From Acidimicrobiia bacterium (GTDB taxonomy: Bacteria; Actinomycetota; Acidimicrobiia; Acidimicrobiales; Bin134): DNA of 52,808 bases. The DNA is taken from positions 1-52,808 of the forward strand of contig JAJEGM010000031.1 in assembly GCA_022819825.1 (NCBI GenBank). Direction: 5' to 3'. The notes below the pieces were generated by a model, which made no database searches, was not told the origin of the DNA, and was given only the letters and a program-made list of their open reading frames with translations. Within the stretch, counting starts at the first letter, position 1. Every line of letters starts with the position of its first letter. A program made the translations under genes and the position numbers. Shown piece by piece: positions 1 to 52,808 of this stretch.

Positions 1-3000
1 CGTGACTGTCACCGACCCGTCGGCCTCGTCCGCACTGTCGTTCTGCGTCGGGATGCTGATGGTGGCGCTGGCGCCGCTGAGAGTGCGCGTCTTGTTCGAT
101 CCGAGCTGCCCTGAGGTCACGAACTGGCCGTTCTGGGTGACGGTGTAGCGCACCGAGATCGTGCCCGACGCCGCCGGGCTGGCCGACACCGCGAACGTCG
201 CCGCGGTGCCCTCGTCCACCGCCGGCCCCGCTGTGACGCTCACCTGCGGCACGACCACCGTGTCGTTGGCGGCGATGGTGAGAGTGTGCGACGGGCTGTC
301 GGTGCCCACGGTGTAGCCGCTGCCGATGGTCAGTGTCAGAACGACCGTCTCGTCACCCTCTGTGGCGGTGTCGTCGACGATTGCCACGGGAATGGTCGCG
401 GTGCCCGACACGCCCACCGTTACCGTGCCCGTGTTGGAGGTGACGCCGCTGATCGTGTAGTCGCTGCCGCGCACCGCCGTGCCCGACAGCGCATACGACA
501 CCGTGGTGCTCTGCGCGGGGGCGGGAACCAAGCGCACCGTGACATTCCGCGTGCCCGCCGACTCGGCTGCGGTCGACGCCGCGACCGCGAAGTCGGCCAC
601 CGGCGTGACCGCCGTGCCGCTGTCGGTGATGGTGACGGTGTGGCTTCGGGTCCAGTTCGGGCCCAAGAAGTAATACCCACCGATGTTCAGCCTCAAGGCG
701 AATGTCTCGGGGCCCTCGGCGATGTTGTCGTCGACGATCTCGATCGGGATGTCCGCGAACGCAGCCCCGGCCCGCACCGGCACCGAGCTGCCCTCGACGG
801 TGAAATCGGCGCCGCGCGTCGCGCTGCCCGGTTCCCTGGAGAACAACACCGAGTGACCGAGAAGCACGTCGCGGTGCGGCGGCGTGCTGAACAGAACCCG
901 CACATAATGGGTGCTCGCGCCCTCGCCCGCGGTCGAGGTCCTCGCGGCGAACCGGGCGATAGGCAGATCCTCGTCTTGCACCGCAATCGTCGCCGACGCC
1001 GGGGCTCCGACCGTGTAGCCGGTGCCGGCCTCGAGCGTGACTGTCACCGACCCGTAGGCCTCGTCGACGGTGTCGTTGACGGTGGGAATCCGGATGGCTG
1101 CGCTGGTGCCGCTGAGCGTGGCGGTCTTGCCCGAGCCGAGCTGGCCCGAGGCCAAGTACTGCCCGTTCTGGGTGACCGTGTAGCGCACCGATACCGCGGC
1201 CGCAGGCAGGCTCGCCGAGAGAGTGAACGTCGCATTGGCACCCTCGATCACCGCGGGCCCCGCAGCGACGGTCACCACCGGAAGCGCAGGCGGCGGCCCG
1301 GTCGGGCCGTCTGCGACGGTGACCGTGTGGACGCGGCTCGACCCCACCTCGTAGCCGGCGCCACCGGTCAGCGTCAGAACCACCGTCTCGTCCGGCTCAT
1401 CGGCGCCGTCGCCGATGATCGTCACGGGGATGTCGACGAACGCGGCACCGGCGACCGCGCTCACCGTGCCTGCCGTCGCGAAGTCGGTGCCGCGCGTGGC
1501 GGTGCCGCCCACCGTGTAGGCCACCGTGATGCCCCGATACGGTGCCGGGCTGAGGTTCACCCGCACCAGGTGCGTGCCCGAGCCCTCGTCCACATCGGAG
1601 GTTCCAGCCGCGAACTGCGCTGCGGGCACGTCGTTGTCACGCACCGTCACCGACGCCGCACTCGGCGAACCGACCGTGTAGCCCAGACCGCTGACGCTCG
1701 GCAGCGTGACCGTCACCGACCCGTCAGCCTCATCCACGCTGTCGGACTCGGTGGGGATGCTGATCGTGGCGCTGGCGCCGCTGAGGCTGCGCTGCTTGCC
1801 CGACCCGAGCTGGCCCGACGCCAGGAACTGGCCGTTCTGGGTGACGGTGTAACGTACCGAGATCGTGCCCGTCGGCGCCGGGCTCGCCGCGATGGTGAAC
1901 ACGGCGTTGCCGCCCTCGATCACCGCGGACCCCGCGGTGACCCTCACCACCGGCGTCACCGCGGTGCCGGCGATCTTGAACACCGGCGACATGGCATACA
2001 GCGGGCGCTGCTGCGAGCGGGCGCTGTGCGCCTGGTGCATGAACGCCCACGTCGTGTCGTGGCTCGCGGCGCGCGACACGTCGCCGTTGTTGTCGCCGCC
2101 GAGGGGGTAGTCATAGGCCTCGCAGGAGTTTCCGGTTCCGGTCCACGCTTGGTGCCCCTGGCCTGGATTCACCCCGCTCGCGATGTTGCGGTTGCCGGTC
2201 TCGCTGCGCGGATCGTCGATGTCCCAGCCGGTGGTGACCCCGCTGCCCGACTTCACCGCCTGATCGCACAAGTCGGCGTAGTTGTTCGCGAGCTTCGCGC
2301 CGTTGAGCCAGTAGATCGGCGTGCCCGCCGTGTTGCCTGCGTTGGGGACGGTGGACCCGTCGGCCCACACGTCGTTTGCGCCGTTGAAATGGCCGGTATG
2401 GCCCGAGGCCATGCCGTTGTGTACACGGGCGGTGGTCCCCGTGGTGCCCGAGCTGCTGCGCGTCGACGCGAACGCCTTGAAGAACCCCGCATAAGCCACG
2501 ATGTCTGCGTGGCCGCCCGTCGCTGCTGCATTGCGGACGAACGCGTCGTAGTCGGCGATGTCCGACGACGCCGCGTCGCGGGTCGCCGAGGTGCGGAACA
2601 GCAGCCGGAAGTCGTCGCCCGCGCCCAGTCCCGAAGGTGCCAGCCCCCACGACGAAGGCACCGTGACGTCGCCTGTCTCGTCATCGACCACCACGAACGC
2701 GACCGGGCCGCCGGTGACCGCGCCCAGCGTCGCGCCGCCCCCGCCGCTGGGCGCCCGGGCACCCGACCCATAGCCGATCACCACATAGGGCTGCGTGCGC
2801 ACCGCGTTGTTCACCGGCGAGAACCGCAACACAGCCGTCGTGGCGCCCGCCGAGAACCGCACCGCCGGGTCCTGCGCACTGTGCGACCCTCCCGTCAGCA
2901 AACTCACCCCCGACTGCGACGCGGGCTGCAAACCGAAGCTGTAATCCGAGCCGACCGCCGCGCCCTGCACGCTCAGCGGCACCGTCACCGTCTCAGAACC

Positions 3001-6000
3001 CGTCAAGGCCCGGCCCAGCGTGATCGTGACGTCCTTGCGGCCCGCAGCGCCCGCAGCGCCCTCGGTCACGTCGCCCGCAGCCGCCGACAGCGTCACCGTC
3101 ACCGGCGTCGCCGCCGTGTCGTCGTCGGTGACCGTGATCGTCGCCGACGCCACCGTCGTGCCCGACAGGGTGCCGGCCACGGTGACCGTCTCGTCGTTCT
3201 CGACGGCGCTGTTGTCCGTCGGGGTCAAAGTGAACATCCCCGTGCCGGTCTGGGCGCCCGTGGCGATCGGGATGCTGAACGGCGACGGCGCCGCCGTGAA
3301 GCCGACCACGTTCGCGCCGCCTGAGCCGGTCACAGTGACCGCCACGGTCTTGGCCTCCGCGAACCGGCTGGCCCCCTGCACTGTCGCTGTGACGGTGATC
3401 ACGGTCGCGCCGTCGCCCTCGCCCACGCTGCTGTCGTCGACCGACAGCGCGATGTTCGTGGGGGCCACGTCGTTGTCGTTGATCGTGATCGTCGTGGTGG
3501 GGGTGGCGCCGAGGTCGTAGCCGGTGCCGTCGGCAATGGTCAGCGTCAAGGTCTCTGCGCCCTCGGCGAGCTTGTCGTCGATGACCGTGAACGAGATGTT
3601 GGCCGACATCTGGCCCTGCGCGACGGTCACGGTGCCGCCGGCGCCGGTGTAATCGTCGCCCGACACCGCAGTTCCGCCGGTGGTGTACGACACTGCTAGC
3701 CCGCCAGAAGGCGCCGCCGCCGACAGGCGCACCGACACCGAGCCACCACCCCCAGACTCCTGCACCTGATAGGCCGCCGCCGGGAACGACGCGGTGATCG
3801 CGGCGGGGGCTGTGCCGGCGACCTTGAACACCGGCGACAAGCCGTACAAGTAGCGATTCGAGGTGTTCGCCTTGGTGCCAGTCGTAAACTGGAACCGCAA
3901 CGGAAACGCGGTAGCAGAGTATCTGCTGTCACAAGACTCGGTCAGTACCGCCACACGCGGCATGGTTGTGCCCAGCGCACGAGTGGTCTCAGCAGTGCCG
4001 TCGTGGTTGGTTCCCGTCCAGATCGCGTTTGCGAGGTTCGCATCAAGGTTCGGCAGAGCCACCGAACCCCCAGACTCGTCCCTGGCAACACAGCTGTCCC
4101 AGCTCGCGTCATAGAAGTCGGCGTAGTCGTCAGCGACCTTCTGGCCGCTCACCCAATAGACCGGAACACCCGTACCAGTCGTTGAAGTGTTGTCGCGTGC
4201 GTCCACGGCCGCGGTCGATGCCACCGCCCTGAACGCCGAACTGTGAGACGCCAGCGCCGCGTGGCCTGCCGCAGCACGAGCCTGGACAAACGAGTTGTAA
4301 TCAGCAATGTCAGTCGACGACGCGTCACGCTTGGTCGAACTCACGAACAGCAGCCGGAACGAATCACCCCCAGACAACCCAGACGGAATCAACGCCCAAT
4401 TCGCCGGCACCTCCACCCCATCCCCCACCGGGGCGACGCTGCTTATGGTGAACGTCGACGGTGTGCCGGTGACGCTGAACGCTCCGCCCGAGCCGGTACT
4501 GCTGTGGCCGGCGCGCAGGCTGATACCGGCGGTCTCGCCCGTCTCGGGATGCACCGAGTCGGTTTGCACGCTGACCCGGATCGTCCCCCGGCGCACACCG
4601 CTGCCGCCGGTGATCTTCAACGCGGGCGCGGCCCCGTTCAGACCCGTGCATGACACGCCCGCGCCGTGGCATGTGATGCTGTAGTCCGATCCCTGGGTCG
4701 CAGTTCCCGCGGGCGCGAAGTTCACCGTCACGGTCTCGCCCGTCTCCAACTCCCGGCCGGGGTCCACGGTGTAGTCCAGGCTGGCCCCCTCGCTCACCGT
4801 GCCGCTGCCGCCGCTCACGGAGACCGCCATTGCGTCGTTGTCGATCACCGTCACCACTGAGGTGTGGGGCAGGCCGAGCACGTAGTCGCTGCCGCCGAAG
4901 ATCCCCACCGTCACGTCGGTGTCGGGCTCGTCTGTCGTGTCGGCCACCGTGTTCACGGTGTAGGTCACCGAGGCCGTGTTAGCCGGGATGGTGACGGCGC
5001 TGTACTTGAGGCCCGACGCCGCGGGCGGGATGACGTGGCCGCTGTCGCCCACCGCCAAATTGACCGGCAGGTTCGCGGCCGGGGCCGGGTCGGCCTCGAT
5101 GGTGAAGGTGATCGACGTGCCCTCGGTGACGGTGGCCGTCGCGGAGGTGATGCTGATCGCCGGGTCGCTCAAGTAGCTGAACACCGGCGACAGCCCGTAG
5201 AAGCTGCGCGTCGCGGTCCTGGACGCCGTCTGCCCGCTGCCCAGCGGCGCCCGCCCGGCACCGCCATCGTTGAGATAGCCGACCGTGACGTTGGCCGAGC
5301 CCAGCGGATTGGCCGAGCGTGCGCCCGCGGCGGTGGAGCCGGTGAAGTAGCCGTTGGCGGCCACCGCCACCAGCGCCCCCGACTCGTCGCGCGGCACCGA
5401 CTGCTGCGACGGCGTCGACCCTTCGAGCCACTCCCCCCTGAAGTTCGAATTGGCCGACGCCACCCGCCGCTCCCCGGTCGTTCCCGTCTCGCCCAGCCAG
5501 TAGAAATTCATGCTCGCGCCGCCGGTCACGCTCGCGTGGTCCTGCAACGTCACCGCCGACGTCGAGCCCAGCGCCGTGAAGAACCCGGCATAGGGAACGA
5601 TGTCGGCATGGCCCTCCGCCAAGTGCCGCCGCACGAAATGGTCGTAGTCGGCGATGTCGGTCGAGGAAGCGTCGCGCATGCCCGAGGTCACGAACACCAG
5701 GCGGAAGTCATGGCGCAGCGTCGCCGCCGCGTTCGGCATGAGCCCCCAACTCGGCAGCGCCCCGATCACGCCCGTCTCGTCGTCGGTCAGCACGAACCCG
5801 ACCGAGTCGTCGCCGGGCGCCGCCAAGCCGATCCCGGACCCGCTCGGCGCGCGCCCCCCCGTCCCGTACTTGACGACCAGATACGGCTGCTGACGCAACG
5901 CGTCGTCTACCGCAGTGAACCTCAAAACGGCCGACGACGCGCCTGTGCTCAAAGTGACCTTGGGCTGCTGGACGCTGTCCGAGCCCGATGTGGACAGCAA

Positions 6001-9000
6001 CACTCCCGCCTGCGACGCCGGGTGCAACGCCAGCGTGTAATCAGACCCCGCCGTCGCGCCCACCACCTCGAGCGGCACGGTCACTGTCTCGCCGTCCACC
6101 AGGGCGCGGCTCAGCGTGAGCGTCACGTCCTTGGTGCCGCCGCTCTCCGCGATCCCCCCCGCCGGCGCGCTGATAGTGAGCGTGGTGTCATCGTTGTCGG
6201 TGAGCGTGATCGACGCCGACGAGAAGCTGGCGACGCCGGCGCCGCTCCCCGAGACCGTCACCGTCTCGTTGAACTCGTCCATCGCGTCATCCGTCGGCGT
6301 GAGCGTGAACGTGGTGGTTCTTGACGCTTGCCCGGCCGGGATCGTGATCGCCGCCGGCGCCGGCGCCGTGTAGTCCACCGCGTCGGCGTTGCCCGAACCC
6401 GCATGCGAGACCGTGACCGTCCTGTCCGAGCCGTAGCGGGTGCTCCCTTGCACCGTCGCCGTCACCGTGACCGCCGTCGCACCCGCGCCCTCCGCGATCG
6501 TCGATTCGTCCACGCTCAGCGCGACGCCTGTCGGCGCCGCGTCGTCGTCGGTGATGGTGACGCTGGCGCCGTTGACGGTCAGACCTAAGGAGGTGCCGCT
6601 GAGCGCCGCCGCGCCGTTCTGCTCGTCCCAGTTGTTGTTCGTCGGCGTGAGCGTGAAGCTGCCCGAACCTGAAGCGGCCCCGCGAACGATGCTGATGTCG
6701 AAGCTGGCGACCTGGCTGAAGTTGACTCGGCCCTGTGAGTTGTACCCGTCGACATCGACCCCTACGGTCACGGTGTTGCCGAGGCGCGTCCCGCCGTTCA
6801 CCGTCGCTGTGACCGTGACGGTGCGAGCGCCGCCGTTTTCGGTGATCGACGTCGGGTTCACGCTGAGGGTGACGCTCGTCGGCGTGGCGTCGTCGTCCGT
6901 CAGCGTGATCTGCGCCCCCGCTATGCCGGGCGTGCTGGTGCCCATGATGCTGCCGGTCACCATGACGGTGTTGTCAGTCTCGTCGACGATGTCGTTGTCG
7001 GGCGTGAGCGTGAACATCCCCGTGGCCGACTGCGCCCCCGCGGGAATGGTGATCGTGAACGTGCTCACCGGCGCCATGTCAACGTAGTTGATAATGCCGT
7101 CGGCGGTCGCAGCGACCGTAACATTCACCTCCTGTGCGACGCCGAAGCGGGTCACTCCCACCACCGTCGCCGTGACCGTGATCGTCGTCGCGCCGTCGCC
7201 CTCCCCGACGGTCGAGTCGTCCACACCCAGCGTGATCACCTTCGGCGCTTCGTCGTCGTCGGTGACAGTCACCGCGACGCCCGGCTTGGACGGCGCCGTC
7301 GGCGTGTAGCGGGAGCCGTCGCCGTTGCCCGAGGTGATCGCGTGGGTGATGGTGACGGAGCGCTGGTCGCCGGGGTTGTCGATGATGTCCTGGGTGCCGC
7401 GCACGGTCACCGTCTGGGCCGTGCCCCAGTTGCCCGACGTGCCCGCCGTGAACTCGAGATCCACCGACGACCCCCACGTCGAGCCGCCGTCGTCGCTGAC
7501 CTGCGTCCCCGCCGGCGCCGTGGCCGTGATCGTCACATTGCTCAACGGCCGCGAGCCCAGCACGACCGTGTAGTCGTCCGTGTCGCTCTGGTCCTCGCTC
7601 ACCGTCGTCGTGCCGCCGCTCGGGGTGACGGTCACCGCAGCCGTGTCGTTGTCGTTGATGGTCACCGCCACGCTGTCCGCCGAGCCCGCGACGACGCCTG
7701 CGGGCAGCACCCCGAACTCCAGCACCAGCGTCTCGGCGTCCTCGTCGATCCTGTCGTCGGTGGCGTTGAAGGTGAGCGTGCCGCTGCTGGACCCGCTCGA
7801 GATGGCGACGCTGCCGCCGTTGGAGAGCGTGAAGTCCGCCGACGACGCGGTGGGGGCGCCGCTCGTGCGCATCCGCACGGGGATGGACAGGTTCGCGTCC
7901 GCGCTCGTGTTCAGCGTCACCGTGACCGTCAGCGTGCCGCCCTCGGTCACTGTCCCGCTCGCCGAGACGCTGAGCTCCGCCGCCGCCCCCTCCACGCTGA
8001 AGACCGGCGACATGCCGTAGAGGGGCCGGGTCTGCGTGTTGGCCTGGGCGTTGGCGTGCCAGAGGCTGGCGCCGCTGTCGGCCCCGCCGCGCGACACCGT
8101 GCTCGCTCCGAGGGGGTGGTTCCACGCCTCGCAGGCGTTGCCCGAGCCAGTCCAGGGCTCGTACGGCATGAAGTCGCTGATCGTCCCCGCCGGGACGTTG
8201 CGCGTGCCGTCCTCGCTGCGCGGGTCGTCGCGGTCGAAGCCGTTGAGGACGCCGGTCCCCGAGCCGGACCAGGCCTGGTCGCAGAGGTCGCGGTAGTTGT
8301 TGGCGAGCCGTGCGCCGTTGAGCCAGTAGGTCGGGGTGCCCGCGGCGTCGGAGTCGGTGCCGGAGCCGTCCGCCCAGGTCGGATTGTGACCGGTGTGCGC
8401 CGCCGTCATGCCGTTGTGCACGCGCGCCGCCGTGCCCGTTGAGCCCGATGAGCTGCGCGTGCTCCCGAACACCTTGAAGAAGCCGGCGTAGGGGAGGATG
8501 TCGGCGTGACCGCCCGTCGCCAGCACCTCGCGGATGAAGGCGTCGTAGTCGGCAATGTCGGTGGACGTGGCGTCGCGGCCCGTCGAGGTGCGGAACAGCA
8601 GCCGGAAGTCGTCGCCGGGGCCGACGCCGCTGGACGGCACGAGCCCCCACGACGACGGCACCTTGACGGCGCCCGTCTCGTCGTCCACCAGCACGATGCC
8701 GATCGGGCCGCCGGTGACGTCGCCCAGGGTCACGTTGGCGCCCGAGGGCGCGCGTGCGTCCGTCCCGTAGGCGACGACGGCGTAGGGCTGCTCGCGGTCG
8801 CTGTCGTTGACCGGACGCAGCCGCAGCGTCGCGCTGGTGCCGCCGGACACGAACCGCAGCGCCGGGTTCTGCGCCGTGTGGGTCGTGCCCGAGTTCAACA
8901 GGGTCACGCCCGTCTGCGTCGCCGGATGCAGCCCGAAGGTGTAGTCGTCCGCGACCGTCGCGCCCTGCACGGTCAGCGGCACCGTCACCGTCTCGGCGCC

Positions 9001-12000
9001 CGTCAGGGCGCGACCGAGCGTGATCGTGATCGTGCGGTAGCCGGTCGTGCCGGCGCCGTTCTCCACCGCGTTGCCGTTCGCGTCGCCGTCGGAGGCGGAC
9101 ATGGTCACGGTCACCGGCGTCGCATCGTCGTCGGTGATGGTGACGGTGGTCGTAGCCGGCGAGCCCAGGCTGTAGCCGGACCCGGCGGCCAGCGTCAGCG
9201 TGAACGTCTCCGCGCCCTCGGCGGTGTTGTCGTCGATGATCGGCACGGTAAAGGTGTGCGACGTCTGCCCGGAAGGGAAGGTGAAAGACGCCGTAGGCGG
9301 GGTGTAGTCGTCGACAGAAGTAGCGGTCACATCCCCCGATCGGAGGTTGACGGTCAAATTGCTGGTGGGCGCGGGGCTGGCGTTCACCTGGATGCTGACC
9401 GTCCCTGCGCTCACGTTCTCGGCCACGCTGTAGGTCGCCGCATTGAAGGACAGCTCCGGCAGCGCCATCAGCTCGAACACGGGCGAGATGCCGAACATGG
9501 GCAGGGTGTTCGTCTTGCTGGTGCTACCCTCATACAGAGAGTTGTTGCCCGCCGCGTTTGTATGTCCGGATCCCACTTCGGAACCGGAATGGCCAAGCCC
9601 CTCGATAGTGACTCCCTGAACCGTATTTCTCCCGTTGGTAAAGGTGCCGGTCCAGATGCCTGTGGAGCCCCTGCCCGCGCCGGCCTCATTCGTGGCTTCT
9701 TGAGACTGGTCCAATCCACCGTCCCAGGTGTCATCGAAGAAGTCGAAGTAGTTGTCCGCCACCTTGTCGCTGGACGGCGCGGCGAGCCAGTAGACGGCGA
9801 CGCCGGAGTCGCTGTCGCTGGTGGAGCCGTCCGTCCAGCCGCCGCTGCCCGAGTTGAGGCTCGGGTCCCACATGCCCGTCTGCTCGCGAGCCTCGACGGC
9901 CGCGGTGGCGCCGATCACCCTCACGAGGCCGCCGTAGGGCAGCAGACCCGCGTGGCCGCCCCGCGCCACGACCCCCTGCACCCAGGTGTTGTAGTCGTCG
10001 ATGTCCGCCGACTCCGCCGTGCGCGTCTCGGAGGTGACGAAGATCAGGCGGAAGCGGTCGCCCGCGCTGAGGCCGGACGGCGCGAGCCCGAATGTCTCCG
10101 AGGCCACCCTGATCACGCCCGACTCGTCGTCCACGATGGAGAAGACGATCGGGCCGCCTGAGACCTCGCCGGCCGTGATGCCGTTCACCGTCGGGGTTCC
10201 TGTGCTGATCGAGACGGCGGGCTGCGAGCGGACCGCGTTCTGCACAGGCGTGAGGCGCAGCGTCACCGTCTGGATGTTGTTGCCAACCATCTGCACACTC
10301 GGGTTCTGCGTTGAGTCCCCAATCACGGTCACGCCCGTCTGCGGCGCCGGCTCCAGATCGAAGGTGTAGTCATCCGTGACCGTCGCGCCCTGCACGGTCA
10401 GCGGCAGCACCATCCACTGGCCGGAGGCCAGCGCGCGACTCAGCGTGATCGTGATCGTCTTGTAGCCCTCCGCGCCGCTGCCCCCCTCCACCGGGTCGCC
10501 GTCCGAGTTTCCGTCGGAGGCGGAGAGCGTGACGTCAACGGTCGGCAGCGCTCCGGTATCGGCGTCGGTCACCGTGACCGTGGCCGTGGAGGCGCTCCCG
10601 AGCGTGGCGTCGGCGGGGTCGCCGAGCCCCACCGTGAACGTCTCCGCGCTCTCGCTGACGCTGTCGGCTGTGATGTCGACGGTGATCGTCTTCGACGTGT
10701 CGCCCGCGGCGAACTCGAGGTAGCCGGCGTCGGCGGTGTAGTCGCCGGGATGGGCCGCGCCGCTCGCGCCCGTGCCGTCGGCGGTGGTCCAGTACACCGA
10801 CGCGGGCAACAGCGTCGTCCCGGTTTTGGTGACGGTGAGCGTGGTGGCGCCGTCGTCCTCGGCCGCTGTGGCCGTGGTGGAGTTGAACTGGATGGTGGGC
10901 TTGTCGGCGTCGTCGGTGATGGTGCCGACGGCGGTGCCTTTGAGGGCTGTCACCGAGGGGGCGTCGGTGCCGGTGGGCGTGCCGAGCGTCACGGTGAAGT
11001 AGTGGTCTGACTCGTAGATGCTGTCGCCGGTGGTGTTGACGGTGATGGTGCCGGCGGTTTGGCCTTGGGCGATGGTGATGCTGCCGCTGGCGGCGTCGGT
11101 GTAGTCGGTGCTGGTGGCGATAACGTGGGCGGGGTCGTCGCTGTAGCCGCGCCCGTCGGCGAGGGTGTAGGGGATGGTGATGCCGCCAGCGGGCGCGGCG
11201 GTCGTGATGGTCACGTCGAAGGTGACCGGGCTGCCCTCGGTGGCGGTGGCGGGCTCGATGGCGGCGCCGCCGGGGAGGGTGAACTCCTCGGTGGACAGCG
11301 CGTACAGGGGCCGCTGCTCGGCTCTGGGCGCGGGCTGGCAGTTGGTCGTGCCGACGGGTTGTCCCAGCGGCCCGCGGCTGTTGTCGTTGAGCAGCCCGTA
11401 GCTGACGTTCGGCGCGCCCGCTCTCAGATGCCGATCAGATCCCGTAAGGCCGTCGCAATTATTGGAGCGCTGGCCGCCGGCCTCCGAGCCGGTCCAGTAG
11501 CCGTTCGCGCTGGGGGTGGCCGCGGTGCCGTCGGCGTGGGTGGGGTTGGTCTCGTCGTCCCAGGTGCCGTCTAAGAAGTCGGCTTTGTTGTCGGCGACCT
11601 TGGTGCCGCCGACCCAGTAGATAGGGGCATCGGAGCCGGCTTCCTCCAGGTTGGCGTTGATGCTGGCGTTGCCTCCGCCGTTGACGCTGATCACGGCTTT
11701 GAACTTGCTGGCGTGCGGCTGAAGGTCCGGCACCCCGCCCTGCTTCAGCTGCGAGCCGGTGATCTCTTCGCGCACAAAACTGTTGTAGGGGTCCCAACCG
11801 TCCTCGCTGGCGTTCCTGGTCCCTCTGGTGACGTAGAGCAGCCGGAACCGGGCGCCGTCGTTCAGCCCGAGCGGCTTCAGCGACCAGTTGTTGGCCACCT
11901 GGATGGTCGCCGCCGCTGCGACCTCATCCTCATCGTCGGCGATGGCGAACCAGGCCTCGCCGCCGGCCGGGCTGGCCTCGACGCCGCCGCCGAGGTTGCC

Positions 12001-14586
12001 CTGCACAGGGGTGCTGCTGAACGGCTGTTCGGTGTCGGAGTCGAAGACGTAGAAGTCGTTGGGGAAGGTGACTGCGAACGCCTCGTCGTAGTGCTCGCCG
12101 TCGTCGAAATCGCCGCGGGCATGTACTTCGATGGTCGCGGTCTGCGCGCCAGCGCCGCGGAACTCGATGTAGCGGTAGCCGATGTGGTTGGGCGTGTTGC
12201 GGTTGGAGTGCTCGTAGGTGACGCCCGTCCCGGTGGCGGTCATGACGACGTCGTTGTGATGGGGCGGCCAGGCCACGTTCGCGCTGGCGCGCGGCCCGCG
12301 GTAGCTGTCCACGATGATGCGCAGCGGGTCGTGGTCGGACGGCAGCTGCGGGTCGTCGTCATCGTCGCGGTCGGGCGGGTCTTCCGGGAGCTGCGGATTA
12401 TTGCCGTTGGCGACGGCCTCGACGCGCAAGGGCACCCGTACGTGCTCGCCCGCCACGAGGGCGCGGCCGAGCGAGATGGTGAGGGTGCGGTCGACGCGCA
12501 GGGGGTTGCCCTCCACCATGACCCGGGAGATGTTGGTGCCGGTCAAGTGGTCGCCAGGGTCCCGCACGCCCGTCCCGGCCATGGTGACCGTCGTCGCATC
12601 GTCGTCGGCGACGGTCAGCTCGTGGGCGACCGCCGCGAGGCCGCTGTAGCTGGAGTCACTGCTGCTGATCGCGTGGCTGATCGTGACGGCCGCATCGGCC
12701 GCGTCCGTGTTGTTGTCCGCGCCTGTGACGGTGACGGTCTGGGGTGTGCTCCAGATGCCGGCACCGCTGGGGGTGAACGTGAGCGACGCGCCCGCCGTGA
12801 CCGCCGCCTTGGTCGCGTCGCTGCTGGTCACAGCGACGGTGACGGCGGCTGCGGGCACCGTGTTGAGACGCACTTTGTACGAATAAGTGCCGCCGTTCTC
12901 ATCGACGCGGCCGTCGCCCGGGTCCACGACGGTCAGGCCGGGGACGGCCTCGGCGAGGGTGACCGACTGGAAGCGTTCGCCGGGGTCGCCCTGGGGGCGG
13001 TTCGGGCAGCCGTGCGCCGCGCACACGCCGCCAGCCAGATTCGACCGCAGGTAGTTGGCACGCAACGGCTCATCAGTCGGCGGCATCCCGATCTGAAGCG
13101 TCTGGCTGGCCGAGTCGCCGTCGGCGAGCGCGGTGACCTCGACCACGCCCTCCTGCACGCCCACGCCGGCCAGGGTGACGAGACCCTTTGTGCCGTCTTG
13201 GGAGTCGGCGTAGGTGACACCGGTCTGCCCGCCGGCCGCGGCCAGCGAGAAATTGGCACCCAGCGTCGCGCCGGCGAAGGTCAGCACCGCGGTGACCTCT
13301 TCGCCCGCGGCCAGCGAGCGGTCGAGCTTGACCAGCACCGTCGCCTTGTCGGCGCCGCCCTCCGTCGCGGTGTTGTCAGCAGGACTGTTGGGCAACAGGC
13401 GCACCCGGGTCGGCTCGTCGTCGTCGGTGACCCGCACCGGCACGCTGGGCAGGGAGATGGCGGTGTACACCTCGGCGTTGCCGAAGTCGCCGTCTTTGCC
13501 CGGGGTGCCCGGGGTGCGGAAGCGGTCGTTGTCCTTGTAGACGGCGAACGTCAGATTGCCCATAAGCGTCCCGCCCGGCGTGTCGACCGCGTTGTCGAAC
13601 GCTACGAGGGCGACGTCCACGGCGAGCTCGGCAGGCGTCGGCGCTCTCGTCGTCGTGGAGGGCGCCACCGGCGGATTCGCCGTCGGGTCCCCGGGGTGGA
13701 CCTCCGTGACCACGCTGGGGAAACTCGCCACCACATAGCCCGACACAAGCGTAGTCTGCTCGTCGGGCGACGGCGGCCCGGCGATGCGCGCAATCGACGT
13801 GGCAAAACCGTCGCCGTTGGCCGCCGTGGCGTCCACCCAGCCGACGATCACGATGTCCTCGGTCGGCGCCGCGTCAAGCGCGATCTTGAACCCGGCGCGC
13901 GTGTCGCTGCTGTCGCGGTTGCGGGTCGCCTCCATCACCGACAACGCGCTGCCGCCGGGAATGGTAACCGTCGTCCCCGTGCCCGACAAGACGGTGTCCG
14001 CCGCCGGCTCGGCGACCGCCACCGCCCACTCGCCCAACACCGTGCCGCCCACACAATCCGCAGTAGTACACAACCGCACCCCGAACGTCTCATCATCACC
14101 ATCGCCATCCGCCAGCGCCGCCACCTCGAAGCTGACCGTGCCATGAGTAGCGTTGCGATAAGCACGCGGCGCGTCGGAATCAGGAGTGATCACCTGCGCC
14201 TGGCCGAGCAGATTGTCGGTGGTGACCCTCACATCGCCCGCCTCGGCGGTGAACGACCCCGCCACGCTTACATGCACGTAATAGCGGGAACGCTGCGTCA
14301 CGTTCGAGATCAGGAACTCGCGGGTCTGCCCCTCGACAATCGTGACCCGGTTTAGAACCGCCTGGGAGGTGACCTGCTGCGCCGAAGACACAGACGCCCC
14401 CAACCCCAACGGCAAACCCGCCGGAACCGCCGCCAACACCGACGCGAGCAAAACCAGCGCCAACCCGGCGCCCAGCCAGCGCCTCACCGAACACACCACC
14501 CCGCAGGCACAACCCCCCCCCCCCCCGCGAGGAATCCAACCGTACCGCAGGCGCGCCAACAAGCTCAGAAAAACCCGAACCGCCAT
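1..14586 (-). CDS. Giant exported Calx-beta repeat surface protein (3' end outside window)
   Basis: One uninterrupted minus-strand frame of 4,862 codons runs from ATG 14586 to base 1 without a stop. I checked the frame at all six internal modules and it is the same throughout. The N-terminus has a long n-region, then Arg-Arg, a Leu/Ala-rich hydrophobic stretch and a plausible signal-peptidase site at SSA-QQ, so it is probably exported. The body is dominated by Calx-beta-like repeats (GTAxxGxDYT, then DDxxxExxETFTLTL), which in other giant proteins bind calcium and serve adhesion. These alternate with six copies of an unnamed module beginning WGLxPSGLxxGDxFRLLF. Cell-surface adhesion is inferred. 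ATG 14586 is chosen because a promoter lies just upstream and because it stays in frame only with exactly 14 Gs at codons 21-25. GTG 14487, just before the hydrophobic core, is the alternative. The C-terminal anchor is not visible. Long plus-strand ORFs across this span are antisense shadows. Confidence 0.9.
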   Translation of the reverse strand, partial: MAVRVFLSLLARLRYGWIPRGGGGGCACGVVCSVRRWLGAGLALVLLASVLAAVPAGLPLGLGASVSSAQQVTSQAVLNRVTIVEGQTREFLISNVTQRSRYYVHVSVAGSFTAEAGDVRVTTDNLLGQAQVITPDSDAPRAYRNATHGTVSFEVAALADGDGDDETFGVRLCTTADCVGGTVLGEWAVAVAEPAADTVLSGTGTTVTIPGGSALSVMEATRNRDSSDTRAGFKIALDAAPTEDIVIVGWVDATAANGDGFATSIARIAGPPSPDEQTTLVSGYVVASFPSVVTEVHPGDPTANPPVAPSTTTRAPTPAELAVDVALVAFDNAVDTPGGTLMGNLTFAVYKDNDRFRTPGTPGKDGDFGNAEVYTAISLPSVPVRVTDDDEPTRVRLLPNSPADNTATEGGADKATVLVKLDRSLAAGEEVTAVLTFAGATLGANFSLAAAGGQTGVTYADSQDGTKGLVTLAGVGVQEGVVEVTALADGDSASQTLQIGMPPTDEPLRANYLRSNLAGGVCAAHGCPNRPQGDPGERFQSVTLAEAVPGLTVVDPGDGRVDENGGTYSYKVRLNTVPAAAVTVAVTSSDATKAAVTAGASLTFTPSGAGIWSTPQTVTVTGADNNTDAADAAVTISHAISSSDSSYSGLAAVAHELTVADDDATTVTMAGTGVRDPGDHLTGTNISRVMVEGNPLRVDRTLTISLGRALVAGEHVRVPLRVEAVANGNNPQLPEDPPDRDDDDDPQLPSDHDPLRIIVDSYRGPRASANVAWPPHHNDVVMTATGTGVTYEHSNRNTPNHIGYRYIEFRGAGAQTATIEVHARGDFDDGEHYDEAFAVTFPNDFYVFDSDTEQPFSSTPVQGNLGGGVEASPAGGEAWFAIADDEDEVAAAATIQVANNWSLKPLGLNDGARFRLLYVTRGTRNASEDGWDPYNSFVREEITGSQLKQGGVPDLQPHASKFKAVISVNGGGNASINANLEEAGSDAPIYWVGGTKVADNKADFLDGTWDDETNPTHADGTAATPSANGYWTGSEAGGQRSNNCDGLTGSDRHLRAGAPNVSYGLLNDNSRGPLGQPVGTTNCQPAPRAEQRPLYALSTEEFTLPGGAAIEPATATEGSPVTFDVTITTAAPAGGITIPYTLADGRGYSDDPAHVIATSTDYTDAASGSITIAQGQTAGTITVNTTGDSIYESDHYFTVTLGTPTGTDAPSVTALKGTAVGTITDDADKPTIQFNSTTATAAEDDGATTLTVTKTGTTLLPASVYWTTADGTGASGAAHPGDYTADAGYLEFAAGDTSKTITVDITADSVSESAETFTVGLGDPADATLGSASTATVTVTDADTGALPTVDVTLSASDGNSDGDPVEGGSGAEGYKTITITLSRALASGQWMVLPLTVQGATVTDDYTFDLEPAPQTGVTVIGDSTQNPSVQMVGNNIQTVTLRLTPVQNAVRSQPAVSISTGTPTVNGITAGEVSGGPIVFSIVDDESGVIRVASETFGLAPSGLSAGDRFRLIFVTSETRTAESADIDDYNTWVQGVVARGGHAGLLPYGGLVRVIGATAAVEAREQTGMWDPSLNSGSGGWTDGSTSDSDSGVAVYWLAAPSSDKVADNYFDFFDDTWDGGLDQSQEATNEAGAGRGSTGIWTGTFTNGRNTVQGVTIEGLGHSGSEVGSGHTNAAGNNSLYEGSTSKTNTLPMFGISPVFELMALPELSFNAATYSVAENVSAGTVSIQVNASPAPTSNLTVNLRSGDVTATSVDDYTPPTASFTFPSGQTSHTFTVPIIDDNTAEGAETFTLTLAAGSGYSLGSPATTTVTITDDDATPVTVTMSASDGDANGNAVENGAGTTGYRTITITLGRALTGAETVTVPLTVQGATVADDYTFGLHPATQTGVTLLNSGTTHTAQNPALRFVSGGTSATLRLRPVNDSDREQPYAVVAYGTDARAPSGANVTLGDVTGGPIGIVLVDDETGAVKVPSSWGLVPSSGVGPGDDFRLLFRTSTGRDATSTDIADYDAFIREVLATGGHADILPYAGFFKVFGSTRSSSGSTGTAARVHNGMTAAHTGHNPTWADGSGTDSDAAGTPTYWLNGARLANNYRDLCDQAWSGSGTGVLNGFDRDDPRSEDGTRNVPAGTISDFMPYEPWTGSGNACEAWNHPLGASTVSRGGADSGASLWHANAQANTQTRPLYGMSPVFSVEGAAAELSVSASGTVTEGGTLTVTVTLNTSADANLSIPVRMRTSGAPTASSADFTLSNGGSVAISSGSSSGTLTFNATDDRIDEDAETLVLEFGVLPAGVVAGSADSVAVTINDNDTAAVTVTPSGGTTTVSEDQSDTDDYTVVLGSRPLSNVTITATAPAGTQVSDDGGSTWGSSVDLEFTAGTSGNWGTAQTVTVRGTQDIIDNPGDQRSVTITHAITSGNGDGSRYTPTAPSKPGVAVTVTDDDEAPKVITLGVDDSTVGEGDGATTITVTATVVGVTRFGVAQEVNVTVAATADGIINYVDMAPVSTFTITIPAGAQSATGMFTLTPDNDIVDETDNTVMVTGSIMGTSTPGIAGAQITLTDDDATPTSVTLSVNPTSITENGGARTVTVTATVNGGTRLGNTVTVGVDVDGYNSQGRVNFSQVASFDISIVRGAASGSGSFTLTPTNNNWDEQNGAAALSGTSLGLTVNGASVTITDDDAAPTGVALSVDESTIAEGAGATAVTVTATVQGSTRYGSDRTVTVSHAGSGNADAVDYTAPAPAAITIPAGQASRTTTFTLTPTDDAMDEFNETVTVSGSGAGVASFSSASITLTDNDDTTLTISAPAGGIAESGGTKDVTLTLSRALVDGETVTVPLEVVGATAGSDYTLALHPASQAGVLLSTSGSDSVQQPKVTLSTGASSAVLRFTAVDDALRQQPYLVVKYGTGGRAPSGSGIGLAAPGDDSVGFVLTDDETGVIGALPSWGLMPNAAATLRHDFRLVFVTSGMRDASSTDIADYDHFVRRHLAEGHADIVPYAGFFTALGSTSAVTLQDHASVTGGASMNFYWLGETGTTGERRVASANSNFRGEWLEGSTPSQQSVPRDESGALVAVAANGYFTGSTAAGARSANPLGSANVTVGYLNDGGAGRAPLGSGQTASRTATRSFYGLSPVFSYLSDPAISITSATATVTEGTSITFTIEADPAPAANLPVNLAVGDSGHVIPPAASGLKYSAVTIPANTASVTYTVNTVADTTDEPDTDVTVGIFGGSDYVLGLPHTSVVTVIDNDAMAVSVSGGSGTVSEGASLDYTVDPGRELETGETVTVNFAPAGTATQGSDYSITCHGAGVSCTGLNGAAPALKITGGSGVRRGTIRVSVQTDSVHPETGETAGISLRAGHSSTGSGGAFSVTGTPSTFTISSVAPVGDGVEVPANWALIPSGLSGGDSFRLLFVSSTKRDASSTDIADYNSFVQARAAAGHAALASHSSAFRAVASTAAVDARDNTSTTGTGVPVYWVSGQKVADDYADFYDASWDSCVARDESGGSVALPNLDANLANAIWTGTNHDGTAETTRALGTTMPRVAVLTESCDSRYSATAFPLRFQFTTGTKANTSNRYLYGLSPVFKVAGTAPAAITASFPAAAYQVQESGGGGSVSVRLSAAAPSGGLAVSYTTGGTAVSGDDYTGAGGTVTVAQGQMSANISFTVIDDKLAEGAETLTLTIADGTGYDLGATPTTTITINDNDVAPTNIALSVDDSSVGEGDGATVITVTATVQGASRFAEAKTVAVTVTGSGGANVVGFTAAPSPFSIPIATGAQTGTGMFTLTPTDNSAVENDETVTVAGTLSGTTVASATITVTDDDTAATPVTVTLSAAAGDVTEGAAGAAGRKDVTITLGRALTGSETVTVPLSVQGAAVGSDYSFGLQPASQSGVSLLTGGSHSAQDPAVRFSAGATTAVLRFSPVNNAVRTQPYVVIGYGSGARAPSGGGGATLGAVTGGPVAFVVVDDETGDVTVPSSWGLAPSGLGAGDDFRLLFRTSATRDAASSDIADYDAFVRNAAATGGHADIVAYAGFFKAFASTRSSSGTTGTTARVHNGMASGHTGHFNGANDVWADGSTVPNAGNTAGTPIYWLNGAKLANNYADLCDQAVKSGSGVTTGWDIDDPRSETGNRNIASGVNPGQGHQAWTGTGNSCEAYDYPLGGDNNGDVSRAASHDTTWAFMHQAHSARSQQRPLYAMSPVFKIAGTAVTPVVRVTAGSAVIEGGNAVFTIAASPAPTGTISVRYTVTQNGQFLASGQLGSGKQRSLSGASATISIPTESDSVDEADGSVTVTLPSVSGLGYTVGSPSAASVTVRDNDVPAAQFAAGTSDVDEGSGTHLVRVNLSPAPYRGITVAYTVGGTATRGTDFATAGTVSAVAGAAFVDIPVTIIGDGADEPDETVVLTLTGGAGYEVGSSRVHTVTVADGPTGPPPALPVVTVAAGPAVIEGANATFTLSASLPAAAVSVRYTVTQNGQYLASGQLGSGKTATLSGTSAAIRIPTVNDTVDEAYGSVTVTLEAGTGYTVGAPASATIAVQDEDLPIARFAARTSTAGEGASTHYVRVLFSTPPHRDVLLGHSVLFSREPGSATRGADFTVEGSSVPVRAGAAFADIPIEIVDDNIAEGPETFALRLNIGGYYFLGPNWTRSHTVTITDSGTAVTPVADFAVAASTAAESAGTRNVTVRLVPAPAQSTTVSYALSGTAVRGSDYTISGVTSNTGTVTVGVSGTATIPVAIVDDTATEGDETVVLTLTIGSGYTVGTDSPSHTLTIAANDTVVVPQVSVTAGPAVDEGTAATFAVSASPAASGTISVRYTVTQNGQFVTSGQLGSNKTRTLSGASATISIPTQNDSADEADGSVTVT
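1973..2676 (-). repeat. Module copy 6 of the giant protein
   Basis: The most C-terminal complete copy in the window. It opens VPSSWGLAPSGLGAGDDFRL, contains SDIADYDAFV and PIYWLNGAKLANNY, and closes with RPLYAMSPVF. It is closest to copy 3: both carry the variant with DLCDQ and a DDPRSE segment. Confidence 0.8.
3818..4420 (-). repeat. Module copy 5 of the giant protein
   Basis: Opens with PANWALIPSGLSGGDSFRLL, then TDIADYNSFV, VYWVSGQKVADDYADFYD and the closing YLYGLSPVF. The interior has paired Cys residues, unlike copies 3 and 6. Confidence 0.8.
5170..5775 (-). repeat. Module copy 4 of the giant protein
   Basis: Opens with LPSWGLMPNAAATLRHDFRL, then TDIADYDHFV and FYWLGETG, and closes SFYGLSPVF. 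The turn after WGL is rewritten (NAAATLRH in place of SGLGAGD), so this is one of the most diverged copies. Confidence 0.75.
7998..8676 (-). repeat. Module copy 3 of the giant protein
   Basis: Opens with VPSSWGLVPSSGVGPGDDFR, then TDIADYDAFI and PTYWLNGARLANNY, and closes RPLYGMSPVF. It is very similar to copy 6 over its full length, which suggests a recent duplication or gene conversion. Confidence 0.8.
9468..10118 (-). repeat. Module copy 2 of the giant protein
   Basis: Opens with FGLAPSGLSAGDRFRLIFVT, then ADIDDYNTWV and AVYWLAAPSSDKVADNYFDF, and closes LPMFGISPVF. The middle is Gly/Ser-rich. Confidence 0.75.
11271..11920 (-). repeat. Module copy 1 of the giant protein
   Basis: The most N-terminal copy. 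It opens NNWSLKPLGLNDGARFRLLY, contains PIYWVGGTKVADNKADFLD and closes RPLYALS. The DIxDYDxFV block has diverged to WDPYNSFV, and the closing SPVF is lost. Confidence 0.7.
14513..14526 (-). repeat. Homopolymer of 14 G inside the 5' coding region of the giant gene
   Basis: Fourteen consecutive G on the coding strand, at codons 21-25 counted from ATG 14586. With 14 G the ATG reads through into the signal peptide and giant frame. One G fewer gives a stop within about a dozen codons. One G more shifts into a frame that ends near 14180. ATG 14596, which is out of frame now, would come into frame with 13 G. Such tracts mutate by slipped-strand mispairing and are the classic substrate of translational phase variation. 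If GTG 14487 is the true start, the tract lies in the leader instead. Confidence 0.85.
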
Positions 14587-14622
14587 AACTCAACATTATC
14601 TACCCCCCCCCCCCCAAGTCAA
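14587..14622 (-). promoter_or_regulatory. Promoter of the giant gene with a poly-G spacer
   Basis: The minus strand has a -35-like TTGACT (14622-14617) and a -10-like GATAAT (14600-14595), each five of six to sigma-70/SigA consensus. The 16-nt spacer is T, thirteen G, then TA. The expected start of transcription falls 0-2 nt before ATG 14586, so the mRNA would be leaderless or nearly so. Tract changes of one or two Gs would give 15-18 nt spacers and should alter promoter strength, as known for poly-G/poly-C spacers in Neisseria and Haemophilus surface genes. Promoter function is inferred from sequence only. Confidence 0.7.
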
Positions 14623-14775
14623 CCCCTCACCGCTTGACAAGTGACCGGACAACGGGGGGAACCTCACTTGTCTGGTGATCTCGGTTCTGGTCAGATCGTG
14701 GGCGCTGGCCGCTGCGGGCAACAGGGTCACCACAACACAAAAAACAGCGAACAGAGCGGTGAAACGGCAAGCCAT
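14596..14775 (-). CDS. Small secreted ORF ending in the giant gene promoter
   Basis: Encodes 59 residues starting MACRFTALFAVFCVVVTLLP and followed by AAASA-HD, a textbook signal peptide that would leave a mature piece of about 36 residues. GAAGGG lies 10 nt before the ATG, a good ribosome-binding site, which is why ATG 14775 is preferred over the in-frame ATG 14835. The last codons run through the -35 element and the 13-G tract (LTWGGGGR). The TAA stop shares its last A with ATG 14596 (TAATG), so translation could be coupled to that start if the downstream tract were one G shorter. It may be a real small secreted peptide, an upstream regulatory ORF, or the leftover start of a deleted surface gene. 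Confidence 0.45.
   Translation of the reverse strand: MACRFTALFAVFCVVVTLLPAAASAHDLTRTEITRQVRFPPLSGHLSSGEGLTWGGGGR
14603..14615 (-). repeat. Homopolymer of 13 G in the promoter spacer
   Basis: Thirteen consecutive G on the minus strand between the -35 and -10 elements of the giant gene, 76 nt from the second, 14-G tract. No other run of this length was seen in the window. Confidence 0.85.
14636..14672. promoter_or_regulatory. Inverted repeat upstream of the giant gene promoter
   Basis: Perfect 9-bp arms GACAAGTGA (14636-14644) and TCACTTGTC (14664-14672) are separated by 19 bp. The nearer arm is 13 bp from the -35 element. The repeat could be a regulator-binding site with centres about 28 bp apart, or an RNA stem in the upstream mini-ORF transcript. 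No T-run follows, so it does not look like a terminator. Confidence 0.4.
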
Positions 14776-15108
14776 CTTGGTGGTACCCTTCGGACGAGAG
14801 TTGAGCACTTCAAGCAAAGAGAAGTCAGCAGGCAACAGCTACTCGGGAGTAAGCATTGAGTCCAAGGGGATGCCCTGAGTAGGGGTCAAACCCCGTAACT
14901 CGCCGCTGAGAGGCCGAGAATGGGGGGATTTGGGGTCGATCTGGGCCGGCGAGCCCTCAGCGGCCCGTTAGCCGGCGAGGCCCTGGGCGAGTGTGCGGGC
15001 CGGTGGCGGGGGGTCAGCGCACCGGGCAGGCGGTCAAGTCAGCTCGGCCTGTTGTGGTCTCTGGCGTGGGGGGCTACCGAGTCGATGCGGCGGCGAGCGC
15101 CCCGGGTG
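14776..15108. other. Intergenic region, no gene recognised
   Basis: About 330 bp between the mini-ORF and the end of hipA. It holds the mini-ORF's ribosome-binding site and a short perfect inverted repeat, GGGGT-CAA-ACCCC (14882-14894), without a T-run. The part from 14920 to 15108 is very GC-rich and I see no convincing coding frame or RNA gene. ORFs overlapping it have the composition of shadows. Confidence 0.5.
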
Positions 15109-16566
15109 TCAGCGCTTGTCGTAGGTGTGGGGGCCGCGGTGACCGAGGGGCCGGTTGCAGCGCCGCCGCGACCGCCGCCCTATGTGCGGGCATCGGGTGG
15201 GCCGCCGGCCTGCGGGGAGGACGGGAACGACTGCTGAGGGCGTGCCGGTCCGGCTGGGAGCGGGCGATTGCGGTCTGGTGTGCCGTCCCCACATGCCGTC
15301 GGGGCGGGGTTCTGTGAGGGCGGCGAGCGCGGCGATGCGCTGGCTGTCGGCGAGCGGGCCGGGGAGACTGTCGATGGCTGCGGCGAGCGCGGCGGGAAGG
15401 CGGGAGGCGAGGTCGGAGACGCGTTCGGCGGCCCGGTCGGGATCGATTCCGGCTTCGGCGGCACAGTCTCGCCACGCTTGGGGCAGGTCTGCTTCGGACA
15501 CCGACCAGGCGGTGCCGATCTGCATGGCCAGTGTGATGCCGCCCTCGCCTATCTCAGGTGGCGCCCACGGGGCTTTGGAGCACACGTCGTAGAGGGGGGC
15601 GAGCGCGGTTTCGCCTGCGCCCAGCAGGATGCTGTAGTTCTTGGCGTGGGCGTCGTCGGCGGCGAGCAGCCAGTTGCACGCCAGAGCGTCATAGAAGCGC
15701 TCTGTGTCGCCGGGAGAGCCGGCCCGGTTGAGCAGGCCGGCTATGTCGAACACAGCCGGACCGCCGTTGCGCTGGAATTTGAACCGGGACGGGAAGCCGA
15801 GCGCCTGACAAAAGTCCTCTTGGTGGACTCGCTCCACAACAACACCGCCGCCGGCAGTGCGGTCGTATCGCTCCACGGCGATGGCCCGCTGCCGCCCGGC
15901 GACAACGATCTCGGTTCGGGCGGCGGGCATCCCAGTCCGGCGCAACGCGTCCATGCAGACGTGCTCGACGAGATCGGTGTCGGGGTAGCCGGGCAGGGCG
16001 ATTTTCAAGATGTGGGTGGACGGCGCGCCGCCGACGGGCGCGGCCCATGATCCGTCGCCGGTTTTGCACAGCACGGTTTTGGCCTGCGCTCCGGCGAGGC
16101 TGAACGGGGCCATAGGCCCTGCCTCAGCGGGCGGCGGCATGCCCGCTCGGAGCTGTTCCAAGCGCCGCTCGAGTTCTTGCTCGGACAAGGGGACGGAGCC
16201 GGGTGTGCGGGAGGCCATCTCGTCTAGCCGTTCCGGCGGGCAGAACTGGACGGCGCCGGCGCAGTCCCAGCCGATCTTGGTGGCGAGCAGGTCCATGGGG
16301 TCGTCGGAGAACGCCCCGTAGCGCGCCGCCCAGTATTCGCGGGCTTCGAGCCGGGCGGGGAGCAGCCCGTCCATCCAGTCGGCGATGTCGTGCTCGCCTT
16401 CTCCGAGGGGGATCGACAGCGACAGGGGTGCGGCGGCCCGATCTGTGGCGTAGTCGGAAGCGTAGGAGAACCAGCAGGCACCCTCCCGGCCCGCTCTGAC
16501 CGTCCCGGCGACACGGCCGCCGAGGAGCACGACGAGGCCGCCTCGGTTTGTTTGCGCTGCTGTCAT
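15109..16566 (-). CDS. hipA: HipA-family Ser/Thr kinase toxin
   Basis: Encodes 485 residues. HipA kinases are toxins that phosphorylate a cellular target (glutamyl-tRNA synthetase in E. coli) and induce growth arrest until bound by HipB. The family core is visible: a Gly-rich SLAGAQAKTVL loop near 156-166, the ATP-binding Lys in HILKIA (about 188), the catalytic block DDAHAKN with Asp 305, and the metal-binding Asp in PLYDVCS (about 327). ATG 16566 overlaps the antitoxin stop by 4 nt (ATGA), which decides the start. Beyond the usual HipA end (around 430-440) there is a Pro/Arg-rich tail closing with a C-x2-H ... C-x5-GHRGPH pattern, resembling the small Cys/His tails common on actinobacterial and phage proteins. 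The kinase looks intact. Confidence 0.9.
   Translation of the reverse strand: MTAAQTNRGGLVVLLGGRVAGTVRAGREGACWFSYASDYATDRAAAPLSLSIPLGEGEHDIADWMDGLLPARLEAREYWAARYGAFSDDPMDLLATKIGWDCAGAVQFCPPERLDEMASRTPGSVPLSEQELERRLEQLRAGMPPPAEAGPMAPFSLAGAQAKTVLCKTGDGSWAAPVGGAPSTHILKIALPGYPDTDLVEHVCMDALRRTGMPAARTEIVVAGRQRAIAVERYDRTAGGGVVVERVHQEDFCQALGFPSRFKFQRNGGPAVFDIAGLLNRAGSPGDTERFYDALACNWLLAADDAHAKNYSILLGAGETALAPLYDVCSKAPWAPPEIGEGGITLAMQIGTAWSVSEADLPQAWRDCAAEAGIDPDRAAERVSDLASRLPAALAAAIDSLPGPLADSQRIAALAALTEPRPDGMWGRHTRPQSPAPSRTGTPSAVVPVLPAGRRPTRCPHIGRRSRRRCNRPLGHRGPHTYDKR
15121..15145 (-). repeat. Left copy of a 25-bp imperfect inverted repeat
   Basis: Lies inside the hipA 3' end, where it encodes the GHRGPHTY tail. 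Read on the minus strand it matches 18901-18925 at 22 of 25 positions, including 15 consecutive bases. The two copies are in opposite orientation and lie near the ends of the hipBA-pseudogene-ATPase segment. Confidence 0.5.
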
Positions 16567-16841
16567 GGGCCGGCGAAGGAGGCGGCGTAGGCGGCGAGGC
16601 GCCCTGTTGGCGGAGCGGGGCACAGGTCGATCTCGTAGCCGAGCGCTGAGAGAACGGCGAGCACCGTTGCGGTGCTGGTGCCCCTAGAGGCCCCCTCGAT
16701 CTCGCTGATGCGGCCGCGGGGCACACCGGCGGCGGCGGCGAGGTCGGCCTGGGTCATCTTCTGGGCGCGGCGTAACTCGCGCACGGCATCCCCCAGCCGT
16801 TCAGCGTCTACGATGCGGGCGATCCGCCCCTCATGATCCAC
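16563..16841 (-). CDS. hipB: HipB-like XRE-family antitoxin / repressor
   Basis: Encodes 92 residues. The helix-turn-helix core is clear: LGDAVRELRRAQKMTQADLA, then AAGVPRGRISEIEGASRG. It is expected to neutralise the HipA kinase and repress the pair's promoter. GTG 16841 is chosen because it sits exactly where a transcript from the TATACT -10 element (16853-16848) should begin, giving a leaderless mRNA. An upstream in-frame GTG at 16865 lies beyond the -10 element and would require a different promoter. The hipB stop overlaps the hipA ATG by 4 nt, so antitoxin and toxin are translationally coupled, antitoxin first. Confidence 0.85.
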   Translation of the reverse strand: MDHEGRIARIVDAERLGDAVRELRRAQKMTQADLAAAAGVPRGRISEIEGASRGTSTATVLAVLSALGYEIDLCPAPPTGRLAAYAASFAGP

Positions 16842-16880
16842 ACCCACAGTATAACTGTGCCGCACGACATATCGTGCAAC
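16842..16880 (-). promoter_or_regulatory. hipBA promoter with two palindromic operators
   Basis: On the plus strand a perfect palindrome CACAGT-ATA-ACTGTG (16845-16859) covers the minus-strand -10 element TATACT. A second, GCACGA-CATA-TCGTGC (16862-16877), covers the -35 region. The centres are about 17-18 bp apart. Both are natural sites for an HTH dimer, consistent with autorepression by HipB. The two sequences are not the same motif, so a second regulator is possible. Confidence 0.6.
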
Positions 16881-16920
16881 TGGGTTATATGTCGGGTTGG
16901 TGGGCCCCGCCGCCTGCCGT

Positions 16921-17493
16921 CTATTGCGCCTGCCTGGACACGGCGGTGGCCATGTCGGCTGCTTCGCCGGCGGTCGCTTCCCCCTCGGGGGGCGGGCGTC
17001 TGCCGAAGACGATATCCCACCACGGGCGCAAACTGTCGCCGGTCATCCAGTCGAGCATCCCCGGCCCGTCGATCTTCAAGCGGATGCGGTGCCCGCTGGG
17101 AATACGGGTGTCCAACTCGATGCTCGTCGCGGTTTCACAGGCGGTGTGCGAACAGGCGGGTTCCGCCCAGCGGTATCTCGGTGCGGCCGGTCTTGGCGTA
17201 GAAGCGGCGGCCCTGTCGCTGTCGGAGTTCGCCGTCACCTCGAAACGGATCCTCTTGTACACCGCATCCGGATACGCCCGCGGGCCGTCGCTGTCAGGAA
17301 CGATCGCCAACGCCCGCCCCAACAGATCATTCGTCGAGGCCGTGATATCGCCCGCCTCAGCAGAAAACGACCCCGCCACACTGAAATGAAGAAAATACCG
17401 CGGACGCGACGCTATGCCCGAAATCTCAAAATCCCGAGTCTGCCCCTCGACAATCGAAGTCCGATGCAAAACCGCCGAGCCAGCCGAAAACAA
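16921..17493 (-). pseudogene. Decayed second copy of the giant protein's N-terminal domain
   Basis: The first 85 or so residues match the mature N-terminus of the giant protein: TSIVEGQTRDFEISGIASRP, SVAGSFSAEAGD, NDLLGRALAIVPDSDGPRAY and FEVTANSDSD each have direct counterparts there. After SDSD the similarity ends and a different, Arg/Pro-rich sequence runs to a stop. The signal peptide is missing: an in-frame TAG lies a few codons upstream and only a TTG is available as a start. It is best read as a truncated, signal-less remnant of a paralogous surface gene. Its present C-terminal part (CSHTACETATSIELDTRIPS onwards) has no match I recognise. Confidence 0.75.
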
Positions 17494-17537
17494 GGTCCTG
17501 AGAGTCCCCTAGCGGTTTGGAGGGTGGTGTGATGCCC

Positions 17538-17583
17538 AGAACCCGTCCAATCGGTAGCGTAGAACCCGTCCAATCGGTAGCGT
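17538..17583 (+). repeat. Perfect 23-bp tandem repeat in the ATPase gene promoter
   Basis: Two identical 23-bp copies (17538-17560, 17561-17583) begin AGAACCCGTCC and end CGGTAGCGT. Each ends in the -10-like TAGCGT. The second is 6 nt from the ATG at 17590, fitting a leaderless transcript, so the copies may be duplicated promoter or operator units. Confidence 0.65.
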
Positions 17584-17589
17584 GGGCGC

Positions 17590-18864
17590 ATGGGCGACTA
17601 CGTTGCGAGGATCGTCGATGACGAGTTGGACGAACTTTTGGCCGGCTTGCCCGCCATCGCGATCGAGGGTCCTCGGGCGGTGGGGAAGACTGAGACTACG
17701 CTTCGCCGGGCGGCAACTGTACACCGCCTCGACGATCCGAGGCATCGGGAAGTCTTGAGCGCGGAGCCGGAGCGCCTCGTCGCCGGCGCTTCCCCGATTC
17801 TGATCGATGAATGGCAGCGGATGCCGTACTCGTGGGATCTGGTTCGGCGGGCCGTGGACCATGACCGCTCCGCGGGGCGGTTCCTGCTAACCGGGTCGGC
17901 ATCACCCGTCGAGGCACCGACCCACTCCGGCGCGGGGCGGATCATCACCGTGAGGATGCGGCCACTGTCGCTGGCGGAGCGCGGTTTGGCCGAGACAACG
18001 GTGTCTCTTGCCGATCTGATCAGCGGGCGCAGGCCGCCGCTGCAAGGGGCCTCGAATGTGCGCCTTGGCGAATATGCCGACGAGATCGTCCGCTCGGGCT
18101 TCCCAGCCACCCGGCGCCTGTCTTCCCGCTTGGTCCGAGCCGAACTAGACGGCTACATCGAGCGCATCGTCGAGCACGAGTTCAACGAGTTGGGCCGCGA
18201 GGTCCGCGACCGCAGGTCGCTGCGATCATGGATGACCGCTTTCGCCGCCGCGACCTCCACTTCGGCGTCCTACGCGACAATCCGAGACGCCGCCACCGCA
18301 GGCGAGTCGGACAAGCCAGCCAAGTCGACGGCGATCGCCTATCGAAGAATTCTGGCGCAGCTATGGATGATCGAGGAGGTGCCGGCCTGGCTTCCGACCA
18401 ACAACCGGCTCACGCGCCTGGCCGCCTCACCCGTCCACCAGATGGCCGATCCTGCCCTGGCGGCCCGCCTGCTCGGCATCGATAGAGACGCTCTGGTGGA
18501 CGGCGCCGACGCCGGCCCCGCCATGCCGCGGGACGGCACGCTCTTGGGCGCGCTGTTCGAGTCTCTTGTCACACAGTCGGTAAGGGTCTACGCCCAGGCC
18601 AATGAAGCTCGGGTCTCACACCTGCGGACCCGAGCCGGTGAGCGGGAGATAGATCTAATCGTCGAACGAGCCGACGGCCGCGTAGTCGCGCTCGAAGTGA
18701 AGCTCTCGGCCCTCGTCAACGACAACGACGTGAAGCACCTTCACTGGCTCGCCGACCGGATCGGACCCAACCTGATAGACGCGGCAGTAATCACCACCGG
18801 CCAAGAGGCCTACCGCCGCGCCGACGGCATAGGAGTGATACCAGCAGCCCTGCTAACCGCTTGA
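17590..18864 (+). CDS. AAA+ ATPase with DUF4143 (nuclease-like C-terminus)
   Basis: Encodes 424 residues of the AAA_14/DUF4143 family. Walker A is GPRAVGKT (about 28-35) and Walker B is ILIDEWQR (about 70-77). An LLTGSA sensor-like segment follows, then a winged-helix-like middle. The C-terminal DUF4143 part contains REIDLIV ... VVALEVKLS, the E-D-ExK spacing of a PD-(D/E)XK-type fold. Biochemical roles are poorly established; members are often found near mobile or toxin-antitoxin genes, as here beside hipBA. The start is supported by TAGCGT 6 nt upstream (leaderless). Confidence 0.85.
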   Translation: MGDYVARIVDDELDELLAGLPAIAIEGPRAVGKTETTLRRAATVHRLDDPRHREVLSAEPERLVAGASPILIDEWQRMPYSWDLVRRAVDHDRSAGRFLLTGSASPVEAPTHSGAGRIITVRMRPLSLAERGLAETTVSLADLISGRRPPLQGASNVRLGEYADEIVRSGFPATRRLSSRLVRAELDGYIERIVEHEFNELGREVRDRRSLRSWMTAFAAATSTSASYATIRDAATAGESDKPAKSTAIAYRRILAQLWMIEEVPAWLPTNNRLTRLAASPVHQMADPALAARLLGIDRDALVDGADAGPAMPRDGTLLGALFESLVTQSVRVYAQANEARVSHLRTRAGEREIDLIVERADGRVVALEVKLSALVNDNDVKHLHWLADRIGPNLIDAAVITTGQEAYRRADGIGVIPAALLTA

Positions 18865-18900
18865 CAGCCTCTCTTGGCGGATGCGCCACCACATGCCGTC

Positions 18901-18925
18901 CGGTCAAAGGGGCCCCCACACCTAC
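18901..18925 (+). repeat. Right copy of the 25-bp imperfect inverted repeat
   Basis: Just after the ATPase gene. It reads CGGTCA, four variable bases, then GGCCCCCACACCTAC, matching the hipA 3' end on the other strand at 22 of 25 positions. Here it lies between the ATPase stop and the likely CoA-transferase start and would encode GQRGPHTY, so it looks like a relic of the same Cys/His tail. Confidence 0.5.
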
Positions 18926-18997
18926 TGGCATGGGTGGGTGTCGCCCTCGCTGAGTAATCTGCCGGTCGATGCCCTGTGCCGACCGCCCTCGCTCCCG

Positions 18998-21349
18998 ATG
19001 ATTCTCCGGCACCTGCGAGTGGTCGAAGTGGGCGGGGGCATCTCGGGCCCCTATGCGGGAAAGCTGTTGGCCGACGCCGGAGCCGACGTAATCAAGGTGG
19101 AGCCCGTTGGCGGGGAGCCATTGCGGCGTTGGTCGGCTTCTGGCGCAGAGTTGGGCGACAAAGACGGGCCGCTGTTCCAGTTTCTGAATACCTCCAAGCG
19201 CTCGGTGATTGGCGACCCGAGCGACCCGGAAGTCGCTGACTTGCTGGCCAGCGCCGACATCCTCATCGACTCCACCGAAGAGGGACTGCCCCCGGCAATC
19301 ATCAGAGCCGCACGCAAGGCCAACCCCGCACTGGTGCTGGTGTCGATCTCTCCGTGGGGACGCACCGGTCCGTATGCTCACAGGCCAGCCACCGAGTTCA
19401 CCTTGCAGGCCGAGTGCGGCGGCATCGGCAAACGGGGCAACCCCGAGCGGCCGCCGGTTCAGGCCGGCGGCGCCATCGGCGAGTGGACCGCAGCGATCTA
19501 CGCCGGGGTGGGGGCGCTGGCCGCGGCCCGAGCCGCCGGGCGCAGCGGTCGAGGCGACCACGTGGACGTTTCCATGTTCGAGACCATGGTCATGACCATG
19601 AATACCTACGCATGGATAGCGGCCGAGTTGAGCGGCGACACCGACCCCGTGCGACCCGGTCGCAACGTGGAACTGCCCTCCATCGAGCCCACCGCGGACG
19701 GCCACGTGGGCTTTTGCACGGTAGCCCGCCAGCAGTTCCTGGACTTCTTGGTGATGATCGGCCGCTCCGATTGGCTCGAGGATGAGGAGATGTGCGGCTA
19801 CGGCGGCCGCTGGAAGCGACGGGACGAATTCCGAGCGGCCATGCACGCCTGGACCACCCAGCGGACCACGGCCGAGGTGATCGCCGAAGCATCAGCTCGG
19901 CGCATTCCGGTGGCCCCCATCGGCACCGGGGCATCCGTGCCCACTTTGGAGGCGTTCTCCGGGCGGGATGCCTTCACCACCAATCCCTCGGGCGGCTTCA
20001 CCCAGCCAGCTGTCCCCTACCAACTGCACGGCACTGAAACCCGGCCCTTCGAGGCGGTCCCCGCGGCCGGTGAACACACCGGACAGATTGAGGCCCGCAC
20101 CCCCCAGCCCAACCGAGGCGAACCCGCCGCCCTCCCCCTGGCCGGCGTGCGGGTGATCGACTTCACCGCCTGGTGGGCCGGGCCCATCGCCAGCCACTCT
20201 CTGGCGCTGCTCGGCGCCGATGTGGTCAAAATCGAGTCCGTGCAGCGGGCCGACGGCATGCGCTTCGCCTCCGCCCAACCGCCGTCGCAAGACCAGTGGT
20301 GGGAATGGGGCATGGTCTTCCACGGGGCCAACACCAACAAGCGTGACGTTACCCTCGACCTCCGCTCCCCGGAAGGTGTTGCTGTGGCCGAGCGGCTCAT
20401 CGCCGACGCCGATGTGGTGATCGAGAATTTCACCCCCAGGGTGATGGAGGGCTTCGGTCTCACTTGGGAGCGGCTCTCGGCCCTCAATCCAAGGCTGATC
20501 ATGACCAGGATGCCCGCCTTCGGACTCAGCGGCGCCTGGCGCAATAACACCGGCTTCGCCCAGACCATGGAACAGCTCACCGGAATGGCCAACATCACCG
20601 GCTATCCCGACGAGGATCCCCAAATTCCCCGGGGACCGTGCGATCCGCTGGCGGGCATGCATGCGGTGTTCGCCACCCTCACCGCCCTCGAGGAGCGAGA
20701 CCGCACCGGTCAGGGCCGTCTGGTAGAGGTCACCATGGTGGCCGCCGCCCTCAATGCCGCATCCGAGCAGTTGGTGGAGTATTCAGCCCTCGGCCGCCAG
20801 CTCCCCCGGGAAGGCAACCGGGGGCCGCGGGCCGCTCCCCAGGGGGTGTACCCCGCGGCCGGCTTTGAGCGCTGGGTGGCCGTGGCGGTGGCGAACGACC
20901 TCCAGTGGAAGGCCCTCTGCAACCTGCTCGACCGCCCCGACTGGGCCGAACACGACACCGCCGACAAGCGGCAGGCTGCCGCCGACGCTATCGACGCCGG
21001 GCTCGGCGAATGGATCGCCCCCCAAACCGACGCCGACGCGGTGGAGCAGCTGAACGCAGCCGGGGTCCCGGCCAGCGTGGTGGTGCTGCCCGCCGAGATC
21101 GGCAACCACCCCCAGCTTCGAACCCGCTCGTTCATCGAGCCCATAGACCACCCTGTGTGCGGCGAGGTCTCCGCCGCCAGCCTCCCGTTCCGGTTCGAAA
21201 CATCACCCGGCCCCTGGACGAAGACACCGGCACCCACACTAGGCCAGCACAATCACGAGGTGCTGGCCGGCGAGTTGGGGCTGACCGATGATGAGTTGGC
21301 CGAATTGGAGGCCAAGGGCGTCATCGGCACCCGCCCTGCCGGGCTCTAG
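18998..21349 (+). CDS. Tandem-domain class III (CaiB/BaiF) CoA-transferase
   Basis: Encodes 783 residues from ATG 18998; family proteins begin close to the LRVVEVGGGISGPYAGKLLA motif seen here at residues 4-23. Two full class III CoA-transferase domains are fused. The first covers about 1-365. The second starts at LAGVRVIDFTAWWAGPIASH (about 377) and runs to the end. Such enzymes move CoA between carboxylic acids through an Asp-bound mixed anhydride. The second half keeps the Asp in CDPLAGMHAV. The first half has IGEWTAAIYAG, with Glu at that place, so it may be non-catalytic. An in-frame ATG at 18881 would add 39 residues of unrelated sequence and is disfavoured. No Shine-Dalgarno is obvious. 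Confidence 0.85.
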   Translation: MILRHLRVVEVGGGISGPYAGKLLADAGADVIKVEPVGGEPLRRWSASGAELGDKDGPLFQFLNTSKRSVIGDPSDPEVADLLASADILIDSTEEGLPPAIIRAARKANPALVLVSISPWGRTGPYAHRPATEFTLQAECGGIGKRGNPERPPVQAGGAIGEWTAAIYAGVGALAAARAAGRSGRGDHVDVSMFETMVMTMNTYAWIAAELSGDTDPVRPGRNVELPSIEPTADGHVGFCTVARQQFLDFLVMIGRSDWLEDEEMCGYGGRWKRRDEFRAAMHAWTTQRTTAEVIAEASARRIPVAPIGTGASVPTLEAFSGRDAFTTNPSGGFTQPAVPYQLHGTETRPFEAVPAAGEHTGQIEARTPQPNRGEPAALPLAGVRVIDFTAWWAGPIASHSLALLGADVVKIESVQRADGMRFASAQPPSQDQWWEWGMVFHGANTNKRDVTLDLRSPEGVAVAERLIADADVVIENFTPRVMEGFGLTWERLSALNPRLIMTRMPAFGLSGAWRNNTGFAQTMEQLTGMANITGYPDEDPQIPRGPCDPLAGMHAVFATLTALEERDRTGQGRLVEVTMVAAALNAASEQLVEYSALGRQLPREGNRGPRAAPQGVYPAAGFERWVAVAVANDLQWKALCNLLDRPDWAEHDTADKRQAAADAIDAGLGEWIAPQTDADAVEQLNAAGVPASVVVLPAEIGNHPQLRTRSFIEPIDHPVCGEVSAASLPFRFETSPGPWTKTPAPTLGQHNHEVLAGELGLTDDELAELEAKGVIGTRPAGL

Positions 21350-21389
21350 CTGACTACCCTTGCTCAGAGTGTCTCGGAAGGAAACGGAT

Positions 21390-22862
21390 ATGCGGCGATG
21401 GATTCTGGCTATGGTTGTCGCATTGGCGCTGGTGGCGGCAGCCTGCGGGGGCAATGACGATGCCGAGTCGGGGGGCGATGCCCCATCGGTGAGCACCGAA
21501 GAAGCTGAAACCGAGGCACCCGCGGGCCAAGATGCTGAACCGGCTGCAGCCGAAACCGAGGCCGAACCTCAGACCGCAGAACCCGAAGAGGGCGAACCCG
21601 AACCCGCAGAACCGGAAGAGGGCGAACCCGAACCCGCAGAACCGGAAGAGGCGCAGCCCGAAGAGACTGCACCAGAAGAGGCAGCCCCCGAAGAGCCCGA
21701 ACCCGAATCGTTCGTGCTCACCGCCTCGTTCCGCGGGGTCACCGAGACCGAGATCAAGATCGGCGTCGGGTTCGTCGACGCCAGCGAATTCGGGATCGAC
21801 AGCGGCGACATTGAGGCCCAGTGGAAGGCTGCGATCGACAGGGCCAATGATGCCGGAGGTGTCAACGGGCGACTTCTGGCACCCGTATTCGCCAGCTATT
21901 CGCCGGTCGACGATGCCGCCATCGAGGCGGTATGCGTGCAATTCACCGAAGATGAGGAGGTCTTCGCGTTTGTGGGCTTCGTCCTCTGGGACGGAGTGCT
22001 CTGTTATACCGAGCTGTATGGGTTCCTGGCAGTGAACACAGCAGATATGGCACCCGACGTCCTTGAGCGAAGCGGCGGGCTGCTCTTTACAGCGCAAGCG
22101 GGCCTCATAGAGAAGATCTCCGGTCTCGTCAACGCCGCTGCCGGCGATGGGCTGATCGACGGTAAGAAGATCCAGATTCATGCGTCAGCTGACGACCAGA
22201 CCTTGCTTGGGCCAGTGCAGGAGTTGGTTGAAGCCGCTGGCGGTATCGTGACCCGGGCGGTGTACGGAACTGCCACCCCTGGTGATCTCCCGGCCGGGGA
22301 GGCAGAAGCCGATGTCTGGATCGAACGTGCCGAAGCCGATGGTGCCGACGCCATCTTGGCCTTCAACACTGCCGGCTATGGAGCGACTGGAGCCGTAGAG
22401 CGGGCTGGAAGTGATCTGGTGGTCATCACCGACTCGATCGCCCGTGCGGGCTACATCGACCTCGGCTACGACCCGAGCCAAGTCGACATATATGCATACG
22501 GCGTCCCAACACTCCAGGACCTTTACAACGCCGGTGTGGCTGGCGTGGCAGAGTGCGTGGAGAACTACGAATCCCGCAGCGGAAACGTGGTCAACGTCAA
22601 TGTTCCCAGCCCAAGGCCCAACAATCTCCCCGCGACTATCCGGGCGTGTCGCGGCGTTGATCTCTTCGTCGCAATAGCCACTGCCGCGGGGCCGGTGCTC
22701 ACCCAGGATTCGTTCCTCGAGGCAGCCCGAGGGCTGGGATCATTCGACCTCACCGGCACCACCTCCGCCTCGCTCGGCAACGGCAAGTACAGCGCCGACA
22801 ACGCACCACTCGTTCGGCTCTTCTGGGACTCAGAGACCAGCAATTTCGTCAGCGGGAACTGA
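21390..22862 (+). CDS. Leu/Ile/Val-type ABC substrate-binding lipoprotein
   Basis: Encodes 490 residues. The lipoprotein signal is MRRWILAMVVALALVAAACG with the lipobox Cys at 19. A Glu/Pro/Ala linker of roughly 90 residues then tethers a type I periplasmic-binding fold that begins EIKIGVGFVDASEFGIDSGD (Peripla_BP_6 / LivJ-like). GAAGGAAAC 4-5 nt before ATG 21390 is a strong ribosome-binding site and rules out the upstream in-frame ATG 21360. No permease or ATPase genes adjoin, so this is an orphan receptor. It faces, end to end, a second lipoprotein of the same family. Ligand unknown; branched-chain amino acids or other small carboxylates are typical of the family. Confidence 0.85.
   Translation: MRRWILAMVVALALVAAACGGNDDAESGGDAPSVSTEEAETEAPAGQDAEPAAAETEAEPQTAEPEEGEPEPAEPEEGEPEPAEPEEAQPEETAPEEAAPEEPEPESFVLTASFRGVTETEIKIGVGFVDASEFGIDSGDIEAQWKAAIDRANDAGGVNGRLLAPVFASYSPVDDAAIEAVCVQFTEDEEVFAFVGFVLWDGVLCYTELYGFLAVNTADMAPDVLERSGGLLFTAQAGLIEKISGLVNAAAGDGLIDGKKIQIHASADDQTLLGPVQELVEAAGGIVTRAVYGTATPGDLPAGEAEADVWIERAEADGADAILAFNTAGYGATGAVERAGSDLVVITDSIARAGYIDLGYDPSQVDIYAYGVPTLQDLYNAGVAGVAECVENYESRSGNVVNVNVPSPRPNNLPATIRACRGVDLFVAIATAAGPVLTQDSFLEAARGLGSFDLTGTTSASLGNGKYSADNAPLVRLFWDSETSNFVSGN
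21571..21660 (+). repeat. Three tandem 30-bp units in the lipoprotein linker
   Basis: Units at 21571-21600, 21601-21630 and 21631-21660 share the core CCGCAGAACC(C/G)GAAGAGG and each encodes ten residues (EPAEPEEGEP-like). Copy-number change would keep the frame and simply alter the linker length. Confidence 0.75.
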
Positions 22863-22895
22863 TCTCGGTCAAAACCAGAGGCGAGTCCGCAGCCC

Positions 22896-24446
22896 CTACG
22901 ACGAGGCCGCCGAATCAGGTGGGCTGGGGTCGATGCCCAGGGTGGCCGATTCGACCAGTTCCACCAGGTTGTCCGGATCGCAGTCCATTGTGCCCTGGGT
23001 GGCGGGGTGGCGGCGGATCCAGCCGCTGGGAGTGGGGCTCATTAGCAGGAAGCACGGCGAGGGGATTCCCTCCGCGGGGTTGGTCGGCCCGTGCAGGCCC
23101 CGGCCATCCCACTCGGTAATGGTGCGCGCCGACTCGATCACCTGTTCCCGGCTCAGCCCCCCTCCACTGTTGAACATCGCCCGATTGACCGCTTCCTCGA
23201 ACAGCAGCGCCGACGCCCAACTCGACAGGCCGATCAAGTCCACTTCGGCCTCTTCGTCCACTTCTTCCCTCAAGAAGAGCACATATCTCACCAATTCGAC
23301 GTTGTCACCCGGTTCCTCAAAGGGCAGCATCCCGATGCTCACCCAGAGGTCCGATCCCAACTCGGCCACTTCGCCTACCCAGCTCTGGGTGTAGCAGTCT
23401 GCGCCGCAGAGGACGAATGTCAGCCCGTCCTCAGGCTCCTCTTCAACCGCTCCTTCATCTCGGATATCGTCAGCGGGCACTTGCTCAGAGCCCACCCCGC
23501 CCGTCTCAGCAGGAGCCTCTTCAGGCGCCGCGGTGGGATCCTCCACAGGCTCTGGGAACTCAAAAGTGGGCAGTTGGGCGAAGAGGTTGGCTCGGGCTTC
23601 GAGCAATTCCATCAGCCGGCCGCTGTCCGCCGACCAGGTGATGCCCAGAACTCCGGCTTCCAGCATGGCGGAGACCATCGCGTCGTAGTCATCGCCGGTC
23701 ACGTCGGCGGTCGCCTTAAAGGAGAAGTTGAATCCTCCTGCCGTGGCGGCCTCGATATCCCGTTGCGCCTGGTAGAAGGCCACCGGAAGGTCCAGCACCA
23801 CCGTGCCCACTGACCCCGCCGCCAGCGGAAGACGCTCGCTCAAGTACTGGGCCGGGCCGGCCTGCCCCACAGTGTTGGAGGTTGGATTGGAGACAAACGT
23901 AACTGGCGACGCCCGCCGGTCTGGGCTCAGAGCAGCGGCTGGGAAATCGGGCAGACGGCAGGACTCATCATTCAAGATGTCGACCCCGTCGCCGTCGAAC
24001 AACGCGTACGACCCCACCAGGGCGAAGATGTCGCTCTCGCAGGCCTCCTGAATCGCGGCCCGGTGGTCGTACACGTTGGCGTCAAAGAGCACAACCTCCA
24101 CATCCCGCCCGCCAAGGCCGCCGGTGCTGTTCACCGCCTGGGCCCAGGCCCGCATCGCCAGCCACGCCGACTCGCTGCCGTCGGTCACCGCGTTGCTTGA
24201 ACTGGCGTCGGCGATCACTCCGATTCGGATCACCTCATCGCTGACCCCGGTGCGTGTCGGTGGAACTGTCGGCGCCGGGACCACCGTGTCCACGGCCTGC
24301 GGGGTGGGGGTAGGAGTGGCCAATTCAGGCGATGACACCACCGGCCCCCGGAGATCCGGGGTCTTGCAGCCCGCGACCACCAAGGCCAGCGCCACCGTCA
24401 GCGCGACGGACGCGGTTGCAATCTTGAAGAAGCGGGCGAGCCGCAC
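22896..24446 (-). CDS. Second Leu/Ile/Val-type substrate-binding lipoprotein
   Basis: Encodes 516 residues from GTG 24446. The signal is VRLARFFKIATASVALTVAL, with the lipobox Cys in VVAGCKTP. A Thr/Pro-rich linker follows, then a type I binding fold starting VIRIGVIADASSSNAVTDGS. A Glu/Ala/Pro-rich insertion sits near the middle (VEDPTAAPEEAPAETGG onwards). GTG 24446 is preferred because it starts the charged n-region; the frame upstream to 24587 has shadow composition and overlaps metY. There are no adjacent transporter membrane genes. It converges on the 21390-22862 lipoprotein with 33 bp between. Confidence 0.8.
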   Translation of the reverse strand: MRLARFFKIATASVALTVALALVVAGCKTPDLRGPVVSSPELATPTPTPQAVDTVVPAPTVPPTRTGVSDEVIRIGVIADASSSNAVTDGSESAWLAMRAWAQAVNSTGGLGGRDVEVVLFDANVYDHRAAIQEACESDIFALVGSYALFDGDGVDILNDESCRLPDFPAAALSPDRRASPVTFVSNPTSNTVGQAGPAQYLSERLPLAAGSVGTVVLDLPVAFYQAQRDIEAATAGGFNFSFKATADVTGDDYDAMVSAMLEAGVLGITWSADSGRLMELLEARANLFAQLPTFEFPEPVEDPTAAPEEAPAETGGVGSEQVPADDIRDEGAVEEEPEDGLTFVLCGADCYTQSWVGEVAELGSDLWVSIGMLPFEEPGDNVELVRYVLFLREEVDEEAEVDLIGLSSWASALLFEEAVNRAMFNSGGGLSREQVIESARTITEWDGRGLHGPTNPAEGIPSPCFLLMSPTPSGWIRRHPATQGTMDCDPDNLVELVESATLGIDPSPPDSAASS

Positions 24447-24489
24447 CCCTTTATCGTCGCACGTCGCTGCCGCCGCGCGGGCAGCAGGT

Positions 24490-25803
24490 TCAGGCTCGGG
24501 CCGCGGCGAAGCCCTGCTCCAGGTCGGCGATGATGTCGTCCACCGACTCCAAGCCAACCGACAGCCGCACCAGGCCGGGATACACACCGGTGCTCACCTG
24601 CTCCTCTTCGGTGAGCTGGGAGTGGGTGGTGGAGGCCGGGTGGATCACCAGGCTGCGCACGTCGCCGATGTTGGCCACATGGCTGTGCAGGGTGAGCGCG
24701 TTCACGAACTTCTCGCCGGCGTCGCGTCCGCCCTTGATGTGGAAGGCGGGCACCGAGCCGTAGCCCTTGCCGTCGGTGTAGTGGTTCATCCGCTCGTGCC
24801 ACGGGCTGGACGACAGTCCGCCGAACTGCACCGACTCCACCTGGTCGTGGCCCTCGAGGTACTCCGACACGGTCTGGGCATTGGAGCAGTGCCGCTCCAT
24901 GCGCAGGCTGAGCGTCTCCAACCCCTGGAGGAAGTAGAAGGCGTTCTGCGGGGAGATAGCCGCACCGATGTCCCGAAGCAGCTGCACCCGGGCCTTGATG
25001 ATGAAGGAGCCGTTGCCCAAAGCCGGCCAAAAGGCCAGTCCGTGGTAGCTGGGGTCGGGCTCGGTGAAGTTGGGGAATCGGCCGCTGGCCCCGTAGTCGA
25101 AGGTGCCGCCGTCGATGATGACTCCACCGATGGAGTTGCCGTGGCCGCCGATGAACTTGGTCATGGAGTGGACCACAATGTCGGCCCCGTGCTCCAGCGG
25201 GCGGATCAGATAGGGAGACGGCACCGTGTTGTCCACCATCAGCGGGATGCCCTCGGCATGGCCCACCGCGGCGACGCCCTCGATGTCGAGGCAGTCGTTC
25301 TTGGGGTTGCCGATGGTCTCGGCGTACAGCACCTTGGTGTTCTCCTGGATGGCGTTCTTCCAGGCACCCAGGTCGTCGGGGTCTTCGATGAACGACACCT
25401 CGATGCCCATCTTGGGCAGGGTGTAGTGCAGCAGGTTGTAGGTGCCGCCGTACAGCGAGGCGGAGGAGACAACGTGGTCGCCCGACTCGGCCAGGTTCAA
25501 GATGGCCAGCGTCTCCGCGGCCTGTCCCGAGGCCATGGCCAGCGCCCCGGGGATCCCGATGGCGGTCTCAGTGCCACCCTCCAGCGCGGAGAGCCGGGCC
25601 TCCAGCACCATCTGGGTGGGATTCATGATCCGGGTGTAGATGTTGCCCACCTCGGCCAGCCCGAACAGGGCGGCAGCGTGCTCGGTGTCGCGGAACACAT
25701 AGGAGGTGGTCTGGTAGATGGGCACAGCCCGCGATCCGGTGGCCGGATCGGGCTCCTGCCCAGAGTGGATCTGCTTGGTCTCGAAACCCCAGTTTTCGCT
25801 CAC
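24490..25803 (-). CDS. metY: O-acetylhomoserine sulfhydrylase
   Basis: Encodes 437 residues, the usual length. It is a PLP enzyme making homocysteine (or methionine) from O-acetylhomoserine and sulfide or methanethiol. Family motifs are [20 protein letters not shown] at the start, [16 protein letters not shown]-like [30 protein letters not shown], and the PLP-lysine block [14 protein letters not shown] 25803 is preceded by a purine-rich GGAAGGAAGAGAG. The 85-bp gap to ilvC is too short for a SAM riboswitch and none is seen. A neighbouring metX is not in this window. Confidence 0.93.
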
Positions 25804-25888
25804 GGCTCTTCTCTCTTCCTTCCGGAGTTGCCGGATAGATACTAATGAATTGCTGCCGTTTGGCAGCTATCGAAGGCGGGCACGGGAA

Positions 25889-26926
25889 CTAATCCTTCCC
25901 TTGGCCCCCAGATACTGCTTGAACACTCTGGCGGCCCTCGGAGATCCACGGCATCATGGCTCGCAGCTCCGCCCCTACCTGTTCGATGGGGTGCTCTTGG
26001 CCCTCGGCTTCCAGGCGCAGGAAGTTGGGCCGTCCACTGCGGCTCTCGCTCATCCACTCATCGGCGAAAGATCCGTTCTGGATCTCGCTTAGGATCCTCT
26101 TCATCTCGGCCCGGGTGTCCTCGTTGATGATGCGGTCTCCCCGGCTCAGGTCGCCGTACTCGGCGGTGTCGGAGATGGAGTAGCGCATCCCGCCGATTCC
26201 CTCCTCGTACATGAGGTCGACGATGAGCTTCAGCTCGTGGAGGCACTCGAAGTAGGCCACCTCAGGCTGGTATCCGGCCTCGCACAGGGTCTCGAATGCC
26301 GCAGTCACCAGCGAAGTGAGCCCGCCGCACAGCACCACCTGCTCGCCGAATAGGTCGGTCTCGCACTCCTCGGCGAAGGTGGTCTCGATCACCCCGGCCC
26401 GCGCCCCTCCGATGGCGTCGGCGTAGGCCAAGGCCAGCTCTCGGGCGCTGCCAGTGGCGTCCTGGCCCACCGCGATCAGACACGGCACGCCGCCGCCCTC
26501 CACATAGGTGCGCCGCACCAGATGGCCGGGACCCTTGGGGGCAACCATGGCCACGTCTACGCCCTCGGGGGCCGAGATCAGGTCGAACCGCACGTTGAAG
26601 CCGTGGGCGAAGAACAGGGCATCGCCTGCCTGGAGGTGGGGCTCGATGTGGGCCTGGTAGATGTCGGCCTGCTCGGTGTCGGGCAACAGCAGCATGATGA
26701 TGTCGGCTTCGGCCGACGCCTCGGCCATAGACATCACCCGCAGCCCGGCCTCGGCGGCCTTGGCGGCCGACGACGACCCGTCTCGCAGCCCCACCCGCAC
26801 GTCGATACCCGACTCCTTCAGGTTCAGGGCGTGGGCGTGGCCTTGCGACCCGTACCCCAAAATCGCCACCTTGCGGTCGGCAATGTGGGAGCGGTCGACG
26901 TCTTTCTCATACAACACGGTTGCCAT
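25889..26926 (-). CDS. ilvC: Ketol-acid reductoisomerase, class I
   Basis: Encodes 345 residues. It converts acetolactate or acetohydroxybutyrate to the dihydroxy acids of valine and isoleucine synthesis, using NADPH and Mg2+. The N-terminal Rossmann motif is [20 protein letters not shown], then [13 protein letters not shown]. The C-terminal knotted domain has the metal ligands in [14 protein letters not shown] and [25 protein letters not shown] lies 4 nt before ATG 26926. It is third in the ilvB-ilvN-ilvC run, 43 bp after ilvN. Confidence 0.97.
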
Positions 26927-26969
26927 TGGTTGTCCTTACAGTCGGTATTGGCTTTCGATCTCGTTCTGA

Positions 26970-27494
26970 TCAGGGGGCCAGGGGGTCGGGGGCGGCTTTG
27001 ACCAGCTTGGGCAGGGCCACCTTGCCGGTGCGCTGCACGTCCACGATCCCATAGGGTCGCAGAAGGTCTTCGAAGTCATCCACTCGGCTGGGCGATCCGG
27101 TAAGCGACACCATGATCTCGTCGTAGCCCACATTCAACACGGTGGCCTGGAATATCCGTACCAGGTCCAAGATCTGGCCCCGGATCTCTGGATCGGCCCT
27201 CACGGTGACCATCATCAGCTCCCGCTCCACGCTGGCGGCAGGATTCAGCTCCCGGATGTCCACCACGTTGACCAGCTTGTCGAGCTGCTTCACCACCTGC
27301 TCCATCGGCGCGGCGTCCACCCCCACCACGATGGTCAGCCGGCTGAACCGCTCGTCGTCGGTGGGGGCCACGGCCAGCGACTCGATGTTGAACCCCCGCC
27401 GGGCGAATAGCCCTGCCACTCGGGCCAGCACGCCGGCCTTGTTCTCCACCCGCACTACCAGTGTGGTGGTGCCCCCGCCGTCGGCGGCGGTCAT
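26970..27494 (-). CDS. ilvN: Acetolactate synthase small (regulatory) subunit
   Basis: Encodes 174 residues. An N-terminal ACT domain (VVRVENKAGVLARVAGLFAR, then GFNIESLAVAPT) binds valine for feedback control. A C-terminal ALS_ss_C domain follows. Its ATG overlaps the ilvB stop by 4 nt (ATGA), so the large and small subunits are translationally coupled. Confidence 0.96.
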   Translation of the reverse strand: MTAADGGGTTTLVVRVENKAGVLARVAGLFARRGFNIESLAVAPTDDERFSRLTIVVGVDAAPMEQVVKQLDKLVNVVDIRELNPAASVERELMMVTVRADPEIRGQILDLVRIFQATVLNVGYDEIMVSLTGSPSRVDDFEDLLRPYGIVDVQRTGKVALPKLVKAAPDPLAP

Positions 27495-29230
27495 CGGGGC
27501 TGGTCCCGCTGAGAGGGATCCACCACCACGTCGCTGTTGGACATACCAGCCGGGACCATGGGGAAGACGTTCTCCTCAGCTTCGCAGCGGAACTCCACCA
27601 CCACCGGCTGATCGTTGATCTCATTGGCCTGGGCGATGGCCGGGCCAACTTCCTCGGGCGACTCCACCCGAAGCCCGACACAGCCCAGCGCCTCGGCCCA
27701 CATCTTGTAGTCGGGCACGTCGCGGGTGAGATACACCTCGGAATAGCGCTCCTCGTAGAACATCTCCTGCCACTGGCGGACCATGCCCAGGTAGGCGTTG
27801 TTGATGAGGGCCACCTTGATGGGGAACCCCTCGGTGGCTGCGGTGACCAGCTCTTGGGCGGTCATCTGGAAGCAGCCGTCTCCGTCCACTGCCCACACCA
27901 TGCGGTCGGGCCGGCCCGCCTTGGCCCCGATGGCGGCGGGGATGGCGAACCCCATTGTGCCCAGGCCGCCCGAGTTCACCCATGTGTAGGGGTGGTTGAA
28001 CTTCCAGTACTGGCTGGTCCACATCTGATGCTGGCCCACTCCCGAAGCCACGATGGTGTCGGAGGGGGTGGAGTCCCTTAGCTGCTCCAGCACGTACTGG
28101 GGCTTCAGCAACTCGTCGCCCTTCGACTGCTCATAGGTCAACGGGAACCGCTCCTGCCATCCGCTGATCCGGGACCGCCACTGGTTGCGGTCGGGCTGCG
28201 CCTCGCTGCCCCCCATCTCCTTCAGCGCCTTCACCAACTCCTCAATGACCACCCGGCAGTCGCCCTGGATGGCCACGTCCGGGCGGCGCACCTTGCCCAG
28301 CTCGGCGCTGTCGATGTCCACGTGGACGATCTTGGCCAGGGGGGCGAACTCGCCCACCTTCCCGGTCACCCGGTCGTCGAAGCGGGCCCCCAGCGCGATG
28401 AGCAGGTCGGCCTCCTGCATGGCGGTGACCGCGGTGTAGTTCCCGTGCATGCCGGGCATGCCCAAACACAGCGGGTGGTCGTCGGGGAAGCCTCCCCGGT
28501 TCATCAGCGTGGTGACCACGTGGATGCCGGTCATTTCAGCCAGCTCCAAGAGGGCTTCCGCCCCCCGGGACTTCAAGATGCCGCCCCCGGTGTAGAGAAC
28601 CGGGCGCTCAGCCTCGCAGATGAGCTTGGCCGCTTGGCGGATCAGCTCGGCATCACCCGCCTGGTTGGGGAGGTAGCCGGGCAGGTCGTGGCTGTCGGGG
28701 GTGTACCACTCCATCGCCGATCGGGGATTGTTGGGGTCGACGATGTCTTTGGGGATGTCCACCAGCACCGGGCCGGGACGGCCGGTGGTGGCGATGTAGA
28801 AGGCGTCGTGGATCACCTGAGGGATGTCGGCCGCTTCGGTCACCAGGTAGTTGTGCTTGGTCACCGACATGGTGATGCCGGTGGTGTCGCACTCCTGGAA
28901 GGCGTCGGTGCCGATGGCCGCGTAGGGCACCTGGCCGGTGACCACCACCATGGGGATGGAGTCCATGTAGGCATCGCACAGCGGGGTGACGATGTTGGTA
29001 GCCGCCGGACCCGAGGTGACCATGGCCACGCCGGGGCGGCCGGTGGCGTGGGCGTACCCCTCAGCCATGTGGCCGGCGCCCTGCTCGTGGCGCACCAGCA
29101 CGTGGCGGATGGACGAGTCGATCAGCGGGTCGTACACCGGCAGGATGGCCCCGCCGGGCAGCCCGAACAGGATGTCCACGCCCTCGTTCTCAAGGGCCTT
29201 CATCAGGGCTTGTCCGCCGTTCATATTCAT
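27491..29230 (-). CDS. ilvB: Acetolactate synthase large subunit
   Basis: Encodes 579 residues. It is the ThDP- and FAD-dependent enzyme that condenses pyruvate to acetolactate, the first common step to valine and leucine. The catalytic Glu is in VRHEQGAGHMAEGYAHATGR. The ThDP signature runs from VDGDGCFQMTAQEL to INNAYLGMVRQWQ. The length is slightly short but all three domains are present. Start is ATG 29230; ATG 29224 is two codons further in. Expression is probably governed by the leader peptide and terminator upstream. Confidence 0.96.
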   Translation of the reverse strand: MNMNGGQALMKALENEGVDILFGLPGGAILPVYDPLIDSSIRHVLVRHEQGAGHMAEGYAHATGRPGVAMVTSGPAATNIVTPLCDAYMDSIPMVVVTGQVPYAAIGTDAFQECDTTGITMSVTKHNYLVTEAADIPQVIHDAFYIATTGRPGPVLVDIPKDIVDPNNPRSAMEWYTPDSHDLPGYLPNQAGDAELIRQAAKLICEAERPVLYTGGGILKSRGAEALLELAEMTGIHVVTTLMNRGGFPDDHPLCLGMPGMHGNYTAVTAMQEADLLIALGARFDDRVTGKVGEFAPLAKIVHVDIDSAELGKVRRPDVAIQGDCRVVIEELVKALKEMGGSEAQPDRNQWRSRISGWQERFPLTYEQSKGDELLKPQYVLEQLRDSTPSDTIVASGVGQHQMWTSQYWKFNHPYTWVNSGGLGTMGFAIPAAIGAKAGRPDRMVWAVDGDGCFQMTAQELVTAATEGFPIKVALINNAYLGMVRQWQEMFYEERYSEVYLTRDVPDYKMWAEALGCVGLRVESPEEVGPAIAQANEINDQPVVVEFRCEAEENVFPMVPAGMSNSDVVVDPSQRDQPR

Positions 29231-29309
29231 GTTTGGAAACCGTTCATCTTGAAATCCACTGGTGAGATTCTGCTTTGGATCAACCTTTCGGGCTTGTCCT
29301 AAAAGGAAA

Positions 29310-29330
29310 GACCTCCCGGTGTGGGAGGTC
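29310..29330 (-). terminator. Attenuator terminator of the ilvBNC leader
   Basis: On the minus strand a perfect 8-bp stem GACCTCCC / GGGAGGTC with a 5-nt loop is followed at once by TTTCCTTTT. It lies between the leader peptide and ilvB, the layout of an amino-acid attenuator. Confidence 0.8.
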
Positions 29331-29340
29331 GGAAGCGCTC

Positions 29341-29362
29341 GGTCTCCGGGTCGGCCGGGACC
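29341..29362 (-). promoter_or_regulatory. Pause hairpin of the ilv leader
   Basis: A stem of GGTC + CCGG pairing with CCGG + GACC (one bulged base, 5-nt loop) begins 5 nt after the leader peptide stop and precedes the terminator hairpin. It is the expected place for the 1:2 pause structure. I did not find a strong antiterminator pairing by eye. Confidence 0.5.
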
Positions 29363-29367
29363 GTGCG

Positions 29368-29415
29368 CTATAGGCGTACTACGAGAATCGCTCCAGTGTG
29401 GGGATGGCGCTTCAT
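29368..29415 (-). CDS. ilvB leader peptide (attenuation)
   Basis: Fifteen residues, MKRHPHTGAILVVRL, then TAG. The run Ile-Leu-Val-Val near the end is the sensor: ribosomes stall there when branched-chain aminoacyl-tRNAs are scarce, which should favour readthrough of the terminator at 29310-29330. The ATG is about 11 nt after the -10 element, so there is no room for a normal ribosome-binding site. The peptide is too short for routine gene callers. Confidence 0.8.
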   Translation of the reverse strand: MKRHPHTGAILVVRL

Positions 29416-29426
29416 AGGATGCGACC

Positions 29427-29456
29427 AGTATGAACGCTAGGGCCTGCCTGTGACAA
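29427..29456 (-). promoter_or_regulatory. Promoter of the ilvBNC leader transcript
   Basis: A -35-like TTGTCA (29456-29451) and a -10-like CATACT (29432-29427) with an 18-bp spacer. Transcription should begin near 29420. The -35 overlaps the first codons of the divergent gene starting at 29450. Confidence 0.5.
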
Positions 29457-30001
29457 GACGGTTAGGGGTCTATCCCGGCTCGTTCAACCCGCCCACCATC
29501 GTTCATCTGGCCATCGCCGAGGCGGCCAGGGACCAGCGTGGGCTCGACCGGGTGGATTTGACGGTGTCGCGGGTGGCGCTGGGCAAGGAGCTAGGGGTGG
29601 GACCAACGTTCGATGATCGCATCGCCGTGCTGGAGGCGTCGGTGGCCGACATAGATGGTCTGGAGGTGGTGGTGACCGACCATCAGCTCCTCGCCGACAT
29701 CGCCCAGGGATACGACGTGGTGGTGATGGGCGCCGACAAGTGGGCCCAAGTGCTGGATCCGGCGTTCTACGGACAGTCGGAGGAGGCCCGCGACCTGGCG
29801 GTGGAAGCCCTGCTCATGTTGGACCTGGCCATCGCTCCCCGACCGCCGTTCTCGATACCGGCGGGCGCGGCGCTGAACATCGGCCCTGAGATGATTGCGG
29901 TGTCGTCCACCGGAGCGCGCCAGGGCCGGTTGGAGTGGATGACCGCCTCGGCCCGCGCGTTCGACGACGCCACCGGCGCCTGGTCGACCCCCGATCCTTA
30001 G
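29450..30001 (+). CDS. Cytidylyltransferase-like (NadD/CoaD fold) protein
   Basis: Encodes 183 residues from GTG 29450. The nucleotidyltransferase fold is shown by GVYPGSFNPPTIVHLAIAEA at the start and by VSSTGARQG near the end (the ISSTxxR motif). The first motif reads T-I-V-H where active enzymes have (H/T)-x-G-H: both ends are kept but the Gly is replaced by Val. It could be a nicotinate-mononucleotide adenylyltransferase relative acting on another substrate. It is divergent from ilvB and convergent with ilvD. Confidence 0.65.
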   Translation: MTRRLGVYPGSFNPPTIVHLAIAEAARDQRGLDRVDLTVSRVALGKELGVGPTFDDRIAVLEASVADIDGLEVVVTDHQLLADIAQGYDVVVMGADKWAQVLDPAFYGQSEEARDLAVEALLMLDLAIAPRPPFSIPAGAALNIGPEMIAVSSTGARQGRLEWMTASARAFDDATGAWSTPDP

Positions 30002-30010
30002 AGGGCTCGG

Positions 30011-31687
30011 CTAGGCCTCGGTGATGGCGCCCTTTTCGGCGCCTTGGGCCAAGCGAGCGTATTTGGCCAGCACACCCTTGGTGTAGCGGGGCTCAGGCGG
30101 CTTCCAGTTGGCCCGGCGCTCGGCCAGGGTGGCCTCGTCCACCAGCAAGTCGATGGAGTGGTCTCGCACGTCGATGCGGATGGTGTCGCCCTCAGCCACG
30201 AGCGCAATCGGCCCGCCCTCGGTGGCCTCGGGGGCCACATGGCCTACGCAGAAACCGTGGGTGCCCCCCGAGAACCGGCCGTCGGTAACCAACGCGGCGT
30301 CTCCCCCGCGGCCTGCGCCCTTCATCGCACCGGTGATGGCCAGCATCTCCCTCATGCCGGGGCCGCCCTTGGGCCCCTCATAGCGGATCACCACGATGTC
30401 GCCGGCTTCGATGCGGCCGTTGAGCACCGCGTCCATGGCCGCGTCCTCACCGTCGAAAACCCGGGCCCGGCCCTCGAAGTGGTCGAAGTCGATGCCCGCC
30501 ACCTTCAACACCGCGCCGTTGGGGGCCAGCGAACCGGTGAGCACGGCGATGCCGCCGATGTCGTGGAGCGGATCGTCTAAGCCGTGGATCACGTCTCCAT
30601 CGGGGCCGGGCGGGTCGAGCAGGGCCAGGTTCTCGGCCATAGTCTTGCCGGTGACGGTGATCTCATCGCCGTGCAACAGGCCCTCCTCCAGCAGCATCTG
30701 CATCACCACCGGAACCCCGCCGATGCGATCGATATCGGCCATGTGGTATTTCCCATGGGGCTTGGTGTCGGCCAGATGGGGAACCCGGGCCGCCACCTTG
30801 TTGAAGTCATCCAGCTCCAGTTCCACCCCGGCTTCCCAGGCGATGGCCAGCAAGTGCAGAACTGCGTTGGTCGACCCGCCCAGGGCCATGGTCACCGCGA
30901 TGGCGTTTTCAAAGGCTGCTTTGGACATGATGGTGCGGGGCCGGATGTTCTCCCGCAAGAGTCCGATCACCGCGGTGCCGCTGGCATAGCTGTAGTCGTC
31001 GCGGCGGCGGTCCACCGCGGCGGCCGAAGCGCTTCCCGGCAGCGACATCCCCAGTGCCTCCCCGATCGACGCCATGGTGTTGGCCGTGAACATCCCCGCA
31101 CACGAGCCCTCGGTGGGACAGGCGTTGCGTTCAATGGCGTCGAGCTCCTCGTCGTCGATGTCGCCCACCGCATGAGCCCCGACTGCCTCAAACACGCTCA
31201 CGATGTCGAGCACCTGACCGTTGTGCTGGCCGGGGAGGATGGATCCGCCATAGACGAACACCGACGGCAGGTTGAGCCGGGCCGCGGCCATCAACATGCC
31301 GGGAAGCGACTTGTCGCAGCCCGCGAAGCTGACGAAAGCGTCTAACCGCTCGGCGTGCATCACTGCCTCTACTGAGTCGGCGATGATCTCCCGGCTCACC
31401 AGCGAGGCCCGCATTCCCTCGTGGCCCATGGAGATGCCATCGGACACCGCAATGGTGTTGAACTCGATGGGGAAGCCGCCGGCGTCGCGAACGCCCTGCT
31501 TGGCCCGCTTGGCCAGCCGGTCCAGCGGCAGATTGCACGGCGTCACCTCGTTCCACGAAGACGCCACCCCCACCTGGGGCTTGTCCCAGTCGTCATCGGT
31601 CATGCCCACCGCCCGCAGCATGGCCCTGGCTGGCGCCCGCTCGGCCCCTGTTGTCACCTCGTGAGAACGTGGCTTCATATCGCTCAT
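30011..31687 (-). CDS. ilvD: Dihydroxy-acid dehydratase
   Basis: Encodes 558 residues, full length. It dehydrates the dihydroxy acids from IlvC to the 2-keto acids of valine and isoleucine synthesis, using an Fe-S cluster and Mg2+. Cluster cysteines lie in [15 protein letters not shown] and [16 protein letters not shown], and the C-terminal block [19 protein letters not shown] is typical. It is transcribed separately from ilvBNC and divergently from the MATE gene with 21 bp between the starts. Confidence 0.97.
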
Positions 31688-31708
31688 AGCGACAGGCTAT
31701 CTAGCAAC

Positions 31709-33046
31709 ATGGCGCGAATTAGAGGGCTAATGGGATTGCACAAGTCGCCCTTTGACCGGGAGATCGCCCGCCTGGCCGTTCCAGCCCTCGGCGCGCTGAT
31801 TGCCGAGCCGCTCTACACCCTGGCCGACACCGCGGTGGTGGGTCATCTGGGCACGCCCCACTTGGGCGGACTGGCAGTGGCGTCGCAGGTGCTACTGGGG
31901 GCGCTGTCGCTGTTCATCTTCCTGGCCTACGGAACCACCGCCGCGGTGGGGCGGCTCATCGGGGCGGGCGACCATCGCCGGGCCGCGCAGCAGGCGGTGC
32001 AGGGGCTGTGGTTGGCCGGGGCGGTCGGCGCGGTGCTGGCCGCAGCGGCCTTCGTGTTCGCCGACCCCCTGCTGAGGATCCTCGGGGCCGACGGCGAGGT
32101 GCTGGCCCAGGGCCGGATCTACTTGCGGATCAGCCTCTTCGGCCTGCCGGGCATGCTCATCACCTTGGCCGGGGTGGGCTACCTGAGAGGGCTTCAAGAC
32201 ACACTGCGCCCACTGAAGGTGGCGGTATTCACCGCCGGGCTGAACCTTGCCCTAGAGCTGGTGCTGATCTACGGGCTCGGCTTCGGTATCGGCGCCTCGG
32301 CGCTGTCAACCGTGGTGGCCCAGTGGCTCGCGGCGGGGGCCTATGTGTGGTGGATTCGGGAGGCGGTGAAAGTCCACGGGGTGACCATGGCCCCCGACCG
32401 CTCGATGATCGCCCGTCTGGCGGTGGTGGGATTGGACTTGTTCTTGCGGACCGCGGCGCTGCGGGCCTCGTTCACCATGTCGGTGGCGGTTGCCGCCCGC
32501 CTGGGAGACATCGAGTTGGCCGCCCACGAGGTGATCTACCAACTCATGTTCTTCTTAGCCCTGGTTCTGGATGCGGTAGCCATCGCCGGGCAGGCCATGA
32601 TTGGCCGCTTCCTCGGTGCCAACGAGCTGGACCACGCTCGGGCCGCCGGTCGCCGCATGATCGAGTGGGGACTGGCCACCGGATTGGCGGCCACCATTGT
32701 GCTGCTGGCGACCAGACCGTGGCTCCCCCTGGTGTTCTCCAGCGATGAGGCAGTGCTCTCCCTCGTAGGATTCTTGATGCTGCACCTAGCGTTCATTCAG
32801 CCGATAAACGGGGTGGTGTTCGCCCTCGACGGCGTGCTGATCGGCGCCGGAGACATGCGCTTCCTCGCCGTGGCCATGGCCAGCGCTGCCGCGGTGTTCA
32901 TCCCCCTGGCCCTGTGGGTGATGGCCGCCGGCGCCGGCATCGGCTGGCTCTGGGGCGCAATGTGGGCCCTCATGGCCGCCCGCCTAGTCGCCCTGCTTTG
33001 GCGCTTCGCCAGCTCTCGCTGGCTAGTCCCCGGCGCGGTGCGCTGA
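31709..33046 (+). CDS. MATE-family (DinF-like) multidrug exporter
   Basis: Encodes 445 residues with about twelve hydrophobic segments. The N-terminal motif LAVPALGALIAEPLYTLADT-AVVGHLG is diagnostic of DinF-type MATE carriers, which export cationic compounds in exchange for Na+ or H+. The second half repeats the fold (from LAVVGLDLFLRTAALRASF). ATG 31709 is used. ATG 31730, with AGAGGG just before it, is a reasonable alternative. Upstream in-frame sequence overlaps ilvD and is shadow. Confidence 0.9.
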   Translation: MARIRGLMGLHKSPFDREIARLAVPALGALIAEPLYTLADTAVVGHLGTPHLGGLAVASQVLLGALSLFIFLAYGTTAAVGRLIGAGDHRRAAQQAVQGLWLAGAVGAVLAAAAFVFADPLLRILGADGEVLAQGRIYLRISLFGLPGMLITLAGVGYLRGLQDTLRPLKVAVFTAGLNLALELVLIYGLGFGIGASALSTVVAQWLAAGAYVWWIREAVKVHGVTMAPDRSMIARLAVVGLDLFLRTAALRASFTMSVAVAARLGDIELAAHEVIYQLMFFLALVLDAVAIAGQAMIGRFLGANELDHARAAGRRMIEWGLATGLAATIVLLATRPWLPLVFSSDEAVLSLVGFLMLHLAFIQPINGVVFALDGVLIGAGDMRFLAVAMASAAAVFIPLALWVMAAGAGIGWLWGAMWALMAARLVALLWRFASSRWLVPGAVR

Positions 33047-33057
33047 GCTGTTGCTAG

Positions 33058-34215
33058 CTAGCGGGAGGACGACTCCATGTGGGCTTTGATGCCATTCACC
33101 ACTGCCTGCATGTTGGCGCGGTGGACTCGGAGTCGGTTGGCGATGATGCGGGGTTCTTTTTCGGGGTTCTGCTCGATGAACATGTTTAGGCCGGAGGGGC
33201 CGGGGCCGAGGAGGAGGCGGTAGATGAGGCGGGTGCCTCCGCCCATGAGGGGTTGAATCTCGAAGCGCCATCGGGCGCCGGGGTTGTCGGGGTCGGAGGT
33301 ACACCAGCCGAAGGCCACTGGCTCCTCGCACACATCCACGAAGCAGGGAACCTCCCAGTCGCCCATCACTTCGAGGTGGTTGCGGCCGGTGAACGTGGCG
33401 CCTAGCGCGGGGCCGTTGAAGCCATCGTCCCAGTCGGCCCCGGTGAACTCGTCGGAGAACTGGGCCGGCAGGTCTATGTCGGTGACCGCGGCCCACACGT
33501 CGTCCACCTCGGCCGCTATGTCGGTCTCTACCATTGTGCCGGGGCCGTCGGCCATCGCCGCCGTGGAACTCGGACCCGACTCATAGGTGCGGCCGAACTC
33601 GTCGAAAAAGGTGATGTCCCGGGCCGGGGCACGTTGTGCGGGCCGGAAGTCGGTGCCCTTGGTCCAGGCCACGGGGAACATGGCGATCTCGGTGATCTCC
33701 TCTGGGATGCCCAGCAGTTCCTTCAGTTCGGGGGCCTTGGACAGGATGGCCGTAGTCCACACCGTGCCCAACCCCCGAGCCCGCAAGGCAACGCAGAAGC
33801 TCCACCCGCTCTGGATGACCGAGTCGAACAGGCCGGGCGCGCCGCTGCCGTCGTGGCGGCCCACAATGGTGGGTATGACGATCACCGGCACTTCGGCCAA
33901 GTTCTCCACCAAATAGGCGGATGAGCTCACCGTCTTGGCCCGGGGGTGGTCGGTGCCCTCCAAGCGGTCGCGAGCCTCCAGCATGAAGCCGCCCACTACC
34001 TCGCGGTATAGCCGGGCCAATTCATGTTTGATCTCGGGGTCGCGCACCACAATCCACCGCCGGCTGGTCTGGTTGCCCCCGGTGGGGGCCTGCTCGGCGA
34101 CGTCGATGCAGTCGAGGATGATCTGGTCGTCCACCGGCCGCTCCAAGTCCAGCCGCTTCCGCACCGCCCTTGTAGTGGTCAACGCCAGATCCACTGTTTC
34201 AGTGTCGATTCTCAT
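33058..34215 (-). CDS. Nitroreductase-SRPBCC fusion protein
   Basis: Encodes 385 residues. Residues 1-210 are a nitroreductase-family flavoprotein (TTRAVRKRLDLERPVDDQII, EQAPTGGNQTSRRW, ARGLGTVWTTAIL). Residues 228-385 are a START/SRPBCC polyketide-cyclase-like ligand-binding domain (MVETDIAAEVDDVWAAVTDI). Nitroreductases use FMN and NAD(P)H to reduce nitro groups, quinones or other electron-poor compounds; the SRPBCC domain normally holds a hydrophobic ligand. ATG 34215 overlaps the stop of the preceding metallo-beta-lactamase gene (ATGA), which fixes the start. In-frame sequence further upstream is a shadow of that gene. Confidence 0.85.
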   Translation of the reverse strand: MRIDTETVDLALTTTRAVRKRLDLERPVDDQIILDCIDVAEQAPTGGNQTSRRWIVVRDPEIKHELARLYREVVGGFMLEARDRLEGTDHPRAKTVSSSAYLVENLAEVPVIVIPTIVGRHDGSGAPGLFDSVIQSGWSFCVALRARGLGTVWTTAILSKAPELKELLGIPEEITEIAMFPVAWTKGTDFRPAQRAPARDITFFDEFGRTYESGPSSTAAMADGPGTMVETDIAAEVDDVWAAVTDIDLPAQFSDEFTGADWDDGFNGPALGATFTGRNHLEVMGDWEVPCFVDVCEEPVAFGWCTSDPDNPGARWRFEIQPLMGGGTRLIYRLLLGPGPSGLNMFIEQNPEKEPRIIANRLRVHRANMQAVVNGIKAHMESSSR

Positions 34216-35453
34216 GTTTTGCTCGCGTCGTTGTAGATGCCGCGGGACATCAGGGATTGCTCTTGATCTCTCCGCTTCTGGTACACCGCGGCACGCTGTT
34301 CGAGCACGCCGGGGGAATCGGGCGCAGCTTGGGCGGCCCATTCGGCGAGATGGCATGCGAGACGCAGGTCGCCGGCTTCGGAGAGCTCGATGGCCCGGCT
34401 TGCCAGTTCGGAAGCCCCTCCGGCCAGCCGGGCGACTTCCGCAGCCACGGCCTGATCCGTGGCGGGCTTGAGGCGGGCGGGATTGCCGTCGTACCAGCCG
34501 CCGTAGAGGCGCCAGATGTTGCGAACCACGAACTCGGGCTCGTCGTAGCCAGCCCGCAAGTAGGGCTTGGCCATCAGGTCGTCGGGAACCCGCACCTGGT
34601 GGATAATCTCGTCGAGGCGGGCCCCGGCGTTCATCATCTCCAGCGTGTCGGCCACCAAGCCCTCCAGAGCGGTGGCCACATCGTCGAGCACCATGGCGAT
34701 GCGCTCCTCCCCTTCGATGGGCAGGCCGTGGGCCGGCAGCAAGAACTCGGGTCGCAGGTCGATTATCCGGCGAAGAGCCGCGGCCCACTCGGCCGGGTAG
34801 CGCTGCACCTTCTGGGGATTACCCGCGTTGGGGAAGTACCAGATGAACAGGTCGCCGGCGAACAGCGCCCGCTGGTGGGGCAGCCACACCAGGGTGTGGT
34901 CGTCGGTCTCCCCCTCGGCATGGAAAAGCCGCAGCGACGTACCACCCACCTCCAACTCCAGCTCGGCGGCATAGTCAGTGGTGGGGCGCACCCAGTCGTC
35001 GGCGAACATGTCCATCACGCCGCTTCGCCCGAACTGGCGGCGATTTATGAGCCGGTTGTAGTCCTGGGTGAGGGTGTAGCGGTCGAACCGGCGATCCACA
35101 GCCTCGTGGGCCACCACCTGGGGGGCGGCCCTCCCCTGCTGTTGGGCGTCTTCGACGAAGGCGGGGGCTCCGCCGACGTGATCCATGTGGCCGTGGGTGT
35201 AGACGATGGTGTGGACCGGCATACCCTTCCACCGGCGGAGGTGGTCTAGCGCGATGGGAGCGAACGCTGGAAGCGAGGTATCGATGGCCACCAACCCCTC
35301 TTCGGTGGCCACCGACCACACATGTGAGAAAGCGCACACTATGGATACGTCGTCGGCAATCTCGTGGAACGATCCGTCCATAGGGTGGATCGCCTGCTGC
35401 CCTTCATCAACGCCCTCGTCGATGATTCGGGCCGACCGTTCCAGCAGCGTCAT
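34212..35453 (-). CDS. Metallo-beta-lactamase-fold hydrolase, alkylsulfatase-like
   Basis: Encodes 413 residues. Zinc ligands are THGHMDH (86-92), His 186 in GETDDHTLVW and Asp 201 in ALFAGDLF. The C-terminal half has an alkyl-sulfatase dimerisation-like helical region (EYNxxR-type replaced by NIWRLYGGWYDGNPARLKP). Family members cleave alkyl sulfates or act as broader hydrolases. ATG 35453 is preferred, with AGGGC just upstream, over TTG 35474 or GTG 35465. It is translationally coupled to the nitroreductase-SRPBCC gene, so the two probably act in one pathway. Confidence 0.85.
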   Translation of the reverse strand: MTLLERSARIIDEGVDEGQQAIHPMDGSFHEIADDVSIVCAFSHVWSVATEEGLVAIDTSLPAFAPIALDHLRRWKGMPVHTIVYTHGHMDHVGGAPAFVEDAQQQGRAAPQVVAHEAVDRRFDRYTLTQDYNRLINRRQFGRSGVMDMFADDWVRPTTDYAAELELEVGGTSLRLFHAEGETDDHTLVWLPHQRALFAGDLFIWYFPNAGNPQKVQRYPAEWAAALRRIIDLRPEFLLPAHGLPIEGEERIAMVLDDVATALEGLVADTLEMMNAGARLDEIIHQVRVPDDLMAKPYLRAGYDEPEFVVRNIWRLYGGWYDGNPARLKPATDQAVAAEVARLAGGASELASRAIELSEAGDLRLACHLAEWAAQAAPDSPGVLEQRAAVYQKRRDQEQSLMSRGIYNDASKT

Positions 35454-35493
35454 ACCGCCCTGCACCCTATCCAATCCCCTGTAAACCAGCCCT

Positions 35494-36945
35494 CTAGCCG
35501 CGGCGGGAATTGAGGAGCTGGGTGACGGCCTTTCCGTCGGCTCGGCCTTGGGTGGCCTTCATCACCTGGCCGACGAAGAAACCGGTGAGCTTGGCGTCGC
35601 CTTCGCAGAAACGGGACCACTCCTCGGCATGCTGGGCAATGAGGCTGTCGACCAAAGACTCCAGCTCGCCGGTGTCCATGGCCTCGAATCCCAGTGTCTG
35701 AGCTGCGTCTTGAGGCGATCCCCCGCCCTCCACCAGCACAGCCAGCACCTTCTTGGCCTGGGTAGCGGTCAGATCGCCCGCCTCCTCCATGCCAACTAAG
35801 CCAGCGAGGGATTCCGCGGTCAGCTCTCCCGCGCCATCAGCCAGGTTTTGGACAATGTGGGTCATCACCCGCTCCGCCGCTCCTCCCTCACTGATGGCGG
35901 CCAACGCCAGCTCGTCCATCGAGCGCTCGACAGCCAGCGCAATGTGGTCGATGTCCACCGAAGAGGCGGCCTCCGCCAGGCCCAGCCGGCGATCTCGAGG
36001 CAGCGAGGGCAGCGCATGGCAGATCTGCTCCACCCACTCTGTGCTGGGGTCGAGCGGCAGCAGATCGGGCTCAGGGAAATAGCGGTAGTCGTAGTCCTCC
36101 TCCTTGGAGCGCAGGGCGTGGGTGCGCCCGTCGTCCTCGTTCCAGTGCCGAGTCTGCTGCTCAATCGTCTGGCCGCTGGTCAATTGGTCGATCTGCCGGC
36201 GGGCCTCGTACTCGATGGCCCGGCCCAACGAGCGCAGCGAGTTCACATTCTTGATCTCGCACCGGGTGCCCAGCCGGTCGCTTCCCACCGGCCTAACCGA
36301 AACATTGCAGTCCACCCGCAGGGAACCCTCCTCCATCTTGCCGTCGGACGCCCCCACCGCCACCAGGATGGACCGCAATTCAGACACGTACTGGCGGGCC
36401 TCCTCGGCTGAACGCAGCTCGGGATGGCCCACGATCTCAATGAGCGGCACCCCGGCCCGGTTGTAGTCCACCAGCGAGTACCCGGCCTCGTGGATGCGCC
36501 CTCCCCCGCCGATGTGGACGGTCTTGCCAGTGTCCTCCTCCAGATGGGCCCGCTCGATGCCGACCCGCTTGCCCGAGGGAAGCTCTAGCCAGCCGTCCAC
36601 GTTGATGGGCTGGTCGTACTGGCTGATCTGAAAGTCCTTGGGCATGTCGGGGTAGAAGTAGTTCTTGCGAGCAAATACAGATGGCTGAATCCGGCAGTTG
36701 AGGGCAAGTCCCACCCGAATGGCCAGCTCCACCGCTTTCTCGTTGAGCACGGGAAGCGAACCGGGCAAGCCGAGCGACACCGGGTCGATGTGGGTGTTGG
36801 GCTCGCCGCCGAACCGGTTGGGGCTGGCGCTGAACAGCTTGGTGGCAGTGGCCAACTCGGCGTGGACTTCCAGGCCCACCACTGTCTCCCACTCGGTGTC
36901 GGCTGGGGCACCGAGTCCGGGGATGGTCTGGGCTTCGTCGCTCAT
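35494..36945 (-). CDS. gatB: Asp/Glu-tRNA amidotransferase subunit B
   Basis: Encodes 483 residues. Together with GatA and GatC it converts Glu-tRNAGln or Asp-tRNAAsn to the amide form. Signatures are VGLEVHAELATATKLFSASP, LGLPGSLPVLNEKAVELAIR, the Zn/tRNA region YFYPDMPKDFQISQYDQP, DYNRAGVPLIEIV and the C-terminal YqeY-like domain. ATG 36945 shares one base with the gatA stop (TGATG), so translation is coupled. Upstream in-frame sequence is gatA shadow. Confidence 0.97.
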   Translation of the reverse strand: MSDEAQTIPGLGAPADTEWETVVGLEVHAELATATKLFSASPNRFGGEPNTHIDPVSLGLPGSLPVLNEKAVELAIRVGLALNCRIQPSVFARKNYFYPDMPKDFQISQYDQPINVDGWLELPSGKRVGIERAHLEEDTGKTVHIGGGGRIHEAGYSLVDYNRAGVPLIEIVGHPELRSAEEARQYVSELRSILVAVGASDGKMEEGSLRVDCNVSVRPVGSDRLGTRCEIKNVNSLRSLGRAIEYEARRQIDQLTSGQTIEQQTRHWNEDDGRTHALRSKEEDYDYRYFPEPDLLPLDPSTEWVEQICHALPSLPRDRRLGLAEAASSVDIDHIALAVERSMDELALAAISEGGAAERVMTHIVQNLADGAGELTAESLAGLVGMEEAGDLTATQAKKVLAVLVEGGGSPQDAAQTLGFEAMDTGELESLVDSLIAQHAEEWSRFCEGDAKLTGFFVGQVMKATQGRADGKAVTQLLNSRRG

Positions 36946-38360
36946 CACAAGCTCGCTTCCAGCACCGCGGCGGCCCGGAACATGACCGGTTCGCCCAGAG
37001 CGGGGGCCATGATCTGCACGCCCACCGGCAGGCCATCGTCGCCCACCCCGTAGGGCACCGACATGGCGGCCTGCCCGGTGAGGTTCACCGGCACGGTACA
37101 GACGTCGCTCATGTACATGGCCATGGGGTCGGCGGCGCGCTCTCCCAGCGGGAACGCGGTGGTGGGCGACGTGGGGCTCACCAGCAGGTCGAACTGCTCC
37201 CATACCGAGGCGAAGTCGTTGATGATGAGCGTGCGCACCTTTTGGGCCTTGCCGTAGTAGGCGTCGTAGTACCCGGCCGACAGGGCGTAGGTGCCGATCA
37301 TGATGCGGCGCTTGACCTCGTCGCCGAAGCCGGCCGAGCGGGTGGCGGTGTTCATGTCGGGAGTGCTGGGACCGTCCACCCGCAACCCGTAGCGGACGCC
37401 GTCGTAGCGGGCCAGGTTGCTGGACGCCTCGGCCGGTGCGATCAGGTAGTAGGCCGACAGTCCGTAGACCGCAGCTGGCACGCTGGCCTCGGCGACGCTG
37501 GCCCCGGCTGATTCCAGCGCTCTCACCGCAGCCTGCAATTGTGCGGCCACATCGGGGGCGATGCCGTTGCCGCTCAACTCAGTCAGCACTCCCACCCTGA
37601 GCCCATCAATCCCGTCGGCCAGCGTGTCGGACACCGGGGGCTGGGGTTCGCTGATGCTGGTGGAGTCGCGGGCATCGGGGCCGCCGATCACGTCGAGGAC
37701 AGCAGCCGCATCGGCCACCGTGGTGGTGAACGGACCGATCTGGTCCAGAGACGATGCAAACGCCACCAGGCCGTAGCGGGACACCAGGCCGTAGGTGGGC
37801 TTGACGCCGACCACCCCGCATAGCGCGGCGGGCTGGCGGATTGACCCGCCGGTGTCGCTGCCCAGCGCCACCGGGGCGAACCCGGCGGCCACCGCGGCGG
37901 CGCTGCCCCCCGACGAGCCCCCCGGCACGCGGCTGGTGTCGCACGGGTTGCAGGTGGGGCCGAACGCCGAGTTCTCGGTGGAACTGCCCATGGCGAACTC
38001 GTCCATGTTGGTCTTGCCCACCACCACGGCACCGGCATTGTGGAGCTGCTCCACCACGGTGGCGTCATAGGGCGGTGCCCAGCCCTCCAAGATGCGAGAG
38101 GAGCAGGTAGTGGCCAGCCCTCGGGTACACAGGTTGTCCTTGAGGGCGACTGGCACCCCGGCCAAGGGGCCGGGATCGCGGCCGGCAGCCACTGCGCCGT
38201 CGATCTCGTCGGCCCGAGCCCGAGCCTGGGCTGCGGCCACCAGGTTGAAGGCATGGATGTCAGCGTCACCGCCGGCGATCACATCCAAGTGCTCATCGAC
38301 CACCGAGCGGGCCGACCGCTGCCCTGATCGCACGGCGGCGGCAATCTCGACTGCGGTCAC
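36945..38360 (-). CDS. gatA: Asp/Glu-tRNA amidotransferase subunit A
   Basis: Encodes 471 residues from GTG 38360. It is an amidase-signature enzyme that releases ammonia from glutamine. The Ser-cisSer-Lys triad is visible as Lys 74 in VALKDNL, the cis-Ser in [11 protein letters not shown] (about 149) and Ser 173 in [13 protein letters not shown]. The start overlaps the gatC stop by 4 nt (GTGA). Confidence 0.97.
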
Positions 38361-38674
38361 GGTGCCTCCCCCAGAACCGGGGGAACCCGAAATTGGCCGT
38401 CCTCGGCAAACGGCGCCTGCGCCAGAACTTCGTCGCGGTCCAGTACCTCGCCGGGAGTGTCGGGGCGAAGCAAGTTGGCGATGGGAAGGGCGTGCATCGT
38501 CGGGGGAAGGGCTTCCAGGTCCAGCGCCTCCACCTCAGCCACATGGTCCAACAGCTCATCGAGCTGGCTGGTGAAACGGTCCAGCTCCTCGTCGGTCAGC
38601 TCCAAGCGGGCCAAAGCGGCCACATGGGCGCACTCGGCCCGGGTGATGCGTTGCTGGCCCATACCGAAGCGCAT
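38357..38674 (-). CDS. gatC: Asp/Glu-tRNA amidotransferase subunit C
   Basis: Encodes 105 residues from ATG 38674, the usual size. The family pattern [20 protein letters not shown] and the closing FRVPPVL are present. An in-frame ATG four codons later (38662) is possible, and the in-frame ATG at 38746 would overlap the divergent gene. It is the first gene of gatC-gatA-gatB, with 42 bp to the divergent SCP2-like gene. Confidence 0.93.
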
Positions 38675-38716
38675 GGTACCGCCCCAATTGCCGGTTTCCC
38701 GCGCTGGAGTTGCTTG

Positions 38717-39166
38717 GTGGCCTACGTTGCCGGGGTGGGGTCGCACCCATTTCTCAGCCCTGAGTGGATCGAAGCGGCCATGGCGCTGCGAGAAGAGCTG
38801 GCATCAGCCGCGCCCGATCCCGTTCACACCGCCAGAGTCAATCTTGTGGTTACCGACACCCCCTTCGGCGATGGCCAGTTCCGGGCCTACATCGACACCG
38901 AGGCCGGAGGGCCGCTGCCGGCTCCGGGCTGTCTGGACGACCCCGACGCAACCGTGATCCTTGACTACCCCGCAGCCCTGGCCGCATTCGTGACCGACGA
39001 CCCTGACATCGTGGCCCATGGCTTTCTGACCGGCGCCCTGCGGGTGGACGGCGACTTGGCCCTGGTCCTCATCCTGTTCGGAGAGGGCATGACCGATGAG
39101 CAGGCTGCTTTTGCCCGCCATGCCCAATCTCGGCTCCGGGCCCTCACCGCACTCGAATCGGGCTGA
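38717..39166 (+). CDS. SCP2-like sterol-binding-fold protein
   Basis: Encodes 149 residues from GTG 38717, which has GGAG 7 nt upstream. FLSPEWIEAAMALREEL opens the domain. GCLDDPDATVILDYPAALAAF and IVAHGFLTGALRVDGDLALV fit the SCP2/alkyl-sulfatase C-terminal lipid-binding fold. Stand-alone SCP2-like proteins of this size are common in Actinobacteria; the ligand is unknown. Sequence in the same frame before 38717 overlaps gatC and is shadow. Confidence 0.75.
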   Translation: MAYVAGVGSHPFLSPEWIEAAMALREELASAAPDPVHTARVNLVVTDTPFGDGQFRAYIDTEAGGPLPAPGCLDDPDATVILDYPAALAAFVTDDPDIVAHGFLTGALRVDGDLALVLILFGEGMTDEQAAFARHAQSRLRALTALESG

Positions 39167-39177
39167 GCCCGAAGCCC

Positions 39178-41121
39178 TCAGCCTTCTTGTGGGCTCTGCT
39201 CCGCTCCCTCTTCAGGTCTGGTAATCACGCTCACGCACGTCCCAAAGTCCACGACGGTGTCAGCCGGCGGATTGGACGCCAGTATCTCGGAATCCAGCGG
39301 GCCGTCCACCTCACCCAGGCAGAGGCCGGCTTGCTCGAGAACGTTCGAAGCCTCTCCCACCCCAAGGGTGGCGAGTAACGGCACTCGCACCTTCTCAGGC
39401 CCGTCGGAGACCACCACCGTGACTACCGAATCAGCCGCCACCTCGGTTCCCGGCAACGGCTCCACCCTCACCACCCGACCTGCCGCTACCACATTGTCGG
39501 GCACCTGCCACTCGAGCACGCCCAAGCCGAGAGCCTCCAGCTGCTCACGAGCCACAGCAAGCGATGAGCCGGTGGCGATGTCGGGCACCACGCGGGGCTC
39601 AGGCCCGAGCGAGACCACCAAATCCACGCTGCTGCCCGGCTCGACCTCTGAGAACAGCTCGTCCACTTCGATCACCACCCCCTCAATCGCGTTCTCGTCG
39701 TAGCGCTGGGTGACATCCCCCACCGACAAGCCCACCGCGGCCAGCGACACTTCAGCGTCTTCCACCGCAAGACCGGCGAGGTTGCTGGGAATCACAACCA
39801 GCTCAGGGCCCAAAGACACCCACACAGTGACGGTCTCTCCCCGTTCGAGACCAGTTCCCGCCAGCGGCGCCTGGCCGAGTATCTGGCCAGCAACGGTGCC
39901 GTCTTGGCGCCGTTCGAGGCGTTCGAGTACCCAACCGGATTCCCCCAGGATGCGAGCCAGGCGGGCCTCGTCAACCTCGGCCAAATCGGGTACCGGCTGG
40001 GGATCGGTGCCAAACTGGCTGTCCCAAAGAGCGTAGGCCCCGAATCCCACAGCCCCCAGCACCACGAGCGCCACCACCGCCGCCAGCAGCTTTCGGAGTG
40101 CCGAACGACCCTCTTGGGGCGTCGAACGGCCCTCTCGAAATGCCATACGGCCTTTCGCCTTCGGGGCAGTCTCCTCTGAGTGCTTGTCGGGTACCGCCGC
40201 GGCCGCGGATTCACCGGTGTCGGGGATCTCCGGCCCTGGCTTGATCAGAGGAAGCGGCGCCGGGCGGGGCAGGGTCTCGGCCGCGGCCAGCAGCCCATGG
40301 CCCAGTTCGCGAGCAGAAGGACGGTCGTCCCGCTCCGGTCGTCCCGCCTGCTCCAACACCCGACCCAGGCGGGAGAATTGGCCGGCCAGGTCGAGGTGTC
40401 GGCTCATCTTGGCCATCTGGGTGTACTCGGGGTCGTCAGACTCGAACGGCACCCGGCCCGACAGCGCCTCGGTGAGCACCAACACCAGGGAATAGACGTC
40501 GCTCTTGTGGTCGGGGGTCAGGCCCTGGGCCTGCTCCGGGGAGGCGTAGCGCACCGCGTCGATGGCTGAAAATACCGACCTCGCCATCAGTGCTCCCCCG
40601 GTCTCCGACGAAGTCAAGGCCCATGATGTACCCAGATCAGCCAGCCGAGCTCGGCCGCGGTGGGAAAACAGAATATTGGAGGGCCGAATGTCGCCGTGGA
40701 TGATCCCCTGGTCGTGGATGTGCTCCAATCCTCGAGCCGCGTCAAGGCCGACCATGAGCACCTGCGATGGAGACAGCAGGTGCCCGGCATCCATCATCCC
40801 CAGCAGACTCCCGCCCTCCATGTAGTCGCTCACCACGTAGAGACCGAGGTCGGAGTCTCCCCAATTGTGAGCGGCCACCACATGGGGATGGCTTACTGCG
40901 GCGGCTTCCTCGGCGGCCTCCAGGAAACGGCCGACAAAGGCCCCTTCCCCAATCCATCCGTCGGGCAGGACATCCTCGGAGAGCAGCTTGACCGCTACTC
41001 GACGCGACTGAGACAGGTCGTAGGCGAGGTACACGTTGGTGAACCGCCCGGTGCCAATGTGGGTTACGAGCCGATAACGCCCGCCCAGAACTCGGCCGAT
41101 CTCGCCGCGGTCATTGGCCAC
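39178..41121 (-). CDS. PASTA-domain Ser/Thr protein kinase with altered catalytic loop
   Basis: Encodes 647 residues. The kinase domain covers about 13-290: Gly loop IGTGRFTNVYLAYD (22-35) and ATP-binding Lys 45 in VAVKLL. The catalytic loop is HGDIRPSN (142-149) where PknB-type kinases have HRDLKPxN, and the metal motif is DLG (162-164) instead of DFG. The Asp residues are kept, so activity is possible, but the RD arginine and the loop Lys are changed. A membrane helix lies at about 345-365, and four PASTA repeats (about 377-647) face outward to sense peptidoglycan. The start is GTG 41121. It is divergent from a small membrane protein gene and is not in the usual ftsW-pbp-pknB cluster. Confidence 0.9.
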   Translation of the reverse strand: MANDRGEIGRVLGGRYRLVTHIGTGRFTNVYLAYDLSQSRRVAVKLLSEDVLPDGWIGEGAFVGRFLEAAEEAAAVSHPHVVAAHNWGDSDLGLYVVSDYMEGGSLLGMMDAGHLLSPSQVLMVGLDAARGLEHIHDQGIIHGDIRPSNILFSHRGRARLADLGTSWALTSSETGGALMARSVFSAIDAVRYASPEQAQGLTPDHKSDVYSLVLVLTEALSGRVPFESDDPEYTQMAKMSRHLDLAGQFSRLGRVLEQAGRPERDDRPSARELGHGLLAAAETLPRPAPLPLIKPGPEIPDTGESAAAAVPDKHSEETAPKAKGRMAFREGRSTPQEGRSALRKLLAAVVALVVLGAVGFGAYALWDSQFGTDPQPVPDLAEVDEARLARILGESGWVLERLERRQDGTVAGQILGQAPLAGTGLERGETVTVWVSLGPELVVIPSNLAGLAVEDAEVSLAAVGLSVGDVTQRYDENAIEGVVIEVDELFSEVEPGSSVDLVVSLGPEPRVVPDIATGSSLAVAREQLEALGLGVLEWQVPDNVVAAGRVVRVEPLPGTEVAADSVVTVVVSDGPEKVRVPLLATLGVGEASNVLEQAGLCLGEVDGPLDSEILASNPPADTVVDFGTCVSVITRPEEGAEQSPQEG

Positions 41122-41202
41122 GCATTGAGGGTACTTGCCAGGTCACGCCTTTCCGCGCCACTCAGGGTGTCTCCGGCCTCGGCCAGCGGGCACACTGGGT
41201 AG

Positions 41203-41622
41203 GTGCTGGAGTCGCTTGTTCTGCGCCGAGTGCTGTTGGGCCTCGCCGCCCTGGCAGGGGCCGTGGCCATCGTGCTGGCCCTGCTGCTGGCCGACACCGA
41301 CAACAACGACGTGACCGTCACCGGCAACGCCGCGGTAGACGAGCTCATACCTCCTCGCAGCGCTGAGGTCCTCGCCCAAGAAACCGTCGGTATCGACCTC
41401 GCTCCCGGCTACGACGCCCAGCTGACCATCAACGGAGTGGACATCCCCCCCGACCAATTACGCCACCTGCCCAACCTCAACCGCTTCACCTTCCGTCCTG
41501 ATCAGGGCAAGGTGATCGAGCGACTCCAAGCCGAGCAGAACTGCGCCCTAGTGGCCTACTGGCGCCAAGAAGTGGGACCCGCAGAGGCCGACACCATCTC
41601 CTGGTGCTTTACCGCGTCCTAA
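41203..41622 (+). CDS. Small single-span membrane protein, unknown function
   Basis: Encodes 139 residues from GTG 41203. One membrane helix (LLGLAALAGAVAIVLALLLA, about 11-30) is followed by a roughly 110-residue soluble domain containing IDLAPGYDAQLTINGVDIPP and two Cys (NCALV and SWCFT) that could form a disulfide if the domain is outside. I recognise no family. It is divergent from the PASTA kinase gene by 81 bp and its stop overlaps the convergent marR stop by 4 nt. Confidence 0.75.
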   Translation: MLESLVLRRVLLGLAALAGAVAIVLALLLADTDNNDVTVTGNAAVDELIPPRSAEVLAQETVGIDLAPGYDAQLTINGVDIPPDQLRHLPNLNRFTFRPDQGKVIERLQAEQNCALVAYWRQEVGPAEADTISWCFTAS

Positions 41623-42146
41623 TCGGCTCGGCCTTCTCCCTGCATCTGCCCATCGAAGGAGCGAAGGGACGCCTCCAGCCGGCGCAAATAGCCGGCGAAA
41701 TCCTCCGACTCTCCGTCGTGTAACCACTCCAGCCGGGTGCGCTCGCGCTCTAGGTGCTCGCCCATGAGCTGGTCGATCAACTCTCTGCCTTCCGGGCTGA
41801 GTTGGGCCATCATGACCCGGCGATCATCAGGATCAGGCACCCGACGGACCAGATTCAGCTTCTCGAGTTGGTCCACTCGCCCGGTCATGCCCCCGGAAGT
41901 AAGCATGGTCATGGCCGCCAGCTCACTCGGCTTGGCTTGAAACGGCTCGCCGTTCCGCCGCAATGCCGCCAACACGTCGAACAACCCCAAAGTGAGGCCA
42001 TGGGGACGGAGGAACTCCGCCATGGACTGTTCGAACAAACGGTCGATGCGAGAGATCCGCCCGAAGATCCCGATAGGCGACGCATCCAGATCAGGGCGTT
42101 CGCCAGCCCACTGCTTCAAAATCGAGTCAACTCGGTCGTAGGTCAC
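41619..42146 (-). CDS. MarR-family transcriptional regulator
   Basis: Encodes 175 residues. The winged-helix core is readable as LTLGLFDVLAALRRNGEPFQ, LAAMTMLTSGGMTGRVDQLE and the wing LVRRVPDPDDRRVMMAQLSP. MarR proteins are usually ligand-released repressors of nearby catabolic or efflux genes. GTG 42146 overlaps the preceding small ORF's stop by 4 nt (GTGA), so it is the last gene of the uptake/oxidation operon, which it probably controls. Confidence 0.9.
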   Translation of the reverse strand: MTYDRVDSILKQWAGERPDLDASPIGIFGRISRIDRLFEQSMAEFLRPHGLTLGLFDVLAALRRNGEPFQAKPSELAAMTMLTSGGMTGRVDQLEKLNLVRRVPDPDDRRVMMAQLSPEGRELIDQLMGEHLERERTRLEWLHDGESEDFAGYLRRLEASLRSFDGQMQGEGRAD

Positions 42147-42316
42147 GACATCTCCTCCAGCACAGTTCCAATTGTGTCGACCACTCGGTCCACCTCTGCG
42201 GCTGTGAACGTGAATGGCGGGTAGATGCCCAGGTGGTCGGCGTACCGCCAAGCGGCTGCCATCTCGTTCCAGCTCACATGATTGGGGCGGATCTGAACTC
42301 CCACTTTCGGCACCAT
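42143..42316 (-). pseudogene. Chimeric remnant: LLM-oxidoreductase start joined to an aminotransferase-like end
   Basis: Fifty-seven codons. Residues 1-31 (VGVQIRPNHVSWNEMAAAWR) look like the first strand and helix of a luciferase-like/F420-dependent oxidoreductase. Residues 32-57 (YPPFTFTAAEVDRVVDTIG) look like the last helix of a class III aminotransferase. The simplest explanation is a deletion joining two former operon genes. Despite this, the frame is intact: ATG 42316 comes 1 nt after the ABC ATPase stop, and its stop overlaps the marR GTG. It may survive as a coupling peptide for marR translation. The family assignments rest on short stretches. Confidence 0.5.
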
Positions 42317-42317
42317 C

Positions 42318-43133
42318 TCACGCCCCTTCATGGGACGCAGCCAAACCGGTGATGAGTGACACCAACTTCTGGGCGTCGGTGCTGTGGGCATCCAGCAGCT
42401 CGATGAGCTGCCCCCGGCGCATCACCGCTATCCGGTCGGCAAGCCGGAACACCTGGTCGAGATTGTGACTCACCACGACGATGGTCAGATTGCGCTCTCG
42501 TAGCGTGGTGATGAGGTCTTCCACCCGTGCGGTCTCGGCGATGCCGAGCGCGGCGGTGGGCTCGTCCATGATGATCACCTCGTTGCCCCAGTTCATGGCC
42601 CGGGCAATGGCCACGCCCTGGCGCTGGCCCCCGGAGAAGTGCTGGACCGGGATGCGGACCGAGGGGATCTTGATATTGAGCCGGCGGATGATCTGCTCGG
42701 TGTCGCGGCGCATGGCCCGGCGCCGCAGGAAGGTGAGCGGCCCCCAGCCCACCTTGAGCTCCCGCCCCATGAACAGGTTCTGGGCTGCATCGAGGTTGTC
42801 GGCCAGGGCCAGGTCTTGGTACACGGTTTCGATGCCGGCCGTGCGGGCGTCCAGCGGCGACCGGAAACGACGGACCTCGCCGTGCAGCACCACCTGTCCC
42901 GCGTCGGGCTGCTCCGCTCCGGAGATCACCTTCAACAGGGTGCTCTTGCCAGCCCCGTTGTCTCCCACGATGGCGGTGAGCGTGCCGGTGGGGAAATCCA
43001 GCGAAACGTCCCGAAGCGCGACCACCCCGCCGTAGCGCTTGTGGATCCCCGACACGCTCAGAGCGAAGTCCGACGACGGGGAACCCTCAGGGCGGGGGGC
43101 GTCGACGACTGATCCGGGTTGGCTTGCAGTCAT
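42318..43133 (-). CDS. Sugar-type ABC transporter ATP-binding protein
   Basis: Encodes 271 residues with a single ATPase domain. Walker A is GDNGAGKST, the signature is FSGGQRQGVAIARA, Walker B is VIIMDEPTAAL and the switch His is in VVSHNLDQVF. It belongs to the carbohydrate-uptake group (RbsA/FrcA-like) but has one ABC domain, as FrcA does. Its ATG overlaps the molybdenum hydroxylase stop by 4 nt. It should pair with the permease (51820-52589) and the binding lipoprotein (50805-51800) of the same operon, although seven genes lie between. Confidence 0.92.
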   Translation of the reverse strand: MTASQPGSVVDAPRPEGSPSSDFALSVSGIHKRYGGVVALRDVSLDFPTGTLTAIVGDNGAGKSTLLKVISGAEQPDAGQVVLHGEVRRFRSPLDARTAGIETVYQDLALADNLDAAQNLFMGRELKVGWGPLTFLRRRAMRRDTEQIIRRLNIKIPSVRIPVQHFSGGQRQGVAIARAMNWGNEVIIMDEPTAALGIAETARVEDLITTLRERNLTIVVVSHNLDQVFRLADRIAVMRRGQLIELLDAHSTDAQKLVSLITGLAASHEGA

Positions 43134-45451
43134 GATCCCGCTCCCTGCAATTGGTCGAACAAGTACTCAGGCGACACCGGCACCCGGTTTACTTGGACAC
43201 CCAACTCGGACAGGGCGTCCTCAATGGCGTTGGCCACCGCGGCTGGCGGCGAAATAGCTCCCGCCTCCCCCACACCCTTGATGCCCAGTGGATTGAGCGG
43301 AGATGGAGTCTCCAAATGGGCGACAGCCAATTCGGGCACCCCGGCGGCATCAGGCACCAGGTAGTCGGCCAGGCTGGGATTCTGGGGTTGGCCGTCAGCG
43401 TCGTACGCCGCCTGCTCGAACAGCGCCGCTCCGATCCCTTGGGTCACGCCCCCGGCGATCTGGCCGTCGACGATCATGGGAGAAAGCAGCGGTCCGCAGT
43501 CATGGGCCACCACGTAGTCCAAAACCTCCGTCGCGCCCGTGGACGGATCGACGGCCACCCGGGCCACATGCACCCCAGCGGCAAAGGTGACCGTAGGCGG
43601 CTCGAAGCAGACCACCTCGTCCAAGCCAGCGTTGCTGCCGTTGGCAAATACGCCTCCGGGGGCAAAGCCCGCAGCCACTTCGGCCAGCCCCATGCGCCGA
43701 GTGGGTGTTCCCACTACCTCTACCACGCCGTTTCGGATGCACAGGTCGGCGGGGGCCAGCTCCCACTGCTCCGCCACCGCGTCCAGAATCCGGTTGCGCA
43801 ACACGTTGGCCGCTTCGTAGATCGCACTGCCTGCTACCACCGCGCTGCGGCTGGCCAGCGTGCCCCACCCATGCTCTACCGCAGCGGTGTCACCCCCGAT
43901 CACCGTCACCTGCTCGGGGTCGACGCCCAGCGCCTGCGCGCACACTTCGGCGAACACGGTCTCATGTCCCTGACCCTGCGAACACGCGCCGGTGGCCACT
44001 TCAACCCAGCCGGTCTCGTCCACCCGCACCCGGGCGCTCTCGAAGGGTCCGACACCGGTGCCCTCCACATAGGTGGACATACCGACGCCGACTAGCCGAC
44101 CGTTGTCGTCCTGCGCCCCTCCCCGCAATCCATAGTCGATTTCGCCCAACTCCACGGCCTCCTCGAAGCATGCGTAGAAGTCACCGCTGTCGTAGGTCAT
44201 GGGAGTGCCATCCCGATAGTTGAGACCCACCGAATAGGGCATCTCGTCGGCGGTGATGAGATTGAGGCGGCGAAGCTCCACCGGGTCGATGCCCATCTCC
44301 CGGGCGGCCACGTCGATAATGCGGTCCATGGCGAAGACTGCTTCGGGCCTCCCCGCTCCCCGATAGGGGGAGACCGGGGCTTTGTTGGTGACCACCGCAG
44401 TAGCCTCCACATCCAGCGCCGGCACCCGGTAGCACCCGCACAGATGGGCCAACGTGTTGTAGGGCTGGACCACCCCGAGGGGATTGGCCGCCCCGTTGTC
44501 CACCACGAAGCGGTCGCGTACTCCCAGGATGCGGGCGTCGACATCGAGAGCGATCTCGATGTCGTGGATCTGGTCGCGTGACTGAATGGCGGCCAATCCG
44601 TGCTCGCTTCGCTGCTCCACCCATTTCAGCGGGACACCTGTCTCCAGGGCGAGGTAGGCCATGATCAGCTCCTCGGCGTAGGGAATGGCCTTGACGCCGA
44701 AGCCGCCACCCACATCGGGAGCCACCACCCGTATCCGGTGGGCAGGCCGACCCAGAGCCTTGGCTAGGGCGGTGCGCAGCGGGTGGGGAATCTGCGTGCT
44801 GCTCCACACGGTGAGCAGGTCGGTGCGGGGATCGTGTGCCGCCACCACACCCCTGGGCTCCATGGGGTGACAGGCCAGCCGGCCCGAGTGCAGCCGGCGG
44901 CGACTCACATGGGCGGCTTCGGCGAAGGCAGCGTCGATGTCGCCGAAGCCGGCGGCAACAAGCAGCGAGCGGTTGTCGGGCCAATGGTCGTATAGCCGGG
45001 GAGCGTCGGCGGCCAGCGCGGCGAAGGGATCCACCACCGCCGGGCGGGGGGCCAGGTCGAGGAGCACCCGGTCGGCCGCGTCGGCGGCCGCGTAGAGAGA
45101 GTCGGCGACAACCACTGCGATCGGATCGCCCACGTGCCGTACCCGGTCTACCGCCAGAAGCGGGCGACCCTCGTGGCGCACAAAGAGCCGGTCGTCGCCC
45201 AAGGATTCCAGCAGTTTGTCTTGGTAAACCCCGCCATCAGCCTCGTTGGGGGCCATCGTGTCTATGCGCCCGATCAGGTCTTTCCCTGTCCACCCGACAA
45301 CTCCGGGGGGAAGCTCCACCCCGTTCAGGTCGGCATGAGCCACCGGGCTGCGCACGAACGCGGCGTAGCGCATCGACGGCAGTTCGATGTCGGCCACATA
45401 GCGGCCGTTGCCCCTCAGCAGTCGGGGATCCTCACGCCTCGGGGTTCTCAC
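43130..45451 (-). CDS. Xanthine/CO dehydrogenase-type molybdenum hydroxylase, large subunit
   Basis: Encodes 773 residues from GTG 45451, which overlaps the aldolase stop (GTGA). Molybdopterin-binding motifs are DVGGGFGVKAIPYAEELIMA, SPYRGAGRPEAVFAMDRIID, GACSQGQGHETVFAEV and the catalytic-Glu loop GIKGVGEAGAISPPA. The YRGAGR sequence is the form II/general-hydroxylase type, not the CSFR loop of true CO dehydrogenase. These enzymes oxidise aldehydes or aromatic heterocycles with water as oxygen source. The usual 2Fe-2S small and FAD medium subunits are not encoded anywhere in this window, which is unusual. In-frame sequence up to 45787 is aldolase shadow. Confidence 0.9.
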   Translation of the reverse strand: MRTPRREDPRLLRGNGRYVADIELPSMRYAAFVRSPVAHADLNGVELPPGVVGWTGKDLIGRIDTMAPNEADGGVYQDKLLESLGDDRLFVRHEGRPLLAVDRVRHVGDPIAVVVADSLYAAADAADRVLLDLAPRPAVVDPFAALAADAPRLYDHWPDNRSLLVAAGFGDIDAAFAEAAHVSRRRLHSGRLACHPMEPRGVVAAHDPRTDLLTVWSSTQIPHPLRTALAKALGRPAHRIRVVAPDVGGGFGVKAIPYAEELIMAYLALETGVPLKWVEQRSEHGLAAIQSRDQIHDIEIALDVDARILGVRDRFVVDNGAANPLGVVQPYNTLAHLCGCYRVPALDVEATAVVTNKAPVSPYRGAGRPEAVFAMDRIIDVAAREMGIDPVELRRLNLITADEMPYSVGLNYRDGTPMTYDSGDFYACFEEAVELGEIDYGLRGGAQDDNGRLVGVGMSTYVEGTGVGPFESARVRVDETGWVEVATGACSQGQGHETVFAEVCAQALGVDPEQVTVIGGDTAAVEHGWGTLASRSAVVAGSAIYEAANVLRNRILDAVAEQWELAPADLCIRNGVVEVVGTPTRRMGLAEVAAGFAPGGVFANGSNAGLDEVVCFEPPTVTFAAGVHVARVAVDPSTGATEVLDYVVAHDCGPLLSPMIVDGQIAGGVTQGIGAALFEQAAYDADGQPQNPSLADYLVPDAAGVPELAVAHLETPSPLNPLGIKGVGEAGAISPPAAVANAIEDALSELGVQVNRVPVSPEYLFDQLQGAGS

Positions 45452-46161
45452 CGGGCCAACTCCACGGCCCAGTAATCCCACTGGGTATGGGTGTACTCCT
45501 CCAGGGTCAGGCCGTCGGTGAGCAGATCGTCGGTGAGCTCCGAACGATCGATGGCCTCCACCGAGCCGATGCCCTGGGCCATGATCTGCAACCGGGCGGA
45601 ACGCTCGAGGTTGACGGCGCTCACGGTTGCCTCCTCGATGGTCGACCCCACCACGGTCAGCCCGTGGCCCTTCAACAGGATGCCCTTCCGGTCGGCCAGG
45701 GCCGCGGCCACCGCTCGGCCTCGCTCGGTGTTGTCGATCTGCACCGCGGAGTCGTACACCGGCACGCCGTCGGCGAACAGCGTGCACAGGTGCCAGACCG
45801 GGGCGAGGGGAACATCGGTCATCGAGAACGCGATGCAGTGCATGGGGTGGGCATGGATCACCGCCCCCACATCAGGACGGGCCCGGTAGATCTCGGTGTG
45901 CATGAACCGCTCACCAGGAGCATCCATCGATCCCTCGACCACTTCGCCCTCCAGGTCCATCACCACTACGTCGCTGGGCTCGGTCTCGGCCAGGTCCTTC
46001 ACGTCGTCATGGGTGTGGCCCAGCACCGCCACCAAGTCGGTGCCCGGAATCCGGGCCGAGGGATGGCCGAAGGGGCCGATCAGCCGCTCGCGGACCAATA
46101 TCCGCGTCGAGGTGGCGATCTTCTCTTTGAGAACCGGGATGGCCTCGGTGTTGTTGCTCAT
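45448..46161 (-). CDS. Class II aldolase/adducin-family protein
   Basis: Encodes 237 residues from ATG 46161, which overlaps the aldehyde dehydrogenase stop (ATGA). Family signs are GHPSARIPGTDLVAVLGHTH, the zinc-binding pair HAHPMHCIAFS, and GILLKGHGLTVVGSTIEEAT. Members include fuculose-/ribulose-phosphate aldolases and epimerases, but also decarboxylase-like relatives in aromatic catabolism. Specific chemistry is not readable. Confidence 0.88.
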   Translation of the reverse strand: MSNNTEAIPVLKEKIATSTRILVRERLIGPFGHPSARIPGTDLVAVLGHTHDDVKDLAETEPSDVVVMDLEGEVVEGSMDAPGERFMHTEIYRARPDVGAVIHAHPMHCIAFSMTDVPLAPVWHLCTLFADGVPVYDSAVQIDNTERGRAVAAALADRKGILLKGHGLTVVGSTIEEATVSAVNLERSARLQIMAQGIGSVEAIDRSELTDDLLTDGLTLEEYTHTQWDYWAVELAR

Positions 46162-47639
46162 TGGCGTGCTCCGATGTCGAGAACGTGAACGACCTTGGTT
46201 CGGGTATAGCTGAGCAGCGACTCCATCGACCCCTCTGACCCCAGCCCGGAGTCCTTGTATCCCCCGAACGGTGTTTCCAGGAAGTGCTGGCCTCGCCCGT
46301 TGATCCACACACACCCGGCCTGCACGCGGCGGGCGGCGTCCATGGCCCAGTCCAAGTCGTTGGTGATGATGTTGGCGGTCAGCCCGTAGCGGGTGGCATT
46401 GGCCTGGGCAATGAGGTCGTCCCGATCCCGCCACTCCAGCACCGACAGCACCGGCCCGAAGATCTCCTCGGCGGCGATGGTGTGGCCTGGCTCTACCCGG
46501 TCGAACAGCGTCGGCGCCAGGTAGTACCCGCCCTCTGGAGCGCCCTCGGGAGCGCCCCCTCCCCTGATCATCCGGGCACCCTCGGTCTGCCCAGACTCCA
46601 CGTAGCCTTGCACTCGGCTGAGCTGGGGCTCAGAGACCAGCGGTCCCATGGTGGTGGCTGTATCGAGGGGATCTCCCACCCTGATCTGGTCGAGCCGGGC
46701 GGCCACTGCGTCCACGATCTCGTCGTGCAGGTGAGCAGGGGCGTAGAGCCGGGAAGTCGATCCGCAAGACTGCCCCTGGGAAGACTCGAAGTTCATCCCC
46801 CCCACGGCCTGCTCAGCCACGAATGCGGGATCGGCGTCGGGTGCCACCAACAGGGGGTTTTTGCCCCCCAGTTCCACGGTCACGTGCTTCACCCGCCCGG
46901 ATGCGGCGGCGGCCTCCATGACCCGCAGTCCAGTGGTCCCTCGCCCGGTGAAGCCGATGCGGCTGATGCCCGGGTGGGCCACCAGGGCTTCGCCGGTGGT
47001 GGCCCCGTTTCCGGTGAGCACGGTGAGCACGCCGGGAGGCAGGACCTCCGCCGCCAGATAGGCCACCTCCAGGGGGGAAACAGGGGTTTGGTCGGGAGCC
47101 TTCACGACAACGGTGTTGCCCGCAGCCAAAGGGGCGGCTGAGTGGAACAGGGTGAACATCAGTGGATGGTTGAAGGGCAGGATGCGGGCCACCACGCCGT
47201 AGGGCTCCCGCAGGGTCAGATGGAGGCTGTTGGCCGACGCCGGCAGGGTCTTCCCGTGCAGCTCTCGGGCGATGCCGGCGAAATAATCCAGGGCATCGGC
47301 CCCGTAGGCCACGTCGTTGCGCATGGCGGCCACGGGATTGCCGCTGTCCATGGCGTCGATCCGGGCCAGACGCTCGGCCTGCGACCGCACCGCATCGGCC
47401 AGGTCGCGCAGATACCGGCCCCGCTCTGCCGCCGAGAGCGCCGCCCACTCCGGCTGGGCCTCGGCGGCTGCCCCGACGGCGCGATCCACTACCGCGGCGT
47501 CGGCCAGAGGCACCTCGGCCACTGTCTCACCGGTGCCCGGAGCGATAGCCGCCATCATGTCGCCATCGGATACCTCGCGGTCGCCCACCAGTAGCGGATA
47601 GCGGTCGCGGAGATCAGCGGCCAGCAGTTTGGAAGTCAT
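46158..47639 (-). CDS. NAD(P)-dependent aldehyde dehydrogenase
   Basis: Encodes 493 residues, the usual length. Catalytic residues are present: Asn 157 (PFNHP), Glu 256 in VELGGKNP and Cys 292 in QGQSCGSTSR. TGRGTTGLRVMEAA is the cofactor loop. It is placed to oxidise the aldehyde made by the neighbouring Zn-alcohol dehydrogenase or GMC enzyme. It overlaps both neighbours by 4 nt. Confidence 0.94.
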   Translation of the reverse strand: MTSKLLAADLRDRYPLLVGDREVSDGDMMAAIAPGTGETVAEVPLADAAVVDRAVGAAAEAQPEWAALSAAERGRYLRDLADAVRSQAERLARIDAMDSGNPVAAMRNDVAYGADALDYFAGIARELHGKTLPASANSLHLTLREPYGVVARILPFNHPLMFTLFHSAAPLAAGNTVVVKAPDQTPVSPLEVAYLAAEVLPPGVLTVLTGNGATTGEALVAHPGISRIGFTGRGTTGLRVMEAAAASGRVKHVTVELGGKNPLLVAPDADPAFVAEQAVGGMNFESSQGQSCGSTSRLYAPAHLHDEIVDAVAARLDQIRVGDPLDTATTMGPLVSEPQLSRVQGYVESGQTEGARMIRGGGAPEGAPEGGYYLAPTLFDRVEPGHTIAAEEIFGPVLSVLEWRDRDDLIAQANATRYGLTANIITNDLDWAMDAARRVQAGCVWINGRGQHFLETPFGGYKDSGLGSEGSMESLLSYTRTKVVHVLDIGARQ

Positions 47640-48724
47640 GGGACGATCACCGGCTTCATCTCGGCACCGGCTCGCATGGCGGCCAAGGCGTCAGTCACCT
47701 GATCCAACGAATAGGTGGTTGAGCACACTGCCGATTCCAATCCCAACTCGACGCTATGCCGGTCGAGGAATCGGAGGGCATCGTGGAAGTGGGAGATGTC
47801 GGCCGAAAGCGAGGTCCTCACCGTGAGTTGGCGAACTTTCATGGCCGTGGTCGCCACGGGCACCGTTTCGCCATGGGCCTGGCCGATCACCATGAGCGTG
47901 CCGCCGGCTCGCACCATCTCCATTCCCTCGGTGAAGGCGTTGGGCGGTCCAGCGCATTCGATCACGATGTCTCCTCCCCGGCCTTGCGTCATGTTGCGTA
48001 CCGCTTCGATTCTCTCGTCCGGCTCGGTGTGATCGATGTCGATGCGAGAGGTGAGGCCCCACTCTTCGGTGGCGGCCAGCCGGGATGCGGGCGCACCGAT
48101 GAGGATCACCTGGCTGGCCCCACTCCGCAGCGCCGCCGCTGCGGCCAGGACCCCGACAGGCCCAGCACCGAGAACTACCACCGAGTCGCTGAACCGGATG
48201 CGGGGCATGCGATCGAGGGCGTGCATCACCGTGCGCAGGGCGCAAGTGGCCGCCGATGCGAGCGGGCTGGACACCCCCTCGGGCACCCGCAGCACCCGCG
48301 AATCGGGCGAGATGTGCAGGTGTTCGGAGAACGTTCCGTTGACGGCGCCCTCCTCGTAGGGCCCCCACCCATAGCCCATTGTGTTCTCGCACAGGGTGGG
48401 CTGTTTGGCCACTGCGCAGAAATAGCACCGGCCGCACCAATTGTGAGCCCACACGACGCGGTCGCCGGGCCGAAGCGGCTGGCCAAGCGCGTCGTGCTCC
48501 AGCCCCGCTCCCAGTTCGACAACCGTGCCGGTGCCCTCGTGGCCCATCACCAAGGGCAGACTGGCCAACTGCTCGAAGACGCCATCACAAATGTGTACGT
48601 CGGTTCCGCATACGGTGGCGGCGTCAACCCGCACCAGCGCGCCCCCTGGAAGAACCGGTCCCAAGTCGAGTGTTTCCACCGCGGGTCCGCGGCTGTAGTC
48701 CGACAAAATCACCGCCCGGCTCAT
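47636..48724 (-). CDS. Zinc-dependent alcohol dehydrogenase (MDR family)
   Basis: Encodes 362 residues from ATG 48724, which overlaps the preceding stop (ATGA). Catalytic-zinc motifs are VCGTDVHICDG and MGHEGTGTVVELG. Structural-zinc cysteines are in CGRCYFCAVAKQPTLC. The NAD-binding turn is LGAGPVGVLAAAAALRSGA. It is related to threonine/sorbitol-type dehydrogenases that oxidise polyols or amino alcohols. The earlier in-frame ATG 48877 overlaps the next gene and is rejected. Confidence 0.93.
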   Translation of the reverse strand: MSRAVILSDYSRGPAVETLDLGPVLPGGALVRVDAATVCGTDVHICDGVFEQLASLPLVMGHEGTGTVVELGAGLEHDALGQPLRPGDRVVWAHNWCGRCYFCAVAKQPTLCENTMGYGWGPYEEGAVNGTFSEHLHISPDSRVLRVPEGVSSPLASAATCALRTVMHALDRMPRIRFSDSVVVLGAGPVGVLAAAAALRSGASQVILIGAPASRLAATEEWGLTSRIDIDHTEPDERIEAVRNMTQGRGGDIVIECAGPPNAFTEGMEMVRAGGTLMVIGQAHGETVPVATTAMKVRQLTVRTSLSADISHFHDALRFLDRHSVELGLESAVCSTTYSLDQVTDALAAMRAGAEMKPVIVP

Positions 48725-49164
48725 CCTGGGACCTCCCGCCAGATCGGGCCTCGGTCGACAACCGGATCGAGCAGACCCTCGGCCACCCACTCGGTGTATG
48801 CGAAGGGATCGTAGGTTTTGGCCGCTTGGCCCGGATAACCGATCAGCTCGCGTACCACCGGACTGAGGTAATAGCACGCCGCCACTGCGGTGGTAAGGGC
48901 GACGTAGGCGTCTTCGTCCTCCTCATGGAGCGCCGACAGCCGATCGATGGTGAATAAAGAAGGATCAAGCGCATCCACCGCCCGGACCAGAGGCTGGTGT
49001 AGATCCTTGCGCCAGCCCAGGACTTGGGGCAGATAAGACTCCACTGCCTTCACGTCAGAGACTGCGGGCATCCCGTGGGCGGCGGGCAGCATCACGTCGG
49101 CGAGAGCGGTCAATCGGTGGATGTCGATATCGGCCGTCGGGGCGGGCGATGTGGGCGTCGTCAT
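48721..49164 (-). CDS. Gluconate 2-dehydrogenase subunit 3-like protein
   Basis: Encodes 147 residues. The helical core with ALADVMLPAAHGMPAVSDV, ALTTAVAACYYLSPVVRELI and GYPGQAAKTYDP fits the small partner of membrane-linked GMC sugar dehydrogenases. Its ATG overlaps the GMC oxidoreductase stop by 4 nt, supporting a two-subunit enzyme. Most relatives carry a Tat or Sec signal. None is visible here, matching the signal-less large subunit, so this complex looks cytoplasmic. Confidence 0.75.
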   Translation of the reverse strand: MTTPTSPAPTADIDIHRLTALADVMLPAAHGMPAVSDVKAVESYLPQVLGWRKDLHQPLVRAVDALDPSLFTIDRLSALHEEDEDAYVALTTAVAACYYLSPVVRELIGYPGQAAKTYDPFAYTEWVAEGLLDPVVDRGPIWREVPG

Positions 49165-50771
49165 GCCGGGACCTTCTGCTCGCTGCGGTGTTGAACCAAT
49201 AGGTCCGCGGTTCGCAAGGCCAGCGCGGTGATCGTGCAGGTGGGGTTCACCCCGGAGCTGGTTACGAACACGCTGGCATCGGCGATGTACAGGTTGGGCA
49301 CATCATGGGCCTGCTGGCGGGTGTTGACCACCGAGGAGGCCGAGTCGTTACCCATGCGGGCGGTTCCCATGAGGTGCCATCCCGAATAGGGGATCATGCT
49401 GGCCACCGCGGTCTCCCGGCACCTCGATGCCCTCAGCGACTCTTCAGCCCTGGCTTCCTGGAAGGCCATCAATCGCCGTGAGTGGTCGGAGATTCGGTAG
49501 CTCACCCGGGGTGCGGGAATGCCGTGGCTGTCGGTGCGTTCCGGGTCGAGATCCACGCGGTTGGACTCCTCGGGGAGATCCTCGCCAAAGATGGCCCAGC
49601 TCGCCCCCCGTCCGAATGTACGACCCATGAGCTCATGATGATCGGGGCCCCATACCTCGTTGCCAGCCCGCATAGGCAAGATGTGGTTGAGGGGACCGCC
49701 CACTGGCGAAAGGGCCCACTTGGCCCCTCGCACGAATCCCCGGTCGGGATCGGTCTCGTAAAACTGGTAGCTGGTGATGCTGGCCCCGAAGTGGCCTTGC
49801 CAGCCCTCCACCTGGTCGTCCCACCACCCAGTGACCACCGAGAACGGGTGCATCATCAAGCGCCGACCCACCAAGCCGCTGGAGTTGGCCAGCCCGTCGG
49901 GACAATGGCGATCGTCGGCGGAGAGCAGCAGTAGTCGGGCAGTGCCGATGGCATTGGCGGCCAAGATCACCACGTCGGCTTCCTGATGGTGCTCGACGCC
50001 GGAGCGGTCCAGCCACACGGCCCCAGTGGCCAACCCTCGCGGGTCCATCGTGATCCGGCTGACTCGGGCCCCGGTGATGAGCCGGGCGCCAGCGGCAGTC
50101 GCCTTGGGCCAGTGGGTCAGGTCGGTGGAGGCCTTGGCCCCCTCGGCGCATCCCGATGTACACACCCCCCGCTGCACGCAGGGTCTCCGCCCGTCGTAGG
50201 GGGCGGACAAGATTGCGTTGGGCTCGGGCCACCAGTGCCATCCCAGGCGGTTGTGTCCTTCGGCCACCCGCCGCCCGGCCGCGCCCAAGGGCAGCGGCGG
50301 CAGCGGATAGTCATCGTGGGGCGGATAGGCCGGGTCTCCGGCCAAGCCGGACACGCCGATCTGCTGGTCGATGGCGTTGTAATAGGGAACCAGGTCCGAA
50401 TAGGCGATGGGCCAGTCGTCGGCCACCCCGTCCATAGTCCGCACCCGGAAATCCGATGGGAGCATCCGGGGCCACGTCCCCGCGTAGATGATCATGCTGC
50501 CCCCCACTGCGTTGTACATCAGGGGCTCGATGTCCGAGTCGTCATGGACCACCGGATAATCCTCCGGGCGACTCCGCACATTGGGGCTCATGGCCCAGTC
50601 CTTGCGGATGGCCAGCTCCCAGTCGGGGCGAGCGCCGGGGAACGCGGACCTATCGGGCCAATCGCCCTGCTCGAGGCAGACAACATCGAAGCCGTGCTCG
50701 GCCAAGTGGCGCGCGGCCACCCCGCCGGAGGCACCGGCGCCAATGATGAGGACGTCGGCCCGATAGGTCAT
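49161..50771 (-). CDS. GMC-family FAD oxidoreductase
   Basis: Encodes 536 residues. The N-terminal FAD motif is VLIIGAGASGGVAARHLAEH, VGGSMIIYAGTWPRML is the second GMC signature, and the C-terminal domain has the active-site His in GWHLMGTARMGND plus FVTSSGVNPTCTITALALRT. GMC enzymes oxidise primary or secondary alcohols, sugars or polyols. Four cysteines in CVQRGVCTSGC resemble those of gluconate/sorbose-type dehydrogenases. It is 33 bp downstream of the binding lipoprotein and overlaps the subunit 3-like gene. Confidence 0.92.
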   Translation of the reverse strand: MTYRADVLIIGAGASGGVAARHLAEHGFDVVCLEQGDWPDRSAFPGARPDWELAIRKDWAMSPNVRSRPEDYPVVHDDSDIEPLMYNAVGGSMIIYAGTWPRMLPSDFRVRTMDGVADDWPIAYSDLVPYYNAIDQQIGVSGLAGDPAYPPHDDYPLPPLPLGAAGRRVAEGHNRLGWHWWPEPNAILSAPYDGRRPCVQRGVCTSGCAEGAKASTDLTHWPKATAAGARLITGARVSRITMDPRGLATGAVWLDRSGVEHHQEADVVILAANAIGTARLLLLSADDRHCPDGLANSSGLVGRRLMMHPFSVVTGWWDDQVEGWQGHFGASITSYQFYETDPDRGFVRGAKWALSPVGGPLNHILPMRAGNEVWGPDHHELMGRTFGRGASWAIFGEDLPEESNRVDLDPERTDSHGIPAPRVSYRISDHSRRLMAFQEARAEESLRASRCRETAVASMIPYSGWHLMGTARMGNDSASSVVNTRQQAHDVPNLYIADASVFVTSSGVNPTCTITALALRTADLLVQHRSEQKVPA

Positions 50772-50804
50772 GTTCGCTAGTGGGTTACCGGAGGGTGAGT
50801 ACCC

Positions 50805-51800
50805 CTACCGGAGATCGGCGTTGGTCATGCCTTCAATGGTGTCGGCATCCACCACGAAGGTGGGGGCCTGGATGAAGTACCCCTGGCCGGTGCTGCCGGT
50901 AGTGAGGTACTGGTGAGCGACCTCGGCGGTCTGCCAACCCCACTGGTAGCCCCGCAGAGCTATGGTCATGTCCACGCCGGACCCGGCCCGGATTTGGTCG
51001 AAGACCGCGGGCTCGCCGTCGGTCCCGCTGATGAGGATGTCGGCGTGGTCGATGCCAGCCTCTTCCACGGCGGTGGCCGCACCCAATGCCAGAGCATCGC
51101 TGTCGGCCCAGATGCCGTCGAGGTCGGGATTGGCGGTCAAGGCGTCTTGCGCCAGCCGGAGGCCTTCCTCAGCCGTGAAGCTGTTGGCGCTCTGGTTGAA
51201 CACCACTTCGATGCCAGGGTTGTTTTCCATGGTGTGCTCGAAGCCCTCGCGGCGCTTCTCCACGTACTCGCTTGCCCCCGGGCCGCCGATGCGGGCGATC
51301 TTGCCCGATCCGCCGAGTTGCTCGACCATCCACTCGGTCTGCTTGGTGCCCTCAACACCCCAATCGGTGCCGATGAAGCCGATCTCCGGAGCAGCCTCCT
51401 GAACGCTGTCGCCGGTGGACAGCATGGGAATGCCGGCGGCCGCGGCGGCCTCATAGGCGGGAATGAGCGCTTGGCGGTCGCCCGGCGAGGCGATGATTAG
51501 ATCAACCCCCTGGGTCACGAAGTCCTCAATCTGAGCCACCTGGTCTTCGATCACGTACGCGGCATCCGCGGCGACAAAGTTCCAGCAGTTCTGGGCGCCG
51601 AAATCACGCAGCCCGGCTTCGAGGTCGCGGAAGTACAAGATGAAGGTGGCCAAGTTGGCGTACCGCACCTCGTAGATTTCTTCGCAGCCCCCGTCGCCCG
51701 ACGCGGTGTCGTCGTCATCGTCGTTGCCGCACGCCGATGCCACCAGTCCAAAGACCAACAGCAGCGCTAGCAGCTTTATCAACAGGTTTTTGGTTTTCAT
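50805..51800 (-). CDS. Sugar-type ABC transporter substrate-binding lipoprotein
   Basis: Encodes 331 residues. The lipoprotein signal is MKTKNLLIKLLALLLVFGLV, with Cys in VASACGND, then an Asp/Gly-rich spacer. The mature part is a Peripla_BP_4 (RbsB-like) fold: VDLIIASPGDRQALIPAYEA, GIPMLSTGD, IGFIGTDWGVEGTKQTEWMV and DLDGIWADSDALALGAATAV. GGGGAAC lies 3 nt before ATG 51800. It is 19 bp downstream of the permease. The ligand is unknown, but the fold points to a sugar, polyol or similar compound. Confidence 0.92.
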   Translation of the reverse strand: MKTKNLLIKLLALLLVFGLVASACGNDDDDDTASGDGGCEEIYEVRYANLATFILYFRDLEAGLRDFGAQNCWNFVAADAAYVIEDQVAQIEDFVTQGVDLIIASPGDRQALIPAYEAAAAAGIPMLSTGDSVQEAAPEIGFIGTDWGVEGTKQTEWMVEQLGGSGKIARIGGPGASEYVEKRREGFEHTMENNPGIEVVFNQSANSFTAEEGLRLAQDALTANPDLDGIWADSDALALGAATAVEEAGIDHADILISGTDGEPAVFDQIRAGSGVDMTIALRGYQWGWQTAEVAHQYLTTGSTGQGYFIQAPTFVVDADTIEGMTNADLR

Positions 51801-51819
51801 TGTGTTCCCCTCCGGGTGT

Positions 51820-52589
51820 TTATGGTTGCTCCAACGTCGAGGGGGCCGATTGCTCGGCCTGCTCCACGTCTTGGAGTTCTTGGTCTGCCGAGCGAGCCGA
51901 TTGCTCGGCTAGCTCGATGGCGCGACGTTCTTCGTCGAGTTCATGTTCTACTTCGACTTCGATTGCGGTGTCCTCGCTCCGGTTGGCCCACCGCTCCAGG
52001 TAGCGGCGCAAGAACTGAGAAGTCATTGCCAGCACGAACACCACACCGAGCCAGACGTCTTGCATGTTTGACGACACGTTGAGGAGATTCAGGCTGTTGC
52101 GAATCACCCCGATCAGTAGGACGCCGGCCAGGGTTCGGGGAATCGAGCCCCGTCCTCCGAACAGATTGGTACCCCCGAGCACCACGGCGGCCACCGCGTA
52201 TAGCTCGGTAAGCACCGCGGCATTGGGCTGGCCGACGTTGACCCGCCCCAACAAGGTGAAGCCGCCGACGGCAACAGCCAGGCCCCCCAAAACAAACACC
52301 GTGACCCGCACCCGGGTGACGTTGATGCCAGCTCGGCGGGCTGCTTCGGCGTTGCCCCCCACTGCGTAGATCCGCAATCCGAACCGGGAATATCGAAGGA
52401 TGATGTGGTAGACGACGCCAAGGCCTAGAGCCACCCAGATGGGCATCCGCAGTCCGATGAACTCTCCGCTCCACCACGCCTTCCATCCGCCGGGGAGGTT
52501 GCCCACGGTGTTGCCCGCGGTGATCTCCCGAGCCAGGCCTCGGGCCATGATCAGCAGCCCCAAGGTGGTGATGAACGAGGGAACTTTTA
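51820..52589 (-). pseudogene. RbsC-like ABC permease truncated at its 5' end by an IS
   Basis: About 256 codons of a ribose-type permease (BPD_transp_2 family) are readable: LKVPSFITTLGLLIMARGLA, FGLRIYAVGGNAEAARRAGI and ELYAVAAVVLGGTNLFGGRG. The C-terminus carries an unusual Glu/Ala-rich charged tail. Members are usually 310-350 residues, so roughly 70-90 N-terminal residues with the first membrane spans are missing. At about 52589 the sequence passes into insertion-sequence DNA. The frame stays open to ATG 52680, so a chimera with about 31 IS-derived residues could be made, but it would lack the normal start. Transport by this operon is therefore probably impaired, unless the rest lies beyond the IS. 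Confidence 0.8.
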
Positions 52590-52808
52590 GGGGCCTAGCG
52601 GATAGGTGGTTGGTCAGGGGTTCCAGCGGTTTTTCCAGTCGATGAGTTTTGCGGTGATCAAGATGGTGGTGGCGAGGCATAGGGCGGCGTGCCGGCAGTC
52701 GGGTTTTCGGTCGGTGTTGCGTCGGAGTTGCCCGTAGTTCGACAGCCAGGAGTTGGTGGACTCGACGATCCAGCGGAGCCCGAGCCGGTTGGGCGAGCGG
52801 GGGCGATG
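52590..52808 (-). mobile_element. IS5-like insertion sequence, right end (continues outside window)
   Basis: Starts near 52590 with GGGGCCTAGCGGATAG, the probable terminal inverted repeat, preceded by TTA, a possible 3-bp target duplication of the TNA type. The other end is not in the window, so the inverted repeat and duplication cannot be confirmed. The boundary is placed where permease similarity stops. Confidence 0.7.
52614..52808 (-). CDS. IS5-family DDE transposase, C-terminal part
   Basis: Sixty-four codons enter from the right edge and end in TGA at 52614. RWIVESTNSWLSNYGQLRRN contains the last acidic residue of the DDE triad in the family's W-(V/I)-(V/I)-E-x4-WL context. A short helical end, AALCLATTILITAKLIDWKN, follows. 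The N-terminal part is outside the window. It reads on the same strand as the interrupted permease, in a different frame. Confidence 0.8.
   Translation of the reverse strand, partial: HRPRSPNRLGLRWIVESTNSWLSNYGQLRRNTDRKPDCRHAALCLATTILITAKLIDWKNRWNP

Follow-up and report, generated by a model that had tools for sequence, protein, structure and literature searches.

Host-associated Gram-negative bacteria provide the best-known cases of phase variation through homopolymeric tracts; Campylobacter, Helicobacter and Neisseria are Gram-negative, and Bifidobacterium breve is an actinobacterium. In Neisseria meningitidis, porA combines a poly-G promoter spacer with a 7A tract in the reading frame (PMC3639595, accessible part). 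G-tract slippage in the sortase-dependent pilus genes bbr_0113 and bbr_1889 of B. breve was shown by deep sequencing, and the same authors also name G-tracts in promoter spacers (PMC9187656, excerpts). Indels in homopolymeric tracts have been proposed as phase variation in Mycobacterium tuberculosis and Propionibacterium acnes (PMC11898584, PMC4746626, accessible sections).

The window analysed here is an entire contig of 52,808 nt from an Acidimicrobiia bacterium. Two long G runs lie at the 5' end of a giant gene on its minus strand, with the following features:

14638-14668, minus: short stretch that matches the end of an insertion element of this genus, directly ahead of the -35 hexamer
14622-14617, minus: -35 hexamer TTGACT, the same in allele L049 and TTGACG in allele G019
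14615-14603, minus: tract 1, G13, inside the promoter spacer
14600-14595, minus: -10 hexamer GATAAT, overlapping ATG 14596, which takes its A and T from the final two bases of the hexamer
14586-14584, minus: proposed start ATG, 8 nt past the -10 hexamer; a leaderless mRNA is predicted
14586-14527, minus: 20-codon leader ahead of tract 2, MAVRVFLSLLARLRYGWIPR
14526-14513, minus: tract 2, G14, codons 21-25, in frame with ATG 14586 at 14 G
14499-14485, minus: three GTG codons past tract 2 (14499, 14496 and 14487), in frame and possible alternative starts
14586-1, minus: gene for a giant protein, apparently exported, with at least 4,862 aa encoded before the contig ends

On the minus strand the promoter reads TTGACT, T, G13, TA, GATAAT, which gives a spacer of 16 nt, and tract 2 starts 76 nt downstream of tract 1, after codon 20 of the ATG 14586 frame. 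A scan of 14300-15150 found no sigma-70-like promoter match besides this good -35/-10 pair, and shuffled versions of the region contained a mean of 0.0 (sd 0.1, 50 shuffles). The frame from ATG 14586 reaches 4,862 aa before it leaves the window. Pfam profiles identified six Calx-beta stretches in the product and a LapA match under its cut-off, and the apparent signal peptide was assigned by eye, without a prediction tool. The initial annotation had placed G13 in the 16-nt TTGACT/GATAAT spacer and G14 76 nt further on, had described the gene product as a giant exported repeat protein, and had judged such runs very unlikely by chance. The coordinates, the promoter scan and the Calx-beta stretches bear this out, as do the shuffles and the length distribution below.

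Both runs are far longer than chance allows. The window holds 2 runs of at least 13, as against 0.01 expected, and two such runs appeared in 0 of 100 shuffles. Across 192,497 nt of this genome, made up of stretches selected for holding tracts, we counted 100 runs of length 6, 11 of length 7, none of lengths 8-9, 2 of length 10 and then 14 of length 12-22; the decay of the short-run counts, extrapolated over the same 192,497 nt, predicts 0.006-0.05 runs of at least 12.

The giant-gene locus is a member of a genome-wide tract set. Eleven of the 14 G/C runs of at least 12 found in this genome precede genes, most of which encode apparent exported fn3, cadherin, collagen or RCC1 proteins, with two tyrosine recombinases besides. 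Eight of the 14 lie near a predicted coding start, a number reached by 2 of 20,000 random placements; for tracts of relatives the figure is 15 of 28, which none of 20,000 placements reached. Tracts also recur in promoter spacers: 6 matches were found in 5 of 22 genomes of the genus, two of them being the giant-gene promoter here and in G019, versus 2 for the reversed pattern (both in G021), and TTGAC with a C-run spacer occurred once in the 22 genomes. When 68 tracts of at least 9 from 56 sources were examined, -35/-10 hexamers flanked 8 and the reversed control none; these 8 comprise three alleles of the giant-gene promoter, three loci already in the 22-genome scan (L075, L080, L081) and two new ones (L074, L085).

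No match to MutS was found in this lineage, while NucS is present. This combination is a plausible cause of unstable runs, because NucS is reported to be incapable of correcting indels (PMC8228993, accessible part). It also lends some weight to neutral growth, in which long runs would, without MutS, build up and persist where selection is weak, namely at the 5' ends of genes, and no switching would be selected. The random look of the reading frames fits this reading, as do patchy high run counts in genomes of other families. By count alone, 9 of 115 sampled genomes beyond the genus are rich in runs. However, 61 of 118 genomes of the order have no run of at least 11, the run lengths are two-humped, with a gap at 8-9 before the fourteen of at least 12, hexamers flank 8 of the 68 tracts and, in the reversed control of that set, none, and the tract-linked genes mostly encode apparent exported repeat proteins. 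We consider neutral growth improbable.

Variation between relatives, one of the checks that the initial annotation had named for the switch, was found at both tracts. The L049 allele, from another Acidimicrobiia genome, is 99.2% identical over 7,013 nt, with 52 substitutions and 3 indels, and 2 of these 3 indels fall in tracts 1 and 2 (chance 4e-5). The G019 allele (86% identity) also differs in length at both tracts, and has 7 additional indels in 866 nt. The promoter spacer is thus 16 nt here, 17 in L049 and 15 in G019, and tract 2 has 14, 12 and 7 G, respectively. At another locus, a recombinase region aligned over 4,567 nt between G019 and G010, the single indel lies inside a C tract (12 versus 18). 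In the paired loci L034/L090 and L084/L094 tract lengths are equal, although 3-4 indels lie at the tract edge or in other places. The allele comparison provides evidence of hypermutability in tracts 1 and 2. The runs might instead be an artefact of sequencing or assembly, for example of two-colour poly-G calls or polymerase stutter that lengthened short runs: the four named relatives are metagenome-assembled genomes, tract lengths come from consensus sequence, and 3 of the 14 tracts of this genome are no more than 141 nt away from where a contig ends. Homologous tracts nevertheless occupy matching positions in genomes that were assembled separately, and the single-contig genomes G014 and G006 carry runs of 16, 16 and 25, making an artefact very improbable. 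Exact tract lengths are uncertain.

The ATG 14586 frame is open with 11, 14 or 17 G in tract 2, closes at 134-135 aa with 12 or 15 and closes at 33-34 aa with 13 or 16, in agreement with the earlier statement that the gene is on at 14 and off at 13 or 15. The three alleles (14, 12 and 7 G) represent one length per frame class. It had also been claimed that 13 G brings ATG 14596 into use. A start there is unlikely: this ATG is absent from the G019 allele, and it would not be transcribed whole by this promoter because its A and T end the -10 hexamer.

Upstream of 129 predicted ATGs, TANNNT hexamers occur 27 times at gaps of 6-10 nt and 15 times at the other 31 gaps together, suggesting that the leaderless spacing seen at ATG 14586 is common in this genus. 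GATAAT itself falls outside the TANNNT pattern used for this count.

Frame switching by tract 2 is likely but unproven, because GTG starts sit just past the tract. These in-frame GTGs could start the protein at any tract-2 length. Were translation to begin at GTG 14499 or 14487, tract 1 would be the sole switch and tract 2 an untranslated spacer drifting in length. Read from GTG 14487, VRRWLGAGLALVLLASVLA is by eye a full signal peptide; the signal in codon usage starts at about 14475; the relative L045, whose upstream sequence is different, has an ATG at the position that aligns to GTG 14499; and only the window allele among the three is in frame from ATG 14586, G019 being open from two TTGs only. 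On the other hand, the position of ATG 14586 behind the -10 hexamer suits a leaderless start, and in the window allele no stop interrupts its frame across the tract. Further loci bear on the same point. In families A-C, 4 of 12 copies are in frame, matching the random-frame expectation. Runs of family B appear to be translated through: L084 is in frame, L038a and L038b are out of frame with long open frames, and no in-frame start lies within 75 nt past the tract in these three of the four copies; in the fourth, L094, the frame is off as well, though an in-frame GTG follows later. A start past tract 2 seems to us unlikely, though a serious alternative.

We favour a two-input simple-sequence contingency locus, with tract 1 tuning the promoter and tract 2 setting the frame, as the best explanation, at a probability of roughly 0.55. 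Both tracts are longer than chance, are hot spots for indels between close alleles and, judged from position only, could alter transcription or frame by changing length; as in porA, a homopolymer lies inside the -35/-10 spacer. Replication slippage in tract 1 would alter the -35/-10 spacing (15, 16 and 17 nt among the three alleles) and so set transcription in steps; such promoter tuning is well supported as a predicted function. The transcript most likely starts at or beside ATG 14586. Slippage in tract 2 would then decide between a signal peptide followed by the giant Calx-beta protein (11, 14 or 17 G) and, at other lengths, translation ending within 33-135 codons. Switching within a population and its effect on expression are what this arrangement would predict. 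With 76 nt between them on the coding strand, the runs of 13 and 14 G could alternatively act as DNA or RNA G-quadruplexes. The position of tract 1 between the hexamers fits spacing better, and 8 of the 11 tracts before genes in this genome are C on the coding strand; RNA quadruplexes are therefore no common function of these tracts, and we regard a quadruplex role as highly improbable.

More tentatively, the contingency locus may be part of a phasome of the genus, in which G/C tracts precede tyrosine recombinases and surface proteins of eukaryote-like type (Calx-beta, fn3, cadherin, collagen, RCC1). Leader cassettes prone to slippage, a number of them carrying two tracts one after the other, could be swapped among genes and among species, so that chance would set the mix of surface proteins in each cell. 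If true, homopolymer phase variation would reach a new class of bacteria, through a two-tract switch within a tract-linked surface-gene set of uncultured actinobacteria in which no MutS was found. It would become testable whether NucS-reliant bacteria are predisposed to homopolymer switching. Since deep reads give both spacer length and frame, they could also indicate the expression state of cells that have not been cultured.

The initial annotation was aware of no combined switch of this kind in such actinobacteria, which the accessible parts of the literature leave uncontradicted; the combination itself is known, from porA (PMC3639595). M. tuberculosis and P. acnes differ in the genes concerned, and the accessible sections describe no promoter-plus-frame pair (PMC11898584, PMC4746626). 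In B. breve pili, as may happen here, G-tract slippage joins or separates the reading frames of surface structures, but there is one intragenic tract per cluster, the proteins and the class are different, and the excerpts contain no two-tract gene (PMC9187656). Like the phasomes of Campylobacter, Helicobacter and Neisseria, as far as the sources extend, this genome has many tracts, in promoters and reading frames; unlike them, it belongs to an actinobacterium, with a window of 63-70% GC and with tyrosine recombinases among the tract-linked genes. The giant-gene locus would work much like meningococcal porA, in which, by the available account, two homopolymers on one surface-protein gene serve promoter spacing and affect the frame. 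It departs from porA in that both homopolymers consist of G, with 14 in the second, a leaderless mRNA is probable, and the product is a giant Calx-beta actinobacterial protein known from sequence.

The giant gene lies on the minus strand of the window, which is one entire contig (C23, 52,808 bases) of a 3.44 Mb source genome in 57 contigs that is 91.5% complete. The features around its start are as follows.

-35 TTGACT and -10 GATAAT, minus strand: 16 nt apart, with a spacer made up of T, G13 (tract 1) and TA
ATG 14586, minus strand: 8 nt past the -10, its frame continuing through G14 (tract 2, codons 21-25)
15109-16623, minus strand: HipA-like kinase gene, adjoining the promoter

From ATG 14586 the frame extends over 4,862 aa and ends only at the contig end. 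Domain search found six Calx-beta stretches in the protein and a LapA match under its cut-off, and a signal peptide is apparent by eye downstream of tract 2. The frame computed from this ATG is open with 14 G, meets a stop at 33-34 aa with 13 or 16 G, and meets one at 134-135 aa with 12 or 15 G. The initial annotation had added a third state, in which 13 G would bring ATG 14596 into use; we reject it, as this ATG overlaps the -10. The 8-nt gap between the -10 and ATG 14586 fits a leaderless transcript, a spacing that favours ATG 14586 as the likely start and excludes ATG 14596. Near 129 predicted ATGs, taken from the source genome and from related stretches, gaps of 6-10 nt hold 27 TANNNT hexamers and the remaining 31 gaps between 0 and 35 hold 15; since GATAAT does not match TANNNT, this statistic backs the spacing and not the hexamer. 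Against a start at ATG 14586, the protein could possibly begin past tract 2, at GTG 14499 or GTG 14487, and in the related locus L045, where the upstream sequence differs, an ATG aligns with GTG 14499. A signal-peptide-like frame from ATG 14775 on the minus strand (MACRFTALFAVFCVVVTLLPAAASA...) crosses tract 1 and stops just past it (14775 to 14596). The ATG 14775 region is absent from L049, the allele of another Acidimicrobiia genome, and this frame may be the remnant of another gene's start.

Two runs of at least 13 stand in the window against 0.01 expected, in agreement with the claim that the pair exceeds chance. In 192,497 nt of the source genome, comprising the window and 12 stretches picked for holding tracts, run lengths of 8-9 are absent, length 10 occurs twice and lengths 12-22 account for fourteen runs.

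As the initial annotation suggested, tract lengths were compared among related genomes, and both tracts vary between the window, L049 and a third allele in genome G019 (L044/L050/L061). L049 is 99.17% identical to the window over 7,014 nt (99.7% over 14971-17583), and its source is probably another species, since genes further out match at just 94% and 89%. The global alignment of the two contains 52 substitutions and three indels, namely tract 1, tract 2 and one codon elsewhere; the chance of two of the three falling inside 27 nt is 4e-5. In G019 the tract lengths differ together with seven further indels in an 866-nt comparison. The promoter spacer measures 16 nt in the window, 17 in L049 and 15 in G019, and the leader tract 14, 12 and 7 G, respectively. 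A fourth relative, L047 (G012), carries G18 and G12 in its leader. Four named relatives of the giant gene come from MAGs titled Acidimicrobiia bacterium. Tandem tracts recur in other relatives, where paired C runs lie upstream of N-termini homologous to the giant gene: C13/C12, 40 nt apart, at L051:5817-5881, and C12/C17, 37 nt apart, at L052:5831-5896. Tract 1 probably acts on the promoter and tract 2 somewhat more probably than otherwise on the reading frame; we give the explanation joining both functions a probability of roughly 0.55.

Positions 14899-16914 are 99.85% identical to G019 and the outer genes (18878-23060) 92%, which suggests recent exchange between species. On the minus strand past the HipA-like gene, a piece of the N-terminal region of the giant protein, 56% identical, lies at 17215-17481, and G019 has two N-terminal copies on a single contig. 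Just upstream of the -35, 29-31 nt of 14638-14668 (minus strand) are identical at five places in three other genus genomes (G020, G009, G012), with 90-97% matches elsewhere and several matching places near contig ends. Because the ORF adjoining one such place, L106, has rve and HTH_21 transposase domains, this stretch looks like an insertion-element end.

A search of the source genome found 14 runs of at least 12 G/C. Nine of them precede eight genes with apparently exported products (signal peptides by eye), and two precede tyrosine recombinase genes.

Genes with tracts in the source genome
Giant Calx-beta gene: two tracts, upstream and at the start; exported-looking product
L035, L038: fn3 proteins, tract before gene
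L037: RCC1 plus fn3 protein, tract before gene
L040: cadherin plus GSDH protein, tract before gene
L041: collagen-repeat protein, tract before gene
L032: Big_9 protein, tract before gene
L031: PPDK_N protein, tract before gene
L034:5336-6391: tyrosine recombinase, C14 just past ATG
L039:5932-6933: tyrosine recombinase, C16 just past ATG

A start-of-gene role does not suit three tracts, C35:313 being inside an fn3 gene body and C10:5 and C52:13079 at contig ends. Coding starts were predicted with a codon-usage gene finder written for this analysis, which misses some starts; 8 of the 14 tracts lie near one (reached by 2 of 20,000 random placements), as do 15 of 28 tracts of relatives (0 of 20,000). 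Among the relatives, all listed tracts were examined in G019 (5), G014 (4), G006 (3), G010 (5) and G018 (4), and part of them in G012 (16 of 26) and G004 (4 of 8), some contig-end tracts being left out; three tracts in G003 and G015 were picked by the promoter-spacer pattern, as were the loci L079-L081. The idea that poly-C spacers are a general promoter design was rejected: TTGAC plus a C run gave one match in 22 genomes and none in the reversed control. By eye, L037 (TTGACA, 20 nt with C13, TATGTA) resembles such a spacer, which the pattern searches missed.

The frame test covered 19 tract alleles: families A-C (12), D (the giant gene), F, L045 and L032, whose frame is not readable because its contig begins at this spot. 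Four of the 12 alleles of families A-C are in frame. In family D the window is in frame, L049 is out, and G019 is in frame from TTGs only, one at -67 from tract 2 and one base past the -10, the other at -13. L071 is in frame and L070 out (family F), as are L040 and L031, respectively (family A); L045 is out of frame, yet in-frame starts occur later. Family B has an ATG 4-7 nt upstream of the C run, and fn3 repeats in the two source-genome copies scanned. Here L084 is in frame through the run; L038a and L038b are out, with no in-frame start up to 75 nt past it and open frames of 689 and 1,531 aa; and L094 is out, with a GTG 59 nt past it. The recombinases (2 of 6 in frame) are weaker frame evidence, since an in-frame ATG follows the run directly in 4 of 6. 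Tract lengths in four relatives of L034 and L039 are 12, 13, 14 and 18, and a recombinase, if phase-variable, could bring a second layer of variation. In pairs of our choosing, L062 and L072 differ in indels solely at the tract (12 vs 18); L084 and L038a have tracts of 14 and 10, among 4 indels; L031 and L040 have 12 and 13; and in L034/L090 and L084/L094 both members have a run 14 long, the indels falling at its edge and elsewhere.

An origin of the runs in the genus only was rejected on counts across the order and other families. Runs of at least 11 occur in 57 of 118 order genomes, and at least 10 runs in 12 of the 118 (3/3 genus members sampled and 9/115 others); 19 of the 21 other members of the genus have runs of at least 12, as have 7 of 19 genomes from other families. 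Domain search of the source genome gave no match for a MutS domain, an absence that omission could explain at 91% completeness, and did give a NucS match; passages of PMC8228993 report indels as beyond NucS correction.

Among open-licence full texts, screened by title and abstract start, we found no paper on phase variation in Acidimicrobiia or Acidimicrobiales, and in open-licence full texts nothing related on homopolymeric-tract phase variation in sponge symbionts. The actinobacteria include Bifidobacterium breve. G-tract slippage has been shown in this species (passages of PMC9187656). The apparent novelty lies in the lineage, in the pair of G runs on a single giant adhesin-like gene that is probably leaderless, and in the set of tracts across the genome. 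In porA of N. meningitidis, passages of PMC3639595 describe a poly-G promoter spacer and a 7A frame tract, and the proposed giant gene switch, with one tract in the spacer and one in the frame, would work like it.
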